Origin: an uncultured Holophagaceae bacterium
Lineage (GTDB): Bacteria > Acidobacteriota > Holophagae > Holophagales > Holophagaceae
Length of the DNA: 62,619 nucleotides
NCBI GenBank assembly: GCA_903857495.1
Contig: CAIOFF010000010.1
Span: forward strand, 1 to 62,619
Direction of reading: 5' to 3'
Positions 1 to 62,619 of the stretch are shown in pieces. The notes beneath the pieces were generated by a model, which worked only from the letters and a program-made list of their open reading frames with translations, did no database searches and was not told where the DNA came from. Position numbers and translations under genes: made by a program. Position 1 is the first letter of the stretch. The number at the start of each line of letters is the position of its first letter.

Positions 1-330
1 GCACGCTGCACCCGATCTTCAACCACCTGCTCAGTGTACTTGAGCGGACGCTCTTGGTGGGCCACAGCCTTCCGTCGCTCGGTTAACCGCTGTCTGAAAG
101 TGTACTTGAGCGGACGCTCTTGGTGGGCCACAGCAACAAACTCTCTCGGGTGGTGGCGCAGAAAGTGTACTTGAGCGGACGCTCTTGGTGGGCCACAGCC
201 ACCAGGGCGCTCGGGTCCACCGCGAAGCAGTGTACTTGAGCGGACGCTCTTGGTGGGCCACAGCTTGGCGGTCAGAGGGCACTTCACCCCCTCCAGTGTA
301 CTTGAGCGGACGCTCTTGGTGGGCCACAGC
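1..330. CRISPR. CRISPR array, partial: five 36-bp repeats, type II-like
   Basis: Five identical 36-bp repeats lie at 33-68, 99-134, 164-199, 229-264 and 295-330; each begins AGTGTACTTGAGC and ends GGTGGGCCACAGC. Spacers between them are 29-30 bp and all different. Bases 1-2 (GC) match the end of a further repeat and are followed by a 30-bp spacer (3-32), so the array continues left of the window. The repeat at 330 is not degenerate, and no more copies follow. The 36/30 geometry is that of type II arrays. Read on the minus strand the repeat begins GCTGTGG and ends TACACT, which resembles II-C repeats that start GTTGTAG and carry a -10-like box at the 3' end. No cas gene is in the window, so the type and direction are inferred. 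Confidence 0.93.
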
Positions 331-1017
331 TTCGGGGCTGGGCGGGCTCCTTGAACGGGCAAGGGCACTGCTCCCAGTCCCAAAGCCTCACAGGGACCCC
401 CCGCCCGTCGTCATCGATGCGCCGCGCACCTGTGCCCAGTGCGGCGGCATGATCCTGCGCCTGCCGCTGACCGCAATGGCCCGGTCCCCGCCGCTGGAGG
501 CCGCATGCATATAGGCCCCCCAGCAGACCATTACCCACGCCATTCCTTGCATCAAGGCAGGTCGGCGAAGCTCTGCCTGCACGGGGACCTGGTGGAGTGC
601 CTGGACCATCCTGCCCGCCCCAGACCCACGAACGGGCCTAGCGGACAAGCAGCTCAGGCTCCTCCCGCCGCTATGCCAGACCCGATTTCCCCATAACGGT
701 CAGTTCGGCCCTCGCCGCTACGGGCTTGTTCAACATCGCATTTCGCCGGTGGGCACCGCCGCGCCTACCCACACCATCAACCCGGTCCCGCCACCGACGA
801 AATGCTCACTGTTTTCGCCCAAGCCAATAACCAAAGGCAGCGCTGCGCCTGCCCAGCCGTTCGTCAGGTCCAGTCGCAGACGAAATGCTGAATATTCTAC
901 GCTACTGGTCTACCTATTAATAATGGCGGTGTCGCATCACCGGCAGAAAAAATCCGCCTAAATGTGTTTTATCTGAGAGAAATTAGCCATCAATCTGTAT
1001 ATAAAGAAGGAGAGAAG
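331..1017. other. Gene-free stretch beside the CRISPR array
   Basis: No supported gene was seen. Short open frames on both strands here have no recognisable motifs and no good ribosome binding site, and those left of 540 run into the CRISPR repeats. Composition changes from GC-rich (331-890) to AT-rich (about 890-1310). The stretch could hold a leader or tracrRNA if the array reads leftward. I looked for an anti-repeat and found only 7-base matches, near 640 and 750, which are too short to call. Confidence 0.5.
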
Positions 1018-1161
1018 ATGTCACATCGAGACGACAGTAAATTCAATAGCCATAATGGGGACAAAAAAACCCAAGTAATTTATTTTGCTAAACCTACAAA
1101 AAAGCACGAGTCCACGGACAGACAAAATATCTCGAACAAGAAGAAAGTCCTACGGAATTGA
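1018..1161 (+). CDS. Small Lys/Ser/Asn-rich hypothetical protein, 47 aa
   Basis: Function not recognised. The ATG at 1018 follows a strong AAGGAG (1007-1012) at five bases spacing, which is why this start was chosen over an upstream in-frame start without a site. The product is hydrophilic and basic, begins MSHRDDSKFN and ends in KKKVLRN, with no membrane segment or known motif. It sits in the AT-rich part of the island, and its codon use is unlike the GC-rich genes to the right, a sign of acquired DNA. It could be a small mobile-element or phage-type gene, or chance coding. Confidence 0.45.
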   Translation: MSHRDDSKFNSHNGDKKTQVIYFAKPTKKHESTDRQNISNKKKVLRN

Positions 1162-1317
1162 ATCTAATTCAATCTCGATTACAAACTGGCACCAATCACC
1201 TAGTCCATTCCATCTGTATTTACAACATTATATTAAAAAAAGATATGACTGATACTTGACTAATCACCCAAATAACCGACATTATAGCGTACCAGATCAT
1301 TATCCACGGAGTTGGCA

Positions 1318-1797
1318 ATGAACGTGAAAAATTCCTATCTTCATACAATAACCATCTTAATCAACAAGCGTAATAGCTGTGATGAAGCTATTTTAAGGCT
1401 CCTATATCTGGTTATTAGTGATCCAGAGATGCTTAGCCTTGAGGCCGAGGAGGAAGCGATTCCTCATCCTGCTGCTGATCGCCCTGTTCCTCGGGCCGTT
1501 AAACGCAGTCCTGCCCTGGTTGAAACGCATCTTCCTGAGCCCTCCCATGGCCCTGGGTTCAACGGGATGATGCTTTGGAAGGCCGCTGAGAAGTTGCTGA
1601 AGTTGGAGGGCCACGCCATGGGCCTAACCGATATGGTTGAAGCCCTAAGACGCGGAGGCTTGGACCATAAATCCAAGAATCTCTACTGCAACCTTGCCAA
1701 CGCCATGAAAGGCAAGCCGGATAAGTTCAAGTGCGTCAGTAAGTCCGTCTTCGATCTCAACTTTGAGGTAGACAGAACACTCAATCCATCCAGCTAA
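1318..1797 (+). CDS. HARE-HTH-like domain protein
   Basis: 159 residues. The C-terminal half, roughly residues 88-150 (from LWKAAEKLLKLEG through KSVFDL), resembles the HARE-HTH fold: a helix with small residues followed by 'eGhaM', a second helix 'MVEALRRGG', and a closing strand ending in 'FDL'. This winged-helix domain is known from restriction endonucleases and chromatin-linked proteins and is thought to bind DNA. The N-terminal half has no recognised domain. The start at 1318 has GGAG six bases upstream; a TTG two codons earlier is possible. It lies 60 bases before the transposase in the same direction and may be a passenger or accessory of that element. The first third is AT-rich and the rest is not, so the gene may be a join of two sources. 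Confidence 0.6.
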   Translation: MNVKNSYLHTITILINKRNSCDEAILRLLYLVISDPEMLSLEAEEEAIPHPAADRPVPRAVKRSPALVETHLPEPSHGPGFNGMMLWKAAEKLLKLEGHAMGLTDMVEALRRGGLDHKSKNLYCNLANAMKGKPDKFKCVSKSVFDLNFEVDRTLNPSS

Positions 1798-1858
1798 CTA
1801 GCTGATTAAAGAATGCATAACACCGCACCAACCCCTTAATCGGGGAGAGAGGAGAACT

Positions 1859-3373
1859 ATGCCCAGGCGAGCAACAAGATCACATCAAGCACCATCGGCA
1901 GATATCTCTACGGTACTGGCCGAGAAATTCCAGGAAACCATGAGAAGGCTGTTCAGACCTTGCTTCCCCCAGGAGAGAACCTACGCCCGGTTTGCCGAGA
2001 TCATGATTTCCATCCTCGCAGGGGAGGGGCCGAAGACAATTACCTCGACCGTCTTCCTGCGCTCCAAGGACCAAGGCGACTGGTCTAACGACTACAAGGT
2101 GTTCTCGACCTCGCCGTGGGAACCTGAAGACCTGTTCAAGAGGGTCCTTGGGGCCACGATTCAATTTCTTCCAAATGAGAATGAGCCAATCGTTCTAGCA
2201 ATAGATGATACATGTCACTGGCGCTGGAGCAAGAAGGTTCCGGGAACGGCTTGGCACCACGATGCTCTTGGCCCGAAGTTCTTCGGCAAGGGTTCAGGGA
2301 TGCCGCCTTTAAAGTGGGGACATCAGATGCTTCATGCAGTCCTGATGATCCCTCCAGTACTAGGTTATGCCCCAACTGCGATTCCCGTGGCGTATGAACC
2401 AATCCTGGGCATACCCAAGAAGAAGAAAAAGAAAACCCAAGCCTCCGGAGAGCCAGTCAAGCGAGGCCGACCAAAGGGATTCAAGCCCTCGGAAACCCTC
2501 GTTCCAGACTCATCTATCGCCCAGATTAAAACCCCACCCAAGGCAACCGAGCAGGCCCTGGCGGTAATCAAGAGGGTGAGGAGTTGGCTTGATGATTTTG
2601 GCCTTCAGGAGAGAGATCTGATGGTTGTGGTAGACGCCAGTTACTGCAACGGGACCGTGCTCCGGAACCTTCCCAAAAGAACCGAAATCATAGGCCGCAC
2701 CAGGGAAGATGCCTGTCTCTACGCCCCAATTGCACAAAAGCAGGGTAAGCAGATTTATGGCGACAGGATCCCTACACCCAAACAAATATCGCAAGATACG
2801 AACATTCCTCATGAAACCAGGGTGTTCAAGTTTGGCGGTGATCAATACCAGTTCCGATGGAAGGAAGCCAATCCGGTGCTCTGGAAAAACGGATCCAAGA
2901 GCCGTCCCCTGCGGCTACTGGTAACTCTTCCCGTTCCTCATGGACGGCGTTCCAACCGGGGTTATCGAAAGTACGGCTACCTACTGACAACTAAACTGGA
3001 TGGGGATTCTGGCCCTTTGCTCCAAGCTTACCTCTGGCGGATTGAGATCGAGAACCTTCACCGAATCTTCAAGACTACCCTTGGAATGGGACAGACCCAG
3101 TGCCTTAGCTCAAGTCCCAAGATCTTCGCTTCCATTGCGGCTACCTGGGCTGTCTTCTCCCTAGTCAGCCGGAGTGTGGGTGGAGAGGTCCGGGGCGACC
3201 AACAACCCGTCCTCTCCAAATGGCAAGCCAACAAGAGGAGGTGGCGGGAGGAAACCCGGCTCAGACAGGGGAGACCCATGCCGAAGTACCGGCCTACCGC
3301 CATGGACAACATCACCATGCTGCGTTCTGGCCTGGGATTTCATTGGAAGAACGGGGTCCTGAGAAAAGCCTAA
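1859..3373 (+). mobile_element. IS4-superfamily DDE transposase
   Basis: 504 residues with a full DDE core: the first Asp in IVLAIDDTCHW (about residue 118), the second in LMVVVDASYCN (about 260), and the glutamate in a perfect Y-(2)-R-(3)-E-(6)-K signature (Y391, R394, E398, K405), which defines the IS4 superfamily. A basic stretch of six lysines near residue 190 and a GRPKG AT-hook-like motif lie between the first two Asp, probably an insertion domain. The ATG has GAGAGGAG just upstream. A strong terminator follows 20 bases after the stop. I could not define terminal inverted repeats or target duplications, so the element boundaries are unknown. The reading frame is intact, so the copy may be active. 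Confidence 0.85.
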
Positions 3374-3393
3374 TCAAGTGCAACATGAGATAG

Positions 3394-3432
3394 AAAAAAA
3401 GGCTTCCCATGAATTGTGGGAAGCCTTTTTTT
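3394..3432 (+). terminator. Rho-independent terminator after the transposase
   Basis: GGCTTCCCA (3401-3409) pairs with TGGGAAGCC (3417-3425) around a 7-base loop, flanked by seven A on the left and seven T on the right. The A and T runs pair with each other, so it could work in both directions. Confidence 0.9.
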
Positions 3433-3499
3433 CTGTCTATTATTGAATCAACTCTTGTATTTGCAGCAAAATATAGCCTAATTAATCGCCAAGCAGCAG

Positions 3500-3525
3500 A
3501 AAACCCGCGCCTAGCGCGGGTTTTT
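3500..3525 (-). terminator. Terminator hairpin ending the leftward structured RNA
   Basis: AAAACCCGCGC (3500-3510) and GCGCGGGTTTT (3514-3524) pair with a 3-base loop. Reading left on the minus strand it closes the structured segment to its right with a short T run. As a rightward terminator it would be redundant with the one at 3394-3432. Confidence 0.75.
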
Positions 3526-3530
3526 AGTTT

Positions 3531-3830
3531 GGGAGGTCCAAGGGGAATCGAAGTCACAGAATTGCCAGCTTTCGTCTTGGCCCGGGGAGACAGCCCGGGG
3601 GGCTGTCGGACCTGGGACAGAAAGCTGAGCAATTCGTGCGGCCGGAGCGTCACCTCGGAGGCGCAGCCGCAGAGGTGACGCGTAGGGATTCCCCGCTGCC
3701 CAATCTGCCAAGCCCAAAGGGGGGTCAACCCCTGTTCCCGCTGTGAGAGGGCGAAGAGAGCGCACCTGTGAGATGCCGAACCCCGGGGGCAGGTCAGCAC
3801 GGCCCGGCCGGTCTGACGCCCATTCCTTCA
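3531..3830 (-). ncRNA. Candidate structured RNA of unknown family
   Basis: There is no credible protein gene here, but nested perfect pairings exist. GGGGAATC (3542-3549) pairs with GATTCCCC (3687-3694) and encloses two arms. One is the 10-bp stem 3647-3656/3672-3681. The other is 3559-3573/3620-3635, which carries an inner hairpin at 3589-3607. A separate hairpin lies at 3787-3821. Read leftward, the segment ends 5-30 bases before a terminator hairpin (3500-3525), as a stable RNA gene would. I tested it by eye against tmRNA, RNase P RNA, SRP RNA and 6S RNA and did not find their conserved motifs. The 5' end and promoter are not defined; the AT-rich stretch at 3870-3910 is a likely promoter region. 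Strand is inferred from the terminator. Confidence 0.5.
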
Positions 3831-3959
3831 GGTTTTGAGCGGCCCTCCGATGAGAGACGAAGGTTGAGTGAAAGAGTTTGTATTTAATTTCTTTATCGTT
3901 TTTTTCTATTTGGACTTTCGAAATCCATGCGTCTCATGTGATTCCTCAAGGGACCAAGA

Positions 3960-6900
3960 ATGCTTCCTGATTTTGCAGACCTGCCCGACGGCATTGTCTT
4001 TTCGGACATGCAGGGCCTGGTCCAGGGCTTCTCGCCGACAGCCATGACCATGTTCCGCTATGCCACGGACCGGGAGCAGACGGGTCGCCCGATCACGGAT
4101 TTTCTGGTGCCGGAAGACCGAGCGCAGGCTGCAGGCCACTTTTCGAAGCGCCTGATCGGGGAGGAGCCGGGGCTGAAACACTACCGGGGGCTGCGCGCGG
4201 ATGGCAGCACCTTCCCCATGGAGGTGAACGGGCAGACCATCCTCGGCGCAGATGGTCAACCCAAAGAAGTCCTGTTCATCATCCGGGACCTCTCCGGACG
4301 CCGGGGGATGGAGCGGAAGCTGGAGAAGACCTCCCAGCTCCTCCAGACCGCGTTCAGGGTGGCTGGCATGGGGCAGATCATCACCAACCTCCAGGACCCG
4401 ACCTGGCCCTGGGCGTGCTCGCCCGGGATCGACGAGATGCTCGGCATTGATCTCGACTTCGAGAAGAACTTGGAGGGCATGGCCACCCTCCTTCATCCTG
4501 AGGACCGGGACCGGGTGTTGGCCCAGCTGAAGGAGTCCGTGCAGAAGCACCAGCCCTTCTCTGAGCAGGCCCGGATCATCCGGCCGGCTGATGGGGAGCT
4601 GCGCTGGATCGCGGCCTGGGCGGACACGCAACACGACCAGGACGGCAAGCCCCTCCAGCACATCGGGATCCTCCAGGACATCACCACCAGCAAGCAGGCT
4701 GAGCTGGCAATCGCAGAGAGCGAAGCCCACTTCCGAACCTGGTTCAGGCTGCCGCTGGTGGGAATCGCCATCAGCTCACCAACCAAAGGCTGGCTGGAGG
4801 TGAACGACCACCTGTGCGCCATGCTGGGCTACCGCCCCGAGGAGCTGCGAAGCATGACCTGGGCTGAGATCACCCACCCCGAGGATCTGGCCTCAGATGA
4901 GACGCACTTCGAGCGAGTGCTCCAGGGAAAGCTGGAGGGTTATTCCCTGGAAAAACGCTTCGTCCGCAAGGATGGCAGCATCCTGCCTTCCGAGCTCTCG
5001 ACACGAAGCGTCCGGAGGCCTGATGGGCAGGTCGACTACATGGTGACCCTGGTCCAGGACATCTCGGAGCGCAGGAAGGCCGTGGAGGCGCTGCGGGCCT
5101 CGGAGGCCATGTATCGGGAGCTTCTGGAGCGTCAAGGAGAAGGCTTTGGCGTTCTGGATGAGCAGGAACGGTTTGTCCTGACCAATCCAGTGGCCGAGGA
5201 GATCTTCGGCGCGGCTCAGGGGTCCCTGGTCGGGCGGTCCTTGATGGACTTCCTCTCGAAGGATCAGCAGGAACGGATTCGGCAGCAGACCCTGCTGCGT
5301 GCCCAAGGCACTCACAGCACCTATGAGCTGCAGATCCGGCGCGAAGATGGCACCCTGCGGTCCTTGCTGATCACCGCCACGCCAGCGGCCCACCAGGAGG
5401 GCAAGGCTCTGCAGGTCATCGGAGTGTTCCGCGACATCACCGATCAGAAACATACGGAGAATGCCCTTCTGGAGGCCCACCAGCATCTGGAGTCCCTTGT
5501 CGCCGCCATACCGGGCGTGGTCTACCAGTTCCTCGTGACCCCCGCTCACGAATGGAAATTCTTGTATGTCAGCGAGGGCATCCAGGACCTCTACGGTGTC
5601 TCTCCTGAGGCAGCTCTGCACGATCAGAACGCCTTGTCGGAGCGCATCCATCCCGAGGATCGAGAGGCCCATCGGCAGGCCGTCCTGGAAGCGGCCCGGG
5701 ACTTCAAGTTCTGGGCGCATGAACACCGCATCCTCACCCCGAACGGACAGCTGAAATGGGTCCGGGGCTACGCTCAGCCAGTCCGCCAGCAGGATGGAGG
5801 GGTGCTGTGGAATGGCGTGCTGCTGGACTGGACAGACCGCAAGCTGGCCGAAGAAGAGAAGCTCCACCTCCAGCACCAGCTGCAGCAGGCCCAGAAGATG
5901 GAGAGCCTGGGCAGCCTGGCCGGGGGGGTGGCGCACGACATGAACAACGTACTGGGCGCCATCCTCGGCTTGGCCTCAGCCCACATCGGCAGCCAACCCT
6001 ACGGCAGCCCCCTCCACAAGGCCCTCGATACCATCTGCAAGGCCACCGAACGGGGCGGCAAGATGGTCAAGAGCCTGCTGAGCTTCGCCCGGCAGGCCCC
6101 GGCGGAGGAATCCAGACTAGACTTGAATGCCATTCTCAGCGAGCAGGTCACCCTGCTGGAACGGACGACCCTCTCCAAGGTTCGCCTGCAGCTGAATCTG
6201 GAAGCAGACCTCCGTCCCATCCTGGGTGATGCCAGCGCCCTGGCCCATGCCTTCATGAACCTCTGCGTGAATGCAGTGGATGCCATGCCCGACAAGGGCA
6301 CCCTCACCCTGCACACCCGCAACGTCGATCACGACTGGGTCGAGGTGGTGGTGGAGGACAACGGGATAGGCATGCCCAAGGTGGTCCTGGAGAAAGCCAT
6401 GGACCCCTTCTTCACCACCAAGGAGGTCGGCAAGGGCACGGGGTTGGGCCTCTCCATGGTCTTCAGCACCGTGACGGCCCACCGGGGGCAGATCGAGCTT
6501 CAGAGTGAGCCAGGGCAGGGCACCCGCGTGCTGCTTCGCTTCCCCGCCTGCGAGCAGGAACCGCAACTCCAGGCAGCGGAACCCGAGGTTGCCCAGCAGG
6601 CGATGGCGCCCCAGGGAGCGCTGAAGGTGCTGCTGGTGGATGACGACGACCTCATCCTGAGTGCCGTTCAGATGATTCTGGAAGTCATGGGCCACCGGGT
6701 GCACCTCGCCCCGAGCGGCGAGGAGGCTCTGGGCCTGCTCGAAGCAGGGCTGGCGCCAGACCTCGTCATCCTGGACATGAACATGCCTGGGCTGGGCGGG
6801 GCGGGGACCCTGCCCCGGCTGCGTGCGTTGTGCCCAAAGGTGCCCGTCCTGCTCTCGACGGGGCGAGCCGATCGGACCGCACTGACCCTCGCCTCGGCGC

Positions 6901-6980
6901 ATCCTGGCGTCACCTTGATGTCCAAGCCTTTCGGCCTGAGGGAGCTCCAGGCCCACCTCGAGAGCATTGGGCTGGGGTGA
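3960..6980 (+). CDS. Multi-PAS hybrid sensor histidine kinase with receiver domain
   Basis: 1006 residues, predicted cytosolic: no signal peptide or membrane segment is visible. About five PAS/PAC units fill residues 1-630; several end in the typical 'DIT/DIS' turn (QDITTSKQ, QDISERR, RDITDQK). A HisKA domain follows with phosphoacceptor H659 in GVAHDMNN, then a HATPase with the N box (NLCVNAVDAM), G1 (DNGIGM) and G2 (GTGLGL). A C-terminal receiver (about 885-1003) has acidic residues VDDDD and phospho-Asp D939 in LDMNMPG. Family knowledge says the kinase autophosphorylates and passes phosphate to its own receiver; the output partner is not in the neighbourhood. AAGGGA lies just upstream of the ATG. 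The signal is unknown; the PAS sensors suggest redox, oxygen or ligand sensing. Confidence 0.92.
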   Translation: MLPDFADLPDGIVFSDMQGLVQGFSPTAMTMFRYATDREQTGRPITDFLVPEDRAQAAGHFSKRLIGEEPGLKHYRGLRADGSTFPMEVNGQTILGADGQPKEVLFIIRDLSGRRGMERKLEKTSQLLQTAFRVAGMGQIITNLQDPTWPWACSPGIDEMLGIDLDFEKNLEGMATLLHPEDRDRVLAQLKESVQKHQPFSEQARIIRPADGELRWIAAWADTQHDQDGKPLQHIGILQDITTSKQAELAIAESEAHFRTWFRLPLVGIAISSPTKGWLEVNDHLCAMLGYRPEELRSMTWAEITHPEDLASDETHFERVLQGKLEGYSLEKRFVRKDGSILPSELSTRSVRRPDGQVDYMVTLVQDISERRKAVEALRASEAMYRELLERQGEGFGVLDEQERFVLTNPVAEEIFGAAQGSLVGRSLMDFLSKDQQERIRQQTLLRAQGTHSTYELQIRREDGTLRSLLITATPAAHQEGKALQVIGVFRDITDQKHTENALLEAHQHLESLVAAIPGVVYQFLVTPAHEWKFLYVSEGIQDLYGVSPEAALHDQNALSERIHPEDREAHRQAVLEAARDFKFWAHEHRILTPNGQLKWVRGYAQPVRQQDGGVLWNGVLLDWTDRKLAEEEKLHLQHQLQQAQKMESLGSLAGGVAHDMNNVLGAILGLASAHIGSQPYGSPLHKALDTICKATERGGKMVKSLLSFARQAPAEESRLDLNAILSEQVTLLERTTLSKVRLQLNLEADLRPILGDASALAHAFMNLCVNAVDAMPDKGTLTLHTRNVDHDWVEVVVEDNGIGMPKVVLEKAMDPFFTTKEVGKGTGLGLSMVFSTVTAHRGQIELQSEPGQGTRVLLRFPACEQEPQLQAAEPEVAQQAMAPQGALKVLLVDDDDLILSAVQMILEVMGHRVHLAPSGEEALGLLEAGLAPDLVILDMNMPGLGGAGTLPRLRALCPKVPVLLSTGRADRTALTLASAHPGVTLMSKPFGLRELQAHLESIGLG

Positions 6981-7040
6981 ACGCCTGTCGCCATTCCCTG
7001 GCAGATGGGGACCCAGGCCGGGACCCCACTCGTCAGAAGC

Positions 7041-7157
7041 CTACTTCACCCCATCCATCCAGATAATCAGCTTCAGAAGGAGGGCGGAGGACAGCACCAC
7101 GGCGACCAGGTAGAGGCCGATCAAGAACCGGTTTGAGGTAGTCACGTTCGCCGCCAT
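7041..7157 (-). CDS. Small single-pass membrane protein, 38 aa
   Basis: A 38-residue frame with an AAGGAG four bases before the ATG. It starts MAANVTTSNRF, has one long hydrophobic helix (about residues 11-33, rich in Leu, Val, Ile and Ala) and ends WMDGVK. The short polar ends and single helix are typical of small inner-membrane proteins that modulate larger complexes or act in stress. Function is unknown. It stands alone, converging on the histidine kinase gene. A 20-bp near-palindrome with CCTAG/CTAGG ends (7234-7253) and a TAGTAT -10-like box lie upstream, so it may be regulated on its own. Confidence 0.7.
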   Translation of the reverse strand: MAANVTTSNRFLIGLYLVAVVLSSALLLKLIIWMDGVK

Positions 7158-7332
7158 GGGGTTCTCCTTGGGGTCGGGGTTGTTGTGTTTGACAATTCTT
7201 GTGATGCACCATACTACGAGCCCCGTGACGCGACCTAGCTAATTCCAACTAGGAATCAGAACTTTTCTGCCCGGTAGGGATGCCCGAGTCTCAGGCTTTT
7301 GGCCTCCGTAGCCAAGGGCCTCGTCTCCAGGC

Positions 7333-7998
7333 TCAGGCCACGGGCAGGATCAACTCCGGGCTGTCGTTGCGCACATTCCCCACAGCGGCGCCCACCGGGT
7401 GGGCACGCAAGAGTTCGCTGGGACAGGGCACCAGCAGGCGCTGGAGGTCCCGGGTCTGGGCTGCGGGATCCAGCCAGTCACCCCAGGCGGCCTTCGGCAG
7501 GATCACCGGCATCCGGTTGTGGATGTCAGCCATGAGTCCGTTGGGCTCGGTGGTGATGATACAGGTGCTTACCATCACTTCGCCGTCCGGCCCCTGCCAG
7601 TCCTCCAGGAGGCCGGCAAAGGCAAACAGCTCTCCTTCACTAGGGTGGATGTAGAAGGGCTGCCTGGTCTTCCCCTGGGCCTTCCACTCGTAGAAGCCCG
7701 AGGCCGGGACCAGACAGCGCTTGCGCCGGAAGGCCGAGCGGAAGGTGGGCTTCTCCTCCAGCGTCTCGGCCCGGGCGTTAATGGGCCGGGGGCTGGTGTT
7801 CGGATCTTTCACCCAGCCCGGGATCAGGCCCCAGAACGCGACATCGGCCACCAGCCCGCCCCGCTCCGGGCGCACGATGACCACGTGCTGGCCCGGGGCG
7901 ATGTTGTAGCCCTTCACGATCTGGAAGCCCGGCGGCACCATGCCGAAGGCCTCCGCCAGGGTCTTGGCATCGAAGGTGAAGGTGTAGCGGCCGCACAT
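7333..7998 (-). CDS. SRAP-family protein (YedK/HMCES-like), abasic-site DNA-protein crosslinker
   Basis: 221 residues. The start was placed at the ATG that gives MCGRY, because the family's catalytic Cys2 must be exposed after Met removal; the longer frame upstream would bury it. Also visible are NIAPGQ, the INARAET motif that contacts DNA, the GFYEW motif with its catalytic Glu, and DIHNRMPVIL with the conserved His. Known members (E. coli YedK, human HMCES) form a thiazolidine crosslink with abasic sites in single-stranded DNA. All key residues are present, so activity is expected. It is separated by about 40 bases from the exported proteins to its right and is probably its own unit. Confidence 0.93.
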   Translation of the reverse strand: MCGRYTFTFDAKTLAEAFGMVPPGFQIVKGYNIAPGQHVVIVRPERGGLVADVAFWGLIPGWVKDPNTSPRPINARAETLEEKPTFRSAFRRKRCLVPASGFYEWKAQGKTRQPFYIHPSEGELFAFAGLLEDWQGPDGEVMVSTCIITTEPNGLMADIHNRMPVILPKAAWGDWLDPAAQTRDLQRLLVPCPSELLRAHPVGAAVGNVRNDSPELILPVA

Positions 7999-8039
7999 GC
8001 CGCCCATGATAGCCCTGCGTGAGCGGGACCGACGGTCCT

Positions 8040-8489
8040 TCAGTCGTCGCTGGTGATGCGCGAGGAGGCCCGGCGTTTCTCGGTGCCCGCCACGATGCAG
8101 GCCGACCACTTGGCAGTGGTTTCGCTCCTCGTGTACTCGAGCTGATAGGTCTCCCCGGCCCTGGCGTTGATGGAGAGATCGAAGCCGGTGGCGTTGGGGA
8201 TGGGCTGGCCCGCGGGGGTCCGGACCTTCCGGAACTTCACGGCGAGGGTGTGGATCCCGGGCGCCAGCTCCAGCCGCTCGCCTTCATCCGGATGGATGCT
8301 CCTCCCGTCGATGCTGTGGATATAGACGTCCAGCTTCAGGGTCGCCTGCAGGAAGGCCATATCGGCCCGCGGGGCCGGTGGCTGCTGTCGCGACTGCGGC
8401 TGCGGCAGCGAAGACTTGCGCCGGGGAACCGGTCCGCAGGCCAGCAGGGCGAGAAGGACGATGGGGAGGGATCGTTGCATCAGGCTCAT
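8040..8489 (-). CDS. Putative lipoprotein of unknown function
   Basis: 149 residues. The start was chosen at MSLMQRS because AGGAG lies five bases upstream. A short signal peptide ends in a lipobox-like LLALLACG, so Cys is probably lipidated and the protein anchored in a membrane. After a Pro/Gln-rich linker (about 20-45) comes a compact beta-rich region with 'APGIHTLAVKFRKV', which resembles a PEGA/carbohydrate-binding-like beta sandwich, and 'GETYQLEYT'. The family is not recognised with certainty. It lies 26 bases downstream of another exported protein gene on the same strand, so the two are likely co-transcribed. Confidence 0.7.
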   Translation of the reverse strand: MSLMQRSLPIVLLALLACGPVPRRKSSLPQPQSRQQPPAPRADMAFLQATLKLDVYIHSIDGRSIHPDEGERLELAPGIHTLAVKFRKVRTPAGQPIPNATGFDLSINARAGETYQLEYTRSETTAKWSACIVAGTEKRRASSRITSDD

Positions 8490-8515
8490 GCCAGCTCCTG
8501 CGTTGGTCTTGCTGG

Positions 8516-9013
8516 TCATCGCGGTTTCGGGACGGGTGGGGGCGCCGGCTTCGGCCCGCCGGGGAGGCCGGGTCCTTCAGCTTCCCAGAACTTCAGGACC
8601 TCCAGATAGACGTCCACGGGTATCGGCTCCGGGGCCTTCCGGGGCCGGGGCTTGGCGGTGCTGAGGACTTGGCCGCCGTCGGCCGAGCGTTTCGAGGGAT
8701 CGCTGGAGAGCACCTTGCCCTCGGTCTGGGCGGCCTTGGCCTGCTGGTCCCGGTACTCCGTGAGGACCTTGCGCAACCACGGGCAGAACAGCTTCTTGTC
8801 CGGGAAGACCGTCAGGTATTCCCGGCACAGGGCGGGCGAGGGCTGCACCACCTGGACCAGGGCCTGCTTGAGCTGGGTCGGGAACCGGTAGCTGGGCTCG
8901 AGCAGGTGAAAGTCCCGGGGCGAGTCGTAGGTCCAGAGCACCGCCGAGGGCAGTGGCTTGGGCTCCTGGGCGAGAAGGGTCATGGCCGCCAGGAGCGGCA
9001 CGAGGCTGCGCAT
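8516..9013 (-). CDS. Exported hypothetical protein
   Basis: 165 residues. The start MRSLVPLL has GGAGG at five bases spacing. A signal peptide of about 15 residues ends near LLAQ. The mature part has a segment with a CREYL..DKKLFCPWL pattern, holding two cysteines that could form a disulphide, and a low-complexity Pro/Lys/Arg-rich end. No domain is recognised. It is first in a two-gene leftward unit with the lipoprotein and is divergent from the DUF218 gene, with 67 bases between the start codons. Confidence 0.65.
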   Translation of the reverse strand: MRSLVPLLAAMTLLAQEPKPLPSAVLWTYDSPRDFHLLEPSYRFPTQLKQALVQVVQPSPALCREYLTVFPDKKLFCPWLRKVLTEYRDQQAKAAQTEGKVLSSDPSKRSADGGQVLSTAKPRPRKAPEPIPVDVYLEVLKFWEAEGPGLPGGPKPAPPPVPKPR

Positions 9014-9080
9014 GAGTCCTCCAGAGGGTTCCAGGCGTTGGGTTATCGTAGTCCAGACGGCCAGATTCCAGGATGGAGCC

Positions 9081-9830
9081 ATGCTCGCGCTGACCAAACT
9101 GCTCGGAATGCTCTGCATGCCCCTGGGCCTGCTGTGGCTGGGACTGGCCCTGGCGGCGACCTGGGCGTTCCGGAAGAGGCTGCGGGGGCTGGGGGCCTTC
9201 CTGGTACTGCTCTTTCTGGGTTTCACCCTGGCGGGCAATGTCCAGGTGGGAGCCTGGTTCATGGGTCGGCTCGAGTCCGAGGTGCCTCCCCTGTCCGAAA
9301 GCAGCGCGCCCTTCGATGCCCTCTTCGTGCTGGGCGGCGGCAGCCAGATCGATGACCAGGGGCACCCCCTGCTCAGCACGGGCGGTGACCGCATCATCGA
9401 GGCGGCCCGTCTGTGGCAGGCCGGCCGGGCAACCTGTCTGGTGGCCAGCGGAGCCTCGGACGATGCCCTTGCCGACCGCCGGAACCTGGGCGCCGAGACC
9501 CGCGCCATCTGGGTGAGCCTGGGCATCCCCGGCACCGCCATCCGGGTCCTGGCCGAGCCCTGCTTCATCACGCGGCAGGAGATCCAGGCCTACGGCCGCC
9601 TGAAGACCCGGGAGGGCTGGCGCCGCGTCGGGTTGGTCAGCTCGGCCTGGCACCTGCCCCGGGCCATGGCTCTAGCCCGGCGGGAGGGACTCGCCGTCGT
9701 GCCCGTGCCCAGCGACCGGCGCGGCCGCATGCCCCGCTTCCAGCTCTGGCACTTGGTCCCCCAGGCAGACGGTTTCCAGAACACCCAGCTGGCCTGCTGG
9801 GAGCACCTGGGCAGGCTTGCGGGCCGCTGA
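9081..9830 (+). CDS. DUF218 (YdcF/SanA/ElyC-like) membrane protein
   Basis: 249 residues. Two N-terminal hydrophobic segments (about 8-28 and 34-54) are followed by a DUF218 domain: the nucleotide-fold start FDALFVLGGG, the STGGDRI stretch, SGAS, then the ET-rich helix and VSSAWHLPRAM. ElyC and SanA of this family affect envelope integrity and undecaprenyl-phosphate use; the biochemical reaction is unsettled. The topology suggests a membrane anchor with a soluble domain outside or inside. The chosen start removes an N-terminal extension that would overlap the divergent promoter region. It ends five bases from the convergent DUF1638 gene. Confidence 0.85.
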   Translation: MLALTKLLGMLCMPLGLLWLGLALAATWAFRKRLRGLGAFLVLLFLGFTLAGNVQVGAWFMGRLESEVPPLSESSAPFDALFVLGGGSQIDDQGHPLLSTGGDRIIEAARLWQAGRATCLVASGASDDALADRRNLGAETRAIWVSLGIPGTAIRVLAEPCFITRQEIQAYGRLKTREGWRRVGLVSSAWHLPRAMALARREGLAVVPVPSDRRGRMPRFQLWHLVPQADGFQNTQLACWEHLGRLAGR

Positions 9831-9835
9831 CGCCC

Positions 9836-11062
9836 CTAGGGCTTGCCGGCGTCAGCCGGGCCCTGCTCCTTGATTTCAATCTGCCCCGCCAGACGGCTGG
9901 CGCAGTCAGGACACATGCCGTGGCTGAAGGTCGCGGAGCTCTGCTCGTGGAGGTAGTCCTCGAAGCTGCCCCAGCCCTTGTCCTCGTCCTTGACCTTCCG
10001 ACACCAGGCGCAGATCCGGATCATCCCGTGCAGGTTGCGCGCATTGCCCAGGGCCAGCTGCGCCGCCTCCAGGAGCGTCTGGGCCGTCTCAAGGTAGGTG
10101 GTGATCTGGTTGGGGAAGGCCAGCTGCGCCAAGGCCAGCGCCCCCATGGGACCATCCGGCCCCTCGAACCGGAGCAGCATGCCATCCCCGGCCTCGGTGG
10201 GATGCACCCCCACGGCACAAGCCCGCAACTCAGCCACCAGCCCGGTCAGGGGGGACCCGGGCGGGACCCACTGTGCCTCGCCCCACTGGCCCTTCCAGTG
10301 GGAGAGCCAGAGCATGGTGCCCGGCGCGAAGAGGCTCTGGGCCACGTCCAGCAGCACCCGCACGATGGCTTCTTCGTCGATGGTGGCCGAGAGCCGCTGG
10401 ACCAGGTCGACCAGGGCGGCCTGCTCCGCCAGGCGCCGCCGAGCCTGCCCCAGCTCCTCGGCCTGCCGAGCCATCTGGGCTTCCCGGGCAGTCCAGGCCT
10501 CCTCCAGCAGGGCCAGCCGCAGCGGGCCCAGGTCCGCTGCCACGCGCTCGGCGGGCAGGCCCACAAAGGCCGCGAAGGCCGCCAGGTCCGCACTGGCCCG
10601 GGGGTCCTCCCCCACATCAAGCAGCACGATGCAGGCGCAGGACTCGGCGAAGAAGGCGCGGGCCTCGCCCTCGTTCAGGCCCCACTCCGCCATGACCTTC
10701 CGCCAGCCCAGCAGCCAGCCCGGCGTCACCAGGTAGGCGCCCCGACTGAGCAGGGTCTGCACCTGCTCGGGAGGCAGGAAGAAGTCGAAGCAGGTGGACC
10801 GACAGGCCACCTGAAGGTCAGGGGGCTTCGGCAGCCCATGGTGGGCAGCGAGACAGCCCCCACCCACCAGCAATGCCCCATGAGCCTTCTTGCTGCGTCT
10901 CCCGGCCTCCTCCAGCATGGCCTGCAGCTCGGATCTGCGGGGGGTGCAGGAGCGCGGCAGGCAGCTCAGCTCCAGCCCTGGAAACGGGTTCCGCGCCAGC
11001 GCCGCCCGGGCCTCTGCGTAGAGACACTGGCACAGGAGGACCTGCAGCGGCTGGACCTTCAT
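9836..11062 (-). CDS. DUF1638-type protein with GAF-like region and C-terminal CxxC...SHGxCPxC module
   Basis: 408 residues. The start was set at the ATG overlapping the upstream stop (ATGA); a TTG four codons earlier is the alternative. Residues 1-190 resemble DUF1638, a domain usually found beside corrinoid methyltransferases: cysteine-rich start (LCQC, LPRSC), LVTPGWL and LLDVG. A helical, probably coiled-coil linker follows (about 195-225), then a GAF-like part (about 225-355). The end carries ICAWCRKVKD and FSHGMCPDC, a four-Cys module common at the C-terminus of sensor kinases in this type of bacterium and likely to bind metal. It is third in the corrinoid operon. A role in sensing or regulating methyl transfer is inference. 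Confidence 0.7.
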   Translation of the reverse strand: MKVQPLQVLLCQCLYAEARAALARNPFPGLELSCLPRSCTPRRSELQAMLEEAGRRSKKAHGALLVGGGCLAAHHGLPKPPDLQVACRSTCFDFFLPPEQVQTLLSRGAYLVTPGWLLGWRKVMAEWGLNEGEARAFFAESCACIVLLDVGEDPRASADLAAFAAFVGLPAERVAADLGPLRLALLEEAWTAREAQMARQAEELGQARRRLAEQAALVDLVQRLSATIDEEAIVRVLLDVAQSLFAPGTMLWLSHWKGQWGEAQWVPPGSPLTGLVAELRACAVGVHPTEAGDGMLLRFEGPDGPMGALALAQLAFPNQITTYLETAQTLLEAAQLALGNARNLHGMIRICAWCRKVKDEDKGWGSFEDYLHEQSSATFSHGMCPDCASRLAGQIEIKEQGPADAGKP

Positions 11063-12108
11063 TCGGCCGTCCAATCCAGAGGATAGGCACCCCAGCGCCG
11101 CACGGCCTCGGCCACGGCCATCAGCACCTCTTCCGAAACACTCCAGGGGATCTCGCCGTGGTGCTCGGCCAGGACAAAGCCGCCGCCAACCCCGGCGGCG
11201 CGGATGGCCTGCTTCACCGCGGCTTCGGCGTCCTCGGGGCTCCAGTGGCTCATGGCAAGGCCGTTCAGCCCGCCCATCAGGGCTACCCGCCCCCGGAGGA
11301 TCGCCTTGGCCTCGGCCAGGGACTCGTCACAGGAGGGAGCCAGGCCCACGAAGCCCAGCTCGCTCAGCTCTGGGAGAAGGCGGCCCATGGGGGCCGAGGC
11401 CGAGGACAGGGCCACCGCGCCCTGGATGCCCTCGCGCACCCGGCGCAGGGCGGGCAGGCCTTCCTTCCGGATGAGCTCCTTCGGCAGGAGGGTCGAGGAC
11501 ACCAGCGGCTCCGCGATGGCGACAGCGCTCACGCCCGCCGCCAGCTGGGCGTTCCCCCAGGCGATGCAGAAGGCTTCGTTGATCCGCCAGAGCTGCCGGA
11601 TCAGCTCCGGCGCATCCATGAGCCAGTCCAGGTAGCGCTCGAAGCCCAGCTGGACCACCGGCAGGCTCAGAGGTCCCACCAGGCCGCCCAGGATCGGCAC
11701 ATCGTCGCCCAGGCGCGCCTTGAGACCCCGGGCCACGGTCAGGCTGCGGGCGAGGGCAGGCACCTGGGTGGGGTCCGGCACCTGCAGGCGCTCGATGGCC
11801 GCGGCGCGGGTCAGGGGTGGCGCCCCGGTGTTGGGCGGCCCATCCGTGCGGAACAGAGTCTCGCCCCCGAAGGCCTCCAGCTCCGCCGAGGCATGGAGGA
11901 AGCTGGTCACGGCATCGTGGCCCAGGGTGTGGCGCAGACGGAGCTGACCTTCGACCACCGCCTCCGGATCGCTCAGGTAGTCCTGGATGGAGAGCCCCAG
12001 GGCCCGGGCCGGGTGCAGGGTCACGGCCAGGAAGAAGGGCACGCGATCACCCTCCTGGTGGGAGAGCGCCGCACCCAGGCGCTCAGCAGGCTTCAGCAGG
12101 GCGCTCAT
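11059..12108 (-). CDS. Uroporphyrinogen decarboxylase-family corrinoid methyltransferase (MtaA/MtbA-like)
   Basis: 349 residues with the URO-D TIM-barrel fold: N-terminal PFFLAVTLHPARALG, GGLVGPLSLP in the middle, and VALMGGLN before the last helices. Relatives move methyl groups between a corrinoid protein and a thiol or folate acceptor. The usual zinc site of MtaA/MtbA (H-x-C in 'HICG') is replaced here by SSAS, and the third ligand region reads AEHHGEIPW instead of a Cys loop. It therefore belongs to a different subgroup with unknown acceptor, or uses another metal site. It overlaps the corrinoid protein gene by ATGA and the DUF1638 gene by ATGA, so the three are translationally coupled. 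Confidence 0.8.
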   Translation of the reverse strand: MSALLKPAERLGAALSHQEGDRVPFFLAVTLHPARALGLSIQDYLSDPEAVVEGQLRLRHTLGHDAVTSFLHASAELEAFGGETLFRTDGPPNTGAPPLTRAAAIERLQVPDPTQVPALARSLTVARGLKARLGDDVPILGGLVGPLSLPVVQLGFERYLDWLMDAPELIRQLWRINEAFCIAWGNAQLAAGVSAVAIAEPLVSSTLLPKELIRKEGLPALRRVREGIQGAVALSSASAPMGRLLPELSELGFVGLAPSCDESLAEAKAILRGRVALMGGLNGLAMSHWSPEDAEAAVKQAIRAAGVGGGFVLAEHHGEIPWSVSEEVLMAVAEAVRRWGAYPLDWTAE

Positions 12109-12746
12109 GACACACCCACCAGACGCTCGAGAAGGGCGGGAACGGCCGAAGCCTCGGCAGCGGTGGCATCGGCCCCCACCTCGCGGCAGAGCTCCGGATT
12201 CAGGCGGAAGGGCGCGCCGCCCACCACCACTCGGGTGCTCGCTCCCAGTAACTTCAATGTGCTCACGACCTCCGCCACGCGCCGGGCGGACCGGTCCATG
12301 AGCGTGGAGATCAGCAGGATGCCCAGTCCCTCGGTATGGGCCCGCTCCGCCAGGTGCACCGGATCGCTTGCCACGCCCCAGTCCGCCACCGCCCAGCCGC
12401 CCATGCGCAGGCTTGCGAGGACCAGCCGCTTTCCGAGGAGGTGGTGATCCTCGAGGACGGCCATGGCGATGGTCGGCTGGGACCGGCGCGCCAGCTGGCC
12501 AGCGACGAGGTGTTCCTCCACGAGGCGCTCCACCAGCCGGCTGGCCATGTAGACCTGCGCCAGGGCCAGGTCCCCATCCTCCCAGGAGCGGCCGATGCGC
12601 TCCAGCGCCGGTTCCACCAGGGTCTCGAAAACCTCCAGCTTGGGGGTCGTGGCCAGGGCCTCTGTCACCAGGAGGCGGAGAGCCTCCAGGTCCAAGTCCA
12701 GAAGGGCTGCCTCGACCCGATTCAGCGTATGGGAGCCGACGTTCAT
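12105..12746 (-). CDS. Corrinoid (B12-binding) protein
   Basis: 213 residues. It has an N-terminal four-helix cap (about 1-85, with 'IGRSWEDGDLALAQVYMAS') and a cobalamin-binding domain with the D-x-H-x-x-G signature as DHHLLG (His ligand to cobalt) and a later VVGGAPF loop. The architecture equals MtaC/MtbC-type methyl carriers and B12 domains of MetH. GGAGG is seven bases upstream of the ATG. First gene of the leftward operon with a URO-D methyltransferase and a DUF1638 protein. Known operons of this kind demethylate methanol, methylamines or methoxy-aromatics; the substrate is not evident, but O-demethylation fits the physiology of Holophaga. No cobalamin riboswitch is visible upstream. 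Confidence 0.88.
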   Translation of the reverse strand: MNVGSHTLNRVEAALLDLDLEALRLLVTEALATTPKLEVFETLVEPALERIGRSWEDGDLALAQVYMASRLVERLVEEHLVAGQLARRSQPTIAMAVLEDHHLLGKRLVLASLRMGGWAVADWGVASDPVHLAERAHTEGLGILLISTLMDRSARRVAEVVSTLKLLGASTRVVVGGAPFRLNPELCREVGADATAAEASAVPALLERLVGVS

Positions 12747-12888
12747 AAGAACCCCTCCACCGGACGAGCGGCCAAACGCCAGGAGCTCTGGAAGGAGGTC
12801 GCTGGAGACTGCATCGGCGAACTGCTTCTCAGACTGAAGCAGAGCTCTACTTAATATCGGCGTTACAGAGATCTGGCCCGGGGCGCGG

Positions 12889-12915
12889 TGGAGCCCGGCC
12901 TTGGCTTGGGCTCCA
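12889..12915. repeat. Perfect 8-bp-arm inverted repeat between divergent genes
   Basis: TGGAGCCC (12889-12896) and GGGCTCCA (12908-12915) face each other across 11 bases, between the corrinoid operon start and the VanZ-LpxH gene. There is no T run, so it is not a classical terminator; it could be an operator. Confidence 0.4.
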
Positions 12916-13001
12916 GGCGCCCAGCAGGTCTAAGCGCGAGGCCGAGCCAGCGAGGCACGGTCCCGGCTGGTCATGTTCCCAACCTTGTGTTTGGATGGGA
13001 C

Positions 13002-14072
13002 ATGCGCTTGCGTTGGCTCTGGACCTTTCCCCTGGCGGTGGCCGCGACCATCGTCTGGCTGAGCTCCCAGTCGCACTATCCCGGGGGGCTCCAGCTGCCG
13101 CCCCCCCTGGACAAGGTGGCCCATCTCTCAGTCTTCGCCGCCCTCGCCTGGGCGCTGGACCTGACCCTGCAGCAGAACCGTCCCGGGCTCCCGCTCTACC
13201 GCCGCCACCTGCTGGTCTTTGTGGCCGTCTCCTGCTTTGGCGCCACGGACGAGTGGCACCAGTACTTCACGCCGGGCCGCGCCTGCGAGCTGGGGGACTG
13301 GCTGGCGGACACCCTGGGCGGCGCCCTCGCACTGCTGGTCCGCACCCTCCCCGCCCTGTTCACGCGGCGCCTGCGCCTCCTGTCCTGGCAGCGCGGGAAC
13401 CCCCGCCGTCCAGACCCTGCCAGGGACCTGATCCTGGTAGCGGATCCCCACTGGAGCCGCGAGCTGACGGGCCTCGCGGAGGCGACCGCCGCTCACCCCG
13501 AGGCGGACTGGCTCTTCCTGGGCGATGCCTTCGATGTCTGGGTGGGCCTTCCGGGGATGGCCTCCGAAGCCCAGGTCACCTTCCTCGCCTGGGTGGACGC
13601 CCGGCGTGCCGCCGGCCGCTGGGTGGGCTTCTGGCTGGGCAACCGGGAGTATTTCCTGGATGGCCATGCGGACCGCTTCGACCTCATGGGCGAGGGCATG
13701 GGGGGTGCCCTGGAGGGGGAACCCCTGGCCTGGGAGCACGGGGACCTCATCAACAGCGCCGACCACCCCTACCGGCTGTGGAACCTGATCTCACGGTCCG
13801 GCCCCCTGTGGCTGCTGTTCCGGCTGCTGCCCGGCGGCACCGCCCGGGCGGTCTCGATCTGGATGGAACGGAAGCTCCACACCACCAACGCCGCCTACAA
13901 GCTGGCCTTCCCCCGGGAGGCCTTCCACGCCGCCGCCGAAGCCCATCCCGGCCAGACTTTCCTCACCGGCCACTTCCACACCCATGAGCAGGAAGCCAAC
14001 GGCATCGCCCTGCCCTGGGCCCACGAGGGCCGCTTCATGGTCTGGCGCGGGGGCCGGGTGGAAGGACTCTAA
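13002..14072 (+). CDS. VanZ-like membrane domain fused to LpxH-like metallophosphoesterase
   Basis: 356 residues. Residues about 1-125 form a VanZ-family unit: hydrophobic helices, DKVAHLSVFAALAW, and the conserved GATDEWHQYFTPGR...DWLADTLGG. Residues about 145-356 are a calcineurin-like phosphoesterase close to LpxH: ADPHW, LGDAFDVW, GNREYF (LpxH has GNRDF), WEHGD and TGHFHTHE. All metal-binding positions are kept except Asp to Glu in the third motif. LpxH hydrolyses UDP-2,3-diacylglucosamine in lipid A synthesis at the inner membrane; VanZ domains confer glycopeptide tolerance of unclear mechanism. The fusion places the hydrolase on the membrane. The start MRLRW was chosen to begin the first helix directly. 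The gene ends overlapping engB by four bases, tail to tail. Confidence 0.8.
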   Translation: MRLRWLWTFPLAVAATIVWLSSQSHYPGGLQLPPPLDKVAHLSVFAALAWALDLTLQQNRPGLPLYRRHLLVFVAVSCFGATDEWHQYFTPGRACELGDWLADTLGGALALLVRTLPALFTRRLRLLSWQRGNPRRPDPARDLILVADPHWSRELTGLAEATAAHPEADWLFLGDAFDVWVGLPGMASEAQVTFLAWVDARRAAGRWVGFWLGNREYFLDGHADRFDLMGEGMGGALEGEPLAWEHGDLINSADHPYRLWNLISRSGPLWLLFRLLPGGTARAVSIWMERKLHTTNAAYKLAFPREAFHAAAEAHPGQTFLTGHFHTHEQEANGIALPWAHEGRFMVWRGGRVEGL

Positions 14073-14656
14073 AGATCTAGCAGATCGGCGACCTCGCGGC
14101 GCAGGTCGGCGATGCCGCTGCCCTTGTTGGCGCTGACCCAGGCGATGTCGGCGCTCTGCAGGCCCAGGTCTGCGGCCACGTCCTTGCGCTGCTTGAGGGC
14201 CTTGCTGGGCTTCACCTGGTCAGCCTTGGTCGCGACGATGCGGTGGGGCAGGCTTTCCCCGCGTAGCCACTCGATCATCTGGTGGTCCAGCTTGGTGGGA
14301 CCCACCTCCGCGTCCACCAGCACGAAGACCATGCGCAGGGTGGCCCGGCTCGTGAGGTAGCCCTCGACCATGGCCTGCCAGGTGGCCCGCTCGGCGGCGG
14401 GGCCTGTGGCGAAGCCGTAGCCAGGGAGATCCACGATCCAGCGGTCGGGCCCAGTCAGGAAGACGTTGATGAGCCGCGTGCGGCCGGGGGTCTTGGAGAC
14501 CCGCGCCAGCTGCTTCTGGTTGGCCAGGGCATTCAGCAGCGAGGACTTGCCCACATTGCTGCGCCCCACGAAGGCCACTTCCGCGTGGCAGATGCCCAGC
14601 TTCCGGGCATCGGCGGCAGAGGTGACGAAGCGGGCATCGGTGAGGGGCTGGGCCAT
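14069..14656 (-). CDS. engB: Ribosome biogenesis GTPase EngB/YsxC
   Basis: 195 residues, the usual family length. GTPase motifs in order: G1 GRSNVGKSS, G2 TPGRT, G3 DLPGYG, G4 TKAD and G5 VSANKG. EngB is an essential small GTPase acting in maturation of the large ribosomal subunit. It sits about 90 bases downstream of ftsE on the same strand and may share its transcript. Confidence 0.96.
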   Translation of the reverse strand: MAQPLTDARFVTSAADARKLGICHAEVAFVGRSNVGKSSLLNALANQKQLARVSKTPGRTRLINVFLTGPDRWIVDLPGYGFATGPAAERATWQAMVEGYLTSRATLRMVFVLVDAEVGPTKLDHQMIEWLRGESLPHRIVATKADQVKPSKALKQRKDVAADLGLQSADIAWVSANKGSGIADLRREVADLLDL

Positions 14657-14742
14657 GGGACCTCGGGGCTGGCGCGAAGGTCGCGGCAGCCTCTAGAGTA
14701 TCGTCCCCGGGACCAGACCTGCGCGAAGACTGCCGGGCGGGG

Positions 14743-15429
<687 letters not shown>

Positions 15430-15437
15430 GGGGTCAG

Positions 15438-15586
15438 GTTATCAGGTGTCCCGGGGGCTATCAGCTGTCTTGGGTTGGCTGTCAGCTCTCAGCGTTCAGC
15501 TATCAAATGCTGGGACCAGGGCGATCCATTGACCCCAGCCGCGCCCTTCTTTCACCGACAGCTGACAGCTGAAAGCCGACAGCTAC
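15438..15586. repeat. Clustered CAGCTG-type short repeats in an intergenic region
   Basis: The gap between ftsE and the thiolase gene holds several copies of a short motif around ATCAGCTGTC / GTCAGCTCTCAGC on the left (about 15458-15505) and its reverse form GACAGCTGACAGCTGAAAGC on the right (about 15558-15577). The two clusters can pair with each other. Meaning unknown; possibly a simple repeat tract or a degenerate palindromic intergenic element. Confidence 0.5.
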
Positions 15587-16759
15587 CTAGAGCCGCTCCA
15601 CCAGGATCGCCACGCCCTGGCCACCGCCGACGCAGAGGGAGGCCAGGCCGAGGCGCTTGTCCTGGTCCTGGAGCAGGTGCAGCAGGGACACGAGAATGCG
15701 CGTGCCGCTGGCGCCGATGGGGTGGCCGATGGCGATGGCGCCGCCACGCAGGTTGACCTTGGCGGGATCCAGGTCGGGCAGCTCCGCGAGGACGCCCAGG
15801 CTCTGGGCGGCGAAGGCCTCGTTCAACTCGAAGAGGTCGATGTCGGCCAGCTTGACGCCGGTCTTGGCCAGCAGCTTCTGGATGGCGGGTACCGGGCCGA
15901 GGCCCATGGTGGCGGGATCCACCCCGGCCTGGGCGAACCCCAGGATGCGGGCGATGGGCTGGTAGCGCTTGGCGGCGGCCTCGGAGGCCAGCACCAGGGC
16001 GGCGGCGCCGTCGTTGATGCCGCTGGCGTTGCCGGCGGTCACCGTGCCGTCCTTGCGGAAGGCGGGGCGGAGCTTGGCGAGGCTCTCGGCGGTGGTGTCG
16101 TCCTTGATGTACTCATCGCGGCGGAAGGCGACCTCGCCCTTCTTGCCCGCCAGGGTGACCGTGAAGACCTCCCGGTCGAAGGCGCCCGCGGCCTGGGCGG
16201 CGGCGGCCTTCTGCTGGCTGGCAAGGGCGAAGGCATCCTGGGCCTCGCGGGTGATGCCGTGCTTGGCGGCGACGTTCTCGGCCGTGATCCCCATGTGCGT
16301 GTCGCCATGCCCGCACCAGAGGCCGTCCTGGATCATGCTGTCGAGGAGCTGGGCGTGGCCCATGCGCGCGCCCCAGCGGGCGCTGGGCAGCACGTAGGGG
16401 GCGTTAGACATGCTCTCGGTGCCACCTGCCACCACGAGGTCGGCGTCGCCCATGAGGATCGACTGGGCGCCCAGGGAGATGGCCTTGAGGCCGGACCCGC
16501 AGACCTGGTTGGGGGTGTGGGCCGGCGTGGCGAAGGACAGACCGGCCTTCAGCGCCGCGAGCCGGGCCACGTTCTGGCCACTGCCCGCCTGCAGGACGTT
16601 CCCCATCACCACATCGCCGATGGCCTCGGCGGCCACACCAGCCCGGGCCAGGGCCTCGGTGATGGCCAGGGCGCCCAGCTGGACGGCTGTGAGCGGCTTG
16701 AGGCTGCCCCCGAAGGCGCCGACGGCCGTGCGGGAGGCAGAGAGGATGTAGGCGGTCAT
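15587..16759 (-). CDS. Acetyl-CoA C-acetyltransferase (thiolase)
   Basis: 390 residues, typical for biosynthetic/degradative thiolases. The nucleophile Cys lies in NQVCGSGLKA, with NEAFAAQ, GGAIAIGHPIGASG and the second catalytic Cys in CVGGGQG. It condenses two acetyl-CoA to acetoacetyl-CoA or the reverse, in fatty or amino acid breakdown or polyhydroxybutyrate synthesis. The start MTAYILSASRT has GGAG six bases upstream; a longer frame of 22 residues was rejected as out of line with the family. No pathway partners are adjacent, so direction of use is open. Confidence 0.93.
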   Translation of the reverse strand: MTAYILSASRTAVGAFGGSLKPLTAVQLGALAITEALARAGVAAEAIGDVVMGNVLQAGSGQNVARLAALKAGLSFATPAHTPNQVCGSGLKAISLGAQSILMGDADLVVAGGTESMSNAPYVLPSARWGARMGHAQLLDSMIQDGLWCGHGDTHMGITAENVAAKHGITREAQDAFALASQQKAAAAQAAGAFDREVFTVTLAGKKGEVAFRRDEYIKDDTTAESLAKLRPAFRKDGTVTAGNASGINDGAAALVLASEAAAKRYQPIARILGFAQAGVDPATMGLGPVPAIQKLLAKTGVKLADIDLFELNEAFAAQSLGVLAELPDLDPAKVNLRGGAIAIGHPIGASGTRILVSLLHLLQDQDKRLGLASLCVGGGQGVAILVERL

Positions 16760-16908
16760 GGGGGCTCCGGGGCTCGGTTCAGGGTATCGTGAGCGGGTCG
16801 GGCGATCAAAACCGCTTGCAGCCACAATGGAATTACTAAACCTGGCGAATCCTGGAACGTGAACAGCCTACCCAGGCGTGCCCTGGTTCTTTCTCTCGGG
16901 GAGCAGTC

Positions 16909-17811
16909 ATGAAAGCCTCCAGTTGCTGGATTCCCATGCTCCTGGCCGGAAGCGTCCTGCTGGCCCAGGCGCCGCCGCCTCCCCCGCCCCCGGCCCCTCC
17001 GGCGCCTCCCGCTCCCAGCATCGGTGTGGACCTGCCCTCGGGCTCCCGCACCGAGCAGCGCACCGAGCCACTGGCTCAGGGCTCGAAGCTCTGGGTGAAG
17101 AACCGCAACGGCGCCATCCGCGTCACGGGCTGGGACCGGGACGAAGTGGCCCTCACGGCCCAGATCCGCGACAGCGAGAAGCGGCGCGTGAGCCTTGTGG
17201 TGCAGCGGAAGGGCGCGGACCTCGACATCGAGGCCGCCTTCCAGCAGCCCTCCTGGAGCTTCGGCGTCTACATCAGCCCCCGCTGCGAGCTGACCCTGCA
17301 GGTGCCCCGCAAGCTCATCGGCTACTTCCGCACCTCCAATGGTACGGTCACGGCGGAGAACCTGGAGGGCTATGCGCGCTGCGAGGCCACCAACGGCAGC
17401 ATCGTGGTGAGCCGAATCCGCGGGGAAGTGCAGGTGGACACCACCAACGGGCCCATCGAAGCCCGGAACCTGGCCGCCCGCATCAAGGGCAGCACCACCA
17501 ACGGCCGCATCGTCCTCGAGGATGTCGAGGGCGGCATCCACCTGGAGACCACCAACGGCTCCATCCGGGCGCATCACCTGGACGGCTGGGGCGAAGGCAT
17601 CCGCCTGGAGTCCACCAACGGCAGCATTGAGGTGGAGCTGGGCAAGGCCACCGGCGACCTCGTGGCCGAGAACAGCAACGGCTCCCTGGAGATCAAGGTC
17701 CAGGGTGCCCAGGTCGTCGAGCTCACCAAGCACAGCGCCCGGGTGAAGGTGCCTGGCCGCTCCCAGCCCATCCGCCTCGAAACCACCAACGGCAGCATCA
17801 AGGTGAAGTAG
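16909..17811 (+). CDS. Exported DUF4097-type beta-repeat protein
   Basis: 300 residues. A signal peptide ends near LLAQA, followed by a proline tract (about 24-38). The rest is made of nine short strand-turn units built on [T/S/A/N]-x-N-G-[S/T/P/R]-[I/V/L], such as TSNGTV, ATNGSI and TTNGRI, about every 18-25 residues. This pattern forms a right-handed beta-solenoid or beta-sheet stack in the DUF4097 family. Role unknown; members are often periplasmic or surface proteins under envelope stress control. The DNA repeats with it (ACCACCAACGGC recurs). It is 13 bases upstream of two M16-like genes and probably co-transcribed. Confidence 0.8.
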   Translation: MKASSCWIPMLLAGSVLLAQAPPPPPPPAPPAPPAPSIGVDLPSGSRTEQRTEPLAQGSKLWVKNRNGAIRVTGWDRDEVALTAQIRDSEKRRVSLVVQRKGADLDIEAAFQQPSWSFGVYISPRCELTLQVPRKLIGYFRTSNGTVTAENLEGYARCEATNGSIVVSRIRGEVQVDTTNGPIEARNLAARIKGSTTNGRIVLEDVEGGIHLETTNGSIRAHHLDGWGEGIRLESTNGSIEVELGKATGDLVAENSNGSLEIKVQGAQVVELTKHSARVKVPGRSQPIRLETTNGSIKVK

Positions 17812-17824
17812 TAACCTGGGAGCC

Positions 17825-19483
17825 ATGCGCCTGCTTGTTCCCCTTCTTGTCACCGCCCTGGGCTTGCAGGCCCAGGTGCCCCGCTTGACGGAAGTCCAGG
17901 AGCGGCGCCTCGGCAACGGCACCCGCGTGCTGCTGGTGCAGCGGCGCGAGCTGTCCGCCTTCCACGCCACCCTCGTCTTCCGGGGCGGGCGAGCCGAGGA
18001 GCCCACCGCCCTGGCCGGAGCCACGGACCTGCTGGCCCAGGTGCTCTATGGCGCCACCTGGCCCGAGGATGTGGAGCCCGGCAAGGCCAAGCTGGAGCTG
18101 GACACCCTGCTCAAGCAGGAGGAGGGCCTCCTGGAGGCGGTGCGTCTGGAGCGCCAGCGCCAGCGCCGGGATGCCGCCGCCTCGCAGCTGCCTTCGCTCG
18201 AGGCCAGCCTGGCCACCCTCCAGGGGCGGCTCAAGAGTCATCTCTCTGCCTCTCCCCTCGCGGATCTCTACACCAGCCGGGGCGGACGCCAGGCCGCCGA
18301 AGCCACCGCCGACGCGCTGGTGGCCTCCACGGAGCTGCCCCTGGAGGCCTTCGACTTCTGGTGCCGCACCGAGGCCCAGCGCCTCCGCACCCTCCAGCTC
18401 AGCCGGTTCTCTGGAGCCCGAGCCGCCCTGAACACCGAGCTCCAGCGCCGGGGGACCCAGGGCTTGGCCCTGCTCCGGGGGGCGGCGCTGCCGGGGCATC
18501 CCTATGGCCGGGATCTCGCGGATCACCTATCCGCGCTGGAAGCCCTCCGCTGGTCCGACCTCCGCAGCTACGCCCATCGCGCACTGAGTCCCGACCGCCT
18601 CACCCTCATCCTGATCGGCGGCCTGGCACTGGAGCAGGCCCTGCCCGCGCTGGAGCGGAGCTTTGGCGCACTGCCAGCCTCCCTGGATTCGGAAGAGGCC
18701 CTGCTCCCGGAGATCCCCGCGGACCTCGGGGACCGGCGGGTGCAGGTCGCCCTGGGAGGGGAAGCCCGGCTGCTGACCGGCTGGCGCATCCCCGCCCGCA
18801 GCCACCGGGATCACCTGCCCCTGCGCCTGGCCGCCCAGCTCCTGGGCGGCGGCAACACCAGCCGGCTCCAGACTCGGCTGGTCCGCCAGAGGCTCCTGGC
18901 GCGGGAGGTGACCCTGCAGATGGACCTGCCCGGGAGCCACCTGCCCGGGCTACTGGCGGTGGACCTGAAACCGGCCGAGGGGCACAGCTTGGCCGAGCTG
19001 GAGAACGCCCTGCAGAACGAGATCCTGCGCCTGCAGCAGGAGCCCATCCCCCAGGAGGAGTGGGCGAGGGCTCTCACCATGCTGGAGGCGGACTACCTGA
19101 GAGCGCTGGATGATCCCGCCTCCCTGGCCAAGGGCCTGGGCCGGGCCTGGGCGGAGGGCGGGGACTGGCGGCTGCTGGAGCTCGACGTACAGCGGCTCCG
19201 CGCCCTGGCCCCTGAGGTCGTCCAGGCGGCGGCCCGGGCCTGGCTGAAGCCCAGCCACCGCACTACAGCCCTCCTCGAGCCCTCGACCACCGACGGCCTC
19301 GACCCCCTTGAGGCGGAGACCGCCAAGGTGCTGGGCGCCCTCGCGGCCAGCCGCATCCCGGACCTCGCCCAGCGGGAGCACCTAGTCAAGGAAGGGCTCC
19401 GACAGCTGCGCATGCTCAGCCCGGAGGAGCGCCGCCGCACCCTGAGCCTACTCGCCGCCCAGCTCGGTCCGGAGAAGCGGTGA
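17825..19483 (+). CDS. M16-like protein lacking the zinc motif
   Basis: 552 residues with a signal peptide (MRLLVPLLVTALGLQAQ). The fold is that of M16 zinc peptidases: LGNGTRVLLVQRRE and FRGGRAEEP at the start, and LLGGGNTSRLQTRLV later. Where M16 enzymes have H-x-x-E-H, this one reads GATDLLAQV, so no zinc can be bound there. Family knowledge shows M16 enzymes often work as pairs with one inactive subunit; here the next gene is also without zinc ligands. Periplasmic location is likely. It shares an operon with the DUF4097 protein and overlaps the next gene by GTGA. Confidence 0.8.
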   Translation: MRLLVPLLVTALGLQAQVPRLTEVQERRLGNGTRVLLVQRRELSAFHATLVFRGGRAEEPTALAGATDLLAQVLYGATWPEDVEPGKAKLELDTLLKQEEGLLEAVRLERQRQRRDAAASQLPSLEASLATLQGRLKSHLSASPLADLYTSRGGRQAAEATADALVASTELPLEAFDFWCRTEAQRLRTLQLSRFSGARAALNTELQRRGTQGLALLRGAALPGHPYGRDLADHLSALEALRWSDLRSYAHRALSPDRLTLILIGGLALEQALPALERSFGALPASLDSEEALLPEIPADLGDRRVQVALGGEARLLTGWRIPARSHRDHLPLRLAAQLLGGGNTSRLQTRLVRQRLLAREVTLQMDLPGSHLPGLLAVDLKPAEGHSLAELENALQNEILRLQQEPIPQEEWARALTMLEADYLRALDDPASLAKGLGRAWAEGGDWRLLELDVQRLRALAPEVVQAAARAWLKPSHRTTALLEPSTTDGLDPLEAETAKVLGALAASRIPDLAQREHLVKEGLRQLRMLSPEERRRTLSLLAAQLGPEKR

Positions 19484-20718
19484 GGATCCTCCTGCCGATC
19501 CTCCTGGTCTCCCTGGCCCTGCAGGCCCAGCCGAGGGTCCAGCCCTTTGTCCTGCCTAATGGCCTGCGGGTCTTCCACCTGGAGGACCACGAGCATCCGC
19601 TGGTGCGCGCCCGTCTGCACCTGGACCTCACGCCCGCGGACACCCAGGCCGGCCTGGAGGGACTCTCGGCCCTGGCGCTGCGAATGTTCCAGGCGTCAGG
19701 TTCGGTCGAGGGCAAGGCCGACGACTTCGACCAGCTTCTGGAGGGCTCCGGCATCCAGCTCACCCGGGCGGCCACCCCGACGGGTCTGGCGTGGCAGGTG
19801 GTGGCCCGCAGCCGGGACCAGGACCGGGCCCTGGGTCTGCTGGCCGAGAACCTCCTGCGGACGGTGTTCGATCCGGCCACACTCTGGCGTCAGGCTGCGG
19901 CCTGCTGGCAGGACCAGGAACCGCTGGGCGCCTCGCCCCAGGTCCGGCTGCGCCGCGTCCTGGCCGTGGCACCCGGGGAGCGGCCGACCCAGGCCAGCCT
20001 GAGCGCCATCAACCTGGAAGACCTGATCGCCTTCCGGGGCCGGGTGTTCCGCCCCGAGCGGGCAGTGCTGGTCCTGCATGGGGACCTGGGGCTGGAACAG
20101 GCCAAGCGCCTCGTGCTGCTCAACCTTGGCTCCTGGGTGGGCCCGGCCCTGCCCGCAGCCAAGGTGGCCGCCCGGCCACCGGCAGCCCCGGAGGTTCCGG
20201 TGCGCCTCCCGGCCCCCGGCACGAGTCTCACCCTGCAAGCCGTGGCCCCCCCACCACCCGAGCTGGCCCCGGAAGTCCTCGCCCTGCTGGACCTCCTGGT
20301 CCCCGGCGATCCACTCCTGCCGCCGGTCCGGGTCACCCTGGAAGGCTGTGGGCTGGTGGCCACCCTCGAGCCAGGCCCCGATACCGCCGCTCCCCAGGCC
20401 CTGGCCACTCTGCACGGACACCTGGCAGCGCTGGGCCAGCGGGGCTACACCCAGCTTGAGCTGGACCGTGCCCGGGGGGCCTGGCTGGCTCGCCGCAGCC
20501 TGGATTCCCTGCATCCCGAGACCCTGCTGGCGGCCGCCCTGGCCGAGGCCCAAGCCCGGGGGGCCATGCCAGGCCCCATGAAAGCCCTGACCCTGGAAGC
20601 CCTCAACGCGGGGCTGCGGAGCTGGCTCGACCCCAAACGGCTCCGCACCGGGGCTGCCGGTCCCCCGGAGGCCCTGGCCCAGCTGGCACCCCCACCCCCA
20701 GATCCCACCACGAAATGA
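19480..20718 (+). CDS. Second M16-like protein lacking the zinc motif
   Basis: 412 residues with a GTG start overlapping the upstream stop (GTGA) and a signal peptide ending near LQAQ. M16 features are FVLPNGLRVFHLEDHEHP at the N-terminus and the middle strand-helix pattern. The zinc motif position reads GLSALALRMF, without His or Glu. Thus both members of this pair are non-catalytic by sequence. Its C-terminal half is shorter and Pro/Ala-rich. Possible roles are binding of peptides, or scaffold for an envelope complex. Compare the intact M16 protein at 58267-61101. Confidence 0.78.
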   Translation: MRILLPILLVSLALQAQPRVQPFVLPNGLRVFHLEDHEHPLVRARLHLDLTPADTQAGLEGLSALALRMFQASGSVEGKADDFDQLLEGSGIQLTRAATPTGLAWQVVARSRDQDRALGLLAENLLRTVFDPATLWRQAAACWQDQEPLGASPQVRLRRVLAVAPGERPTQASLSAINLEDLIAFRGRVFRPERAVLVLHGDLGLEQAKRLVLLNLGSWVGPALPAAKVAARPPAAPEVPVRLPAPGTSLTLQAVAPPPPELAPEVLALLDLLVPGDPLLPPVRVTLEGCGLVATLEPGPDTAAPQALATLHGHLAALGQRGYTQLELDRARGAWLARRSLDSLHPETLLAAALAEAQARGAMPGPMKALTLEALNAGLRSWLDPKRLRTGAAGPPEALAQLAPPPPDPTTK

Positions 20719-20745
20719 ACCCGAGCCGCCGGCGCGGCCCGCCCC

Positions 20746-21624
20746 TCAGAGCTGGACGCCGAAGCGCCCGGCCAGATCCAGGTAGCGGGCACGGATGCCC
20801 TCGATGACCGCCTCCGGCAGGTGCGGGGCGGGTGGCTGCTTGTCCCAGCCGGGAACGGTCTCCAGGTAGTCCCGCAGGAACTGCTTGTCGAGGCTCGGCG
20901 GGTTCTGGCCCGGAGCCCAGCGGTCCGCCAGCCAGTAGCGGCTGCTGTCCGGGGTCAGGGCCTCGTCGATGAGGAGCAGCTCCCCGTCGGCATCGAGCCC
21001 GAACTCGAACTTGGTATCCGCGAGGAGAATGCCGCGCTCCGCCGCCAGCTGGGCCCCGCGCTGGTAGAGGGCCAGGCTGAGCTCCCGCACTCGCTCGGCG
21101 ATGGGGTTCCCTAGAATCTCCGCCATGCGCTCGAATGGGATGTTCTCGTCGTGCCCTTCCTCGGCCTTGGTCGCGGGGGTGAAGATCGGCTCGGGCAGCC
21201 GGTCCGCGAGCCGCAGACCCGCAGGCAGAGGCACCCCGCAGACCGCGTGACCTGCCTGGTATTCCTTCCAGCCGCTGCCCGCCAGATAGCCCCGCACTAC
21301 GCACTCCACGGGCAGGGGTTGAGTCTTCTCCACGACCACCGCGCGGCCCGCCAGCGCTTCGCGGTAGGCTTCGACCTCCGCGGGCCAGTGGGCCTGGCCG
21401 CGGAAGTGGTTGGGCACCAGGTCCTCGGTGGCCTGGAACCAGTAGGCGGCGACGGCCGTGAGGATGCGGCCCTTGTCCGGGATGCCGTCGGGCATGATGC
21501 AGTCGAAGGCGCTGATCCGGTCCGTGGCCACGATCAGCAACCGGCTGCCCAGGTCATAGACATCCCGCACCTTGCCCCGGCGGAAGATGGGAAAGGGCAG
21601 GCTGGTGCTCAGCAGGACAGACAT
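20746..21624 (-). CDS. purC: Phosphoribosylaminoimidazole-succinocarboxamide synthase (SAICAR synthetase)
   Basis: 292 residues. Motifs: RRGKVRDVYDLG at the ATP site, TDRISAFDCIMPDGIPDKG, VRGYLAGSGWKEY, and the LADTKFEFG / DEALTPDSSRYW pair near the C-terminus. It joins CAIR with aspartate using ATP in purine synthesis. This is the longer, eukaryote-like PurC form, about 290-300 residues. It stands alone; the upstream TPR gene is 45 bases away on the same strand. Confidence 0.96.
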   Translation of the reverse strand: MSVLLSTSLPFPIFRRGKVRDVYDLGSRLLIVATDRISAFDCIMPDGIPDKGRILTAVAAYWFQATEDLVPNHFRGQAHWPAEVEAYREALAGRAVVVEKTQPLPVECVVRGYLAGSGWKEYQAGHAVCGVPLPAGLRLADRLPEPIFTPATKAEEGHDENIPFERMAEILGNPIAERVRELSLALYQRGAQLAAERGILLADTKFEFGLDADGELLLIDEALTPDSSRYWLADRWAPGQNPPSLDKQFLRDYLETVPGWDKQPPAPHLPEAVIEGIRARYLDLAGRFGVQL

Positions 21625-21669
21625 GGGGCTCCCCGGGGTGGCTCCATCATCGCAGAGCCGACAGCCCCC

Positions 21670-22713
21670 TCAAACCAGCTCGGGCAGGTGCCTGGGCGTG
21701 GGGGCGGACCAGTTCAGGCCCGAGGGCAGCAGGGCGTAGCGGTTCATGACGCTTACCCAGCGGGCCAGCTCGGCCTCGCGGACGGTCCCGCCCGGTCCTG
21801 CCTGCGGCAATCCCAGGTAGTCGATGTAGTCCTGGATCTCGGCCCCGGAGACCCCAAGCACGCCGGGGAGATCCTCGAGGTGATGCTCCCGGTCGCCGGG
21901 AGGGCAGGCCTGCAGCCGGTAGTCGAAGGTCTCGCGCAGCACCGAGGCGGTGGCAGCCGGGTCCAGCTCCTGGGAGGCATCCAGGTGGGGAAAGGGATTC
22001 CCGCCCAGCAGGCTCATGGACTGGGCTATGCCCATGTGCGCCAGCAGGTGGACCGGGTGGAGCTTCAGGACCTCCTCGAAGGCGGCCCGGGCTTCCTTCG
22101 CCCGCCCCATCCTCAGCAGAGCCTCACCCAGCCACAGCCGGGCTTCGACCCGCTGCGGCTCGATTCGGATCCAGCGCTCCGCCACGGAGGCCATCTCCTC
22201 GGCCATGCCCTGGGCCCGGAAGAAGCTGGTGAGGTAGGCCAGGCTGGTCACATCCTTGGGGGCCAGCAGGAGCAAGCGGTCTAGGAGTTCCGCCGCCCGC
22301 ACCGCCTGGCCCTCCTGGTCCAGCCGGTGGGCCCAGTCCCGGAGGATCTCCACCTGCCGGGCCACCGAGTGGTTGGGGGTGGACCGGGCCACATCCGTCG
22401 GATGCAGGATCTGGGTGCGCACCCAGAGGTAGCGCAAGGCGCTCCGACCCTCGGGACCGGCCAGCTCCCCCTCGATGGCGTGGATGACGGTCTTGAGGCC
22501 ATTGTCCCAGAGCGGCGGCATCGGCATCTGGACATGGGTCCGCAGCTCCCGGATGAGCGGCTCTAGGGCATTGCCCTGCCGCCCCAGGTGCAGCCGGAGC
22601 CGGATCAGCTCGAGCCCAGGCTCGGGATCGGGTTGGAAGGCCAGACGCAGGGCGAGCTCGCCCGTGTCGGGGTCGAACTCGTCCAGCAGCAGAAAACGCA
22701 GGTGGGCCCTCAT
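21670..22713 (-). CDS. TPR-containing hypothetical protein
   Basis: 347 residues, no signal peptide. The middle part (about 120-225) holds three TPR-like helical pairs, clearest in 'RVEARLWLGEALLRMGRAKEARAAFEEVLKLHP' (residues about 180-212). The N- and C-terminal parts are not recognised. TPR domains mediate protein contacts; the partner is unknown. It is divergent from the outer-membrane protein gene, with 108 bases between the start codons. Confidence 0.7.
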   Translation of the reverse strand: MRAHLRFLLLDEFDPDTGELALRLAFQPDPEPGLELIRLRLHLGRQGNALEPLIRELRTHVQMPMPPLWDNGLKTVIHAIEGELAGPEGRSALRYLWVRTQILHPTDVARSTPNHSVARQVEILRDWAHRLDQEGQAVRAAELLDRLLLLAPKDVTSLAYLTSFFRAQGMAEEMASVAERWIRIEPQRVEARLWLGEALLRMGRAKEARAAFEEVLKLHPVHLLAHMGIAQSMSLLGGNPFPHLDASQELDPAATASVLRETFDYRLQACPPGDREHHLEDLPGVLGVSGAEIQDYIDYLGLPQAGPGGTVREAELARWVSVMNRYALLPSGLNWSAPTPRHLPELV

Positions 22714-22821
22714 GGAATGAGATTAGCAAACTGGGAGGCCCTGTGCTTCCTAGACCCAAAGGTGGTTGACCGGGCGGCATCCGGGGCCGATGATGCAGTA
22801 TTCGTCCAAGTGGGGGTCACC

Positions 22822-23412
22822 ATGCGCAACAAGGTGCTGTTTGTTTCCATCCTGGCCACCCTGCCCCTCACCGCCGGCGAATTCGGACTCCTCCTCGACA
22901 AGCAGTTCGGCAAAGCCCAGTCCCTGAGCGGCAAGAGCTATGACGCCGTCAGTCCGACCGGCTTCGGCATTCGTGGGGGGGTCGATCTGCTGGACCTGAA
23001 GGTCGCGGCCCTGCAGCTGAACGCCACCTGGCACAACAAGACCACGGGCGACCTCACCGTGGGTGGCGCGAAGTACGGCGAGCTGGACAACCAATACTGG
23101 GCCGCGGGCGCCATGGTGAACTGGAAGCTGCTGGTGAACGTGGGCGCGGGCGTTGAATACCGCTCCGAAAAACTGACCTGGCGGTCCACCCCTGCGGCTG
23201 CTGTGCTCGGCAGCGGGGACACCACCACCGGCCGGCCCTGGGCCAAGGTGAACATCGGCTTCAGCATTCCCACGCCCGTGGTCAGCCCCTTCTTTGTGGT
23301 GGAGCTGGCCGCGCCGCTCTCCAAGAAGGACGGTTCCAACTCCCCCAAGGACCTCTCCGAGGCCCTGGCACCGCAGGTCCAGATCGGCGTCTACGGCGGC
23401 ATCCGCTTCTAG
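22822..23412 (+). CDS. Outer-membrane beta-barrel protein, putative
   Basis: 196 residues. A signal peptide (MRNKVLFVSILATLPLTAGE) is followed by alternating amphipathic strands (for example AALQLNATWHNKT, YWAAGAMVNWKLLVNVGAGVEY, VQIGVYGGIRF) ending in Phe, the usual last residue recognised by the BAM complex. An eight-stranded barrel of the OmpA/OmpW size class is likely. Family not named. A terminator follows 19 bases after the stop, so it is a single-gene unit. Confidence 0.75.
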   Translation: MRNKVLFVSILATLPLTAGEFGLLLDKQFGKAQSLSGKSYDAVSPTGFGIRGGVDLLDLKVAALQLNATWHNKTTGDLTVGGAKYGELDNQYWAAGAMVNWKLLVNVGAGVEYRSEKLTWRSTPAAAVLGSGDTTTGRPWAKVNIGFSIPTPVVSPFFVVELAAPLSKKDGSNSPKDLSEALAPQVQIGVYGGIRF

Positions 23413-23430
23413 GGAACTGGACAACGGGTG

Positions 23431-23460
23431 GGAAAGGGGCGCTCGGAGTGCCCCTTTTCC
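23431..23460 (+). terminator. Terminator after the outer-membrane protein gene
   Basis: GGAAAGGGGC (23431-23440) pairs with GCCCCTTTTCC (23450-23460), giving a GC-rich stem whose 3' arm ends in TTTT. Confidence 0.8.
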
Positions 23461-23487
23461 GTATGATGGAGACTCTTTTACCGAGGA

Positions 23488-24252
23488 ATGATGGAACTCC
23501 GGATTCTGGGCTGCAGCGGGGGTGAGGCCGACGGTGAGCGTCTGACGGGACTGCTCGTGAACGGCTGTGTGGCCATCGATGCCGGCTCCATCACCGCCGC
23601 GCTGAGCGTGGAAGAGCAGGTTCAGATCCAGCACGTCTTCATCAGCCACTCGCACCTGGACCACATCTGCACCCTGCCCTTCTTCACCAAGAACATCTTC
23701 GGCCGCACCCATGAGGCCGTGGAGATCCACGCCCTCCCCGAGACCCTCGACGCCCTCCGCCGCCACCTCTTCAATGACGAGCTCTGGCCCGACTTCAGCG
23801 TCATCCCGAGTCCCAACGACCCCACCATCCGCTACACGGAGATCCAGGACGAGCAGACCTACGATGTCTGCGGCCTGCACATCACGCCCATCCGGGTGAA
23901 CCACCTGGTGCCCTGCGTGGGCTACAAGGTGGACGACGGCAAGAATGCCTTCCTCTTCACCAGTGACACCGCCGAGACGGACCGGATTTGGGAGGTGGCG
24001 AACGCCACGCCGAACCTCCGGATGATCATCACCGAGGCCAGCTTCCCCAATGAGCAGGCCTGGCTCGCCGAGGCCTCCAAGCACCTGACCCCCGCCAAGC
24101 TGGGGGTGGAGCTGCAGAAGCTCCAGGCGCGCATCCCCGTGCGCGTCTACCACCTGACGCCCGGCGACCGGGCCACCATGCTGCCGCAGCTGCTGGCCCT
24201 CCAGGACGACCGGATCAGCCTGCTGGCCCAGGATGAGCGCCTGATCTGGTAG
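23488..24252 (+). CDS. Class II 3',5'-cyclic-nucleotide phosphodiesterase-like metallo-hydrolase
   Basis: 254 residues of the metallo-beta-lactamase fold. The metal motif H54-x-H56-x-D58-H59 reads SHSHLDHI, the PDE1/CpdP signature rather than a lactamase one. RVNHLVPCVGY supplies the next His, LFTSDT the bridging Asp, and VYHLTPGD a late His. Members hydrolyse cAMP or cGMP. Two adjacent ATGs occur; the second (23491) has better spacing from GAGGA. It could control a cyclic-nucleotide signal, which is notable because a cyclic-nucleotide-binding transporter fusion lies at 46908-48749. The stop is directly followed by a MITE-like element. Confidence 0.82.
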   Translation: MMELRILGCSGGEADGERLTGLLVNGCVAIDAGSITAALSVEEQVQIQHVFISHSHLDHICTLPFFTKNIFGRTHEAVEIHALPETLDALRRHLFNDELWPDFSVIPSPNDPTIRYTEIQDEQTYDVCGLHITPIRVNHLVPCVGYKVDDGKNAFLFTSDTAETDRIWEVANATPNLRMIITEASFPNEQAWLAEASKHLTPAKLGVELQKLQARIPVRVYHLTPGDRATMLPQLLALQDDRISLLAQDERLIW

Positions 24253-24255
24253 TTC

Positions 24256-24531
24256 CTTAGAGTGCCTAACAAAACCCCGCGGTGTCGCGAGGAAGCCAGG
24301 CAGGATGCACCGTAAGGAAGGGCCCGCAGGGCGATGCGGGACATCGTTCAAGGGACCTGACGCCGCGGGGCGCCTGCCTGGCTTCCTCCCTCCGGGCGAG
24401 GGGTGGCGGGCTTCCCGAGGCTTCGTCACGCTCGTCTCCCGTAGTCCCTGCTACGCTTCGACTCGCCTTCCTCGCCTCGCTCGCCCGGCACCCCTCGCGC
24501 GGCTCCGTGGGGTTTTGTTAGGCACTCTTAG
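24256..24531. mobile_element. MITE-like element, 266 bp, with terminal inverted repeats and 5-bp target duplication
   Basis: AGTGCCTAACAAAACCCC (24261-24278) is the exact inverse of 24509-24526. The outer flanks are CTTAG on both sides (24256-24260 and 24527-24531), as a 5-bp target duplication. Inside, a 16-bp perfect inverted repeat (24289-24304 and 24373-24388) adds a second stem. No gene fits inside. It sits exactly between the convergent phosphodiesterase and Hpt genes, and the right CTTAG holds the Hpt stop codon. A long attC-like site is the alternative, because the ends also read GCCTAAC...GTTAGGC. Confidence 0.72.
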
Positions 24532-24953
24532 CCTTGGTTGAAGGCAGCCACCATGGCGCTCAGCCCATCCTCGTAGGCAGCCTGCAACTGCCCACCCAGG
24601 GGCAGGGCCGCTGCCAGTCGGCCCTCGCGGGCCTCGGTCTCGATCCGTTCCACAAGGCGCGCAAACCGCAGCAACCCGAGGTTGCCCAAAGCACCCTTCA
24701 GCCCGTGGGACTCGGCCAGGGTGCGCCGGGTGTCCCCGCCTTCGATGGCCTTCTGCAGCAGGACAATCCGGCCGGGAATGTCTTCCTGGTAGAGGACGAT
24801 CAGCTCCTGGACCAGCCCCTCCGTGGCCCCGATTTCCAGGAGGTCACGGAGGGGCTGGGGATCCAGAACGGGCAGCTTGGGCAAGGCGGGCTCCGGAGAC
24901 GAGGACCTACCGGACTCCAGCGACGGCACCCACCAGGGGACCGCCGGAATCAA
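24528..24953 (-). CDS. Hpt-domain phosphotransfer protein
   Basis: 141 residues. A linker of about 30 residues rich in Pro and Ser is followed by a four-helix Hpt domain with the phospho-His H83 in AESHGLKGALGNLG and a second helix 'LVERIETEAREG'. Hpt proteins carry phosphate between receivers in phosphorelays; the hybrid kinase at 3960 could be a partner, but this is only inference. The start is a TTG four bases after the atpC stop, with no clear ribosome binding site, so translation may be coupled; a GTG eight codons in is possible. Confidence 0.75.
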   Translation of the reverse strand: MIPAVPWWVPSLESGRSSSPEPALPKLPVLDPQPLRDLLEIGATEGLVQELIVLYQEDIPGRIVLLQKAIEGGDTRRTLAESHGLKGALGNLGLLRFARLVERIETEAREGRLAAALPLGGQLQAAYEDGLSAMVAAFNQG

Positions 24954-24956
24954 CCA

Positions 24957-25379
24957 TCAGAAGCCGTGACCCGCCGGGTGGCCTGCGGCCTGGAGGCGGA
25001 TGAGGCTGGCGTCCAGCTTAGCCTGGGCAAGGGCCATGTCGTGCTCGGTCTGGGCTTCCTTGAGCAGCTTCAGGGCGCGCTGGCGGGAGGCCTCGGCGCG
25101 CTCCAGATCGATCATGTCCATGGTCTCGCTCTCCCGGGCCAGGACCATCACGCTCTCGGGACCGACCTCGGCGAAGCCGCCGAAGACCGTGAGCCAGTGC
25201 TTCTGGCCCTCCTGGATGTAGTAGAGCAGGCCGTCACCCACTTCCGTCATGACCGGCGTGTGGCCAGGCAGGATGCCGTAGTAGCCGCAGGAGGCCGTCG
25301 GGAACTGCACCTCGGCCACCTCGGCCGAAAAGACCGGCCGTTCCGGCGTCACCACTTCCAGCTTGATTGTTTGAGCCAT
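24957..25379 (-). CDS. atpC: ATP synthase F1 subunit epsilon
   Basis: 140 residues. The N-terminal beta-barrel (IKLEVVTPERPVF, GYYGILPGHTP, GGFAEV) and C-terminal helical hairpin (ERAEASRQRALKLLKEAQTEHD) are both present, the full bacterial length. Epsilon couples rotation of gamma to the c ring and can inhibit ATP hydrolysis. The second of two ATGs was chosen because its spacing to AAGAG is better. It is last in the ATP synthase run, about 60 bases after atpD. Confidence 0.93.
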   Translation of the reverse strand: MAQTIKLEVVTPERPVFSAEVAEVQFPTASCGYYGILPGHTPVMTEVGDGLLYYIQEGQKHWLTVFGGFAEVGPESVMVLARESETMDMIDLERAEASRQRALKLLKEAQTEHDMALAQAKLDASLIRLQAAGHPAGHGF

Positions 25380-25440
25380 GGCCATCTCTTTTAAAGACTC
25401 GGAATCCGCATCGCGGATTCCGAGCAGGGGAAAAGCAAAT

Positions 25441-27776
<2,336 letters not shown>

Positions 27777-27780
27777 GGGA

Positions 27781-29385
<1,605 letters not shown>

Positions 29386-29928
29386 CTAGGCGGAAAGCAG
29401 CTGAGTCTTGAGTTGGCGGAGCTGACCCTGGAGCGAGGCGTCCAGGACCGTGGAGCCGACCTGGACCTTGATCCCCCCGAGAAGGGCGGTGTCCTGGCTC
29501 CAGGTGAGGCGGATGGTCTTGCCCGTGCGGGCGGCGAGGGAGACGACGAGGGCCTTGGACTGGTCCTCGGTGAGGGGCTGGGCACTGGCCACCTTGGCCT
29601 CGACGATGCCGTCCCGCTCATCCACCAGGTCCGCGAAGGTGCGGCGGAGTTCAGGCAGCAGGTTCAGGCGGCCAGCCTCGGCCACCACCTTGAAGAAGTG
29701 ACGCAGCGTGACGCTCACCTTGGCGCTCGCGAGGATCGCTTCGAAGACTTCGGCCTTCTTGGTGGGCATCACCAGGGGCGAGGCCACCAGGCGGGAGAGG
29801 TCGGCGTTGCCGGCCACGGTGGCGGCCACGGCCTCCAGCTCACCCTTGAGCTGGGGCACGTTGCCCTGCTTGTCACCGATCTGAAGGAGGGCCTTGGCGT
29901 AGCGCCGGGCGGTCAGGCGGCTGCTCAC
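29386..29928 (-). CDS. atpH: ATP synthase F1 subunit delta
   Basis: 180 residues. N-terminal helical bundle (RRYAKALLQIG, VASPLVMPTKK) and C-terminal IKVQVGSTVLDASLQGQLRQL, both conserved in delta/OSCP. It joins the b stalk to the F1 head. A GTG start overlaps the atpF stop (GTGA), so the two are coupled. Confidence 0.95.
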   Translation of the reverse strand: MSSRLTARRYAKALLQIGDKQGNVPQLKGELEAVAATVAGNADLSRLVASPLVMPTKKAEVFEAILASAKVSVTLRHFFKVVAEAGRLNLLPELRRTFADLVDERDGIVEAKVASAQPLTEDQSKALVVSLAARTGKTIRLTWSQDTALLGGIKVQVGSTVLDASLQGQLRQLKTQLLSA

Positions 29929-30686
29929 TGGACACCTCCGATCTGCTGGATGGCCCGGTCGAGCGCCTTGCCAGCCTCAGGTCCCTGGAGCTTGGCTTCC
30001 AGGCGCTTGGCGGCGCCTTCCACCGTGAGCTCGGCCACGAGGGCGCGAAGATCCTGCTCAGCCTGCCGCTTCTGGAAGCCTATCTCCGCCTGGGCCTGGT
30101 CCAGGATCAGGAGGGCCTCGGCCCGGGCCGCTTCGAGCACCCGCTGCTTCTCGGTCTCCGAATCAGCATCGGCCTTGGAGAGGATGCCCGCCAGCTCACC
30201 TTCGAGCCCGGCCATCTTCACTTCCAGTTCCTGCATCTGGGCCGCGCTCTCGGCCTTGTCCTTCTCCGCCTGGGCGAGCAGGGTCTCCAGCTCTTCCTTG
30301 CGGGACTTGAACATGGCGGACAGGCCGCCCTTGAGCATGAAGTAGAGACCGGCGCCCCAGATGGCGAAGTTCAGCAACTGGACGATGAAGGCGCCCAGGT
30401 TTCCGTATTCCTTGCCAAACAGCTTCATGGCCGGGCCATGGTGGGCAGCACCCTCGCCATGGGCAGCAGCGCCGTTCGCGTCGTGGGCACCGGCCGGGGC
30501 GGCATGGACCTCGGCGGCGGCAGCCTCGTGGCCAGCCGCGGGGGCCTGATGGCCTGCGTCGTGGGCCGCGGGAGCCTCATGCTTCTCGGCAGCAGGGGCG
30601 GGATGGGCATCGTGGCTCTGGGCGACCAGCGCGAGCGGGCTCAGGGACAGCAGAGCGGCGAGGGAGAACCGGGTCAGCTTGGTCAT
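29925..30686 (-). CDS. atpF: ATP synthase Fo subunit b with signal peptide and His-rich exported segment
   Basis: 253 residues, about 90 longer than a standard b subunit. Residues 1-22 (MTKLTRFSLAALLSLSPLAL...) look like a signal peptide. Residues about 23-88 are Ala/His/Pro-rich with about eleven His. The usual b membrane helix follows (VQLLNFAIWGAGLYFMLKGG, about 102-121), then a long charged helix to the C-terminus that reaches F1. The His-rich part would lie in the periplasm if the signal peptide is cut. That could bind metal, or buffer protons near the entry channel, but this is inference. It overlaps atpH and lies two bases after the b' gene. Confidence 0.9.
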   Translation of the reverse strand: MTKLTRFSLAALLSLSPLALVAQSHDAHPAPAAEKHEAPAAHDAGHQAPAAGHEAAAAEVHAAPAGAHDANGAAAHGEGAAHHGPAMKLFGKEYGNLGAFIVQLLNFAIWGAGLYFMLKGGLSAMFKSRKEELETLLAQAEKDKAESAAQMQELEVKMAGLEGELAGILSKADADSETEKQRVLEAARAEALLILDQAQAEIGFQKRQAEQDLRALVAELTVEGAAKRLEAKLQGPEAGKALDRAIQQIGGVQ

Positions 30687-30688
30687 GC

Positions 30689-31201
30689 TCAGGCCTGCTT
30701 CAGAAGGGTCTGGGCCATGGATTCAGCCAGGGCGTCCACCTGGGCCAGCAGGTTCTGCCGGGCCGCCTGCTGCTGGGTCTTGAGGGATTCCACCGCCGCC
30801 TGACGCTCCGCCAGGCCCTTGGTCCGGGCTTCGTCCAGCAGGGCCTGCTTCTCGCGGCCAGCGGCATCCGAGAGCGCTTTGCGGCGGTCGAAGGCCTGGG
30901 CGCGAAGGTCCTTCAGTCGATCCTGGTAGTCCTTCTGCCGGGCATCAAGCAGGGCGGCGGCCTGCGCCTTGGCGTCGCCACCGGCGTTCAGGTCGCGGTC
31001 GCGGTCCGCCATCACCTTGTCGAGGGGCTGGAAGAACACCACCCGGAGGTAGACGTAGAGGACCACAAGCAGAACGATCACGAAGATCAGGGCCGGCAGG
31101 TCGGGACGCATGGGATCCGGCATCTGGGCCAGGATCTGCGCGACAGGCCCGCCCTTGTCAGGCGTTCCGAGTGTCAGATTTACCATTTCCAGCAGCGCCA
31201 C
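30689..31201 (-). CDS. atpF: ATP synthase Fo subunit b'
   Basis: 170 residues, first gene of the cluster. A short N-terminal part precedes one membrane helix (LIFVIVLLVVLYVYLRVVFF), then the b-type coiled coil (AAALLDARQKDYQDRLKDLR and onward). Pairs of unlike b subunits form heterodimeric stalks in several phyla. A GTG start was kept because GGAGG is seven bases upstream; an ATG five codons in (M6) is the alternative. The a and c subunit genes are not upstream, so the Fo rotor is encoded elsewhere. Confidence 0.88.
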   Translation of the reverse strand: MALLEMVNLTLGTPDKGGPVAQILAQMPDPMRPDLPALIFVIVLLVVLYVYLRVVFFQPLDKVMADRDRDLNAGGDAKAQAAALLDARQKDYQDRLKDLRAQAFDRRKALSDAAGREKQALLDEARTKGLAERQAAVESLKTQQQAARQNLLAQVDALAESMAQTLLKQA

Positions 31202-31395
31202 AGGCCACCCTCCAGAAACATCCCAAGGCCTCGGCCGTTGGATCGACCAGGGTCACACCGACGCCAGCGTTGGTCCGCGGGAACCTCTGGCTTCGGAAGT
31301 CAGATAACCTTACCAGAACAGTCCGATTCCCTCAACGCCGAGGTTCGGCCTTGACCCCCCTGGATCACTGTGGGAGGATCGTGGTTCGGCGATTC

Positions 31396-31471
31396 GGGCG
31401 ATTAGCTCAGTCGGTAGAGCAGCTGCCTTACACGCAGCATGTCGGCGGTTCGAGCCCGTCATCGCCCACCA
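31396..31471 (+). tRNA. tRNA-Val (UAC anticodon)
   Basis: 76 nt with acceptor GGGCGAT/ATCGCCC, D arm AGCTCAGTCGGTAGAGC, anticodon stem GCTGC/GCAGC with loop CTTACAC (anticodon TAC), T arm GGCGGTTCGAGCCCGTC, and encoded CCA. Confidence 0.96.
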
Positions 31472-31489
31472 GTCCGCTGGTGAACACAA

Positions 31490-31566
31490 GGGGTTGTAGC
31501 TCAGTCGGTTAGAGTGCCAGCCTGTCACGCTGGAAGTCGCGGGTTCGAGCCCCGTCAGCCCCGCCA
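31490..31566 (+). tRNA. tRNA-Asp (GUC anticodon)
   Basis: 77 nt with acceptor GGGGTTG/CAGCCCC, D arm with GGTTA, anticodon stem CCAGC/GCTGG with loop CTGTCAC (anticodon GTC), T arm GCGGGTTCGAGCCCCGT, and encoded CCA. It is 18 bases after tRNA-Val and likely co-transcribed. Confidence 0.96.
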
Positions 31567-31605
31567 GAATGAAAAAGGGTCCCAACCGGGACCCTTTTTC
31601 ATTCT
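31566..31605 (+). terminator. Terminator after the tRNA pair
   Basis: An 18-bp perfect stem (31566-31583 with 31588-31605) contains AAAAAGGGTCCC and GGGACCCTTTTT around an AACC loop. It starts at the last base of tRNA-Asp. Confidence 0.9.
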
Positions 31606-31619
31606 GTGGCGCGGGGCCG

Positions 31620-32000
31620 ACGGGGCTCGGACCCGCCCCGGCAACGCATGCGTTGCCGGGATCTAGGGTCGTGTGGGATTGCGGAGACAGGGCTAGATGC
31701 CCTGTCGGAGCAAGACCGGGGATCGAGCCCGAAGGGCGAAGAGCCCAGTTCGAGCCCCCGACCGAGTGGGTCGACAAGAGAGGCGGATGACGGCCGGGCT
31801 CGAACCCGCCCCGGCAACGCATGCGTTGCCGGGATCTAAGGTCGAGTGGGATTGCCCTCCCGTCGTAGAGGCCCTCCGGGGGAGGGCCGGAACAGGGAGG
31901 GCAAGACCGGCGGACGCGAGCCCAAAGGGCGAAGCGGATGCGCTGACTCGGGCTCCGCCCTCGCCCTTCGGGCGGCCATGACCTGCGGTCATGCCGTCCT
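31620..32000. repeat. Duplicated palindromic, tRNA T-arm-like intergenic repeats
   Basis: A unit of about 170 bp occurs twice. Each copy has a perfect 24-bp palindrome centred on GCATGC (31637-31660 and 31810-31833), preceded by a CTCG[G/A]ACCCGCCCC stretch that reads like the T arm of a tRNA on the minus strand. Each is followed by GGGATCTA and G[T/A]GTGGGATTGC. A second shared piece, GAGCCC[G/A]AAGGGCGAAG, occurs near 31727 and 31918. Open frames across it have no gene-like features. Nothing else was seen up to the SnoaL-like gene at 32084. Confidence 0.7.
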
Positions 32001-32083
32001 ATTCTCCTTCCGCTGCGCTGCAGTCGAATGGTCGAGCCCTTGCCCCATTGAACCGACCAGCAGAGGCCGACGAGACCCCGCTC

Positions 32084-32488
32084 CTATTCCCTCAGCGCCC
32101 ACATCCGAACAATCCTGCTCGCCTTCACCTGATAGACCATCACGACCTCGACGGGCCCCTTGGCGCCGGCGAGGCCCTTGAGGCGCTCCCGCTGGACCAC
32201 GAAGCCCCCCGAGACAATCTGGGCTTCAGCCGAGACATGCAGGTCGGGGTTGCCCTTGAGCAGCGCGGCGTAGCGGTCCCGGAGGACGGCCTTCCCCTTC
32301 ACGGTAGGTGCTCCGGCCGGGAGATCGGAAGCCTCGGCATCCTCCGCAAGGAGCGCCAGGACACCTTCCAGGTCATGGGCGTTGAGAGCCTCCAGCTGCC
32401 GCTCGACCGCCATCGCGGGGGTGAGCACCTTCGGGGTGGGCGCCGCCACCAGCAGGACGGGCAACAGCAGCAGCAGGAAACGGTTCAT
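32084..32488 (-). CDS. Exported SnoaL/NTF2-like protein
   Basis: 134 residues. A signal peptide (MNRFLLLLLPVLLVAA) is followed by one NTF2-like domain: 'AVERQLEALNAHDLEGVLALLAEDAEASDL' and 'VKGKAVLRDRYAALL', the usual helix and cavity strands, ending in MVYQVKASRIVRMWALRE. Such domains bind small molecules or act as enzymes; no catalytic set can be assigned. The start was chosen at the signal peptide with GGAG upstream, which removes a 38-residue extension. It is divergent from der. Confidence 0.75.
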   Translation of the reverse strand: MNRFLLLLLPVLLVAAPTPKVLTPAMAVERQLEALNAHDLEGVLALLAEDAEASDLPAGAPTVKGKAVLRDRYAALLKGNPDLHVSAEAQIVSGGFVVQRERLKGLAGAKGPVEVVMVYQVKASRIVRMWALRE

Positions 32489-32589
32489 GGGGACTCCGGC
32501 GCGAGGAAGCCCCACTGTATCTGGCCCCGGAGAAATCCGCCCGTGTCCTTTGGTGCCATCCTCGATACACTGGAAGGCTTGGAACAGCC

Positions 32590-34170
32590 ATGAAACTGCC
32601 ACTCGTCGCCCTCTGCGGACGCCCCAACGTGGGGAAGTCCACCCTCTTCAACCGGCTCACGCGCAGCCGGGCAGCCCTGGTCCATGACCTGCCGGGCATG
32701 ACCCGGGACCGCTCCTATGGCCGGGTCACCTGCCTGGGCGAGGAAGGCGAGGCCGAAGAGGTCTTCGACCTGGTGGACACCGGAGGCCTCGACTTCGAAG
32801 GTGACGACGTCATCACCCAGGGCATCACCCGCATGGCCGAGGCCGCCCTGAGCGAGGCCCACATGGCTGTCCTGCTGGTCGACGGCCACGACGGCCTCAC
32901 CACCGGGGACCAGGAGATCGCCGCCCGGCTGCGCCGAATGGGCAAGCCCATCCTGCTCGTCATCAACAAGCTGGACGGCATGAAGGGGGGCGCCCCGGAC
33001 GGGGGCTTCTACAGCCTGGGCTTCGACGAGGTCTTCGCCATCTCCGCCGCCCATGGGGCCGGCGTGCCCGAGCTCATCGCCGCCCTCCGCACGCGACTGC
33101 CCTTCCACCGCACGCCCGAAGAGGCCGAGACCCACTCCCTGGGCGACGAGCGGCGCTTCGCCCTGATCGGCCGGCCCAACGTCGGCAAGTCCTCCCTCGC
33201 CAACCGGCTGCTGGGCTACGAGCGGAGCCTCGTCAGCGAGGTGGCGGGCACCACCCGCGATACCGTGGACACCATCATTCATGTCGACGAGCGGGTCTAC
33301 CGCCTCATCGACACCGCGGGCATCCGCCGCAAGGGCAAGACCTTCGAGGGCGCGGAGAAGCTCAGCATCCTGAAGGCCAAGCAGGCCATGGCCCGGGCCG
33401 ACGTCAGCCTCCTGCTGCTGGATGCCGTCGAAGGCGCCACGCACCAGGACGCCGTCATCGCGGGCTACGCGCAGGAGGCCGGCGCGGCCGTGATCCTCGT
33501 GGTGAACAAGTGGGACCTGGTCGAGAAGGACACCCACACCATCTACGGCGCCGAGGAGGACCTCCGCCGCAGCCTGGGCTTCCTGCACCACGCGCCGATG
33601 ATCTTCCTCTCGGCCCTCACGGGCCAGCGGGTATCCAAGCTGTTCGCCATGATCGATGAGCTGGCAGAAGCCCATGCCCGGCGTATCTCCACCGGCGAGC
33701 TCAACCGCTTCCTGCGGGAGACCGTCGGGGCCATGAGCCCCCACGCGGTGGACGGCAAGCTGCCCAAGCTCTACTTCATGACCCAGGTGGGGGTCCGGCC
33801 GCCGAGCTTCGTGGTCAAGGCCAACACCGACCGCGGCCTGCACTTCAGCTACGTGCGCTACATGGAGAACCGCCTCCGCGACCAGTTCGGCCTGGCCGGC
33901 GTCCCCCTCCGCATCAGCATCCAGAAGAAGCAGAAGGACGAAGGCGAGCCCGTCGAGACCGCCGTGGTGCGCCGCATCCTGGATCCCGGCGAGGGTCTGA
34001 AGCCCTCCCGCAGCAACGAGTCCCTCCAGGCCCAGCGGGAGGACAAGGTCAAGGCGCGCCCCCGGCCCAAGAAGAAGGAGCTGCCCAAGCCCGCCGCCAA
34101 GCAGGCCCCCCGCAAGGGCAAGTCCGCGCCGCCCAAGCGGGTCCGGCAGAAGTCCACCAAGCGACCCTAA
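32590..34170 (+). CDS. der: Ribosome-associated GTPase Der (EngA)
   Basis: 526 residues. Two GTPase domains in tandem, each with GRPNVGKS (about residues 10 and 194), DTGG / DTAGI switch motifs and NK[L/W]D; the C-terminal KH-like domain follows. Der is essential for 50S subunit assembly. The C-terminus has an extra Lys/Pro/Arg-rich tail of about 60 residues (KARPRPKKKELPKP and onward), likely disordered and RNA-binding, longer than in most homologues. Confidence 0.97.
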   Translation: MKLPLVALCGRPNVGKSTLFNRLTRSRAALVHDLPGMTRDRSYGRVTCLGEEGEAEEVFDLVDTGGLDFEGDDVITQGITRMAEAALSEAHMAVLLVDGHDGLTTGDQEIAARLRRMGKPILLVINKLDGMKGGAPDGGFYSLGFDEVFAISAAHGAGVPELIAALRTRLPFHRTPEEAETHSLGDERRFALIGRPNVGKSSLANRLLGYERSLVSEVAGTTRDTVDTIIHVDERVYRLIDTAGIRRKGKTFEGAEKLSILKAKQAMARADVSLLLLDAVEGATHQDAVIAGYAQEAGAAVILVVNKWDLVEKDTHTIYGAEEDLRRSLGFLHHAPMIFLSALTGQRVSKLFAMIDELAEAHARRISTGELNRFLRETVGAMSPHAVDGKLPKLYFMTQVGVRPPSFVVKANTDRGLHFSYVRYMENRLRDQFGLAGVPLRISIQKKQKDEGEPVETAVVRRILDPGEGLKPSRSNESLQAQREDKVKARPRPKKKELPKPAAKQAPRKGKSAPPKRVRQKSTKRP

Positions 34171-34182
34171 GAGTCCTGGGGC

Positions 34183-35865
34183 CTAGCCTTCCAGCAGCAC
34201 CCGGGCGTGGTCCAGAGCTTCGATGCGGTCGGGATGGCCGGAGAGCAGCCGCGCCAGCTCCCGGGTGCGGGCCTCGCCCACGACCCAGCCCAGGGCGCTG
34301 CGGGTGCGGCCGCCTTCGGTCTCTTTGTGCAGATACCCATGGCGGTCGGCCCGGGCAGCCACCTGGGCCAGGTGGGTCACCGCCAGCACCTGGTGGGCCC
34401 GGCCCAGCTCGGCCACGGCCTTGCCCACGGCCAGGGCCGTCTCGCCGCCCAGGCCCGCATCCACCTCATCCAGCACCAGGGTCAGGCCGTCCCGTACGCC
34501 CGCGCCCAGGGCCAGACCTGCGCCCACCAGGGCCAGCATGAGGCGGCTCAGCTCACCGCCGGAGGCGATGCGGGCCAGGGGGCGGAAGCCCTCGCCAGGG
34601 TTCGGCTCGATCCAGATGGCCAGGGCGGAGAACCCCTGGGCGGCTACCCGCACGGGCCGACCCCCCTGCTCGACGGGACTTCCTGCTTCTTCCGCCAGGG
34701 CCAGGCGGAGCTGCAGGCGGGCGCCCTTCATGCCGAGCCGGGCCAGCCGTTTCTGCACTTCGGCTTCGAGCCGGGGAACGGCCTCGCCGCGCTGCCCGTG
34801 CAGGGCCTCCGCAGCGGCGCGGTAGGTCTCAGCCACCTTGGCAAGTGCTGCTTCCAGCTCCTTCACCGAGGCATCCCCCGCCAACAGGCAGCGCTGTTCC
34901 TCCCGGAAGGCCTGCGCCCGGGTCGTGAGCTCTTCGGGCTCACAGCGATGCCGCCGGGCCAGGCGCTCGTAGAGGGCCAGACGGGCCTCCATGAGCTCAA
35001 TGCGATCCGCCCCGGCCCCGGCCCAGCGGAGGGCCTGGTCCTGGGCCAGGGCCAGCAGGTCGTCCAGCTCCAGGACCGCGGAGCGCAGGCGGTCCTGGTC
35101 CGGAGCGGCGTCGGGCCAGTGGCCCACGGCGCGGCCCAGGGCCTTGTGGGCCAGCTCGACTTTGGGCAGCCCCTCGGCCAGGGCCTCCGCCGCCTCGCGG
35201 AAGGCCTGCTCTAGATGGACCGCGTGGCGGAGGGGCTCCCGGTCGGCTTTGAGCTGGGCCCACTCGCCGGGGCGGGGGTTGAGCTTCTCCAGGTCCGCCA
35301 AGGCCTCGGCCAGTTCTTCCAGGCGCTGGCCGCGCTCGGCCTCGCTGCGCCGCCGGGCCTTGAGGGCGGCTTCGGCGGCCCGCACCGCCGCGACCTGGCT
35401 GTCCAGGCGGGGCTCCAGGCCCAGCACCTCGTCGATGAGGGTCAGGTGCCGGTCCTCGCCGAGAAGCGACTGGTGGTCGTGCTGGCTGGTAAGGCGCATC
35501 CAGAAGCGGCCGGCCTCCCGGAGGTCCGCCAGGGTACAGCTGGCGCCGTTGATCCAGGCCCGGCTGCGGCCCGGGCCGACTTCCCGGCGCAGCACCACCG
35601 GCTGCTCCTCGGGCAGGCCGCGCTCCTGCAGGAAGGCCTGCCAGACCTCGAAGCGGCCCTCCACCACGGCCTCCACCGTGGCCCGCTCGGCCCCGTGGCG
35701 CACCAGCTCCGCGTCGCCCCGGGCACCCACCAGCAGCGAGAGGGCATCGACCAGCAGGGACTTGCCCGCACCGGTCTCGCCCGTGAGCACCGTGAAGCCC
35801 GCCCCCCAGGCGAGGGACAGGTCTTCCACCAGGGCCAGGTTCTGGATGCGCAGCGAGGAGAGCAT
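34183..35865 (-). CDS. recN: DNA repair protein RecN
   Basis: 560 residues. SMC-like ATPase with Walker A GETGAGKS near the N-terminus (about 30-37), long coiled-coil middle (about 150-360), then the signature IASGGELSRLMLAL and Walker B LVLDEVDAGLGGETA. RecN is recruited to double-strand breaks and helps bring ends together. It converges with der with a 12-base gap and stands alone otherwise. Confidence 0.96.
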   Translation of the reverse strand: MLSSLRIQNLALVEDLSLAWGAGFTVLTGETGAGKSLLVDALSLLVGARGDAELVRHGAERATVEAVVEGRFEVWQAFLQERGLPEEQPVVLRREVGPGRSRAWINGASCTLADLREAGRFWMRLTSQHDHQSLLGEDRHLTLIDEVLGLEPRLDSQVAAVRAAEAALKARRRSEAERGQRLEELAEALADLEKLNPRPGEWAQLKADREPLRHAVHLEQAFREAAEALAEGLPKVELAHKALGRAVGHWPDAAPDQDRLRSAVLELDDLLALAQDQALRWAGAGADRIELMEARLALYERLARRHRCEPEELTTRAQAFREEQRCLLAGDASVKELEAALAKVAETYRAAAEALHGQRGEAVPRLEAEVQKRLARLGMKGARLQLRLALAEEAGSPVEQGGRPVRVAAQGFSALAIWIEPNPGEGFRPLARIASGGELSRLMLALVGAGLALGAGVRDGLTLVLDEVDAGLGGETALAVGKAVAELGRAHQVLAVTHLAQVAARADRHGYLHKETEGGRTRSALGWVVGEARTRELARLLSGHPDRIEALDHARVLLEG

Positions 35866-35959
35866 GGGATCAGTCTAGCGGGGGGATCCTGTTCTCTGGG
35901 ACTCGGGAGCGGAAGACCGGACTCACCCCTGGACAGGATGGCGACAGCCCTGGGTATCG

Positions 35960-35979
35960 GACCGATATCGGTCTATATT
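35960..35979 (+). promoter_or_regulatory. Palindromic operator overlapping the -10 of the toxin-antitoxin operon
   Basis: GACCGATATCGGTC (35960-35973) is a perfect 14-bp palindrome directly followed by TATATT (35974-35979), a good -10 box, 25 bases before the antitoxin ATG. Phd/YefM antitoxins repress their own promoter through such sites. Confidence 0.65.
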
Positions 35980-36003
35980 CAGTCCACCCACTGAAAGGAA
36001 GCC

Positions 36004-36279
36004 ATGCGCTACTCAGCCCAAGTGAAACCCATCAGCTACCTCAAGGCCCATGCGGCGGAGGTGCTCCAGCGGATGGGGGAGAACCGCGAGACCCTGGTGA
36101 TCACCCAGAACGGGGAGGCCAAGGCGGTGCTCCAGGACGTGGTCTCCTTCGAGGAGACCCAGGAGACCCTCGCCCTGCTCAAGCTCCTGGCCCTGGGGCA
36201 GCGGGACATCGAGGAGGGCCGCACCCGGTCTGCCGCCGCGGTGCTGAAGGGCCTCCGCACCCGGAAGGCCTCCGCGTGA
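36004..36279 (+). CDS. Antitoxin of the Phd/YefM family
   Basis: 91 residues. The N-terminal DNA-binding part has VKPISYLKAHAAEVLQ and the ITQNGEAKAVLQDVVSFEE stretch typical of Phd/YefM. The C-terminal part, normally disordered and toxin-binding, is charged (GQRDIEEGRTRSA). AAAGGA lies five bases upstream of the ATG. It overlaps the toxin gene by GTGA. Confidence 0.92.
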   Translation: MRYSAQVKPISYLKAHAAEVLQRMGENRETLVITQNGEAKAVLQDVVSFEETQETLALLKLLALGQRDIEEGRTRSAAAVLKGLRTRKASA

Positions 36280-36605
36280 AGCGCACCGAGGTGTTCTTCA
36301 CGGCAGGCGCCGAGCGGGACCTCCAGGAGCTCTACGACTTTGTGGCAGCCCAGGACTCGGTTGCCCACGCCGAGCGCCTCCTGGATCGGATCGAGACGCT
36401 GGTGGCCGACCTGTCCACCAGCCCCGACCGCGGCGCCCACCCCGCCGAGCTGCTGGCCCTCGGCATCCGGGACTTCCGCCAGGTGGTTTTCAAGCCCTAT
36501 CGCGTGATCTACCGGCGCCTGGGCTCGAAGGTGTACATCTACCTGGCGGCGGATGGCCGCCGCGACATGAGCACCCTCCTGGCCCGACGCCTGCTCCTGG
36601 GGTGA
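36276..36605 (+). CDS. Toxin of the RelE/ParE family
   Basis: 109 residues, GTG start. It has the RelE/ParE fold: N-terminal VFFTAGAERDLQELYDFV, then FRQVVFKPYRVIYRRLGSKVYIYLAADGRRDM at the end. The strand with FKPYRVIYR and the C-terminal RRDM[S/T] pattern match ParE-type gyrase poisons more than RelE ribonucleases, though the two cannot be separated by eye. It is coupled to the antitoxin by the four-base overlap. Confidence 0.9.
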   Translation: MKRTEVFFTAGAERDLQELYDFVAAQDSVAHAERLLDRIETLVADLSTSPDRGAHPAELLALGIRDFRQVVFKPYRVIYRRLGSKVYIYLAADGRRDMSTLLARRLLLG

Positions 36606-36643
36606 GGCTGCACGACGAGACTCCCGATCCCGGCATCCTCGCG

Positions 36644-37150
36644 TCAGGAGACGATGTAGGCGCCCGCCCCTGTGGACAGCAGCTTGCCTTCGGAGTCCAG
36701 GAATTCCATGCGGGTGGAGGCCACCCGCGAGCCCAGGCGCATGACCTCGGCGCGCAGCTCGAAGTGCTCGCCGACACCGGGCCGCAGGTAGTCGATGCGC
36801 AGGTCGATCGTGCCCAGCTTGGCGAAGCGGTGCAGCCGCTCCAGCGGCGACTCGTCCATGTGACGCGCCCCAATGGCGGCCATGACAGCCAGTCCCCCCA
36901 TGGCGTCCAGGCCCGCGCTGATGACTCCGCCGTGCACCCGGTTGTAGGCATAGTGCCCCACCAGCTCGTTGCGCATGACGATCCGGCCCGTGACCCGCTC
37001 GGGGGTCAGCACCGCGATCTTCAGCCCCAGGAGCCGGTTGAACACGATCTTCTCCTCGAAGATGTCCTTCAGGCCCGCGATGAACTCGGGCTCGAACTCG
37101 ATCAAGGAAGTCTTCTTTATCGGCTGGGGCATGGCCTGATTATCACCCAT
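36644..37150 (-). CDS. Hotdog-fold thioesterase (PaaI-like)
   Basis: 168 residues. The core hotdog helix HGGVISAGLDAMGGLAVMAA and the strands around TIDLRIDYLRPG identify a PaaI/YigI-type acyl-CoA thioesterase. The substrate is unknown. The first of two ATGs was kept because GGAGG lies seven bases upstream of it. Divergent from the cysteine synthase-like gene. Confidence 0.85.
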   Translation of the reverse strand: MGDNQAMPQPIKKTSLIEFEPEFIAGLKDIFEEKIVFNRLLGLKIAVLTPERVTGRIVMRNELVGHYAYNRVHGGVISAGLDAMGGLAVMAAIGARHMDESPLERLHRFAKLGTIDLRIDYLRPGVGEHFELRAEVMRLGSRVASTRMEFLDSEGKLLSTGAGAYIVS

Positions 37151-37227
37151 TGCTGCCCCTCCGCACCCGCAGGCTCCATGCCGGTCCCGGGCCTGGGCCC
37201 GGTCATACTGTCTTCTGGAGGATCCCC

Positions 37228-38229
37228 ATGCTCTACCGGAAGCCCTGCGGCAGCGTCCTGGAGGCCGTCGGCAACACGCCGCTGGTCCGGCTGCGCCGCG
37301 TCGTCGACCACCTCCCGGCCGAGATCTTCGCCAAGCTCGAGTTCATGAACCCCATGGGCAGCAGCAAGGACCGTATTTCCAAGTACATGATCGAGGCCGC
37401 GGAGCGGGACGGCCGCCTCAAGCCCGGGGACCTCATCCTCGAGAACTCGTCGGGCAACACCGCCATGGGCCTGGCCCTCATGGCCATCCAGAAGGGCTAC
37501 CGCATCAAGGTGGTGGTGCGCGACACCATCTCCCAGGAGAAGCTGAACCAGCTGCTGGCCCTGGGGGCCGAGGTCCACAAGGCGGACACCAGCCTGCCGC
37601 CGGAGCACCCAGACAGCTACAACAACATCACCCCGCGCCTGGCCCGGGAGACTCCCGGATGCTACTTCCCCGACCAGCACGGCAACCGCGAGAACAATGC
37701 CGCGCACTACCACTCCACGGGCCCCGAGATCTGGGAGCAGATGGAGGGGCGCATCGACTACCTGGTGGCCGGCGCCGGCACCGGCGGCACCATCGGCGGC
37801 GTGGGCCGCTACCTCAAGGAGCAGGACCCGAACATCAAGGTCATCGCCGTGGACCCCGTGGGCTCCGTGTTCTTCGACCACTTCCACGGGAAGAAGGAGC
37901 TCAAGGCCGGTCCCTACTGCCTGGAGGGCCTGGGCGACGAGTTCCTGATCGGCACCATGGACTTCAGCATCCTGGATGACATGGTGCAGGTGACGGACCG
38001 CCAGGCCTTCCACCACGCCCGCAGGCTGGTCCGGGAGGAGGGCATCCTGGGCGGCGGTTCCAGCGGGGCTGCCCTGTGGGCCGTGCTGCAGGTGGCGAAG
38101 CGCCTGCCGGTGCAGGACCGCCCGGCGCGCATCGTGACGGTCTTCCCCGATGGCGCGGGGCGTTACCTGAGCAGCATCTTCAACGATGCCTGGCTGGCGG
38201 AGCGGGGCCTCCTGGAAGAAGAGGCATGA
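37228..38229 (+). CDS. PLP-dependent cysteine synthase / cystathionine beta-synthase family protein
   Basis: 333 residues. PLP lysine K47 in NPMGSSKDRI, SSGNTAMGLALMA for substrate binding, GAGTGGTIGGVG for the phosphate. The VGSVFF and LEGLGDEFL stretches are closer to the catalytic core of cystathionine beta-synthase than to CysK, but no CBS domains follow. It either makes cysteine from O-acetylserine and sulfide, or cystathionine from serine and homocysteine. The location next to homocysteine genes favours the second, by inference. GGAGG is seven bases upstream. Its stop overlaps the next gene by ATGA. Confidence 0.85.
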   Translation: MLYRKPCGSVLEAVGNTPLVRLRRVVDHLPAEIFAKLEFMNPMGSSKDRISKYMIEAAERDGRLKPGDLILENSSGNTAMGLALMAIQKGYRIKVVVRDTISQEKLNQLLALGAEVHKADTSLPPEHPDSYNNITPRLARETPGCYFPDQHGNRENNAAHYHSTGPEIWEQMEGRIDYLVAGAGTGGTIGGVGRYLKEQDPNIKVIAVDPVGSVFFDHFHGKKELKAGPYCLEGLGDEFLIGTMDFSILDDMVQVTDRQAFHHARRLVREEGILGGGSSGAALWAVLQVAKRLPVQDRPARIVTVFPDGAGRYLSSIFNDAWLAERGLLEEEA

Positions 38230-39188
38230 CGGCCTTCTCAGGCAGCTACCTCGAGGCCATCCGGCAGGCGCTCTTTGACGCCATGGAGGCCGATCCGAGG
38301 GTCTGCTGCCTGGGCGAGGACATCGGGGCCTACGGCGGCGCCTTCCGGGCCACGGAGGGTCTGCTGGCCCGCTTCGGCCCGGACCGGGTGCTCGACACGC
38401 CCATCTCCGAGCAGGCCATTGTGGGCGCTGCCATCGGCGCGGCGCTCATGGGACAGCGGCCCGTGGCGGAGTTCCAGTTCATGGACTTCGCCATGCTGGC
38501 GTCGGACCTCATGGTGAACTTCGCGGCTCCGGCCCACTGGCGCTGGGGGGCCTCGGTGCCCGCGGTGTTCCGCGGCCCGGCGGGAGCGGGCAACGGCGGC
38601 GGCCCCTTCCACAGCCAGAACCCCGAGGGCCACTTCCTCGGCAGCCCGGGCCTCAAAGTGGTCGCGCCGGGCACGGTCCGCGACGCGTACGCCCTGCTCC
38701 GGGCCGCCATCGACGACCCCGACCCCGTCCTGTTCCTGGAGCACAAGCACCTCTACCGGCGCCTCAAGGACCAGTGGGACGAGGCGCCCACGGCCCGCCT
38801 GGGCGAGGCGGCCCTGCGCCAGGAGGGCCAGCGCGCCTGCATCCTCACCTACGGCGCCGCCCAGCAGGTAGCCCTGGAGGCCTCGGCGGGGCTTGATGTG
38901 GCGGTGCTAGACCTGCGTACCCTCTGGCCCCTGGACGACGAGGCCATCGCCGCGCTGGCCCGGCGCACCCACCGGGTGCTGGTGCTCACGGAGGCCTCGC
39001 GCACCTACGGCCCCGGCGCCGAGCTGGCCGCCCGGGTCAGCGAGACCTGCTTCCCCTGGCTCGACGCCCCGGTGCTGCGGGTGGGCGCGGCGGACACGCC
39101 CACACCCGCCAGTCCGCCCCTGGAGGCGGCCTTCCTCCCGAGCCCCACCCGGGTGCGTTCGGAGCTCGAACGCCTGCTGGCCTGGTAA
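38226..39188 (+). CDS. 2-oxo acid dehydrogenase E1 component beta subunit
   Basis: 320 residues. Transketolase-like pyrimidine domain (FSGSYLEAIRQALFDAMEAD, CLGEDIGAYGGAFRAT, DTPISEQAIVGAAIGAALMGQRPVAEFQFMDF) and C-terminal domain (AVLDLRTLWPLDDEAI) match E1-beta of pyruvate, acetoin or branched-chain oxo acid dehydrogenases. The alpha subunit that holds the rest of the thiamine site is not adjacent. The ATG overlaps the upstream PLP gene stop, which is the reason for the start chosen. If the upstream enzyme feeds transsulfuration, the 2-oxobutyrate formed there would be a fitting substrate, which is only inference. Confidence 0.85.
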   Translation: MTAFSGSYLEAIRQALFDAMEADPRVCCLGEDIGAYGGAFRATEGLLARFGPDRVLDTPISEQAIVGAAIGAALMGQRPVAEFQFMDFAMLASDLMVNFAAPAHWRWGASVPAVFRGPAGAGNGGGPFHSQNPEGHFLGSPGLKVVAPGTVRDAYALLRAAIDDPDPVLFLEHKHLYRRLKDQWDEAPTARLGEAALRQEGQRACILTYGAAQQVALEASAGLDVAVLDLRTLWPLDDEAIAALARRTHRVLVLTEASRTYGPGAELAARVSETCFPWLDAPVLRVGAADTPTPASPPLEAAFLPSPTRVRSELERLLAW

Positions 39189-39206
39189 GTCTGGGCCGCG
39201 CCCAGC

Positions 39207-39233
39207 TTGACGTCTCGGGCCTATCCCTATCAT
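39207..39233 (+). promoter_or_regulatory. Probable promoter of the metF-fusion/metH operon
   Basis: TTGACG (39207-39212) and TATCAT (39228-39233) with a 15-base spacer lie upstream of the SAM-I riboswitch. The spacer is short, so confidence is limited. Confidence 0.45.
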
Positions 39234-39265
39234 TCTAAGGATTCGATCTTTGGCAGTCCCCAGAA

Positions 39266-39365
39266 CGCTATCCAGAAAGGTGGAGGGAAAGGCCCTGTGA
39301 AACCTTGGCAACCTGCAAACGCAAGGTGCCAAATCCTGCCCCCGGTCTCCGGGGGGAAGATACCG
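39266..39365 (+). promoter_or_regulatory. SAM-I riboswitch (S-box)
   Basis: The conserved S-box core is present: CTATCCAGAAAGGTGGAGGGA, CCTGTGAAACCTTGGCAACC, AAGGTGCCAAATCCTGC, then a GC-rich P4-like hairpin and GAAGATA closing P1. It binds S-adenosylmethionine and turns off downstream genes. No terminator hairpin with T run was found before the ATG at 39433, so control may be at translation. It is closely related to the copy at 48980. Confidence 0.95.
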
Positions 39366-39432
39366 AACCGCAGGAGACTGACCTTCGACCCTCTGGAAGC
39401 TGCCCCAAGACTGCCTTTCCCCAGGCACAGCC

Positions 39433-41301
39433 ATGACCCAGAAAACCTTTCGGCAGGCTCTCGACGCGGGCGAGTGCTTCCTCTTTGACGGCAGCACGGC
39501 CACGGCCCTGCACGACCGGGGGATCACGCTCCAGCGCAGCTTCGAAGAGTGCAACCTCAAGACCCCGGACCTGCTGCTGGCGATCCACGGGGAGTTCCTG
39601 GCCGCCGGAGCCCAGGTGCTCACCACCAACACCTGGGGCGCCAACCGGCTGAAGCTGGCCGCCCGCGGCCTGGAGGACCAGCTGGCCGAGATCAACCGGG
39701 AGGGCGTGGCCCTGGCCCGGAAGGCCGTGGCCCAGCAGGGCGCAGTCGCCTGGGTGGCGGGCTGCATCGGTCCTCTCGGGATCCGCATCGAGCCCTGGGG
39801 GCCCACCTCTTTCGCCGAGGCCCGCGCCTGCTTCCGTGAGCAGGCCGCCGTGCTCATCGAGGCCGGCGTGGACCTGATGGTGCTGGAGGCCTTCGAGGAT
39901 CTGCATGAGATCCAGCAGGCCATGCTCGCCGTGCAGGAGCTCAGCGACCTGCCCATCGCCGCCTTGATGACTCCCAACGAGGAGGGCCAGGCCCTCTTCG
40001 GCGCCGAGCCCGAGTGGTTCATCAAGCAGATCGACGCCTGGGGCGCCGACGTGGTGGGCCTCATCGGCGGCAACGGCCCTGCCCCGCAGCTGCGGCTGCT
40101 GGAGCGGCTCATGACCGTCACCACGAAGCCCATCGCGCTGCAGCCCAACCCGGGCATGCCCCGGATGGTGGACGGCCGCCTCATCTACGGCGCCACCCCG
40201 GAATACCTTGGCGAGTTCGCGGGCCGGGCCCTGGCCGCCGGCGCCCGGGTGGTCGGCGGGTGCAGCGGCACCACCCCGGCGCACATCCGGGCCATGCGCA
40301 GCGTCTTCCGCCAGGAGCGGGCCTTCGTCCAGGGCGGCGGCGGCTTCGAGCTGAAGCCCCACGAGCAGCCCCAGCCCGAGGTCCCCTTCGCCTACCGCAG
40401 CCGGTTCAGCCTCAAGCTCGCCCAGGGCGAGTTCATCCACACCGTGGAGCTGGTGCCGCCCAAGGGCATGGAATACGACAAGCTCCTGGCCAAGACCCGC
40501 CAGTGCCAGGCCCTGGGCGTGGACGCCATCAACGTGCCCGACGGACCCCGCGCCATGGCCCGCATGTCCGCCCTGGCCACGGCCCTCATCATCGAGCAGC
40601 AGGTGGGCCTGGAGACCATCCTCCACTATGCCTGCCGCGACCGGAACCTGCTGGGCATGCAGAGCGACCTCCTGGGCGCCGCGGGCCTCGGCCTGCGCAA
40701 CATCCTGGCGGTCACGGGCGATCCCCCGAAGCTGGGCCCCTACCCCCAGGCCACGGCGGTCTTCGATGTGGACGCCATCGGGCTGGTGAACATGCTCAAG
40801 CGCCTGAACACCGGGCTGGACCTGGGTGGGGCCGCCATCGGCAAGCCCACCTCCTTCAGCGTGGGCGTGGGCGCCAATCCCGTGGCGCCGGACCTGGAGC
40901 GGGAGAAGTCCCGCTTCCGCTACAAGGTGGAGGCCGGTGCCCAGTGGGCCATCACCCAGCCGGTCTTCGACGCGGATCACCTCTTCCGCTTCCTGGACTT
41001 CGCCGAGGCCCTGGACGGCAAGGGCGGGATTCCCATCATCGCGGGGATCTGGCCCCTCAAGAGCCTCCGCAATGCGGAGTTCATGGCCAACGAGGTCCCC
41101 GGCGCCTACGTACCGCCCTCGGTGCTTGTCCGCATGGCCAGCCGGACCACCGCCGAAGACCAGCTGAAGGAAGGCCAGGACATCGCCCGCGAGGTCATCG
41201 AGCAGATCCGCTCCCGGGTCCGCGGACTGCAGCTCTCGGCGCCCTTCGGTCAGGTGGAGCTGGTGGCGCCACTGCTGCCCAAACCGGAGGCCCCATGGTG
41301 A
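39433..41301 (+). CDS. Fused homocysteine S-methyltransferase-like / methylenetetrahydrofolate reductase
   Basis: 622 residues. Residues 1-300 are a homocysteine methyltransferase barrel (FLFDGSTATALHDRG, VLTTNTWGANRLKL). Residues about 325-610 are a MetF-type flavin reductase (HTVELVPPKGMEYDKL, ILAVTGDPPK, QWAITQPVFDADHLFRFLDF) that makes 5-methyl-tetrahydrofolate. The zinc ligands of the first half are changed: Gly212 stands where the first Cys is expected (GLIGGNGP for GLNCxxGP), and GGCC has become GGCS (Cys277, Ser278). MetH downstream keeps all three Cys. The fusion itself is known (YitJ type). Here the N-terminal half may not use homocysteine. Controlled by the SAM-I riboswitch upstream; overlaps the ferredoxin gene by seven bases. 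Confidence 0.9.
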   Translation: MTQKTFRQALDAGECFLFDGSTATALHDRGITLQRSFEECNLKTPDLLLAIHGEFLAAGAQVLTTNTWGANRLKLAARGLEDQLAEINREGVALARKAVAQQGAVAWVAGCIGPLGIRIEPWGPTSFAEARACFREQAAVLIEAGVDLMVLEAFEDLHEIQQAMLAVQELSDLPIAALMTPNEEGQALFGAEPEWFIKQIDAWGADVVGLIGGNGPAPQLRLLERLMTVTTKPIALQPNPGMPRMVDGRLIYGATPEYLGEFAGRALAAGARVVGGCSGTTPAHIRAMRSVFRQERAFVQGGGGFELKPHEQPQPEVPFAYRSRFSLKLAQGEFIHTVELVPPKGMEYDKLLAKTRQCQALGVDAINVPDGPRAMARMSALATALIIEQQVGLETILHYACRDRNLLGMQSDLLGAAGLGLRNILAVTGDPPKLGPYPQATAVFDVDAIGLVNMLKRLNTGLDLGGAAIGKPTSFSVGVGANPVAPDLEREKSRFRYKVEAGAQWAITQPVFDADHLFRFLDFAEALDGKGGIPIIAGIWPLKSLRNAEFMANEVPGAYVPPSVLVRMASRTTAEDQLKEGQDIAREVIEQIRSRVRGLQLSAPFGQVELVAPLLPKPEAPW

Positions 41302-41579
41302 AGGTCCACTTCCTCCTGGAGGACCTGCTGGTGGAAGCCCCGGCGGGCACCACCCTCCAGCGCATCGCCGACGCCGCCGGCGCCGACATCACCTTCGGCT
41401 GCCGCACCGGCTCCTGCGGCACCTGCCGGGTGCGCATCGCCGAAGGCCTGGAGCACTGCAGCGACCCTGGCGCCGAGGAGCGGGACTACCTCCGCAGCCT
41501 AGAGGCGCCGCCCGACCAGCGCCTCGCCTGCCAGGTCTGTGTGCATGGGGACATAGCCGTGGACTACCTCGGACTCTGA
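41295..41579 (+). CDS. 2Fe-2S ferredoxin
   Basis: 94 residues, plant-type ferredoxin: C36-x4-C41-x2-C44 in FGCRTGSCGTC, and C79 in RLACQ. The beta-grasp frame has an acidic 60s region. It overlaps the metF fusion gene by seven bases and ends one base before metH, so it is inside the methionine operon. It could feed electrons to the reductase half of the upstream protein, or to MetH when cob(II)alamin must be reduced again, instead of the flavodoxin used in E. coli. The partner is inferred only from position. Confidence 0.88.
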   Translation: MVKVHFLLEDLLVEAPAGTTLQRIADAAGADITFGCRTGSCGTCRVRIAEGLEHCSDPGAEERDYLRSLEAPPDQRLACQVCVHGDIAVDYLGL

Positions 41580-41580
41580 C

Positions 41581-44500
41581 ATGACCACCCTCGACTCCCT
41601 TCTCCGTGAAAAAGTGCTGCTGCTGGATGGCGGCATGGGCACGCAGATCTTTGCGCGCTCGCCGACCATGGAGGACTACGGCGGCGCGGCCCTCGAGGGC
41701 TGCGTGGACCTGCTCACGGAGCGGCGTCCCCAGTGGATCCGCGAGATCCATGAGAGCTACTACCGGGCCGGGTCCGACGCGGTGGAGACCAACACCTTCG
41801 GCGCGAATCCCCTGGTGCTGGGCGACTTCGGCCTCTCTGCCAAGGCCTACGACCTGAACGTCCAGGCCGCCTCCATCGCCAAGGAAGTGGCCCGCAGCTT
41901 CGACCGGCCCCGCTTTGTCATCGGCTCCGTGGGCCCGGGCACCAAGCTCATCACCCTGGGCCACGTGAGCTACGCCGAGCTGCTGGCCTCCTACCGGGTG
42001 CAGATGGACGGCCTGCTGGACGGCGGCGCCGACGCCATCCTCATCGAGACCTGCCAGGACCTGGGCCAGATCAAGGTGGCTGTCCGGGCCGCCCGCGAGG
42101 CCATGGCCGCGAAGAAGCGGCGGATTCCCCTCTGGGTGCAGGCCACGGTGGAGACCACGGGCACCCTGCTGGTGGGTTCGGACATCTCGGCGGTCCTCAC
42201 GAGTCTGGAGCCCCTGGGCATTGACGTGCTGGGCCTGAACTGCGCCACGGGCCCCGACGAGATGCACGCGCACCTGCAGACCCTCAGCGAGTCCAGCCCC
42301 TTCTACCTGAGCTGCCTGCCCAACGCTGGGCTGCCCGAGAACGTGGGCGGCCAGGTGGTCTACCCCCTGGATCCCGCGGGCTTCGCGCCCAAGGTGCTGC
42401 ACGCGGCCAAGGAGTTCGGCATCGCCATCCTGGGCGGCTGCTGCGGCACCACCCCGGACCACATCCGGGCCTTGGCCCCCGGCGTGGAGCGGCTCAGCGC
42501 ACCGAAGCGGACCCCGAAGCTGGAGCGCAGCGCCGCCAGCCTCTACCAGAGCGTGGCCCTGAAGCAGGAGCCCCCGCCCCTGATCGTGGGCGAGCGCACC
42601 AATGCGAACGGCTCGAAGAAGTTCCGCGACCTGCTGGCCGCCGAGGACTGGAACGGCATGATCGCCCTGGCCAAGGAGCAGCAGCGCGAGGGCGCCCACC
42701 TGCTGGACGTCTGCGTGGCCTACGTGGGCCGCGACGAGACCCGCGACGTGGACGAGCTGCTGAGCCGGCTCATCTCCCAGGTCACTCTGCCCCTGATGAT
42801 CGACAGCACCGAGGTGCCGGTCATCGAGCGGGCCCTGCAGCGCGCGCCCGGCAAGTGCGTGGTGAACTCCATCAACTTCGAGGACGGCGATGCCCGGCCC
42901 CGCCGCGTCCTGGAGCTCTGCCGCACCTACGGCGCCGCGGTGGTGGCCCTCACCATCGACGAGCGGGGCATGGCCAAGTCCCGCGAGCAGAAGCTGGAGG
43001 TGGCCCGCCGTCTCTATGCCTTGGCCGTGAACGAGTACGGCATGGACCCCGGGGACCTCATCATCGACCCCCTCACCTTCACCCTGGGCAGCGGCGATGA
43101 GGAGTTCCGCGGCTCCGCCGTGGAGACCCTGGAGGCCCTGAAGCTCATCAAGAAGGAGCTGCCGGGCGTCATGACCATCCTGGGCGTCAGCAATGTGAGC
43201 TTCGGTCTGAACCCCGCGGCCCGCCACGTGCTGAATGCGCTGATGCTCTACCACAGCGTGCGCCACGGCCTGGACATGGCCATCTTCAACGCGTCGAAGG
43301 TCATCCCCGTGGCCAAGATCGACCCCGAGGACCGGCGCAGCTTCGAGGACCTGATCTTCGACCGCCGCAGCGAAGGCTACGACCCCCTCAAGGTCGTCCT
43401 CGCCCGCTTCAGTGGCCGCAAGGCCGTGCAGGTGGAGGACCACCGCGCCGACCGGCCGGTGCTCGAGCGTCTACGCGACGGCATCCTTGACGGCGAGAAG
43501 CAGGCCATCCTCACGGACGTGGACGAGGCCCTGAAGGACCACGATCCCCTCATGCTCATCAACGAGGTGCTGCTGGGCGCCATGAAGGTCGTCGGCGAGC
43601 GCTTCGGCGCCGGCGAGATGCAGCTGCCCTTCGTGCTGGAGAGCGCCGAGGCCATGAAGGCCGCCATCCGGCGCATCGAGCCCCACCTGCCCAAGGGCGG
43701 CAGCTACCAGAAGGGCCGCATCCTCCTGGCCACGGTCAAGGGCGACGTGCACGACATCGGCAAGAACCTGGTGGACATCATCCTCAGCAACAACGGCTTC
43801 GAGGTGAAAAACCTAGGCATCAAGCAGCCCATCGAGGCGATCCTCAAAGAGTTCAAAGCCTGGCCCGCGGATGCCATCGGCCTCTCGGGGCTCCTGGTGA
43901 AGTCCACGGTGATCATGAAGGAGAACCTGCACTTCATGGAGGAGCAGGGACTGACGGTGCCCGTCATCCTGGGTGGCGCCGCCCTCACCCGCGACTACGT
44001 GGAGGGCGACTGCCGCCGGGCCTACGCCGGACCTGTCTACTACGCCGAGGACGCCTTTGAGGGTCTGCGGCACATGCAGGCACTGGTGGCGGGTGAACCC
44101 GGTGTTCCGGCCGCTGCTCCAGCCGCGGTCGCGGTTGGAGACATCAAAATTCTGAGGCGGGGTGGCGCCGCGGTGCCGCTCTCGGCCTCGGGGCAGAGCA
44201 GCTGGGTGCGGCACGAAGAGGCTCCGCCGACGCCGCCCTTCTGGGGCGTGCGCGAGGACACCGCGACCACCGAGGAGCTCTTCGGCCACCTCGACGAGTT
44301 CGCACTCATCCGCAACCGCTGGGGCTTTGCCCAGGGCAGCCAGAGCGACGAAACCTTCGCCGCGGTACTGCGCGACAAGGCCGAGCCGCAATTGGCCCGC
44401 TGGAAGGCGCGCCTGGCGGCCACGCCGATGCTGGAACCCCGGGCCCGCTACGGCTACTTCCCCGTGCGCGCCGAGGGTGATGCGCTCCAGGTCTTCGATC

Positions 44501-45003
44501 CCGCCGAACCCACCCGGCCCCTGGCCCGGCTCACCTTCCCCCGGCAGACCGCAGGCCGGCGCCTCAGCCTCCCGGACTTCTTCCGAGCCGACCAGACCGA
44601 TGTGCTGGCCCTCCAGCTCGTGACCCTCGGGCAGACCGCCGCTGACCACGCGGCGCGTCTTTACAGGGAAGATGGCTACGCCGACTACTTCGCCTTCCAC
44701 GGCCTCGCCACGGAGCTGACGGAGGCCTACGCCGAGAGGCTGCACGCCCGCATCCGCCGGGAGCTTGGCATCCAGGGCAGGGACCTGCCGGGCCGAGCGC
44801 TCTTCGCCCAGGGCTACCAGGGTTCCCGTTACTCCTATGGCTACCCCGCCTGCCCCGACCTCGAGGGCAACGGCCCGCTGCTGGACCTCCTGGGCGGCGG
44901 CGAGATCGGCGTCCGTCTCAGCGAGAGCCACCAGATGGACCCCGAATACACCACCAGCGCCCTAGTGGCCTGGCATCCGCAGGCGCGCTACTTCTCGATC
45001 TGA
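41581..45003 (+). CDS. metH: Cobalamin-dependent methionine synthase
   Basis: 1140 residues with all four modules. The homocysteine domain has zinc ligands C221 (GLNCATGP), C287 and C288 (GGCCGTTP). The methyl-tetrahydrofolate pterin domain has GERTNANGSKKF and DPLTFTLGSGDEE. The cobalamin domain has H724 in DVHDIGKN and ALTRDYV. The C-terminal activation domain has YGYPACPD and ESHQMDPEYTTSAL. It transfers the methyl group from folate to homocysteine through cobalamin. A Pro/Ala linker (about 835-860) joins the last two domains. It stands one base after the ferredoxin gene and under the SAM-I riboswitch. Confidence 0.97.
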   Translation: MTTLDSLLREKVLLLDGGMGTQIFARSPTMEDYGGAALEGCVDLLTERRPQWIREIHESYYRAGSDAVETNTFGANPLVLGDFGLSAKAYDLNVQAASIAKEVARSFDRPRFVIGSVGPGTKLITLGHVSYAELLASYRVQMDGLLDGGADAILIETCQDLGQIKVAVRAAREAMAAKKRRIPLWVQATVETTGTLLVGSDISAVLTSLEPLGIDVLGLNCATGPDEMHAHLQTLSESSPFYLSCLPNAGLPENVGGQVVYPLDPAGFAPKVLHAAKEFGIAILGGCCGTTPDHIRALAPGVERLSAPKRTPKLERSAASLYQSVALKQEPPPLIVGERTNANGSKKFRDLLAAEDWNGMIALAKEQQREGAHLLDVCVAYVGRDETRDVDELLSRLISQVTLPLMIDSTEVPVIERALQRAPGKCVVNSINFEDGDARPRRVLELCRTYGAAVVALTIDERGMAKSREQKLEVARRLYALAVNEYGMDPGDLIIDPLTFTLGSGDEEFRGSAVETLEALKLIKKELPGVMTILGVSNVSFGLNPAARHVLNALMLYHSVRHGLDMAIFNASKVIPVAKIDPEDRRSFEDLIFDRRSEGYDPLKVVLARFSGRKAVQVEDHRADRPVLERLRDGILDGEKQAILTDVDEALKDHDPLMLINEVLLGAMKVVGERFGAGEMQLPFVLESAEAMKAAIRRIEPHLPKGGSYQKGRILLATVKGDVHDIGKNLVDIILSNNGFEVKNLGIKQPIEAILKEFKAWPADAIGLSGLLVKSTVIMKENLHFMEEQGLTVPVILGGAALTRDYVEGDCRRAYAGPVYYAEDAFEGLRHMQALVAGEPGVPAAAPAAVAVGDIKILRRGGAAVPLSASGQSSWVRHEEAPPTPPFWGVREDTATTEELFGHLDEFALIRNRWGFAQGSQSDETFAAVLRDKAEPQLARWKARLAATPMLEPRARYGYFPVRAEGDALQVFDPAEPTRPLARLTFPRQTAGRRLSLPDFFRADQTDVLALQLVTLGQTAADHAARLYREDGYADYFAFHGLATELTEAYAERLHARIRRELGIQGRDLPGRALFAQGYQGSRYSYGYPACPDLEGNGPLLDLLGGGEIGVRLSESHQMDPEYTTSALVAWHPQARYFSI

Positions 45004-45100
45004 GCCAAGTCAGTCTGCATGTCATCCCGATGGCACCGTGAACAGAGGCCGTGGCAGCGATCTGTTCGAAAGGCTGGCATCAGCCAGGTATGATCGGGCC

Positions 45101-45898
45101 ATGCGAAATCGACGATGGACCGCGTGGCGGCTGGCATTCCTCGGGATCTGTCTCCTGGCCGGAGCCGGAAGGGCTTGGTGTTCCGATTTGCGGGTCATGG
45201 TCTCCGGTGGCTTCGCCTCGGCATACAGCGAGCTGGCACCGGCGTTCGAGCGTCGCACTGGGCACCACCTCACGACCATCTGGGGAGCTTCGATGGGAAC
45301 GACCCCCGAGGCCATACCGGTTCGACTGGAACGCGGCGAGCGGGCCGATGTGCTGATCATGGTCGGTCGGGCCCTGGAACAACTGGACAGTCAGAAAAGG
45401 GTGACCTGCTCTCTCCGGATCGACCTGGCAAGGTCTGGGATCGGTGTGGCGGTGCGCAAGGGTGCGCCCAGGCCCGACATCAGCACCTCCGACGCGTTCA
45501 GGAAGACCCTGCTGGCGGCCGCCTCGATCGCCTATTCCGACAGCGCCAGCGGGGAGTATCTCTCCAAGGTGTTGTTCCCGCGCCTCGGGTTGTCCGGAAG
45601 GATCGAAGCCAAGAGCCGCAAGATCGAAGGCGAGCCCGTGGGCCAGGTGGTGGCACGAGGAGCGGCGGAACTGGGATTCCAGCAGATCAGTGAGCTGCTC
45701 CCAGTCCCTGGCATCGAGCTGTTGGGGTCACTGCCCGCCGAGTTCCAGGAATACACCGTCTTTTCTGCCTGCGCGAACGCGAAGTCAGCCGATCCTGTGG
45801 CCGCGCAGGCACTGGTGAACTTCCTGGCCTCCCCTGAGGCCGCAGCCGCCATCCGGAAAAGCGGGATGGAACCAGCTTCCATCCCTCAGGGGAAGTAG
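45101..45898 (+). CDS. Periplasmic substrate-binding protein, ModA-like
   Basis: 265 residues. The signal peptide ends near RAWCSD. The mature protein starts LRVMVSGGFASAYSELAPAFERRTGH, the beta1-helix of ModA/extracellular type II binding proteins, and has IAYSDSASGEYLSKVL and the C-terminal ALVNFLASPEAAAAIRKSGM. Members bind oxyanions such as molybdate; the exact ligand is not clear. No permease or ATPase gene is near, so it may be orphan or serve a sensor. The start was chosen to begin the signal peptide. It converges on the next gene with 13 bases of overlap. Confidence 0.82.
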   Translation: MRNRRWTAWRLAFLGICLLAGAGRAWCSDLRVMVSGGFASAYSELAPAFERRTGHHLTTIWGASMGTTPEAIPVRLERGERADVLIMVGRALEQLDSQKRVTCSLRIDLARSGIGVAVRKGAPRPDISTSDAFRKTLLAAASIAYSDSASGEYLSKVLFPRLGLSGRIEAKSRKIEGEPVGQVVARGAAELGFQQISELLPVPGIELLGSLPAEFQEYTVFSACANAKSADPVAAQALVNFLASPEAAAAIRKSGMEPASIPQGK

Positions 45899-46911
45899 GC
45901 GTCTCCAAGCCTGGCCGTCTCGACATAGATCGGGGACATGGTGACCCCCCGCGCGGCGAGGGGTCGGCGCCGGAGGCCGACCCGGAAGTGGTGTGAGGTG
46001 CCCACCGGTGGAGGGGGAGAGCCAGCCCCCGCTGCGATCCACTGCAAGGCCAGCCGCATGGCTTGTTCACCGAAATCCACGGGTGCGGGTGTGATCGAGA
46101 GCCCGCCCCCGTCCTGGACATACGTGTCGCAGATTCCCAGGGGCAGGGGCCGGGAGTTGCGCTCGATCCAATCGACGATCTCCCCTCGGGGAACCATCCC
46201 ACTCGTGCCAGCGCTCCGCTTGAGCTCGTCATAGCTCAGCACGAGGAGCACATCGGCGCTGTCCGCCATCCGGGAGATGAAGCCCTGCCAACCCTCGAAG
46301 GTGTTCTCACCCCGATGGCCCACCAGCCTGTGGGGTGCCCAGGCATAGGACTTCGCCTGCTCCAGCTCGGCGCGACCGGTGATGTCGTCCTTGGCCAGGA
46401 TGGCAATCCGGGCCGGTTGCCCCCCCCGAGCGACCAGGATCGCCTCGCGAACGGCATCCAACGGCAGCTGCTCCACGAGGCCAGTGGCGTTGGTAGTCGT
46501 GTAGCCGTAACTCTGAGGCGGCTGGAGGATGGCGACGAACACGATCCGAGGCTTCCCCCGACCGGCATAGTCCTTCGCCACCAGATGGTTGCTTTCATCA
46601 TCGACAGCAATCAGCACGTCGGGCTTTTCCCGCTCGATGGCCTCCTTCGCTTCCTGGATCTGATGTCTCAAGGACTCCGTGGACTGCCTGGAATCAACAC
46701 CAAGATGGTGGAAGTTGACTGAGACAGGATTTCGGTTTGCCTTGAGCGCCTTCCTCATTCCCTGGTTGATCAGGGTGGACCAGGGCGAGTCCTTCGGGAA
46801 GGAGTGAAGCACCAGAATGCGTGGCTTCCTGATATTGAAAACACCAAGCAAGATGATGAATAGAATCAAGAACACGCCGATAAGCAGGGACCTGAGACTG
46901 ATTTTTTTCAT
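45886..46911 (-). CDS. Membrane-anchored ABC_sub_bind-type sensor/binding protein
   Basis: 341 residues. MKKISLRSLLIG begins a single membrane helix (about 9-27) without a clear cut site. The rest has the two-lobe fold of the uncharacterised ABC-type binding protein family (ABC_sub_bind): ILVLHSFPKDSPWS, DVLIAVDDESNHLVAK, RIVFVAILQPPQ and LGICDTYVQDGG. It overlaps the transporter fusion gene by ATGA, which also sets the start (an ATG five codons earlier is possible). The pair suggests a periplasmic ligand-binding partner for the SLC13-type carrier, which is unusual. Confidence 0.75.
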   Translation of the reverse strand: MKKISLRSLLIGVFLILFIILLGVFNIRKPRILVLHSFPKDSPWSTLINQGMRKALKANRNPVSVNFHHLGVDSRQSTESLRHQIQEAKEAIEREKPDVLIAVDDESNHLVAKDYAGRGKPRIVFVAILQPPQSYGYTTTNATGLVEQLPLDAVREAILVARGGQPARIAILAKDDITGRAELEQAKSYAWAPHRLVGHRGENTFEGWQGFISRMADSADVLLVLSYDELKRSAGTSGMVPRGEIVDWIERNSRPLPLGICDTYVQDGGGLSITPAPVDFGEQAMRLALQWIAAGAGSPPPPVGTSHHFRVGLRRRPLAARGVTMSPIYVETARLGDAYFP

Positions 46912-48749
46912 ACCAGACCAAGCCATTTCCAGTAGGGAATGGAGATAAAGACGACAACAACTCTCGCGAAGTTCATCAGGTGATTGTATTTCATGAAACC
47001 CGGGACATCATAATGCGATTCAAATCCTTGTGAAACGACCTGCGTGTATTGCGAGCTTTGATAGGGCAGGAACCAGATATCGCTGAAAATGGCCGTGAGG
47101 AACACGCAGATCCAGGGATTGATCCCCTGGGCCGCCGCCACGGGCAACAGGATGATGGTGGACACCAGCATGCCCGAGGTGATGGGGAGCGCCAGGCGCA
47201 CCAGCAGGGTTGTGACCAGGGCCGCCAAGACAAACAGCCACAGGTTCCCGCCGACAAAGCCGAACCAGGCGGTCATGACCTTCGCCAACACGGCGTTGAG
47301 CTCGAGGTGCTCCATGATCCGGGTGATGCCGTCCATCCCCAGAAGGAAGAACACCATGGGCCAGTCCAGCTGTTCGCGGAATTCCTTTTTGCCGAGCGCA
47401 CCGGAAACCAGGATCACGATCAGGACGATGCCCGCGATCCAGGAAGGCGGGACGTGATGAAGCGATACCGAGGCCGAAGCCACCAGGAAGAAGGCGAACC
47501 CGGCCAAGGCGATGCGTTCCACGGAGGTCATCGGTCCGAGGAGCTCGAGTTGGGCTCTGATGCGCGCCTTGGGCAGAGGGGCCGGGTTCTCGGAGGGGAA
47601 CAGCCAGCGCACCGCAGCCAGATGACACAGGGTCATGCCAACAGCGGCAACCAGGGCCGCCACCAGCCAGTAGAGTCCGAGGAACTGCTCCTGGATCTGC
47701 AGGGGAAGGAAATTGACCGCAGTGATGTTGGAGGATTTGCTGGTCGAGAGCATCGGGGAGAAGAGCATGGCTCCGGAAAAGGTGGCCGCCATGAGTGCGG
47801 TGGCGCCGGCGCCTCCCTTCGGCAGCCGGAGCCCTTCCATCATGTCCCGGTAGAGCGGCAGAAGCAGCGAGAGCCGACTGTTTCCCGAAGGGGTGATCGG
47901 TGACAGCAGGTAGCCGCCGGTGAGTAGTGCTGACTGCTGCCAGGCCGGCCGGTCCGGCAGCCGGTGCAGGAGCCAGAGCATGAACCGATAGCTGAGGCCC
48001 GAGGAGCCGATGGCCGCGGAAAGGGCGAACACGCCGACCAGCGTCATCATCCCTGGGGAGGCAAACCCCGCCAGAGCCACCGAGGCTGGCGCAAGCCCGA
48101 TGAACAGCGTCGCCACCACCGCGATCAAGGGCGGGATGAACTCGTCAACCAGCGAGAACACCCACATCAGGACGATGGCGGAAAGGATTGCCGAAAACAA
48201 GGCCGCCTGGGTCGTGAACCCCCTTGCTCCGCACAGGGCGAAGATCAGGAGAGGAGCCGTCAGCAGCAGCCCCCACCCAAGGATTTCCGTGGCGCTCACC
48301 TGGGTTGATTTGGCCGGCTTGGCTTTCCCTGGAAGAAGAAACGACTCCCCACCAATGGACGAGAGCAGCGCTTGCGTGGCACTCGCAGCGAAGGCGGGAT
48401 TGGCCTTCGCGACCTCGGTGAGAGCCGACTTCGGAAGCCGCAGGACCCGCAGGTCGGTCCGGGCGATGGCGCTGCAGGCGTAGCTGGAGGTCACAGCGGC
48501 CTCCTCGCCGCAGCGACGCTCCTTGAGTTCGATCGGCCGCCCTGCGGGAGTCAGCAGGTCCAGTGTTCCCTCCTCAAGCAGATAGAGGAACCTGGCGGGC
48601 TCGCCGTGCCGGTATAGGACCTCGCCAGGCCCGAGTTGTACCTCGTCGAGAGCGCCGAGCAGGCGAGCCAGAACCCCATCTGGAAGCCCCGAGAACAGCG
48701 CGTCCGTCCGCAACCGAAGCAGCGAAGGCAAGGATGCTTCGCGGGTCAT
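46908..48749 (-). CDS. Cyclic-nucleotide-binding domain fused to SLC13/DASS-type anion transporter
   Basis: 613 residues. Residues about 10-125 form a cNMP-binding domain (LFSGLPDGVLARLLGAL, GEVLYRHGEPARFLYLLEEG), though the phosphate-binding R-x-A loop is poorly kept (ERRCGEEAAVTSS). Residues about 160-613 hold about 11 hydrophobic segments of a DASS carrier: the two hairpin motifs appear as TPSGNSRLSLLLPLY and LPITSGMLVSTI, related to the SNT/SNN motifs. Such carriers import dicarboxylates, sulfate or similar anions, often with sodium. The fused sensor would let a cyclic nucleotide or similar ligand gate it. The start has GGAGG upstream; the longer frame was rejected. It is coupled to the gene above. 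Confidence 0.85.
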   Translation of the reverse strand: MTREASLPSLLRLRTDALFSGLPDGVLARLLGALDEVQLGPGEVLYRHGEPARFLYLLEEGTLDLLTPAGRPIELKERRCGEEAAVTSSYACSAIARTDLRVLRLPKSALTEVAKANPAFAASATQALLSSIGGESFLLPGKAKPAKSTQVSATEILGWGLLLTAPLLIFALCGARGFTTQAALFSAILSAIVLMWVFSLVDEFIPPLIAVVATLFIGLAPASVALAGFASPGMMTLVGVFALSAAIGSSGLSYRFMLWLLHRLPDRPAWQQSALLTGGYLLSPITPSGNSRLSLLLPLYRDMMEGLRLPKGGAGATALMAATFSGAMLFSPMLSTSKSSNITAVNFLPLQIQEQFLGLYWLVAALVAAVGMTLCHLAAVRWLFPSENPAPLPKARIRAQLELLGPMTSVERIALAGFAFFLVASASVSLHHVPPSWIAGIVLIVILVSGALGKKEFREQLDWPMVFFLLGMDGITRIMEHLELNAVLAKVMTAWFGFVGGNLWLFVLAALVTTLLVRLALPITSGMLVSTIILLPVAAAQGINPWICVFLTAIFSDIWFLPYQSSQYTQVVSQGFESHYDVPGFMKYNHLMNFARVVVVFISIPYWKWLGLV

Positions 48750-48896
48750 GTGCCTCTCCTCCCTCCCTCGCAAGATCGGAAGGACCGAAGCAAATGTTAG
48801 CGTCAAACCCAGCGCCCTGGATGCCTTTCAGGACTGACGTGCCTCGGCACGAGGACCAGGCCCACCGATTGAACCTGATTGGCCTTACAACACCTA

Positions 48897-48925
48897 TTGC
48901 ATTCCGATTTCCGCTGCGTTATCTT
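48897..48925 (+). promoter_or_regulatory. Promoter of the metY-metA-aspartokinase operon
   Basis: TTGCAT (48897-48902) and TATCTT (48920-48925) with a 17-base spacer, placed about 55 bases before the SAM-I aptamer. Confidence 0.6.
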
Positions 48926-48979
48926 TTCATCGCGGCCCCGAGGGGTCGCTTTTCATCGAGATCCTTGCCAGTTCCATAG

Positions 48980-49082
48980 CGAGTTATCCAGAAAGGTGGA
49001 GGGACGGGCCCTGTGAAACCTTGGCAACCTGCGAAAGCAAGGTGCCAATTCCTGCCGCGGAATACGCGGAGAGATGTCGAGC
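48980..49082 (+). promoter_or_regulatory. SAM-I riboswitch (S-box)
   Basis: Core elements are GAGTTATCCAGAAAGGTGGA, CCTGTGAAACCTTGGCAACC, AAGGTGCCAATTCCTGC and the GCGGAATACGCGG-GAGAT end. A clear terminator follows (49105-49142), so SAM probably causes early termination before metY. Confidence 0.96.
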
Positions 49083-49104
49083 TGTGTCGAGCTGACGCAA
49101 ACAT

Positions 49105-49142
49105 CGAAGGGGCCCGAGCGATCGGGCCCCTTCTGCTTTTTT
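49105..49142 (+). terminator. Riboswitch-controlled terminator
   Basis: GAAGGGGCCCGA (49106-49117) pairs with TCGGGCCCCTTC (49122-49133) around GCGA, followed by TGC and six T. The metY start is 68 bases further on. Confidence 0.92.
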
Positions 49143-49188
49143 CAACCTGGACTTGCTTGGACGGACAGGGCCTCGGCCTTCCCAATAA

Positions 49189-50496
<1,308 letters not shown>

Positions 50497-50500
50497 TCCC

Positions 50501-51436
50501 ATGCCTGTCAAAGTCCCCGCCTCCCTTCCTGCCCGTAGCGTCCTGGACGCCGAGAACGTCTTCCTCATGGACGAGCTCCGCGCCCTGCACCAGGACATCC
50601 GTCCCCTCCGCATCGCGATCCTCAACCTGATGCCCACCAAGGTGGCCACCGAGACCCAGCTCCTGCGGCTGCTCGGCAACACGCCCCTGCAGATAGAGGT
50701 GACGCTGCTGCACATGGCCTCCCACGATTCCAAGAACACCTCGGCCGAACACCTGCTGGAGCACTACGTCTCCTTCGCCGAGGTCCGCAACCAGACCTTC
50801 GACGGGCTCATCGTCACCGGTGCCCCCGTGGAGCAGATGCCCTTCGAGGCCGTGGACTACTGGGGTGAGCTCACCGAACTGCTCGACTGGGCCCGCACGA
50901 ACGTGTTCTCCAGTCTCTTCATCTGCTGGGGTGCCCAGGCGGCCCTCTTCCGCTACTACGGCGTCCCGAAGTACGCCCTCTCCGAGAAGATGTTCGGCAT
51001 CTTCCCGCACCGGGTGAACACCCGCCTCGAGCGCATCGTGCAGGGCTTCGACGATGTCTTCTACGCGCCCCACTCCCGCCACACCGAGACTCGCCGGGAG
51101 GACATCCTGGCGGTTCCCGAGCTGGTCCTGGTGGCCGAGTCCGACGAGTCTGGTGTCTATCTGGTCCAGTCCAAGGACCGCCGACAGGTCTTCGTCACGG
51201 GCCACTCGGAATATGATCCCTGCACGCTGCAGGGCGAATACGCCCGCGACCTGGGGAAGGGCCTGCCCATCGGCGTTCCCCGGAACTACTTCCCTGGCGA
51301 CGATCCCTCCCGGCCACCCCTGGTGCGCTGGCGGGGCCACGCCAACCTCCTCTTCGCCAACTGGCTGAACTACTTCGTCTACCAGGAAACCCCCTACACG
51401 TTCGCTCCGGAGTCCCCCAACGGAGGCCAGTCATGA
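50501..51436 (+). CDS. metA: Homoserine O-acetyltransferase (MetA type)
   Basis: 311 residues. The catalytic Cys142 in FICWGAQAA and the His/Glu pair in GHSEYD are present. Residue 111 is Glu (GAPVEQM); in this family Glu111 is known to select acetyl-CoA, whereas Gly111 selects succinyl-CoA. So it makes O-acetylhomoserine, the substrate of metY just upstream. Its stop overlaps the aspartokinase start (ATGA). Confidence 0.95.
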
Positions 51437-52761
51437 GCCTGAAGGTCCTCAAGTTCGGCGGCAGCTCCGTGGGCAGCGCCGAGGCCCTGCGCCGGGCCGC
51501 CGCCATCGTGCACGACGAGCTGCCTGCGGGCGGGCTGGTAGTGGTCTCTGCCCTCCGGGGCACCACAGACCGGATTCTCGATGCCTGTGCCGCCGCCACC
51601 CGCGGCGACCTGCCCGTGGCCCTCAGCCTCCGCCAGGCCATAGAGGACCGGCACCACGAAGTGGCTGCGGAGCTGGGCCTCCTGGAGGCCGTCCGCCCCG
51701 CCTGGAATCCCCTCTTCAGTCGCCTGGACCAGCTGCTCACAGGCATGGCCATGCTGGGCGAGGGCACCGCCCGGGGGCGCGACGCGGCCCTGGCTGTGGG
51801 CGAGACGCTCTCCGCCAACCTGGCCTCCCACTGCTTCCAGGGCAGCTTCCGGGACGTGCGCGAGGTCATGAAGACCGATGCCCGTTTCGGCAAGGCCCGG
51901 CCCCTGCTCGAGGTCCTGCGGACCGAAGCCGGACCCTGGCGGACAGCCCTCGCCAAAGGAGCGCTCTGGGTGACCCAAGGCTTCCTGGGCGCGGACCCGG
52001 AGGGCACCACCACCACCCTGGGCCGGGGCGGCTCAGACACCAGCGCCACCCTGCTGGGCGAGGCCCTGGGCGCCGACGAAGTGCAGATTTGGACTGACGT
52101 CGATGGCGTGCTCACGGCCGATCCCAGCCTAGTGCCCGAGGCGCGCCCCATTCCCCAGATGAGCCTGGGCGAGGCCGAGGCCCTCAGTGCCTTCGGCGCC
52201 AAGGTGCTCCACGCGGACTCCCTGGCCCCCGGCGGCCGGGCCGGCTTCCGCCTGGTGGTCGCCAATACCCTGCGCCCGGGCGCCAGCCGCACGGTGATCC
52301 TGCCGCAGCCGCCTCCGCGCCCCGCGGGCACCATCACCTCCGTGGCCTACAAGGAGGGCATCCATCTGCTGCGCTTCCCCGCCTCGGCAGGACTCGAGCC
52401 CCCCCTGGAGGCGGCCCGCAGCCTGGAGGAAGCAGGCGCCCTGCGCTTCGGGCTCATCTCCAGCCCGGCCGGCACCCTGCTGGCTGTCCGGCCTGAGACG
52501 CACGCAGCAGCCGAGGTGCTGGGGACCCTGGCAGCTTCGGGCCTGGCCTGCGAGTCCGGCTGGGCCGTGGTGGCCTTGGTGGGCGAAGGCCTGCGGACCG
52601 ATCCGGTCGCGGCGCTGCGCTACCTGGCGACCCTGGGCCAGGAGCCCGTGGGCGGCTTGCTCACCGGTAGCAGCACGGTCTCCATCGCCTTCCTGGTGCC
52701 CGAGGCCCGGCTGGCGGAGATCATTCCCCGCCTCCACCAGCACTGCGTGCAGGAGAGCTGA
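51433..52761 (+). CDS. Aspartate kinase
   Basis: 442 residues. [13 protein letters not shown] at the ATP site, [30 protein letters not shown] in the kinase core, and two ACT-type regulatory repeats in the last 120 residues. It phosphorylates aspartate, the first step to homoserine, threonine, lysine and methionine. Being in a SAM-controlled operon with metY and metA, it may be the methionine-specific isoenzyme. Overlaps metA by four bases. Confidence 0.93.
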
Positions 52762-52785
52762 CACCGGGCCGAAGCCCATGGCAAC

Positions 52786-53016
52786 TCAGCCCTGCTTCAG
52801 CAGCCAGGCCTTCAGACGCGTGTGGAAGTCCTCGGGATGCTCCAGGTCCGCCGGCAGCAGGCGGGCGGGGTGCCCGGGGTCGCCCACGACCAGGTGCGTG
52901 TTCTCGATCCCATTGGGCAGTCGGCTTCCGTCCGGCAGGGACCAGACGGCCCCCCGACGCTCGGCAGGGAAGGCTGAGGCCATCGTCCGCCGCTCCTTCT
53001 GCTCCCCTAGGCTCAT
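52786..53016 (-). CDS. Small hypothetical protein, 76 aa
   Basis: Function not recognised. The ATG (MSLGEQKERR) has AGGAG six bases upstream, which favours it over longer starts. The sequence has 'VWSLPDGSRLPNGIENTHLVVGDPGHPARLLPADLEHPEDF', resembling a short beta-hairpin domain. It ends with a helix (DFHTRLKAWLLKQG). Divergent from the M13 peptidase gene. Confidence 0.6.
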   Translation of the reverse strand: MSLGEQKERRTMASAFPAERRGAVWSLPDGSRLPNGIENTHLVVGDPGHPARLLPADLEHPEDFHTRLKAWLLKQG

Positions 53017-53168
53017 TGAGGTCTCCTGTAGGATCTTAAGGATAAGTCGTTCGCTGCCAGATGCCAGCCGACGCAAGGCGGCATCCCGTTGGATGCCGGA
53101 ATTAAACCCTTTCGCCCCATTCCGGGCCTGCTTTCCAGGCCACCACAAAATATTCTTGAGGCCCTGCC

Positions 53169-55229
53169 GTGAACCCATCCTGGTCCCCTCTCATCCTCTG
53201 CCTTGCCACGTCCCTGCTGGTGGCGGCACCGCCCCGGAAGGACCGGCCGGCCACCCTCCAGGGCCTGGACCTACCAGGCATGGATCTATCCGTGGCCCCA
53301 GGTGATGCCTTTTATGCCTATGCCAACGGCGCCTGGGAGAAGCGCACGGAGATCCCCGCCGACCGGGGGGCCTATGGCGTGGACGCCGAGGTCACCGACC
53401 TCACCGACCGCCAGACCGCCGCCCTGATCAAGGCCGCCGCGGCCGCCAAAGCCCCGATGGGTTCGGAGCGCCGCAAGATCGGTGACTGCTACACCAGCTT
53501 CATGGACGAGGCCACCATCGAGGCGCAGGGGCTGCGGCCTCTGGCCCCCACTTTCAAGGCCATCGCCGGGCTGCAGGACCGCAAGGAGCTCGCCCACTTC
53601 CTCGGCACCACCCTGCGGGCTGACGTGGATGTGCTGAACGCCACCCACCTCGAGACCCCCAACCTCTTCGGCCTCTGGGTGGCCCAGGACCTCGACGATC
53701 CCACCCGTTACGCGCCGTTCCTCCTGCAGGGTGGCCTGGGGCTCCCCGAGCGCAGCTACTACCTGGATCCCTCCAAGGGCATGGCCGAGATCCGGGCCCA
53801 GTATCTGGCCCATGTGACGGCGATGCTCAAGCTGGCGGGTGAGTCCGATGCGCCCGCCAAGGCCGCGGCCATCCTGGAGCTGGAGACCCGCATGGCCAAG
53901 GCCCACGTGAGCCGGGAAGCCACCGGCGACGTGCTGAAGGGGAACAACCACTGGACCCGGGCCGAGTTCAGCACCAAGGCTCCGGGCCTGGACTGGGAGG
54001 CGTTCTTCACCGCTGCGGGACTCACCCGGCCCAAGGGGTTCGTGGTCTGGCAGCCCACCGCGGTCACAGGTCTCTCAGCGCTGGTCGCCGAGGCGCCCCT
54101 CGCCACCTGGAAGGCCTACCTCACCTTCCACGCCCTCCAGAAGCGGGCCCGGGTGCTCCCCAAGGCCGTGGAGGACCAGTCCTTCTCCTTCTACGGCAAG
54201 GTGCTGAGCGGAGCCACCCAGCCCCGCGAGCGGTGGGTCTACGGCGTGGCCGCCACCAACCACGCCCTCGGCGAGGCCGTGGGCAAGGCCTACGTGGCGC
54301 GGCACTTTCCCCCGGCCGAGAAGGCCCGGGCCCAGCAGATGGTGGCGAACCTCATCGCCGCCTTCCGAAGCCGCATCCAGCAGCTGGACTGGATGACTCC
54401 GGCGACCAAGGCCAAGGCGCTGGCCAAGCTGGCCACCCTCAAGGTGGGCGTGGGCTACCCGGACCGCTGGCGGGACTACCGGGGCCTCAAGATCGTGGCG
54501 GGCGACGCCTTCGGCAACGTCGAGCGTTCCGAGCGCTTCGAGTACCAGCGCAACCTGCGGAAGCTGGGCCGACCCATCGACCGCACGGAGTGGGTGATGA
54601 CCCCGCAGACGGTGAACGCCGTGAACCTGCCGGTGATGAACGCCCTCAACTTCCCCGCGGCCATCCTGCAGCCCCCCTACTTCGATCCCAAGCGCCCCGT
54701 GGTCATGGACTACGGCGCCATCGGCGCGGTGATCGGCCACGAGATCAGCCACAGCTTCGATGACTCCGGCTCGCTCTTTGACGCCACCGGCAAGCTCCGC
54801 AACTGGTGGACCCCCGAGGACCTGAAGCACTTCCAGGCCTCCGCGGACCAGCTGGTCAAGCAGTACGACGCCTACCGGCCCTTCCCGGACCTGGCGATCA
54901 ACGGCAAGCAGACCCTGGGCGAGAACATCGCGGATGTGGCGGGACTCGCCGCCGCCTACGACGCCTACCGCCTGACCCTCGGCGGCAAGCCAGCGCCCGT
55001 GGTGCAGGGCTTCACCGGGGACCAGCAGTTCTTCATAAGCTACGCCCAGAGCTGGCGCGAGAAGACCCGCGAGCCCATGCTTCGCCAGCAGATCCTGACG
55101 GACGGCCACGCACCCGCCAGCTACCGGCCCGCCACCGTGCGCAACCTCGACGCCTGGTATGGCGCCTTCCAGGTCAAGCCCGGCCAAGCTCTCTTCCTGG
55201 CGCCGGCAGACCGCGTGAAGATCTGGTAG
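53169..55229 (+). CDS. M13-family zinc metallopeptidase (neprilysin-like), exported
   Basis: 686 residues. A short signal peptide ends near LLVAAP. The zinc motif H524-E-x-x-H528 (GHEISHSFDDSG) and third ligand E585 with D589 (GENIADVAG) are intact. NAVNLPVMNALNFPAAILQPPYFD is the substrate-binding segment. M13 enzymes cut small peptides in the periplasm or outside. A GTG start is used, with GAGG upstream. It stands as a single gene. Confidence 0.95.
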   Translation: MNPSWSPLILCLATSLLVAAPPRKDRPATLQGLDLPGMDLSVAPGDAFYAYANGAWEKRTEIPADRGAYGVDAEVTDLTDRQTAALIKAAAAAKAPMGSERRKIGDCYTSFMDEATIEAQGLRPLAPTFKAIAGLQDRKELAHFLGTTLRADVDVLNATHLETPNLFGLWVAQDLDDPTRYAPFLLQGGLGLPERSYYLDPSKGMAEIRAQYLAHVTAMLKLAGESDAPAKAAAILELETRMAKAHVSREATGDVLKGNNHWTRAEFSTKAPGLDWEAFFTAAGLTRPKGFVVWQPTAVTGLSALVAEAPLATWKAYLTFHALQKRARVLPKAVEDQSFSFYGKVLSGATQPRERWVYGVAATNHALGEAVGKAYVARHFPPAEKARAQQMVANLIAAFRSRIQQLDWMTPATKAKALAKLATLKVGVGYPDRWRDYRGLKIVAGDAFGNVERSERFEYQRNLRKLGRPIDRTEWVMTPQTVNAVNLPVMNALNFPAAILQPPYFDPKRPVVMDYGAIGAVIGHEISHSFDDSGSLFDATGKLRNWWTPEDLKHFQASADQLVKQYDAYRPFPDLAINGKQTLGENIADVAGLAAAYDAYRLTLGGKPAPVVQGFTGDQQFFISYAQSWREKTREPMLRQQILTDGHAPASYRPATVRNLDAWYGAFQVKPGQALFLAPADRVKIW

Positions 55230-55379
55230 ACCCAGCCCCCCGAAGAGCGCCCAGAGCATTGATGATCTTGCGGTTTTTTTACTGACGCCTATATTGCACT
55301 GGTAGTCATCTTGCTGTGTCTTGCTTCAAGGTTAACAAGCAGGGAGGGGAAGTTGTGTCTCCTCGCTGAAGGGAGGCTC

Positions 55380-55871
55380 ATGTTCAAGCCCATCCTCCTG
55401 AGCAGTGTTGCGGCCCTTGGGTTTGTCGGGACTGCGTGTGCCCAACCCAAAGCCCCTCCCGCCTCATTACCCATCCAGAACCCTACCCTAGACAAGGAGA
55501 TCCTGGCCCGGCTGGATGACTATTTCGCCGCCGTGAACGCGAAGGATACCAAGCGCTTTATGGGGTTCTTCACTCCCGGCGAGGACTTGACTGTCATCGA
55601 GGACAAGGACCTGCGCATGTCGCGTCAGGAGTTCCTTGGTTTCGTGGACGGTTTCTTCAAGGAAGTCTCCGAGGTCCAGGCGGTCTGGGAGAAGCGCACA
55701 GTCCATCCGCTGGCCCCGGGTGTGGCCGTGGTGACAGGAAGCTTCAAGGTCACCGGCAAGGACGCGAAGAGTTTGCCCATGGCCTTCCGGAGCGCCTTCA
55801 CCTTCGTACTGGTGAAGCACCAGGGTGAATGGCGCGTGAAGCATGTCCATGAGTCCTCGCTGGACCTGTGA
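55380..55871 (+). CDS. Exported SnoaL-like protein
   Basis: 163 residues with a signal peptide ending near ACAQ. One NTF2-like domain: 'RLDDYFAAVNAKDTKRFMGFF' and 'FRSAFTFVLVKHQGEWRVKHVHES', as in the SnoaL/DUF4440 group. No catalytic residues can be assigned. GGAGG upstream. It is 44 bases before another protein of the same fold, and a third is at 32084, so this fold has expanded here. Confidence 0.75.
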   Translation: MFKPILLSSVAALGFVGTACAQPKAPPASLPIQNPTLDKEILARLDDYFAAVNAKDTKRFMGFFTPGEDLTVIEDKDLRMSRQEFLGFVDGFFKEVSEVQAVWEKRTVHPLAPGVAVVTGSFKVTGKDAKSLPMAFRSAFTFVLVKHQGEWRVKHVHESSLDL

Positions 55872-55915
55872 TTTCCACGCTTCTCAGCATTGCCTTTCAT
55901 CGGTGGAGGTTCCTC

Positions 55916-56899
55916 ATGTTCCCTTCCAATTCAGTGAAGATCCTTTCGCGCATCCTGCTGATCCTGGTCTTGGCCTGGGCACCAGCTTTGGCCAAGCCCC
56001 CCCGCCCTTCGCTCTCCGAGAAGCAGGTCGTCCGAGAGGCGTTTGCGGCCATGGACCGCCAGGACTACGTCCGCTTCCGGGCCCTGACGCCGGAGGACGC
56101 GGTCATCCGGATCGTCGGCGCACCGGAACCCCTGAAGGTGGAGGCGCTCATCGACTTCCTGAAGGACTACTGGAAGGCCTTCCCTGACACGACCCACACG
56201 ATCCAACAGATCCTCGCCGAAGGCGGGCGGCTCGCCCTCCAGGTGACCTGCCAGGGCACGCACAAGGGGGGTTATGAAGGGGTCCCAGCCACCGGGAAAC
56301 GCGTGGCGTACACCGGAGCCCATTTCGTCCGCGTTGAGAAGGGCCAGATCCGCGAATGGTGGGTCCTGGATGACAGCCTGGGCATGATGCAGCAGCTCGG
56401 CCTGCAGCTGACGCCCGTCCAGGCTGCAGGATCGCCGCCCCGCGCGGGTGCGGCACAACAACAAAGTGTAGATAACGCCGAGGAAGTAACAGTTGTGCGC
56501 AAGCGTTACTCGGATTGGCTACAGGCTGAGAAACGCCGCGATCTTGATGCGGCGATCTCATTCTTGGCTCCAGATGCCGTGGTCCAGGGCGGTGATGCCC
56601 CGGCCGTGAAGGGGCTTGAGGGTGCGCGGGCACTCTGGACGCAGATCTTCAGCATCCCCTACACGGACATGCTGGACACCGAGCCTCGCACCGTGGTGGT
56701 CTCCCAATCCGGAGACATGGCCTACGACGTTGGCAACTTCAAGATCATCCTCCCGGGTCCGAACGGTGCAACCGGGGTCCGCGCCAAGTCCCTGGTCGTC
56801 TGGCAAAAACGAGAAGGCCAGTGGAAGGCCGTGGTCAACACCTTCAGCATGGACGCGCCTGCGGCTCCGGAGGCCCCCAGCGAGGTTGCAAAAAAGTAG
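55916..56899 (+). CDS. Exported protein with two SnoaL-like domains
   Basis: 327 residues. A signal peptide ends near APALAK. The first domain (about 32-170) resembles polyketide-cyclase-type SnoaL with YEGVPATGKRVAYTGAHFVR and VKGQIREWWVLDD-like strands. The second (about 190-310) is DUF4440-like (YSDWLQAEKRRDLDAAISFLAPDAV, VWQKREGQWKAVVNTF). The Gln/Ala linker between them is flexible. GGAGG is six bases before the ATG. The gene is downstream of another SnoaL-like gene and could be its partner or a duplicate. Confidence 0.75.
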   Translation: MFPSNSVKILSRILLILVLAWAPALAKPPRPSLSEKQVVREAFAAMDRQDYVRFRALTPEDAVIRIVGAPEPLKVEALIDFLKDYWKAFPDTTHTIQQILAEGGRLALQVTCQGTHKGGYEGVPATGKRVAYTGAHFVRVEKGQIREWWVLDDSLGMMQQLGLQLTPVQAAGSPPRAGAAQQQSVDNAEEVTVVRKRYSDWLQAEKRRDLDAAISFLAPDAVVQGGDAPAVKGLEGARALWTQIFSIPYTDMLDTEPRTVVVSQSGDMAYDVGNFKIILPGPNGATGVRAKSLVVWQKREGQWKAVVNTFSMDAPAAPEAPSEVAKK

Positions 56900-56971
56900 C
56901 CGCCGCTTCAGTGCGTTCTGGAGGCAGGCACTGGGGCGCGCTACGCTTCAGTCCTGGCCTCCGGAGGCACC

Positions 56972-57565
56972 ATGCCCCTGCTTGACGCGTCCCGCAGCAT
57001 CCTGGTCATGATTGATTTCCAGGGCAAGCTGGTGCACCTGGTGCACCGCCCGGCCCTGGTCCTGGAGGTGGCCCACCGGCTGCTGCGACTGGCGGACCTC
57101 TTCGCGGTGCCCGTGGTGCTCACGGAGCAGTATCCCAAGGGCATCGGACCCACCGAGGCGGGCCTCCGGGCGGCCTTCGACGGGCTGAGCGTGCCCACCT
57201 TCTTCCTGGAGAAGACGGCCTTCGGGTGCTGTGGCGACGCGAGCTTCGAAGCCCTGCTCCAGCAGGCCCGGCCCGGCCTGGCCCCGGCCCGCCGCCAGAT
57301 CGTGATCGCGGGCATCGAGGCCCATGTCTGTGTGATGCAGACGGTGCTCGAGTTGCTGGCCTCGGGCCACGAGGTCCACCTCTGCTGGGAGGCCGTCAGC
57401 GGCCGGGGCGAGGAATACCGGCGCCATGCCCTGGACCGCATGGCCACGGCGGGCGCCACGCTCACCAACCACGAGTCCGTGGCCTTCGAGTGGGCCCGGG
57501 ACAAGAATCACCCCCAGTTCAAGGCCCTGTCGGCCCTGCTGAAGGAAGGGCAGCCCCAGGGCTAA
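56972..57565 (+). CDS. Isochorismatase-like cysteine hydrolase
   Basis: 197 residues. The catalytic triad of the family is present: D15 in VMIDFQGKL, a Lys in the TEQYPKGIGP region, and C120 in EAHVCVMQT. The short length and FEKTAFGCC-like part fit the ycaC/nicotinamidase-like group. Substrate not known. GGAGG precedes the ATG. It ends nine bases before the UDG-like gene, likely one unit. Confidence 0.9.
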   Translation: MPLLDASRSILVMIDFQGKLVHLVHRPALVLEVAHRLLRLADLFAVPVVLTEQYPKGIGPTEAGLRAAFDGLSVPTFFLEKTAFGCCGDASFEALLQQARPGLAPARRQIVIAGIEAHVCVMQTVLELLASGHEVHLCWEAVSGRGEEYRRHALDRMATAGATLTNHESVAFEWARDKNHPQFKALSALLKEGQPQG

Positions 57566-57574
57566 GAACTGATC

Positions 57575-58177
57575 ATGTCCCGCATCCACGGCCAGCCCGT
57601 CCCCGCCTTGTTCCCGGCTTCCGGCCCCGTATCTGTGATGCTGTTCGGCGAGGCTCCGGGCCCCCGGGGCGCCGACCAGTCCGGCCTCCCCTTCTGGGGG
57701 GACGGCGCTGGCATCACCGTCTTTCGCGCCCTGGCCGCAGCAGGTCGAGCCGAGGTCCCGGAGGCCGCCTGGGAAGACTGGCAGGGGGCGCGCTTCCGGA
57801 ACCTGGGCCTGCAGCCCCTCCTGCATGGCACGGCCCTCAGCAACGCCTACCCGGCCTGTCCCACCAAGGACGGCGAGCACTTCCACGCCCCCTCCAACCG
57901 CGACCTGCTGGCCCCGGCGAATCTGGCCCGGCTCACAGCGGAGCTGGCCCGGGCCTCGGCAGGCCGGAGCGCCCCGCTCCGGGTCATCGCCTTCGGCAAG
58001 CGGGCGGAGTGGGTGCTCACCCGGCTGGAGGGGGCTCCGCCCCTGGACCTGCACGCGCTGCCGCACCCCAGCGCCCAGGGCCTGCTGCAAGGCGCTCCGA
58101 ACCGGGGCAAGGGGCTGCGACTCGAGGACCTACGGGTGGCCTGGCAGGCCCGGTTGGAGGCCCTGCTGGTCCTCTAG
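57575..58177 (+). CDS. Uracil-DNA glycosylase superfamily protein
   Basis: 200 residues. VMLFGEAPGPRGADQSGLPFWGDGAG matches the UDG motif A (G-E-x-P-G...G-x-P-F-x-G), and LPHPSAQG matches the DNA-contacting HPS motif B. The four Fe-S cysteines of family 4 enzymes are absent. It may remove damaged bases or have a related role; substrate specificity is unclear. No strong ribosome binding site is seen, so translation may depend on the upstream gene. Confidence 0.8.
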   Translation: MSRIHGQPVPALFPASGPVSVMLFGEAPGPRGADQSGLPFWGDGAGITVFRALAAAGRAEVPEAAWEDWQGARFRNLGLQPLLHGTALSNAYPACPTKDGEHFHAPSNRDLLAPANLARLTAELARASAGRSAPLRVIAFGKRAEWVLTRLEGAPPLDLHALPHPSAQGLLQGAPNRGKGLRLEDLRVAWQARLEALLVL

Positions 58178-58266
58178 GTTTCCATCCTTTTTCCATCCCA
58201 GCTCCAGGCTAACCCTTGTAAGATGATGCCTTCCCCTGTGGAGCTCTTTTTCAACCTGGAGGTACT

Positions 58267-61101
58267 ATGCTTTCCTTCCGTCACCTGACGCTGCCCCTGT
58301 GCGGGGCCCTCGCCTTCACCCTGGTGGCGGGAGATGCCCCCAAGTCCGCGGCGCCCCCGACCAAGGTTGCCAGCAAGGCCAAGAGCGCCCCGGTGGCGAC
58401 GCCCCTCCCCGCCCCCGTCAAGGTGACAACGGTGGAAGGCATCACGGAATACCGCCTGGCAAACGGCCTCCGGGTGCTGCTGTTCCCCGATCCCAGCAAG
58501 GCCACCATCACCGTGAACACCACCTTCCTGGTGGGCTCGCGCCATGAGAGCTATGGCGAGACCGGCATGGCGCACCTGCTGGAGCACCTGGTCTTCAAGC
58601 CCAGCAAGAACTACAGCGGCAAGAATGGCCAGCCCAAGCCCGTGGATGTCCTGAACAGCGTGGGCGCCCGCTTCAACGGCACCACCTCCTACGACCGCAC
58701 CAACTACTTCGTGACCTTCCCGGCCTCGGATGAGAACTTCCGCAAGATCCTGGACCTGGAAACGGACCGCATGGTCAACGCCAACATCGACCAGCAGGAC
58801 CTCTGGGACAAGGAGGCCGGCAAGGGCGAGATGACCGTGGTGCGCAATGAGTTCGAGATCGGGGAGAACAACCCGATCCGGGTGACCCTGCAGCGCACCC
58901 TGGCTGCGGCCTTCAGCTGGCACAACTACGGAAAATCCACCATCGGCGCCAAGAGCGATGTCGAAAACGTGAACATCGAGCACTTGCGGGCGTTCTATCA
59001 CACCTACTACCAGCCTGATAACGCCGTGCTCCTGGTGGCCGGCAAGGTGGACGAAGCCAAGGCGCTCGGGCTGATCAACGAGCGGTTCGGCCGGATTCCC
59101 AGGCCCACCCGGGTGATCCAGCCCACCTATACCCTGGACCCCACCCAGGATGGCGAGCGCGAGGTCACGGTCCGTCGCGTGGGTGACTCCCAGGTGGCCA
59201 TGGCGCTCTACAAGCTCCCCGCAGGATCCGACGCCGACTTCCCCGCCCTGGAGGTCCTGGGGCAGATCATGGCTGACACCCCCGGCGGGCGCCTCCACAA
59301 ACAGCTGGTAGACACCAAGAAGGCAGCTGGGGTATCGGACTGGGTGATGGGCGGCCGGGAACCCGGCTTCGCCCTGTTCCTCGCCATGCTGCCCAAGGAC
59401 GGGAACCTGGACGAGGCCAAGCAGCTTCTCCTGGGCACCCTCGAGCAGACCACCAGCGCGCCTATCACCCAGGAAGAGGTAGACCGAGCCAAGCAGTCCC
59501 TCCTGACAGGCATCGACCTCACCCTGAACCAGAGCGACCAGCTGGGCGTCGGCCTTTCGAATTACATCGCTGTGGGCGACTGGCGGCTCTTCTTCCTCCA
59601 GCGCGACCGCATCAAGCAGGTCACGCCCATCGCCGTGCGGAACGCCGCGGCGAAGTATTTCAAGCGCGAGAACCGCACCCTTGGCACCTTCATCCCCACC
59701 GCCACCCCGGACCGAGCGGAGATTCCCGCCATGGTGGACGTGGCGGCCCTCGTGAAGGACTACAAGGGTCAGGTGACCATCGCTCAGGGCGAGGCCTTCG
59801 ACGCCTCTCCCGCCAACCTCGACAGCCGCACCCGCAAGGTGGTCCTTGCTCCCGGCTTCAAGGCGGCCTTCCTGCCCAAGAAAACCCGGGGCGAGCAGGT
59901 GAGTGCCACCCTGACCCTGCACCTCGGCACCGAGGCGTCCCTCATGGACAAGGAGCTGGCCGGCGGGATCGCCGGGCAAATGCTCATGCGCGGCACCGCC
60001 AAGCACACGCGCCAGCAGATCTCGGACGAGTTCGACCGCCTGAAGGCCCAGGTGAGCGTCAGTGGAAACGCCGAGAGCCTCAACGCCCGCATCACCACCA
60101 CCCGGCCCAACCTGGCCGCGGCGCTGGCGCTGGTCGCCGAGATCCTCAAGGAGCCCAGCTTCCCCAAGGATGAGTTCGAGCGGCTGGTGAGCGAGACCCT
60201 GACCGGCATCGAGAGCCAGAAGAGCGAGCCCGGCATGGTGGCCCAGATGGCCCTGCGCCAATACACGGATCCCTACCCCAAGGGCCATGTGCGCCACACC
60301 AGCAGCCTGGATGAGTCCATCGCGGCCTACAAGAGCGCCAAGCTCGAGGATGCCCAGGCCTTCCACAAGGCCTATGCCGGAGCCTCAGCGGCGGAGCTGG
60401 CCGTGGTCGGTGACTTCGACGACCAGGCCGTGGAAGCCCAGGCGAAGGCCCTCTTCAGCACCTGGAAGTCCCCCCAGCCCTTCGAGCGCATCCCCCATCG
60501 GATCAAGGATGTCCAGCCTATCAACCGGAAGCTGGAGACCCCCGACAAGGCCAATGCCTTCTTCCTGGCGGCGCTCATGCTGCCCCTGAAGGATTCCGAT
60601 CCCGACTACCCGGCTGTGTTGATGGGCAACTGGATGCTGGGGGGCGGTACCCTGAAGAGCCGGCTGGCCGACCGCATCCGTCAGAAGGAGGGCCTCTCCT
60701 ACGGCGTCGGCAGCCAGCTGTCCGTCAATGCCCAGGATGCTGCGGGGAACTGGCTCACCTATGCGATGTACAACCCGGCGAACATGGTCAAGCTCGAGCA
60801 GGCCTTCCAGGAAGAGCTGGCCAAGGCCCTGAAGGACGGCTTCGCCCTCGAGGAGCTCAACGCCGCCCGCACCAGCTGGCTCCAGGGACAGGAGACCAGC
60901 CGCACCCAGGATGGCGCTCTGGCCGGTCGGCTCACGGCCAACCTCTTCCTCGACCGCAGCATGGGCTGGCAGGCTGAGCTCGAAGCCAAAGTAAGGGCCC
61001 TCACCCCAGAGCAGATTGTCGTGGCCCTGAGGAAGCATCTGGATCCGAGTAAGCTCAGCATCGTCAAGGCCGGCGACTTCGCCAAGGCCGAGAAGAAGTA
61101 G
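58267..61101 (+). CDS. M16-family zinc peptidase (pitrilysin-like), exported
   Basis: 944 residues with signal peptide (LTLPLCGALAFTLVAG) and two M16 halves. The active zinc motif H103-L-L-E106-H107 is in GMAHLLEHLVF, and the distal Glu is in TVVRNEFEIGENNP. The second half (about 500-944) is a non-catalytic M16 repeat with the RxxY-type end near GLSYGVGSQL. The protein is like periplasmic peptidases that degrade peptides in a closed chamber. GGAGG is four bases upstream. A terminator follows 20 bases after the stop. Compare the two zinc-less copies at 17825-20718. Confidence 0.93.
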   Translation: MLSFRHLTLPLCGALAFTLVAGDAPKSAAPPTKVASKAKSAPVATPLPAPVKVTTVEGITEYRLANGLRVLLFPDPSKATITVNTTFLVGSRHESYGETGMAHLLEHLVFKPSKNYSGKNGQPKPVDVLNSVGARFNGTTSYDRTNYFVTFPASDENFRKILDLETDRMVNANIDQQDLWDKEAGKGEMTVVRNEFEIGENNPIRVTLQRTLAAAFSWHNYGKSTIGAKSDVENVNIEHLRAFYHTYYQPDNAVLLVAGKVDEAKALGLINERFGRIPRPTRVIQPTYTLDPTQDGEREVTVRRVGDSQVAMALYKLPAGSDADFPALEVLGQIMADTPGGRLHKQLVDTKKAAGVSDWVMGGREPGFALFLAMLPKDGNLDEAKQLLLGTLEQTTSAPITQEEVDRAKQSLLTGIDLTLNQSDQLGVGLSNYIAVGDWRLFFLQRDRIKQVTPIAVRNAAAKYFKRENRTLGTFIPTATPDRAEIPAMVDVAALVKDYKGQVTIAQGEAFDASPANLDSRTRKVVLAPGFKAAFLPKKTRGEQVSATLTLHLGTEASLMDKELAGGIAGQMLMRGTAKHTRQQISDEFDRLKAQVSVSGNAESLNARITTTRPNLAAALALVAEILKEPSFPKDEFERLVSETLTGIESQKSEPGMVAQMALRQYTDPYPKGHVRHTSSLDESIAAYKSAKLEDAQAFHKAYAGASAAELAVVGDFDDQAVEAQAKALFSTWKSPQPFERIPHRIKDVQPINRKLETPDKANAFFLAALMLPLKDSDPDYPAVLMGNWMLGGGTLKSRLADRIRQKEGLSYGVGSQLSVNAQDAAGNWLTYAMYNPANMVKLEQAFQEELAKALKDGFALEELNAARTSWLQGQETSRTQDGALAGRLTANLFLDRSMGWQAELEAKVRALTPEQIVVALRKHLDPSKLSIVKAGDFAKAEKK

Positions 61102-61123
61102 CCCAGATTCATGGTTATCCGTA

Positions 61124-61152
61124 AAAAGGGAGCGGCCCCGCCGCTCCCTTTT
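61124..61152 (+). terminator. Terminator after the M16 peptidase gene
   Basis: AAAAGGGAGCGG pairs with CCGCTCCCTTTT around a short C-rich loop, with a T run in the 3' arm. Confidence 0.88.
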
Positions 61153-61237
61153 CCTTTGGAGTAAAGCGATCTCCGTGTTCTGCTGATAGTCCGCTTGGCG
61201 TTTGCAAGGACGCGGGGCGATGACGGAGGGCGGCGCC

Positions 61238-62619
61238 ATGGCACGCATCGAACGGGAATGGCAGGCGGAACATGACGGGACCGCCCTGGCCTCGGAGCTG
61301 CACCGGATCATGGTGATCAGCCACCGGCAGGCCAAGGGCTTCGTCGACGGCAGCTGCGTCACGGTGAACGGCGAGGTGGCCAGCAAGCATGGCCTGCGCC
61401 TGAAGACGGGCGATGCCATCAAGGTCGTGTTCGATCCCGAGCGCACCTACGAGGTGATCCCGCCCGCCAGCAAGCTGCAGGCAGGCCCCTTCGAGACCCT
61501 GTGGGAAGACAACCACCTCCTCTTCGTCTACAAGCCCGCGGGCCTGCTCACGGTCCCCTCCGAGCTGGGCAAAGAGCCCAACCTGGCCGAGGCCATCACC
61601 GAGTCCTACCGCCGCCGGGGCTTCAAGCGCTTCAACCTCTACATCGTCCACCGCCTGGACCGCTTCACCAGCGGCGTGCTGGTCTTCGCCAAGACGCCCG
61701 AGGCCCTGCACGGCCTGAAAAAGTACTTCGAGCTGCACCGCCTCCAGCGGGTCTACTTCGCCATCCTGGTAGGCGAACTGCCGGAGAACAGCGGCACCCT
61801 CGCCGGCCACCTCATCGAGCACGCCAAGTCCCTCAAGATGTCTGTGGCCACGGCCCGGAAGGGCCCCGGCGGCGGCAAGCGCATGCCCCCCGGCGCCAAG
61901 GAAGCGGTCACCCACTACCGCGTGGTGGAGCGCCTGCCCGGCCACACCATCGTCGAAGTGAAGCTGGAGACGGGTCGCCGCAACCAGATCCGCGTCCAGT
62001 TCGCGGACCGGGGCTACCCCCTCCTGGGCGATCAGGTCTATGGCACGGAGAGCCCCCTCCTCGACCGGCAGGCCCTTCATGCCGAGCTGCTCGGCTTCAA
62101 GCACCCCATCACCGAAGAGCTGGTCACCGTCACCGCGCCCCTGCCGGCGGACATGGAGGCGGCCCTGAAGGTCCTCCGGAACGCCGCCCGGCTCACCCGC
62201 GCCAGCACCGGCGCCACCGGGGAAGAAGGCATCTTCAAGCCCGCCGAGAGCCATGAGCACAAGGTCAAGCGCGTGGCCCGCACCAAGCGCTTCGAAGAGC
62301 AGCGCGAGGGTCCCCCGGCCCGGAATCCCCGGCCCAACCGCATCCCGGTGGCCGGCGACCGCCAGGCCCGCCCCCGCCATGACGAGGGCACGGAGCGGCC
62401 CCGCCGCACCTTCGGCTCCGCCGAGCGTCCCGCCCGGCCCCGCCGGGAAGAGGGCGACACCCGGCCCCGCACCGGTCCCAGCGACCGTCCCTCTCGTCCG
62501 CGCCGCGACGAAGGCGAGGAGCGGCCCCGCCGCACCTTCGGCTCCGCCGAGCGCCCCGCCCGGCCCCGCCGGGAAGAGGGCGACACCCGTCCCCGCACCG
62601 GCCCCAGCGACCGTCCCGC
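61238..62619 (+). CDS. RluA-family pseudouridine synthase with Arg/Pro repeat tail (incomplete at window end)
   Basis: 460 residues visible, open to the right edge with no stop. Residues about 18-70 look like an S4 RNA-binding domain. Residues about 85-330 form the synthase: YKPAGLLTVPSE, catalytic D141 in VHRLDRFTSG, RRNQIRVQFADRGYPLLGD. It isomerises uridine in rRNA or tRNA. After about residue 340 a highly charged Arg/Pro/Glu tail begins; from 62393 it consists of a 42-residue unit (ERPRRTFGSAERPARP... DEGE) repeated at DNA level with few changes, one complete and one cut by the edge. The start has GGAGG eight bases upstream; an ATG six codons earlier is possible. Confidence 0.9.
   Translation, partial: MARIEREWQAEHDGTALASELHRIMVISHRQAKGFVDGSCVTVNGEVASKHGLRLKTGDAIKVVFDPERTYEVIPPASKLQAGPFETLWEDNHLLFVYKPAGLLTVPSELGKEPNLAEAITESYRRRGFKRFNLYIVHRLDRFTSGVLVFAKTPEALHGLKKYFELHRLQRVYFAILVGELPENSGTLAGHLIEHAKSLKMSVATARKGPGGGKRMPPGAKEAVTHYRVVERLPGHTIVEVKLETGRRNQIRVQFADRGYPLLGDQVYGTESPLLDRQALHAELLGFKHPITEELVTVTAPLPADMEAALKVLRNAARLTRASTGATGEEGIFKPAESHEHKVKRVARTKRFEEQREGPPARNPRPNRIPVAGDRQARPRHDEGTERPRRTFGSAERPARPRREEGDTRPRTGPSDRPSRPRRDEGEERPRRTFGSAERPARPRREEGDTRPRTGPSDRP

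Follow-up and report, generated by a model that had tools for sequence, protein, structure and literature searches.

The window analyzed here is a stretch of 62,619 nucleotides from an uncultured Holophagaceae bacterium (contig CAIOFF010000010.1, assembly GCA_903857495.1). Between foreign DNA and a kinase gene it holds a gene-free segment of about 350 bp with several nested, perfect pairings, and the question raised by this locus is what kind of element the segment represents. A sequence-only reading had seen in it a structured RNA candidate, followed by a terminator hairpin on the minus strand and resembling a housekeeping RNA gene in length and terminator, and possibly also an integration target. 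We reach a different assignment, of which we are highly confident: the segment is one copy of a repeat in Holophagaceae that is linked to tRNA 3' ends and has the order tRNA–T–terminator–T'–body–T, where T is a direct and T' an inverted tRNA 3' end and the body consists of two stem-loops.

Architecture of the window copy

All pairings named in the sequence-only reading are present (Table 1). The closing stem P1 (GGGGAATC/GATTCCCC), the inner hairpin of P2 and the arms of P3 (10/10) lie where it had placed them, and the long arm 3559–3573/3620–3635 is paired save one bulged base. Folding of 3480–3890 gives z-scores of −5.90 for the minus strand and −4.43 for the plus strand, with 0/100 shuffles as good on either strand. 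The plus-strand fold of 3542–3694 (−92.3 kcal/mol) lies below those of 300/300 random 153-nt stretches of the contig, which were not matched for G+C.

Table 1. Parts of the window copy and its flanks, in window coordinates.
Feature	Position	Strand	Remark
Right end of the CRISPR-Cas9 island	3480–3499		20 bp also found on contig C16, where the island borders tRNA-Glu
tRNA-Glu(CTC) terminator hairpin	3500–3525		A and T runs at flanks
T', inverted tRNA-Glu 3' end (acceptor 3' strand, T-stem 3' strand, T-loop)	3528–3552	minus	
P1 left arm GGGGAATC, within T'	3542–3549	plus	helix 1 of the covariation analysis
P2 stem-loop: CAC/GTG foot, bulge, GAATTGC/GCAATTC, inner hairpin 3589–3607	3555–3638	plus	helices 2–5
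Junction and P3 stem-loop, arms 3647–3656/3672–3681, basal purine internal loop GGA/GTA	3639–3686	plus	helices 6–7
P1 right arm GATTCCCC, direct tRNA-Glu copy	3687–3694	plus	cognate matching of such arms
Second, decayed T', running on as inverted tRNA-Glu up to the anticodon loop	3713–3753	minus	
Downstream flank common to G029, including hairpin 3787–3821	3754–3900		sequence comparison

The window holds one full unit. Its body, between T' and GATTCCCC, spans 3553–3686, and a linker separates GATTCCCC from the second T'. We take GATTCCCC to begin at position 57 of the tRNA-Glu T-loop. In our reading of the sequences, the unit splits the T-loop after position 56 and before position 57, so that the first T restores the tRNA.

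A search of the same genome with the segment returned further places, three of which were read in detail. Contig C16 carries an intact tRNA-Glu(CTC), with the 3' end, terminator and inner part matching the window on either side of the insert, and on contigs C58 and C1 the insert sits behind tRNA-Ser genes. As judged by these matches, 3500–3753 is the former downstream sequence of tRNA-Glu(CTC): terminator, T', three-way-junction body, direct 3'-end copy and more inverted tRNA. The tRNA-Glu gene of the window copy now lies on another contig. The terminator hairpin reported at the edge of the segment does exist, and the terminator behind the intact tRNA-Glu(CTC) of this genome matches it. The separate hairpin farther downstream is likewise a real feature, which lies outside the unit and belongs to the flank shared with genome G029 (76.5% identity to window 3690–3900 over 213 columns).

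A covariance-model scan of the whole window found no Rfam family at gathering score in the segment. tmRNA, RNase P RNA, SRP RNA and 6S RNA, motifs of which had not been seen by eye either, are absent at gathering score and from the matches listed at E values up to 10, and ARAGORN found no tmRNA. Weak Rfam matches (Thr_leader and similar, E up to 10) all fell below gathering scores and lay mostly on terminator hairpins. Three ORFs overlap the segment; searched against Pfam at E up to 1, they gave no match. Two ordinary SAM riboswitches occur elsewhere in the window (39265–39366 and 48981–49080).

A repeat family in Geothrix and related genomes

Thirty-seven units were collected, 21 of which form alignment A2; not included are 7 units that are near-duplicates or have a shortened P2/P3 and 9, including the window copy, that carry the other P2 type. 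The covariance model R2 was built from A2, for which the fold of a single unit supplied the structure, and it replaced a first model, R1, whose automatic structure had lost most of P3. R2 finds the window copy, absent from the model, at 80.6 bits (E 9.3e-17). Matches occur in 42/47 genomes of the same genus, taken to be Geothrix (29/30 when only its good genomes are counted), in 57/77 genomes of the order, and in 15/30 of those outside Geothrix. An earlier pattern search had returned 26/37 same-genus genomes and 1/23 others, the latter judged to be chance; a scan of species genomes gave 28 stretches, namely 27 Geothrix or Holophagaceae records and one Verrucomicrobiales MAG.

With up to 17 model matches per genome, sometimes in tandem and located behind tRNAs and tmRNA, the segment is a repeat, and the housekeeping RNA gene first suspected is not supported. 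A single-copy housekeeping RNA is excluded by the further copies and the Rfam result. Carriage by phages or plasmids gained no support, as neither IMG/VR searched with one exact pattern of the element nor phage and plasmid records searched with one unit as query gave a match. No description of this element was found in the open-licence PMC literature.

Tandem units measure ~170–200 bp, and 24 of 89 loci contain two or more. By eye, a second repeat of roughly 60–130 bp is nested in the element at differing points; it mostly starts with GACTCGG.CC and ends with ATGGT (loci L018, L024, L028, L029, L031, L036, L037, L072–L074 and L079).

Covariation and the structured strand

The pairing is conserved in relatives, with covarying base pairs found in the alignments. 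In A2, 96.8% of cells pair and both sides change in 17/50 pairs (10.4 in shuffles; at most 5 in slid structures). The covariation score is 0.258, as compared with 0.109 shuffled and at most 0.058 slid, and the count of further pair types equals that of the shuffles (31 vs 31.0). Among 78 distinct rows that include other genera, in an alignment fitted to the model, both sides change in 48/50 pairs (at most 32 in slid structures).

The minus strand had been proposed as the RNA strand. Fold stability, pair counts and purine loops favor the plus strand instead, not decisively: (i) the plus strand gives the more stable fold in 108/119 matches, (ii) A2 contains 38 G·U (G·T) against 12 A·C, with 19 of the G·U contributed by one pair, and (iii) P3 has a symmetric GGA/GGA loop in 18/21 rows. 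The counterpart loop in P2 is GGA/GGA in 8/21 rows and consists of pairable triplets in 6/21 (e.g. CCG/CGG, CCC/GGG and TTC/GAA). The predicted folds and counts make plus more likely than minus to be the structured strand, the strand evidence being modest.

The covariation of the stems, the purine loop of P3 and the matches in nearly all good genomes of the genus argue for a functional tRNA-trailer RNA like RttR. According to this explanation, the terminator would be read through and the body released in tRNA processing, to act as a small RNA, a sponge or a processing signal.

Placement behind tRNA and tmRNA genes

The 96 loci searched are best matches or were hand-picked from match lists rather than drawn at random. 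After removal of overlaps with a better match and of identical contexts, 119 distinct matches remained, for which only upstream same-strand tRNAs were counted. Seventy-four of these begin 36–57 nt past the 3' end of a same-strand tRNA, with 15 anticodons represented: Ser (four), Gly, Cys, Gln, Glu (two), Asn, Val, Phe, His and Leu (two). A further 16 sit in arrays, 71–700 nt behind a same-strand tRNA. For the remaining 29 ARAGORN found no such tRNA; 11 of them follow an Rfam-confirmed tmRNA (L080, L161, L167 and L254), and the others are at locus edges or behind visible tRNA 3' halves, one being the window copy. In a count without a strand filter, the nearest tRNA, wherever one was found, always shared the strand of the element. 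The use of tRNAs of 15 anticodons and of tmRNA points to the T-arm and 3' end of the tRNA-like domain as the common target.

That 74/74 first units lie on the strand of their tRNA, in a count that took same-strand tRNAs only, is in keeping with a trailer RNA. The location of the element beyond a terminator speaks against one, as does its presence behind only some tRNAs: in the window genome the R2 element follows 6 tRNAs, plus the window copy, of 44 censused.

The tRNA census comprised these 44 tRNAs and, in genome G032, 32 tRNAs from 30 loci, of 49 places listed. By a strict score for mirror ends, 9/44 and 5/32 tRNAs, respectively, rank above 99% of a control that itself includes neighboring high-scoring tRNAs, and elements with a decayed T' behind Ser(CGA), Phe and Val score below. 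Mirror ends above control are also found in the window genome behind two Pro, two Met and one Arg tRNA. At 31567–31930 of the window, another mirror-tRNA repeat follows tRNA-Asp in two copies; its body is different (CCCGAAGGGCGAAG, a motif also in E. coli RtT).

The closing arms are tailored to the preceding gene. Compared against tRNAs for other amino acids in the set, T' agrees best with the tRNA it follows, at the 3' end, in 60/74 cases, ties in 8 and is worse in 6; the right arm matches its own tRNA best in 58/74, with 4 ties and 12 worse. Thus the T-loop TTCAAAT is answered by T' ATTTGAA (L077–L079), TTCGACT of tmRNA by AGTCGAA (L167), and TTCGATT of tRNA-Glu by AATCGAA (window). T' pairs with the next T and closes the three-way junction, so the closing stem consists of the neighboring tRNA's own sequence. 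T' is also PBS-like in that it often starts with TGG, complementary to the tRNA 3' end.

Copy number and inheritance

At the tRNA-Ser(GGA)–mobB site, G018 has 3 full units, G006 has 2 and G025 has 1, each followed by a partial copy, and G007 has the partial copy only (0); the series rests on four loci with tRNA-Ser beside mobB, among 26 genomes with a mobB match. tRNA-Cys carries the element in G018, G007, G024, G006 and G009, and in the window genome it has no T'. A range of 0–3 full units at one site is a further point against a trailer RNA, to which can be added the several copies that, by eye, are interrupted by another repeat.

A tree of the bodies of 106 units, in which 54/103 inner branches are unresolved and few columns give support, requires 53 changes of tRNA label (minimum 16; shuffled mean 75.7), i.e. 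the labels are clustered. Ser(gga) needs at least 7 changes on starred branches, and in G076 the bodies at three tRNA-Ser loci group together on a single starred branch (100). We read the tree as probably reflecting mostly inheritance in place, together with repeated transfer or conversion between tRNA loci.

The CRISPR-Cas9 island and other neighbors

Foreign DNA does end beside the segment, as had been suspected; it belongs to a type II CRISPR-Cas9 island, one end of which lies here. At the left edge of the window (1–347), a 35-bp CRISPR repeat is present on the plus strand in five exact copies. The end of contig C16 (L263, 1–4984) has eight exact minus-strand copies of the same repeat, of which the first begins at base 1, and C16 encodes a 1074-aa Cas9 (HNH_4, RuvC_III, Cas9_a), cas1 and cas2. 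In a genome search, CTGCTTGGCGATTAATT is exact at the window side and the C16 side only, and the 17-bp core of the island's right end has only two exact places in the genome. At the orthologous place in G029, an intact tRNA-Glu is directly upstream of the element. From these comparisons we infer a join across the two contigs and, in the window genome, insertion of the island between tRNA-Glu and the repeat that belongs to it. Inside the island there is also a DDE_5-type transposase gene (1859–3373), followed by a hairpin that has A and T runs on its sides.

Genomic islands that integrate at tRNAs by means of tyrosine integrases use the tRNA 3' end, which is restored by the insert. The units studied here differ from such islands in their length of ~170–200 bp, in the inverted tRNA end inside, and in a conserved body found at many tRNAs. 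The unit could nevertheless be attachment-site debris, i.e. the footprint of an integrative element that used the tRNA T-loop and lost its cargo. The direct repeats of the tRNA 3' end that flank the unit and the CRISPR-Cas9 island at the same tRNA-Glu would fit this explanation, and in G025 (contig 3; L154 with L268) a phage-type tyrosine integrase starts ~200 nt beyond an element-bearing tRNA-Glu 3' half. However, one conserved body at 15 anticodons and tmRNA would need a single integrase for all, and compensatory changes are unexpected of debris; we consider this origin improbable.

Comparison with RtT and other repeats

Units of the family described here stand in tandem behind a tRNA and contain its 3' end; the fold is opened by an inverted copy of that end and closed by a direct one. 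The same layout is found downstream of E. coli tyrV, where each of the tandem RtT (tyrT repeat) units closes with 19 nt that repeat the tRNA end directly (19/19) and begins its fold with this end inverted (score 29, as against at most 25 in 2000 shuffles). Rfam identifies these units in E. coli K-12 as RtT (RF00391), and the K-12 record lists rttR as a small RNA, which again favors a trailer RNA. Membership in the RtT family fails by model in both directions: RF00391 exceeds its 45-bit gathering score in 0/77 genomes (best 29.5; E. coli control positive), and R2 scores no more than 3.8 bits on the repeats of E. coli. The element is thus like RtT in layout, yet not a member by model; it also differs from RtT in the terminator between T and T' and in its use of 15 anticodons and tmRNA. 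Of the 8 best sub-threshold RF00391 places, 7 lie in loci without a tRNA gene. In Geothrix genomes, RtT matches below threshold (L272–L274) score 27–30 bits, and no tRNA gene was found in these loci.

RtT repeats are, to our knowledge, a tyrT-operon curiosity on whose role there is no agreement. Published work reports a tandem G·A motif for RtT (PMC7657543) and variation in RtT number, with a 175-bp VNTR at the rtT RNA (PMC2658671). The short palindrome 10 bp behind tRNAs of Methanopyrus kandleri, described in PMC5217627, is a different thing from the Holophagaceae element.

Movement as a REP/REPIN-like repeat by a Y1 (RAYT) transposase was also considered, and we find it very hard to credit. 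REP/REPIN and MITE-like bacterial repeats are short, palindromic and intergenic. The element shares with them stem-loops with a GGAG-like tetranucleotide at the flanks, which we take to resemble that of REP elements, but it has a fixed position behind tRNA-like genes and ends that match each host tRNA. Y1 transposases are present in 5/47 genomes, and none was found in the window genome or in the element-rich genomes G006, G009 and G018. On this ground a REP/RAYT repeat was rejected, and a Y1 transposase is ruled out as the general driver.

Proposed mechanism and implications

Based on these observations, we propose as the best overall explanation a repeat specific for tRNA 3' ends that is probably selfish and is kept as a folded strand, and we think it somewhat more likely than not. 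Towards a selfish or mobile mechanism as such we lean slightly. The repeat would be non-autonomous, with selection acting on the folded strand, either as read-through RNA of the tRNA strand or as single-stranded DNA. At a new site, a copy of the body would come to lie behind a different tRNA-like gene, from which the closing arms would then be rewritten, via template switching or copying from the tRNA 3' end. Tandem number would shift by recombination between T–terminator–T' repeats. In the window genome, the CRISPR-Cas9 island would later have split the array from tRNA-Glu.

Several observations weigh against a selfish repeat: the clustering of tRNA labels on the body tree suggests that much is inherited in place, near-universal presence in the good genomes of the genus suits a kept function equally well, the compensatory change is stronger than a decaying selfish repeat needs, and neither did the Y1 survey yield a driving enzyme nor the viral, phage and plasmid searches described above a copy of the element. 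We nevertheless favor the selfish tRNA-end repeat over the trailer RNA, which we consider rather unlikely, holding the former to be about twice as probable. A broader conjecture, which we regard as slightly more doubtful still, is that minimal selfish elements move as a folded single strand and rebuild their closing stem, in both orientations, from the 3' end of the recipient tRNA or tmRNA, by tRNA-primed reverse transcription or T-loop template switching; E. coli RtT would then be an independent instance.

The existence of a second family with the RtT layout, unrelated by covariance model and found at many tRNAs and tmRNA throughout a bacterial family, suggests that mirror tRNA ends are a recurrent device. 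Cultivated Geothrix species provide natural replicates, in that one site has 0, 1, 2 or 3 units and the same tRNA occurs with and without the element, and with these replicates the choice between a selfish element and a trailer RNA becomes testable.
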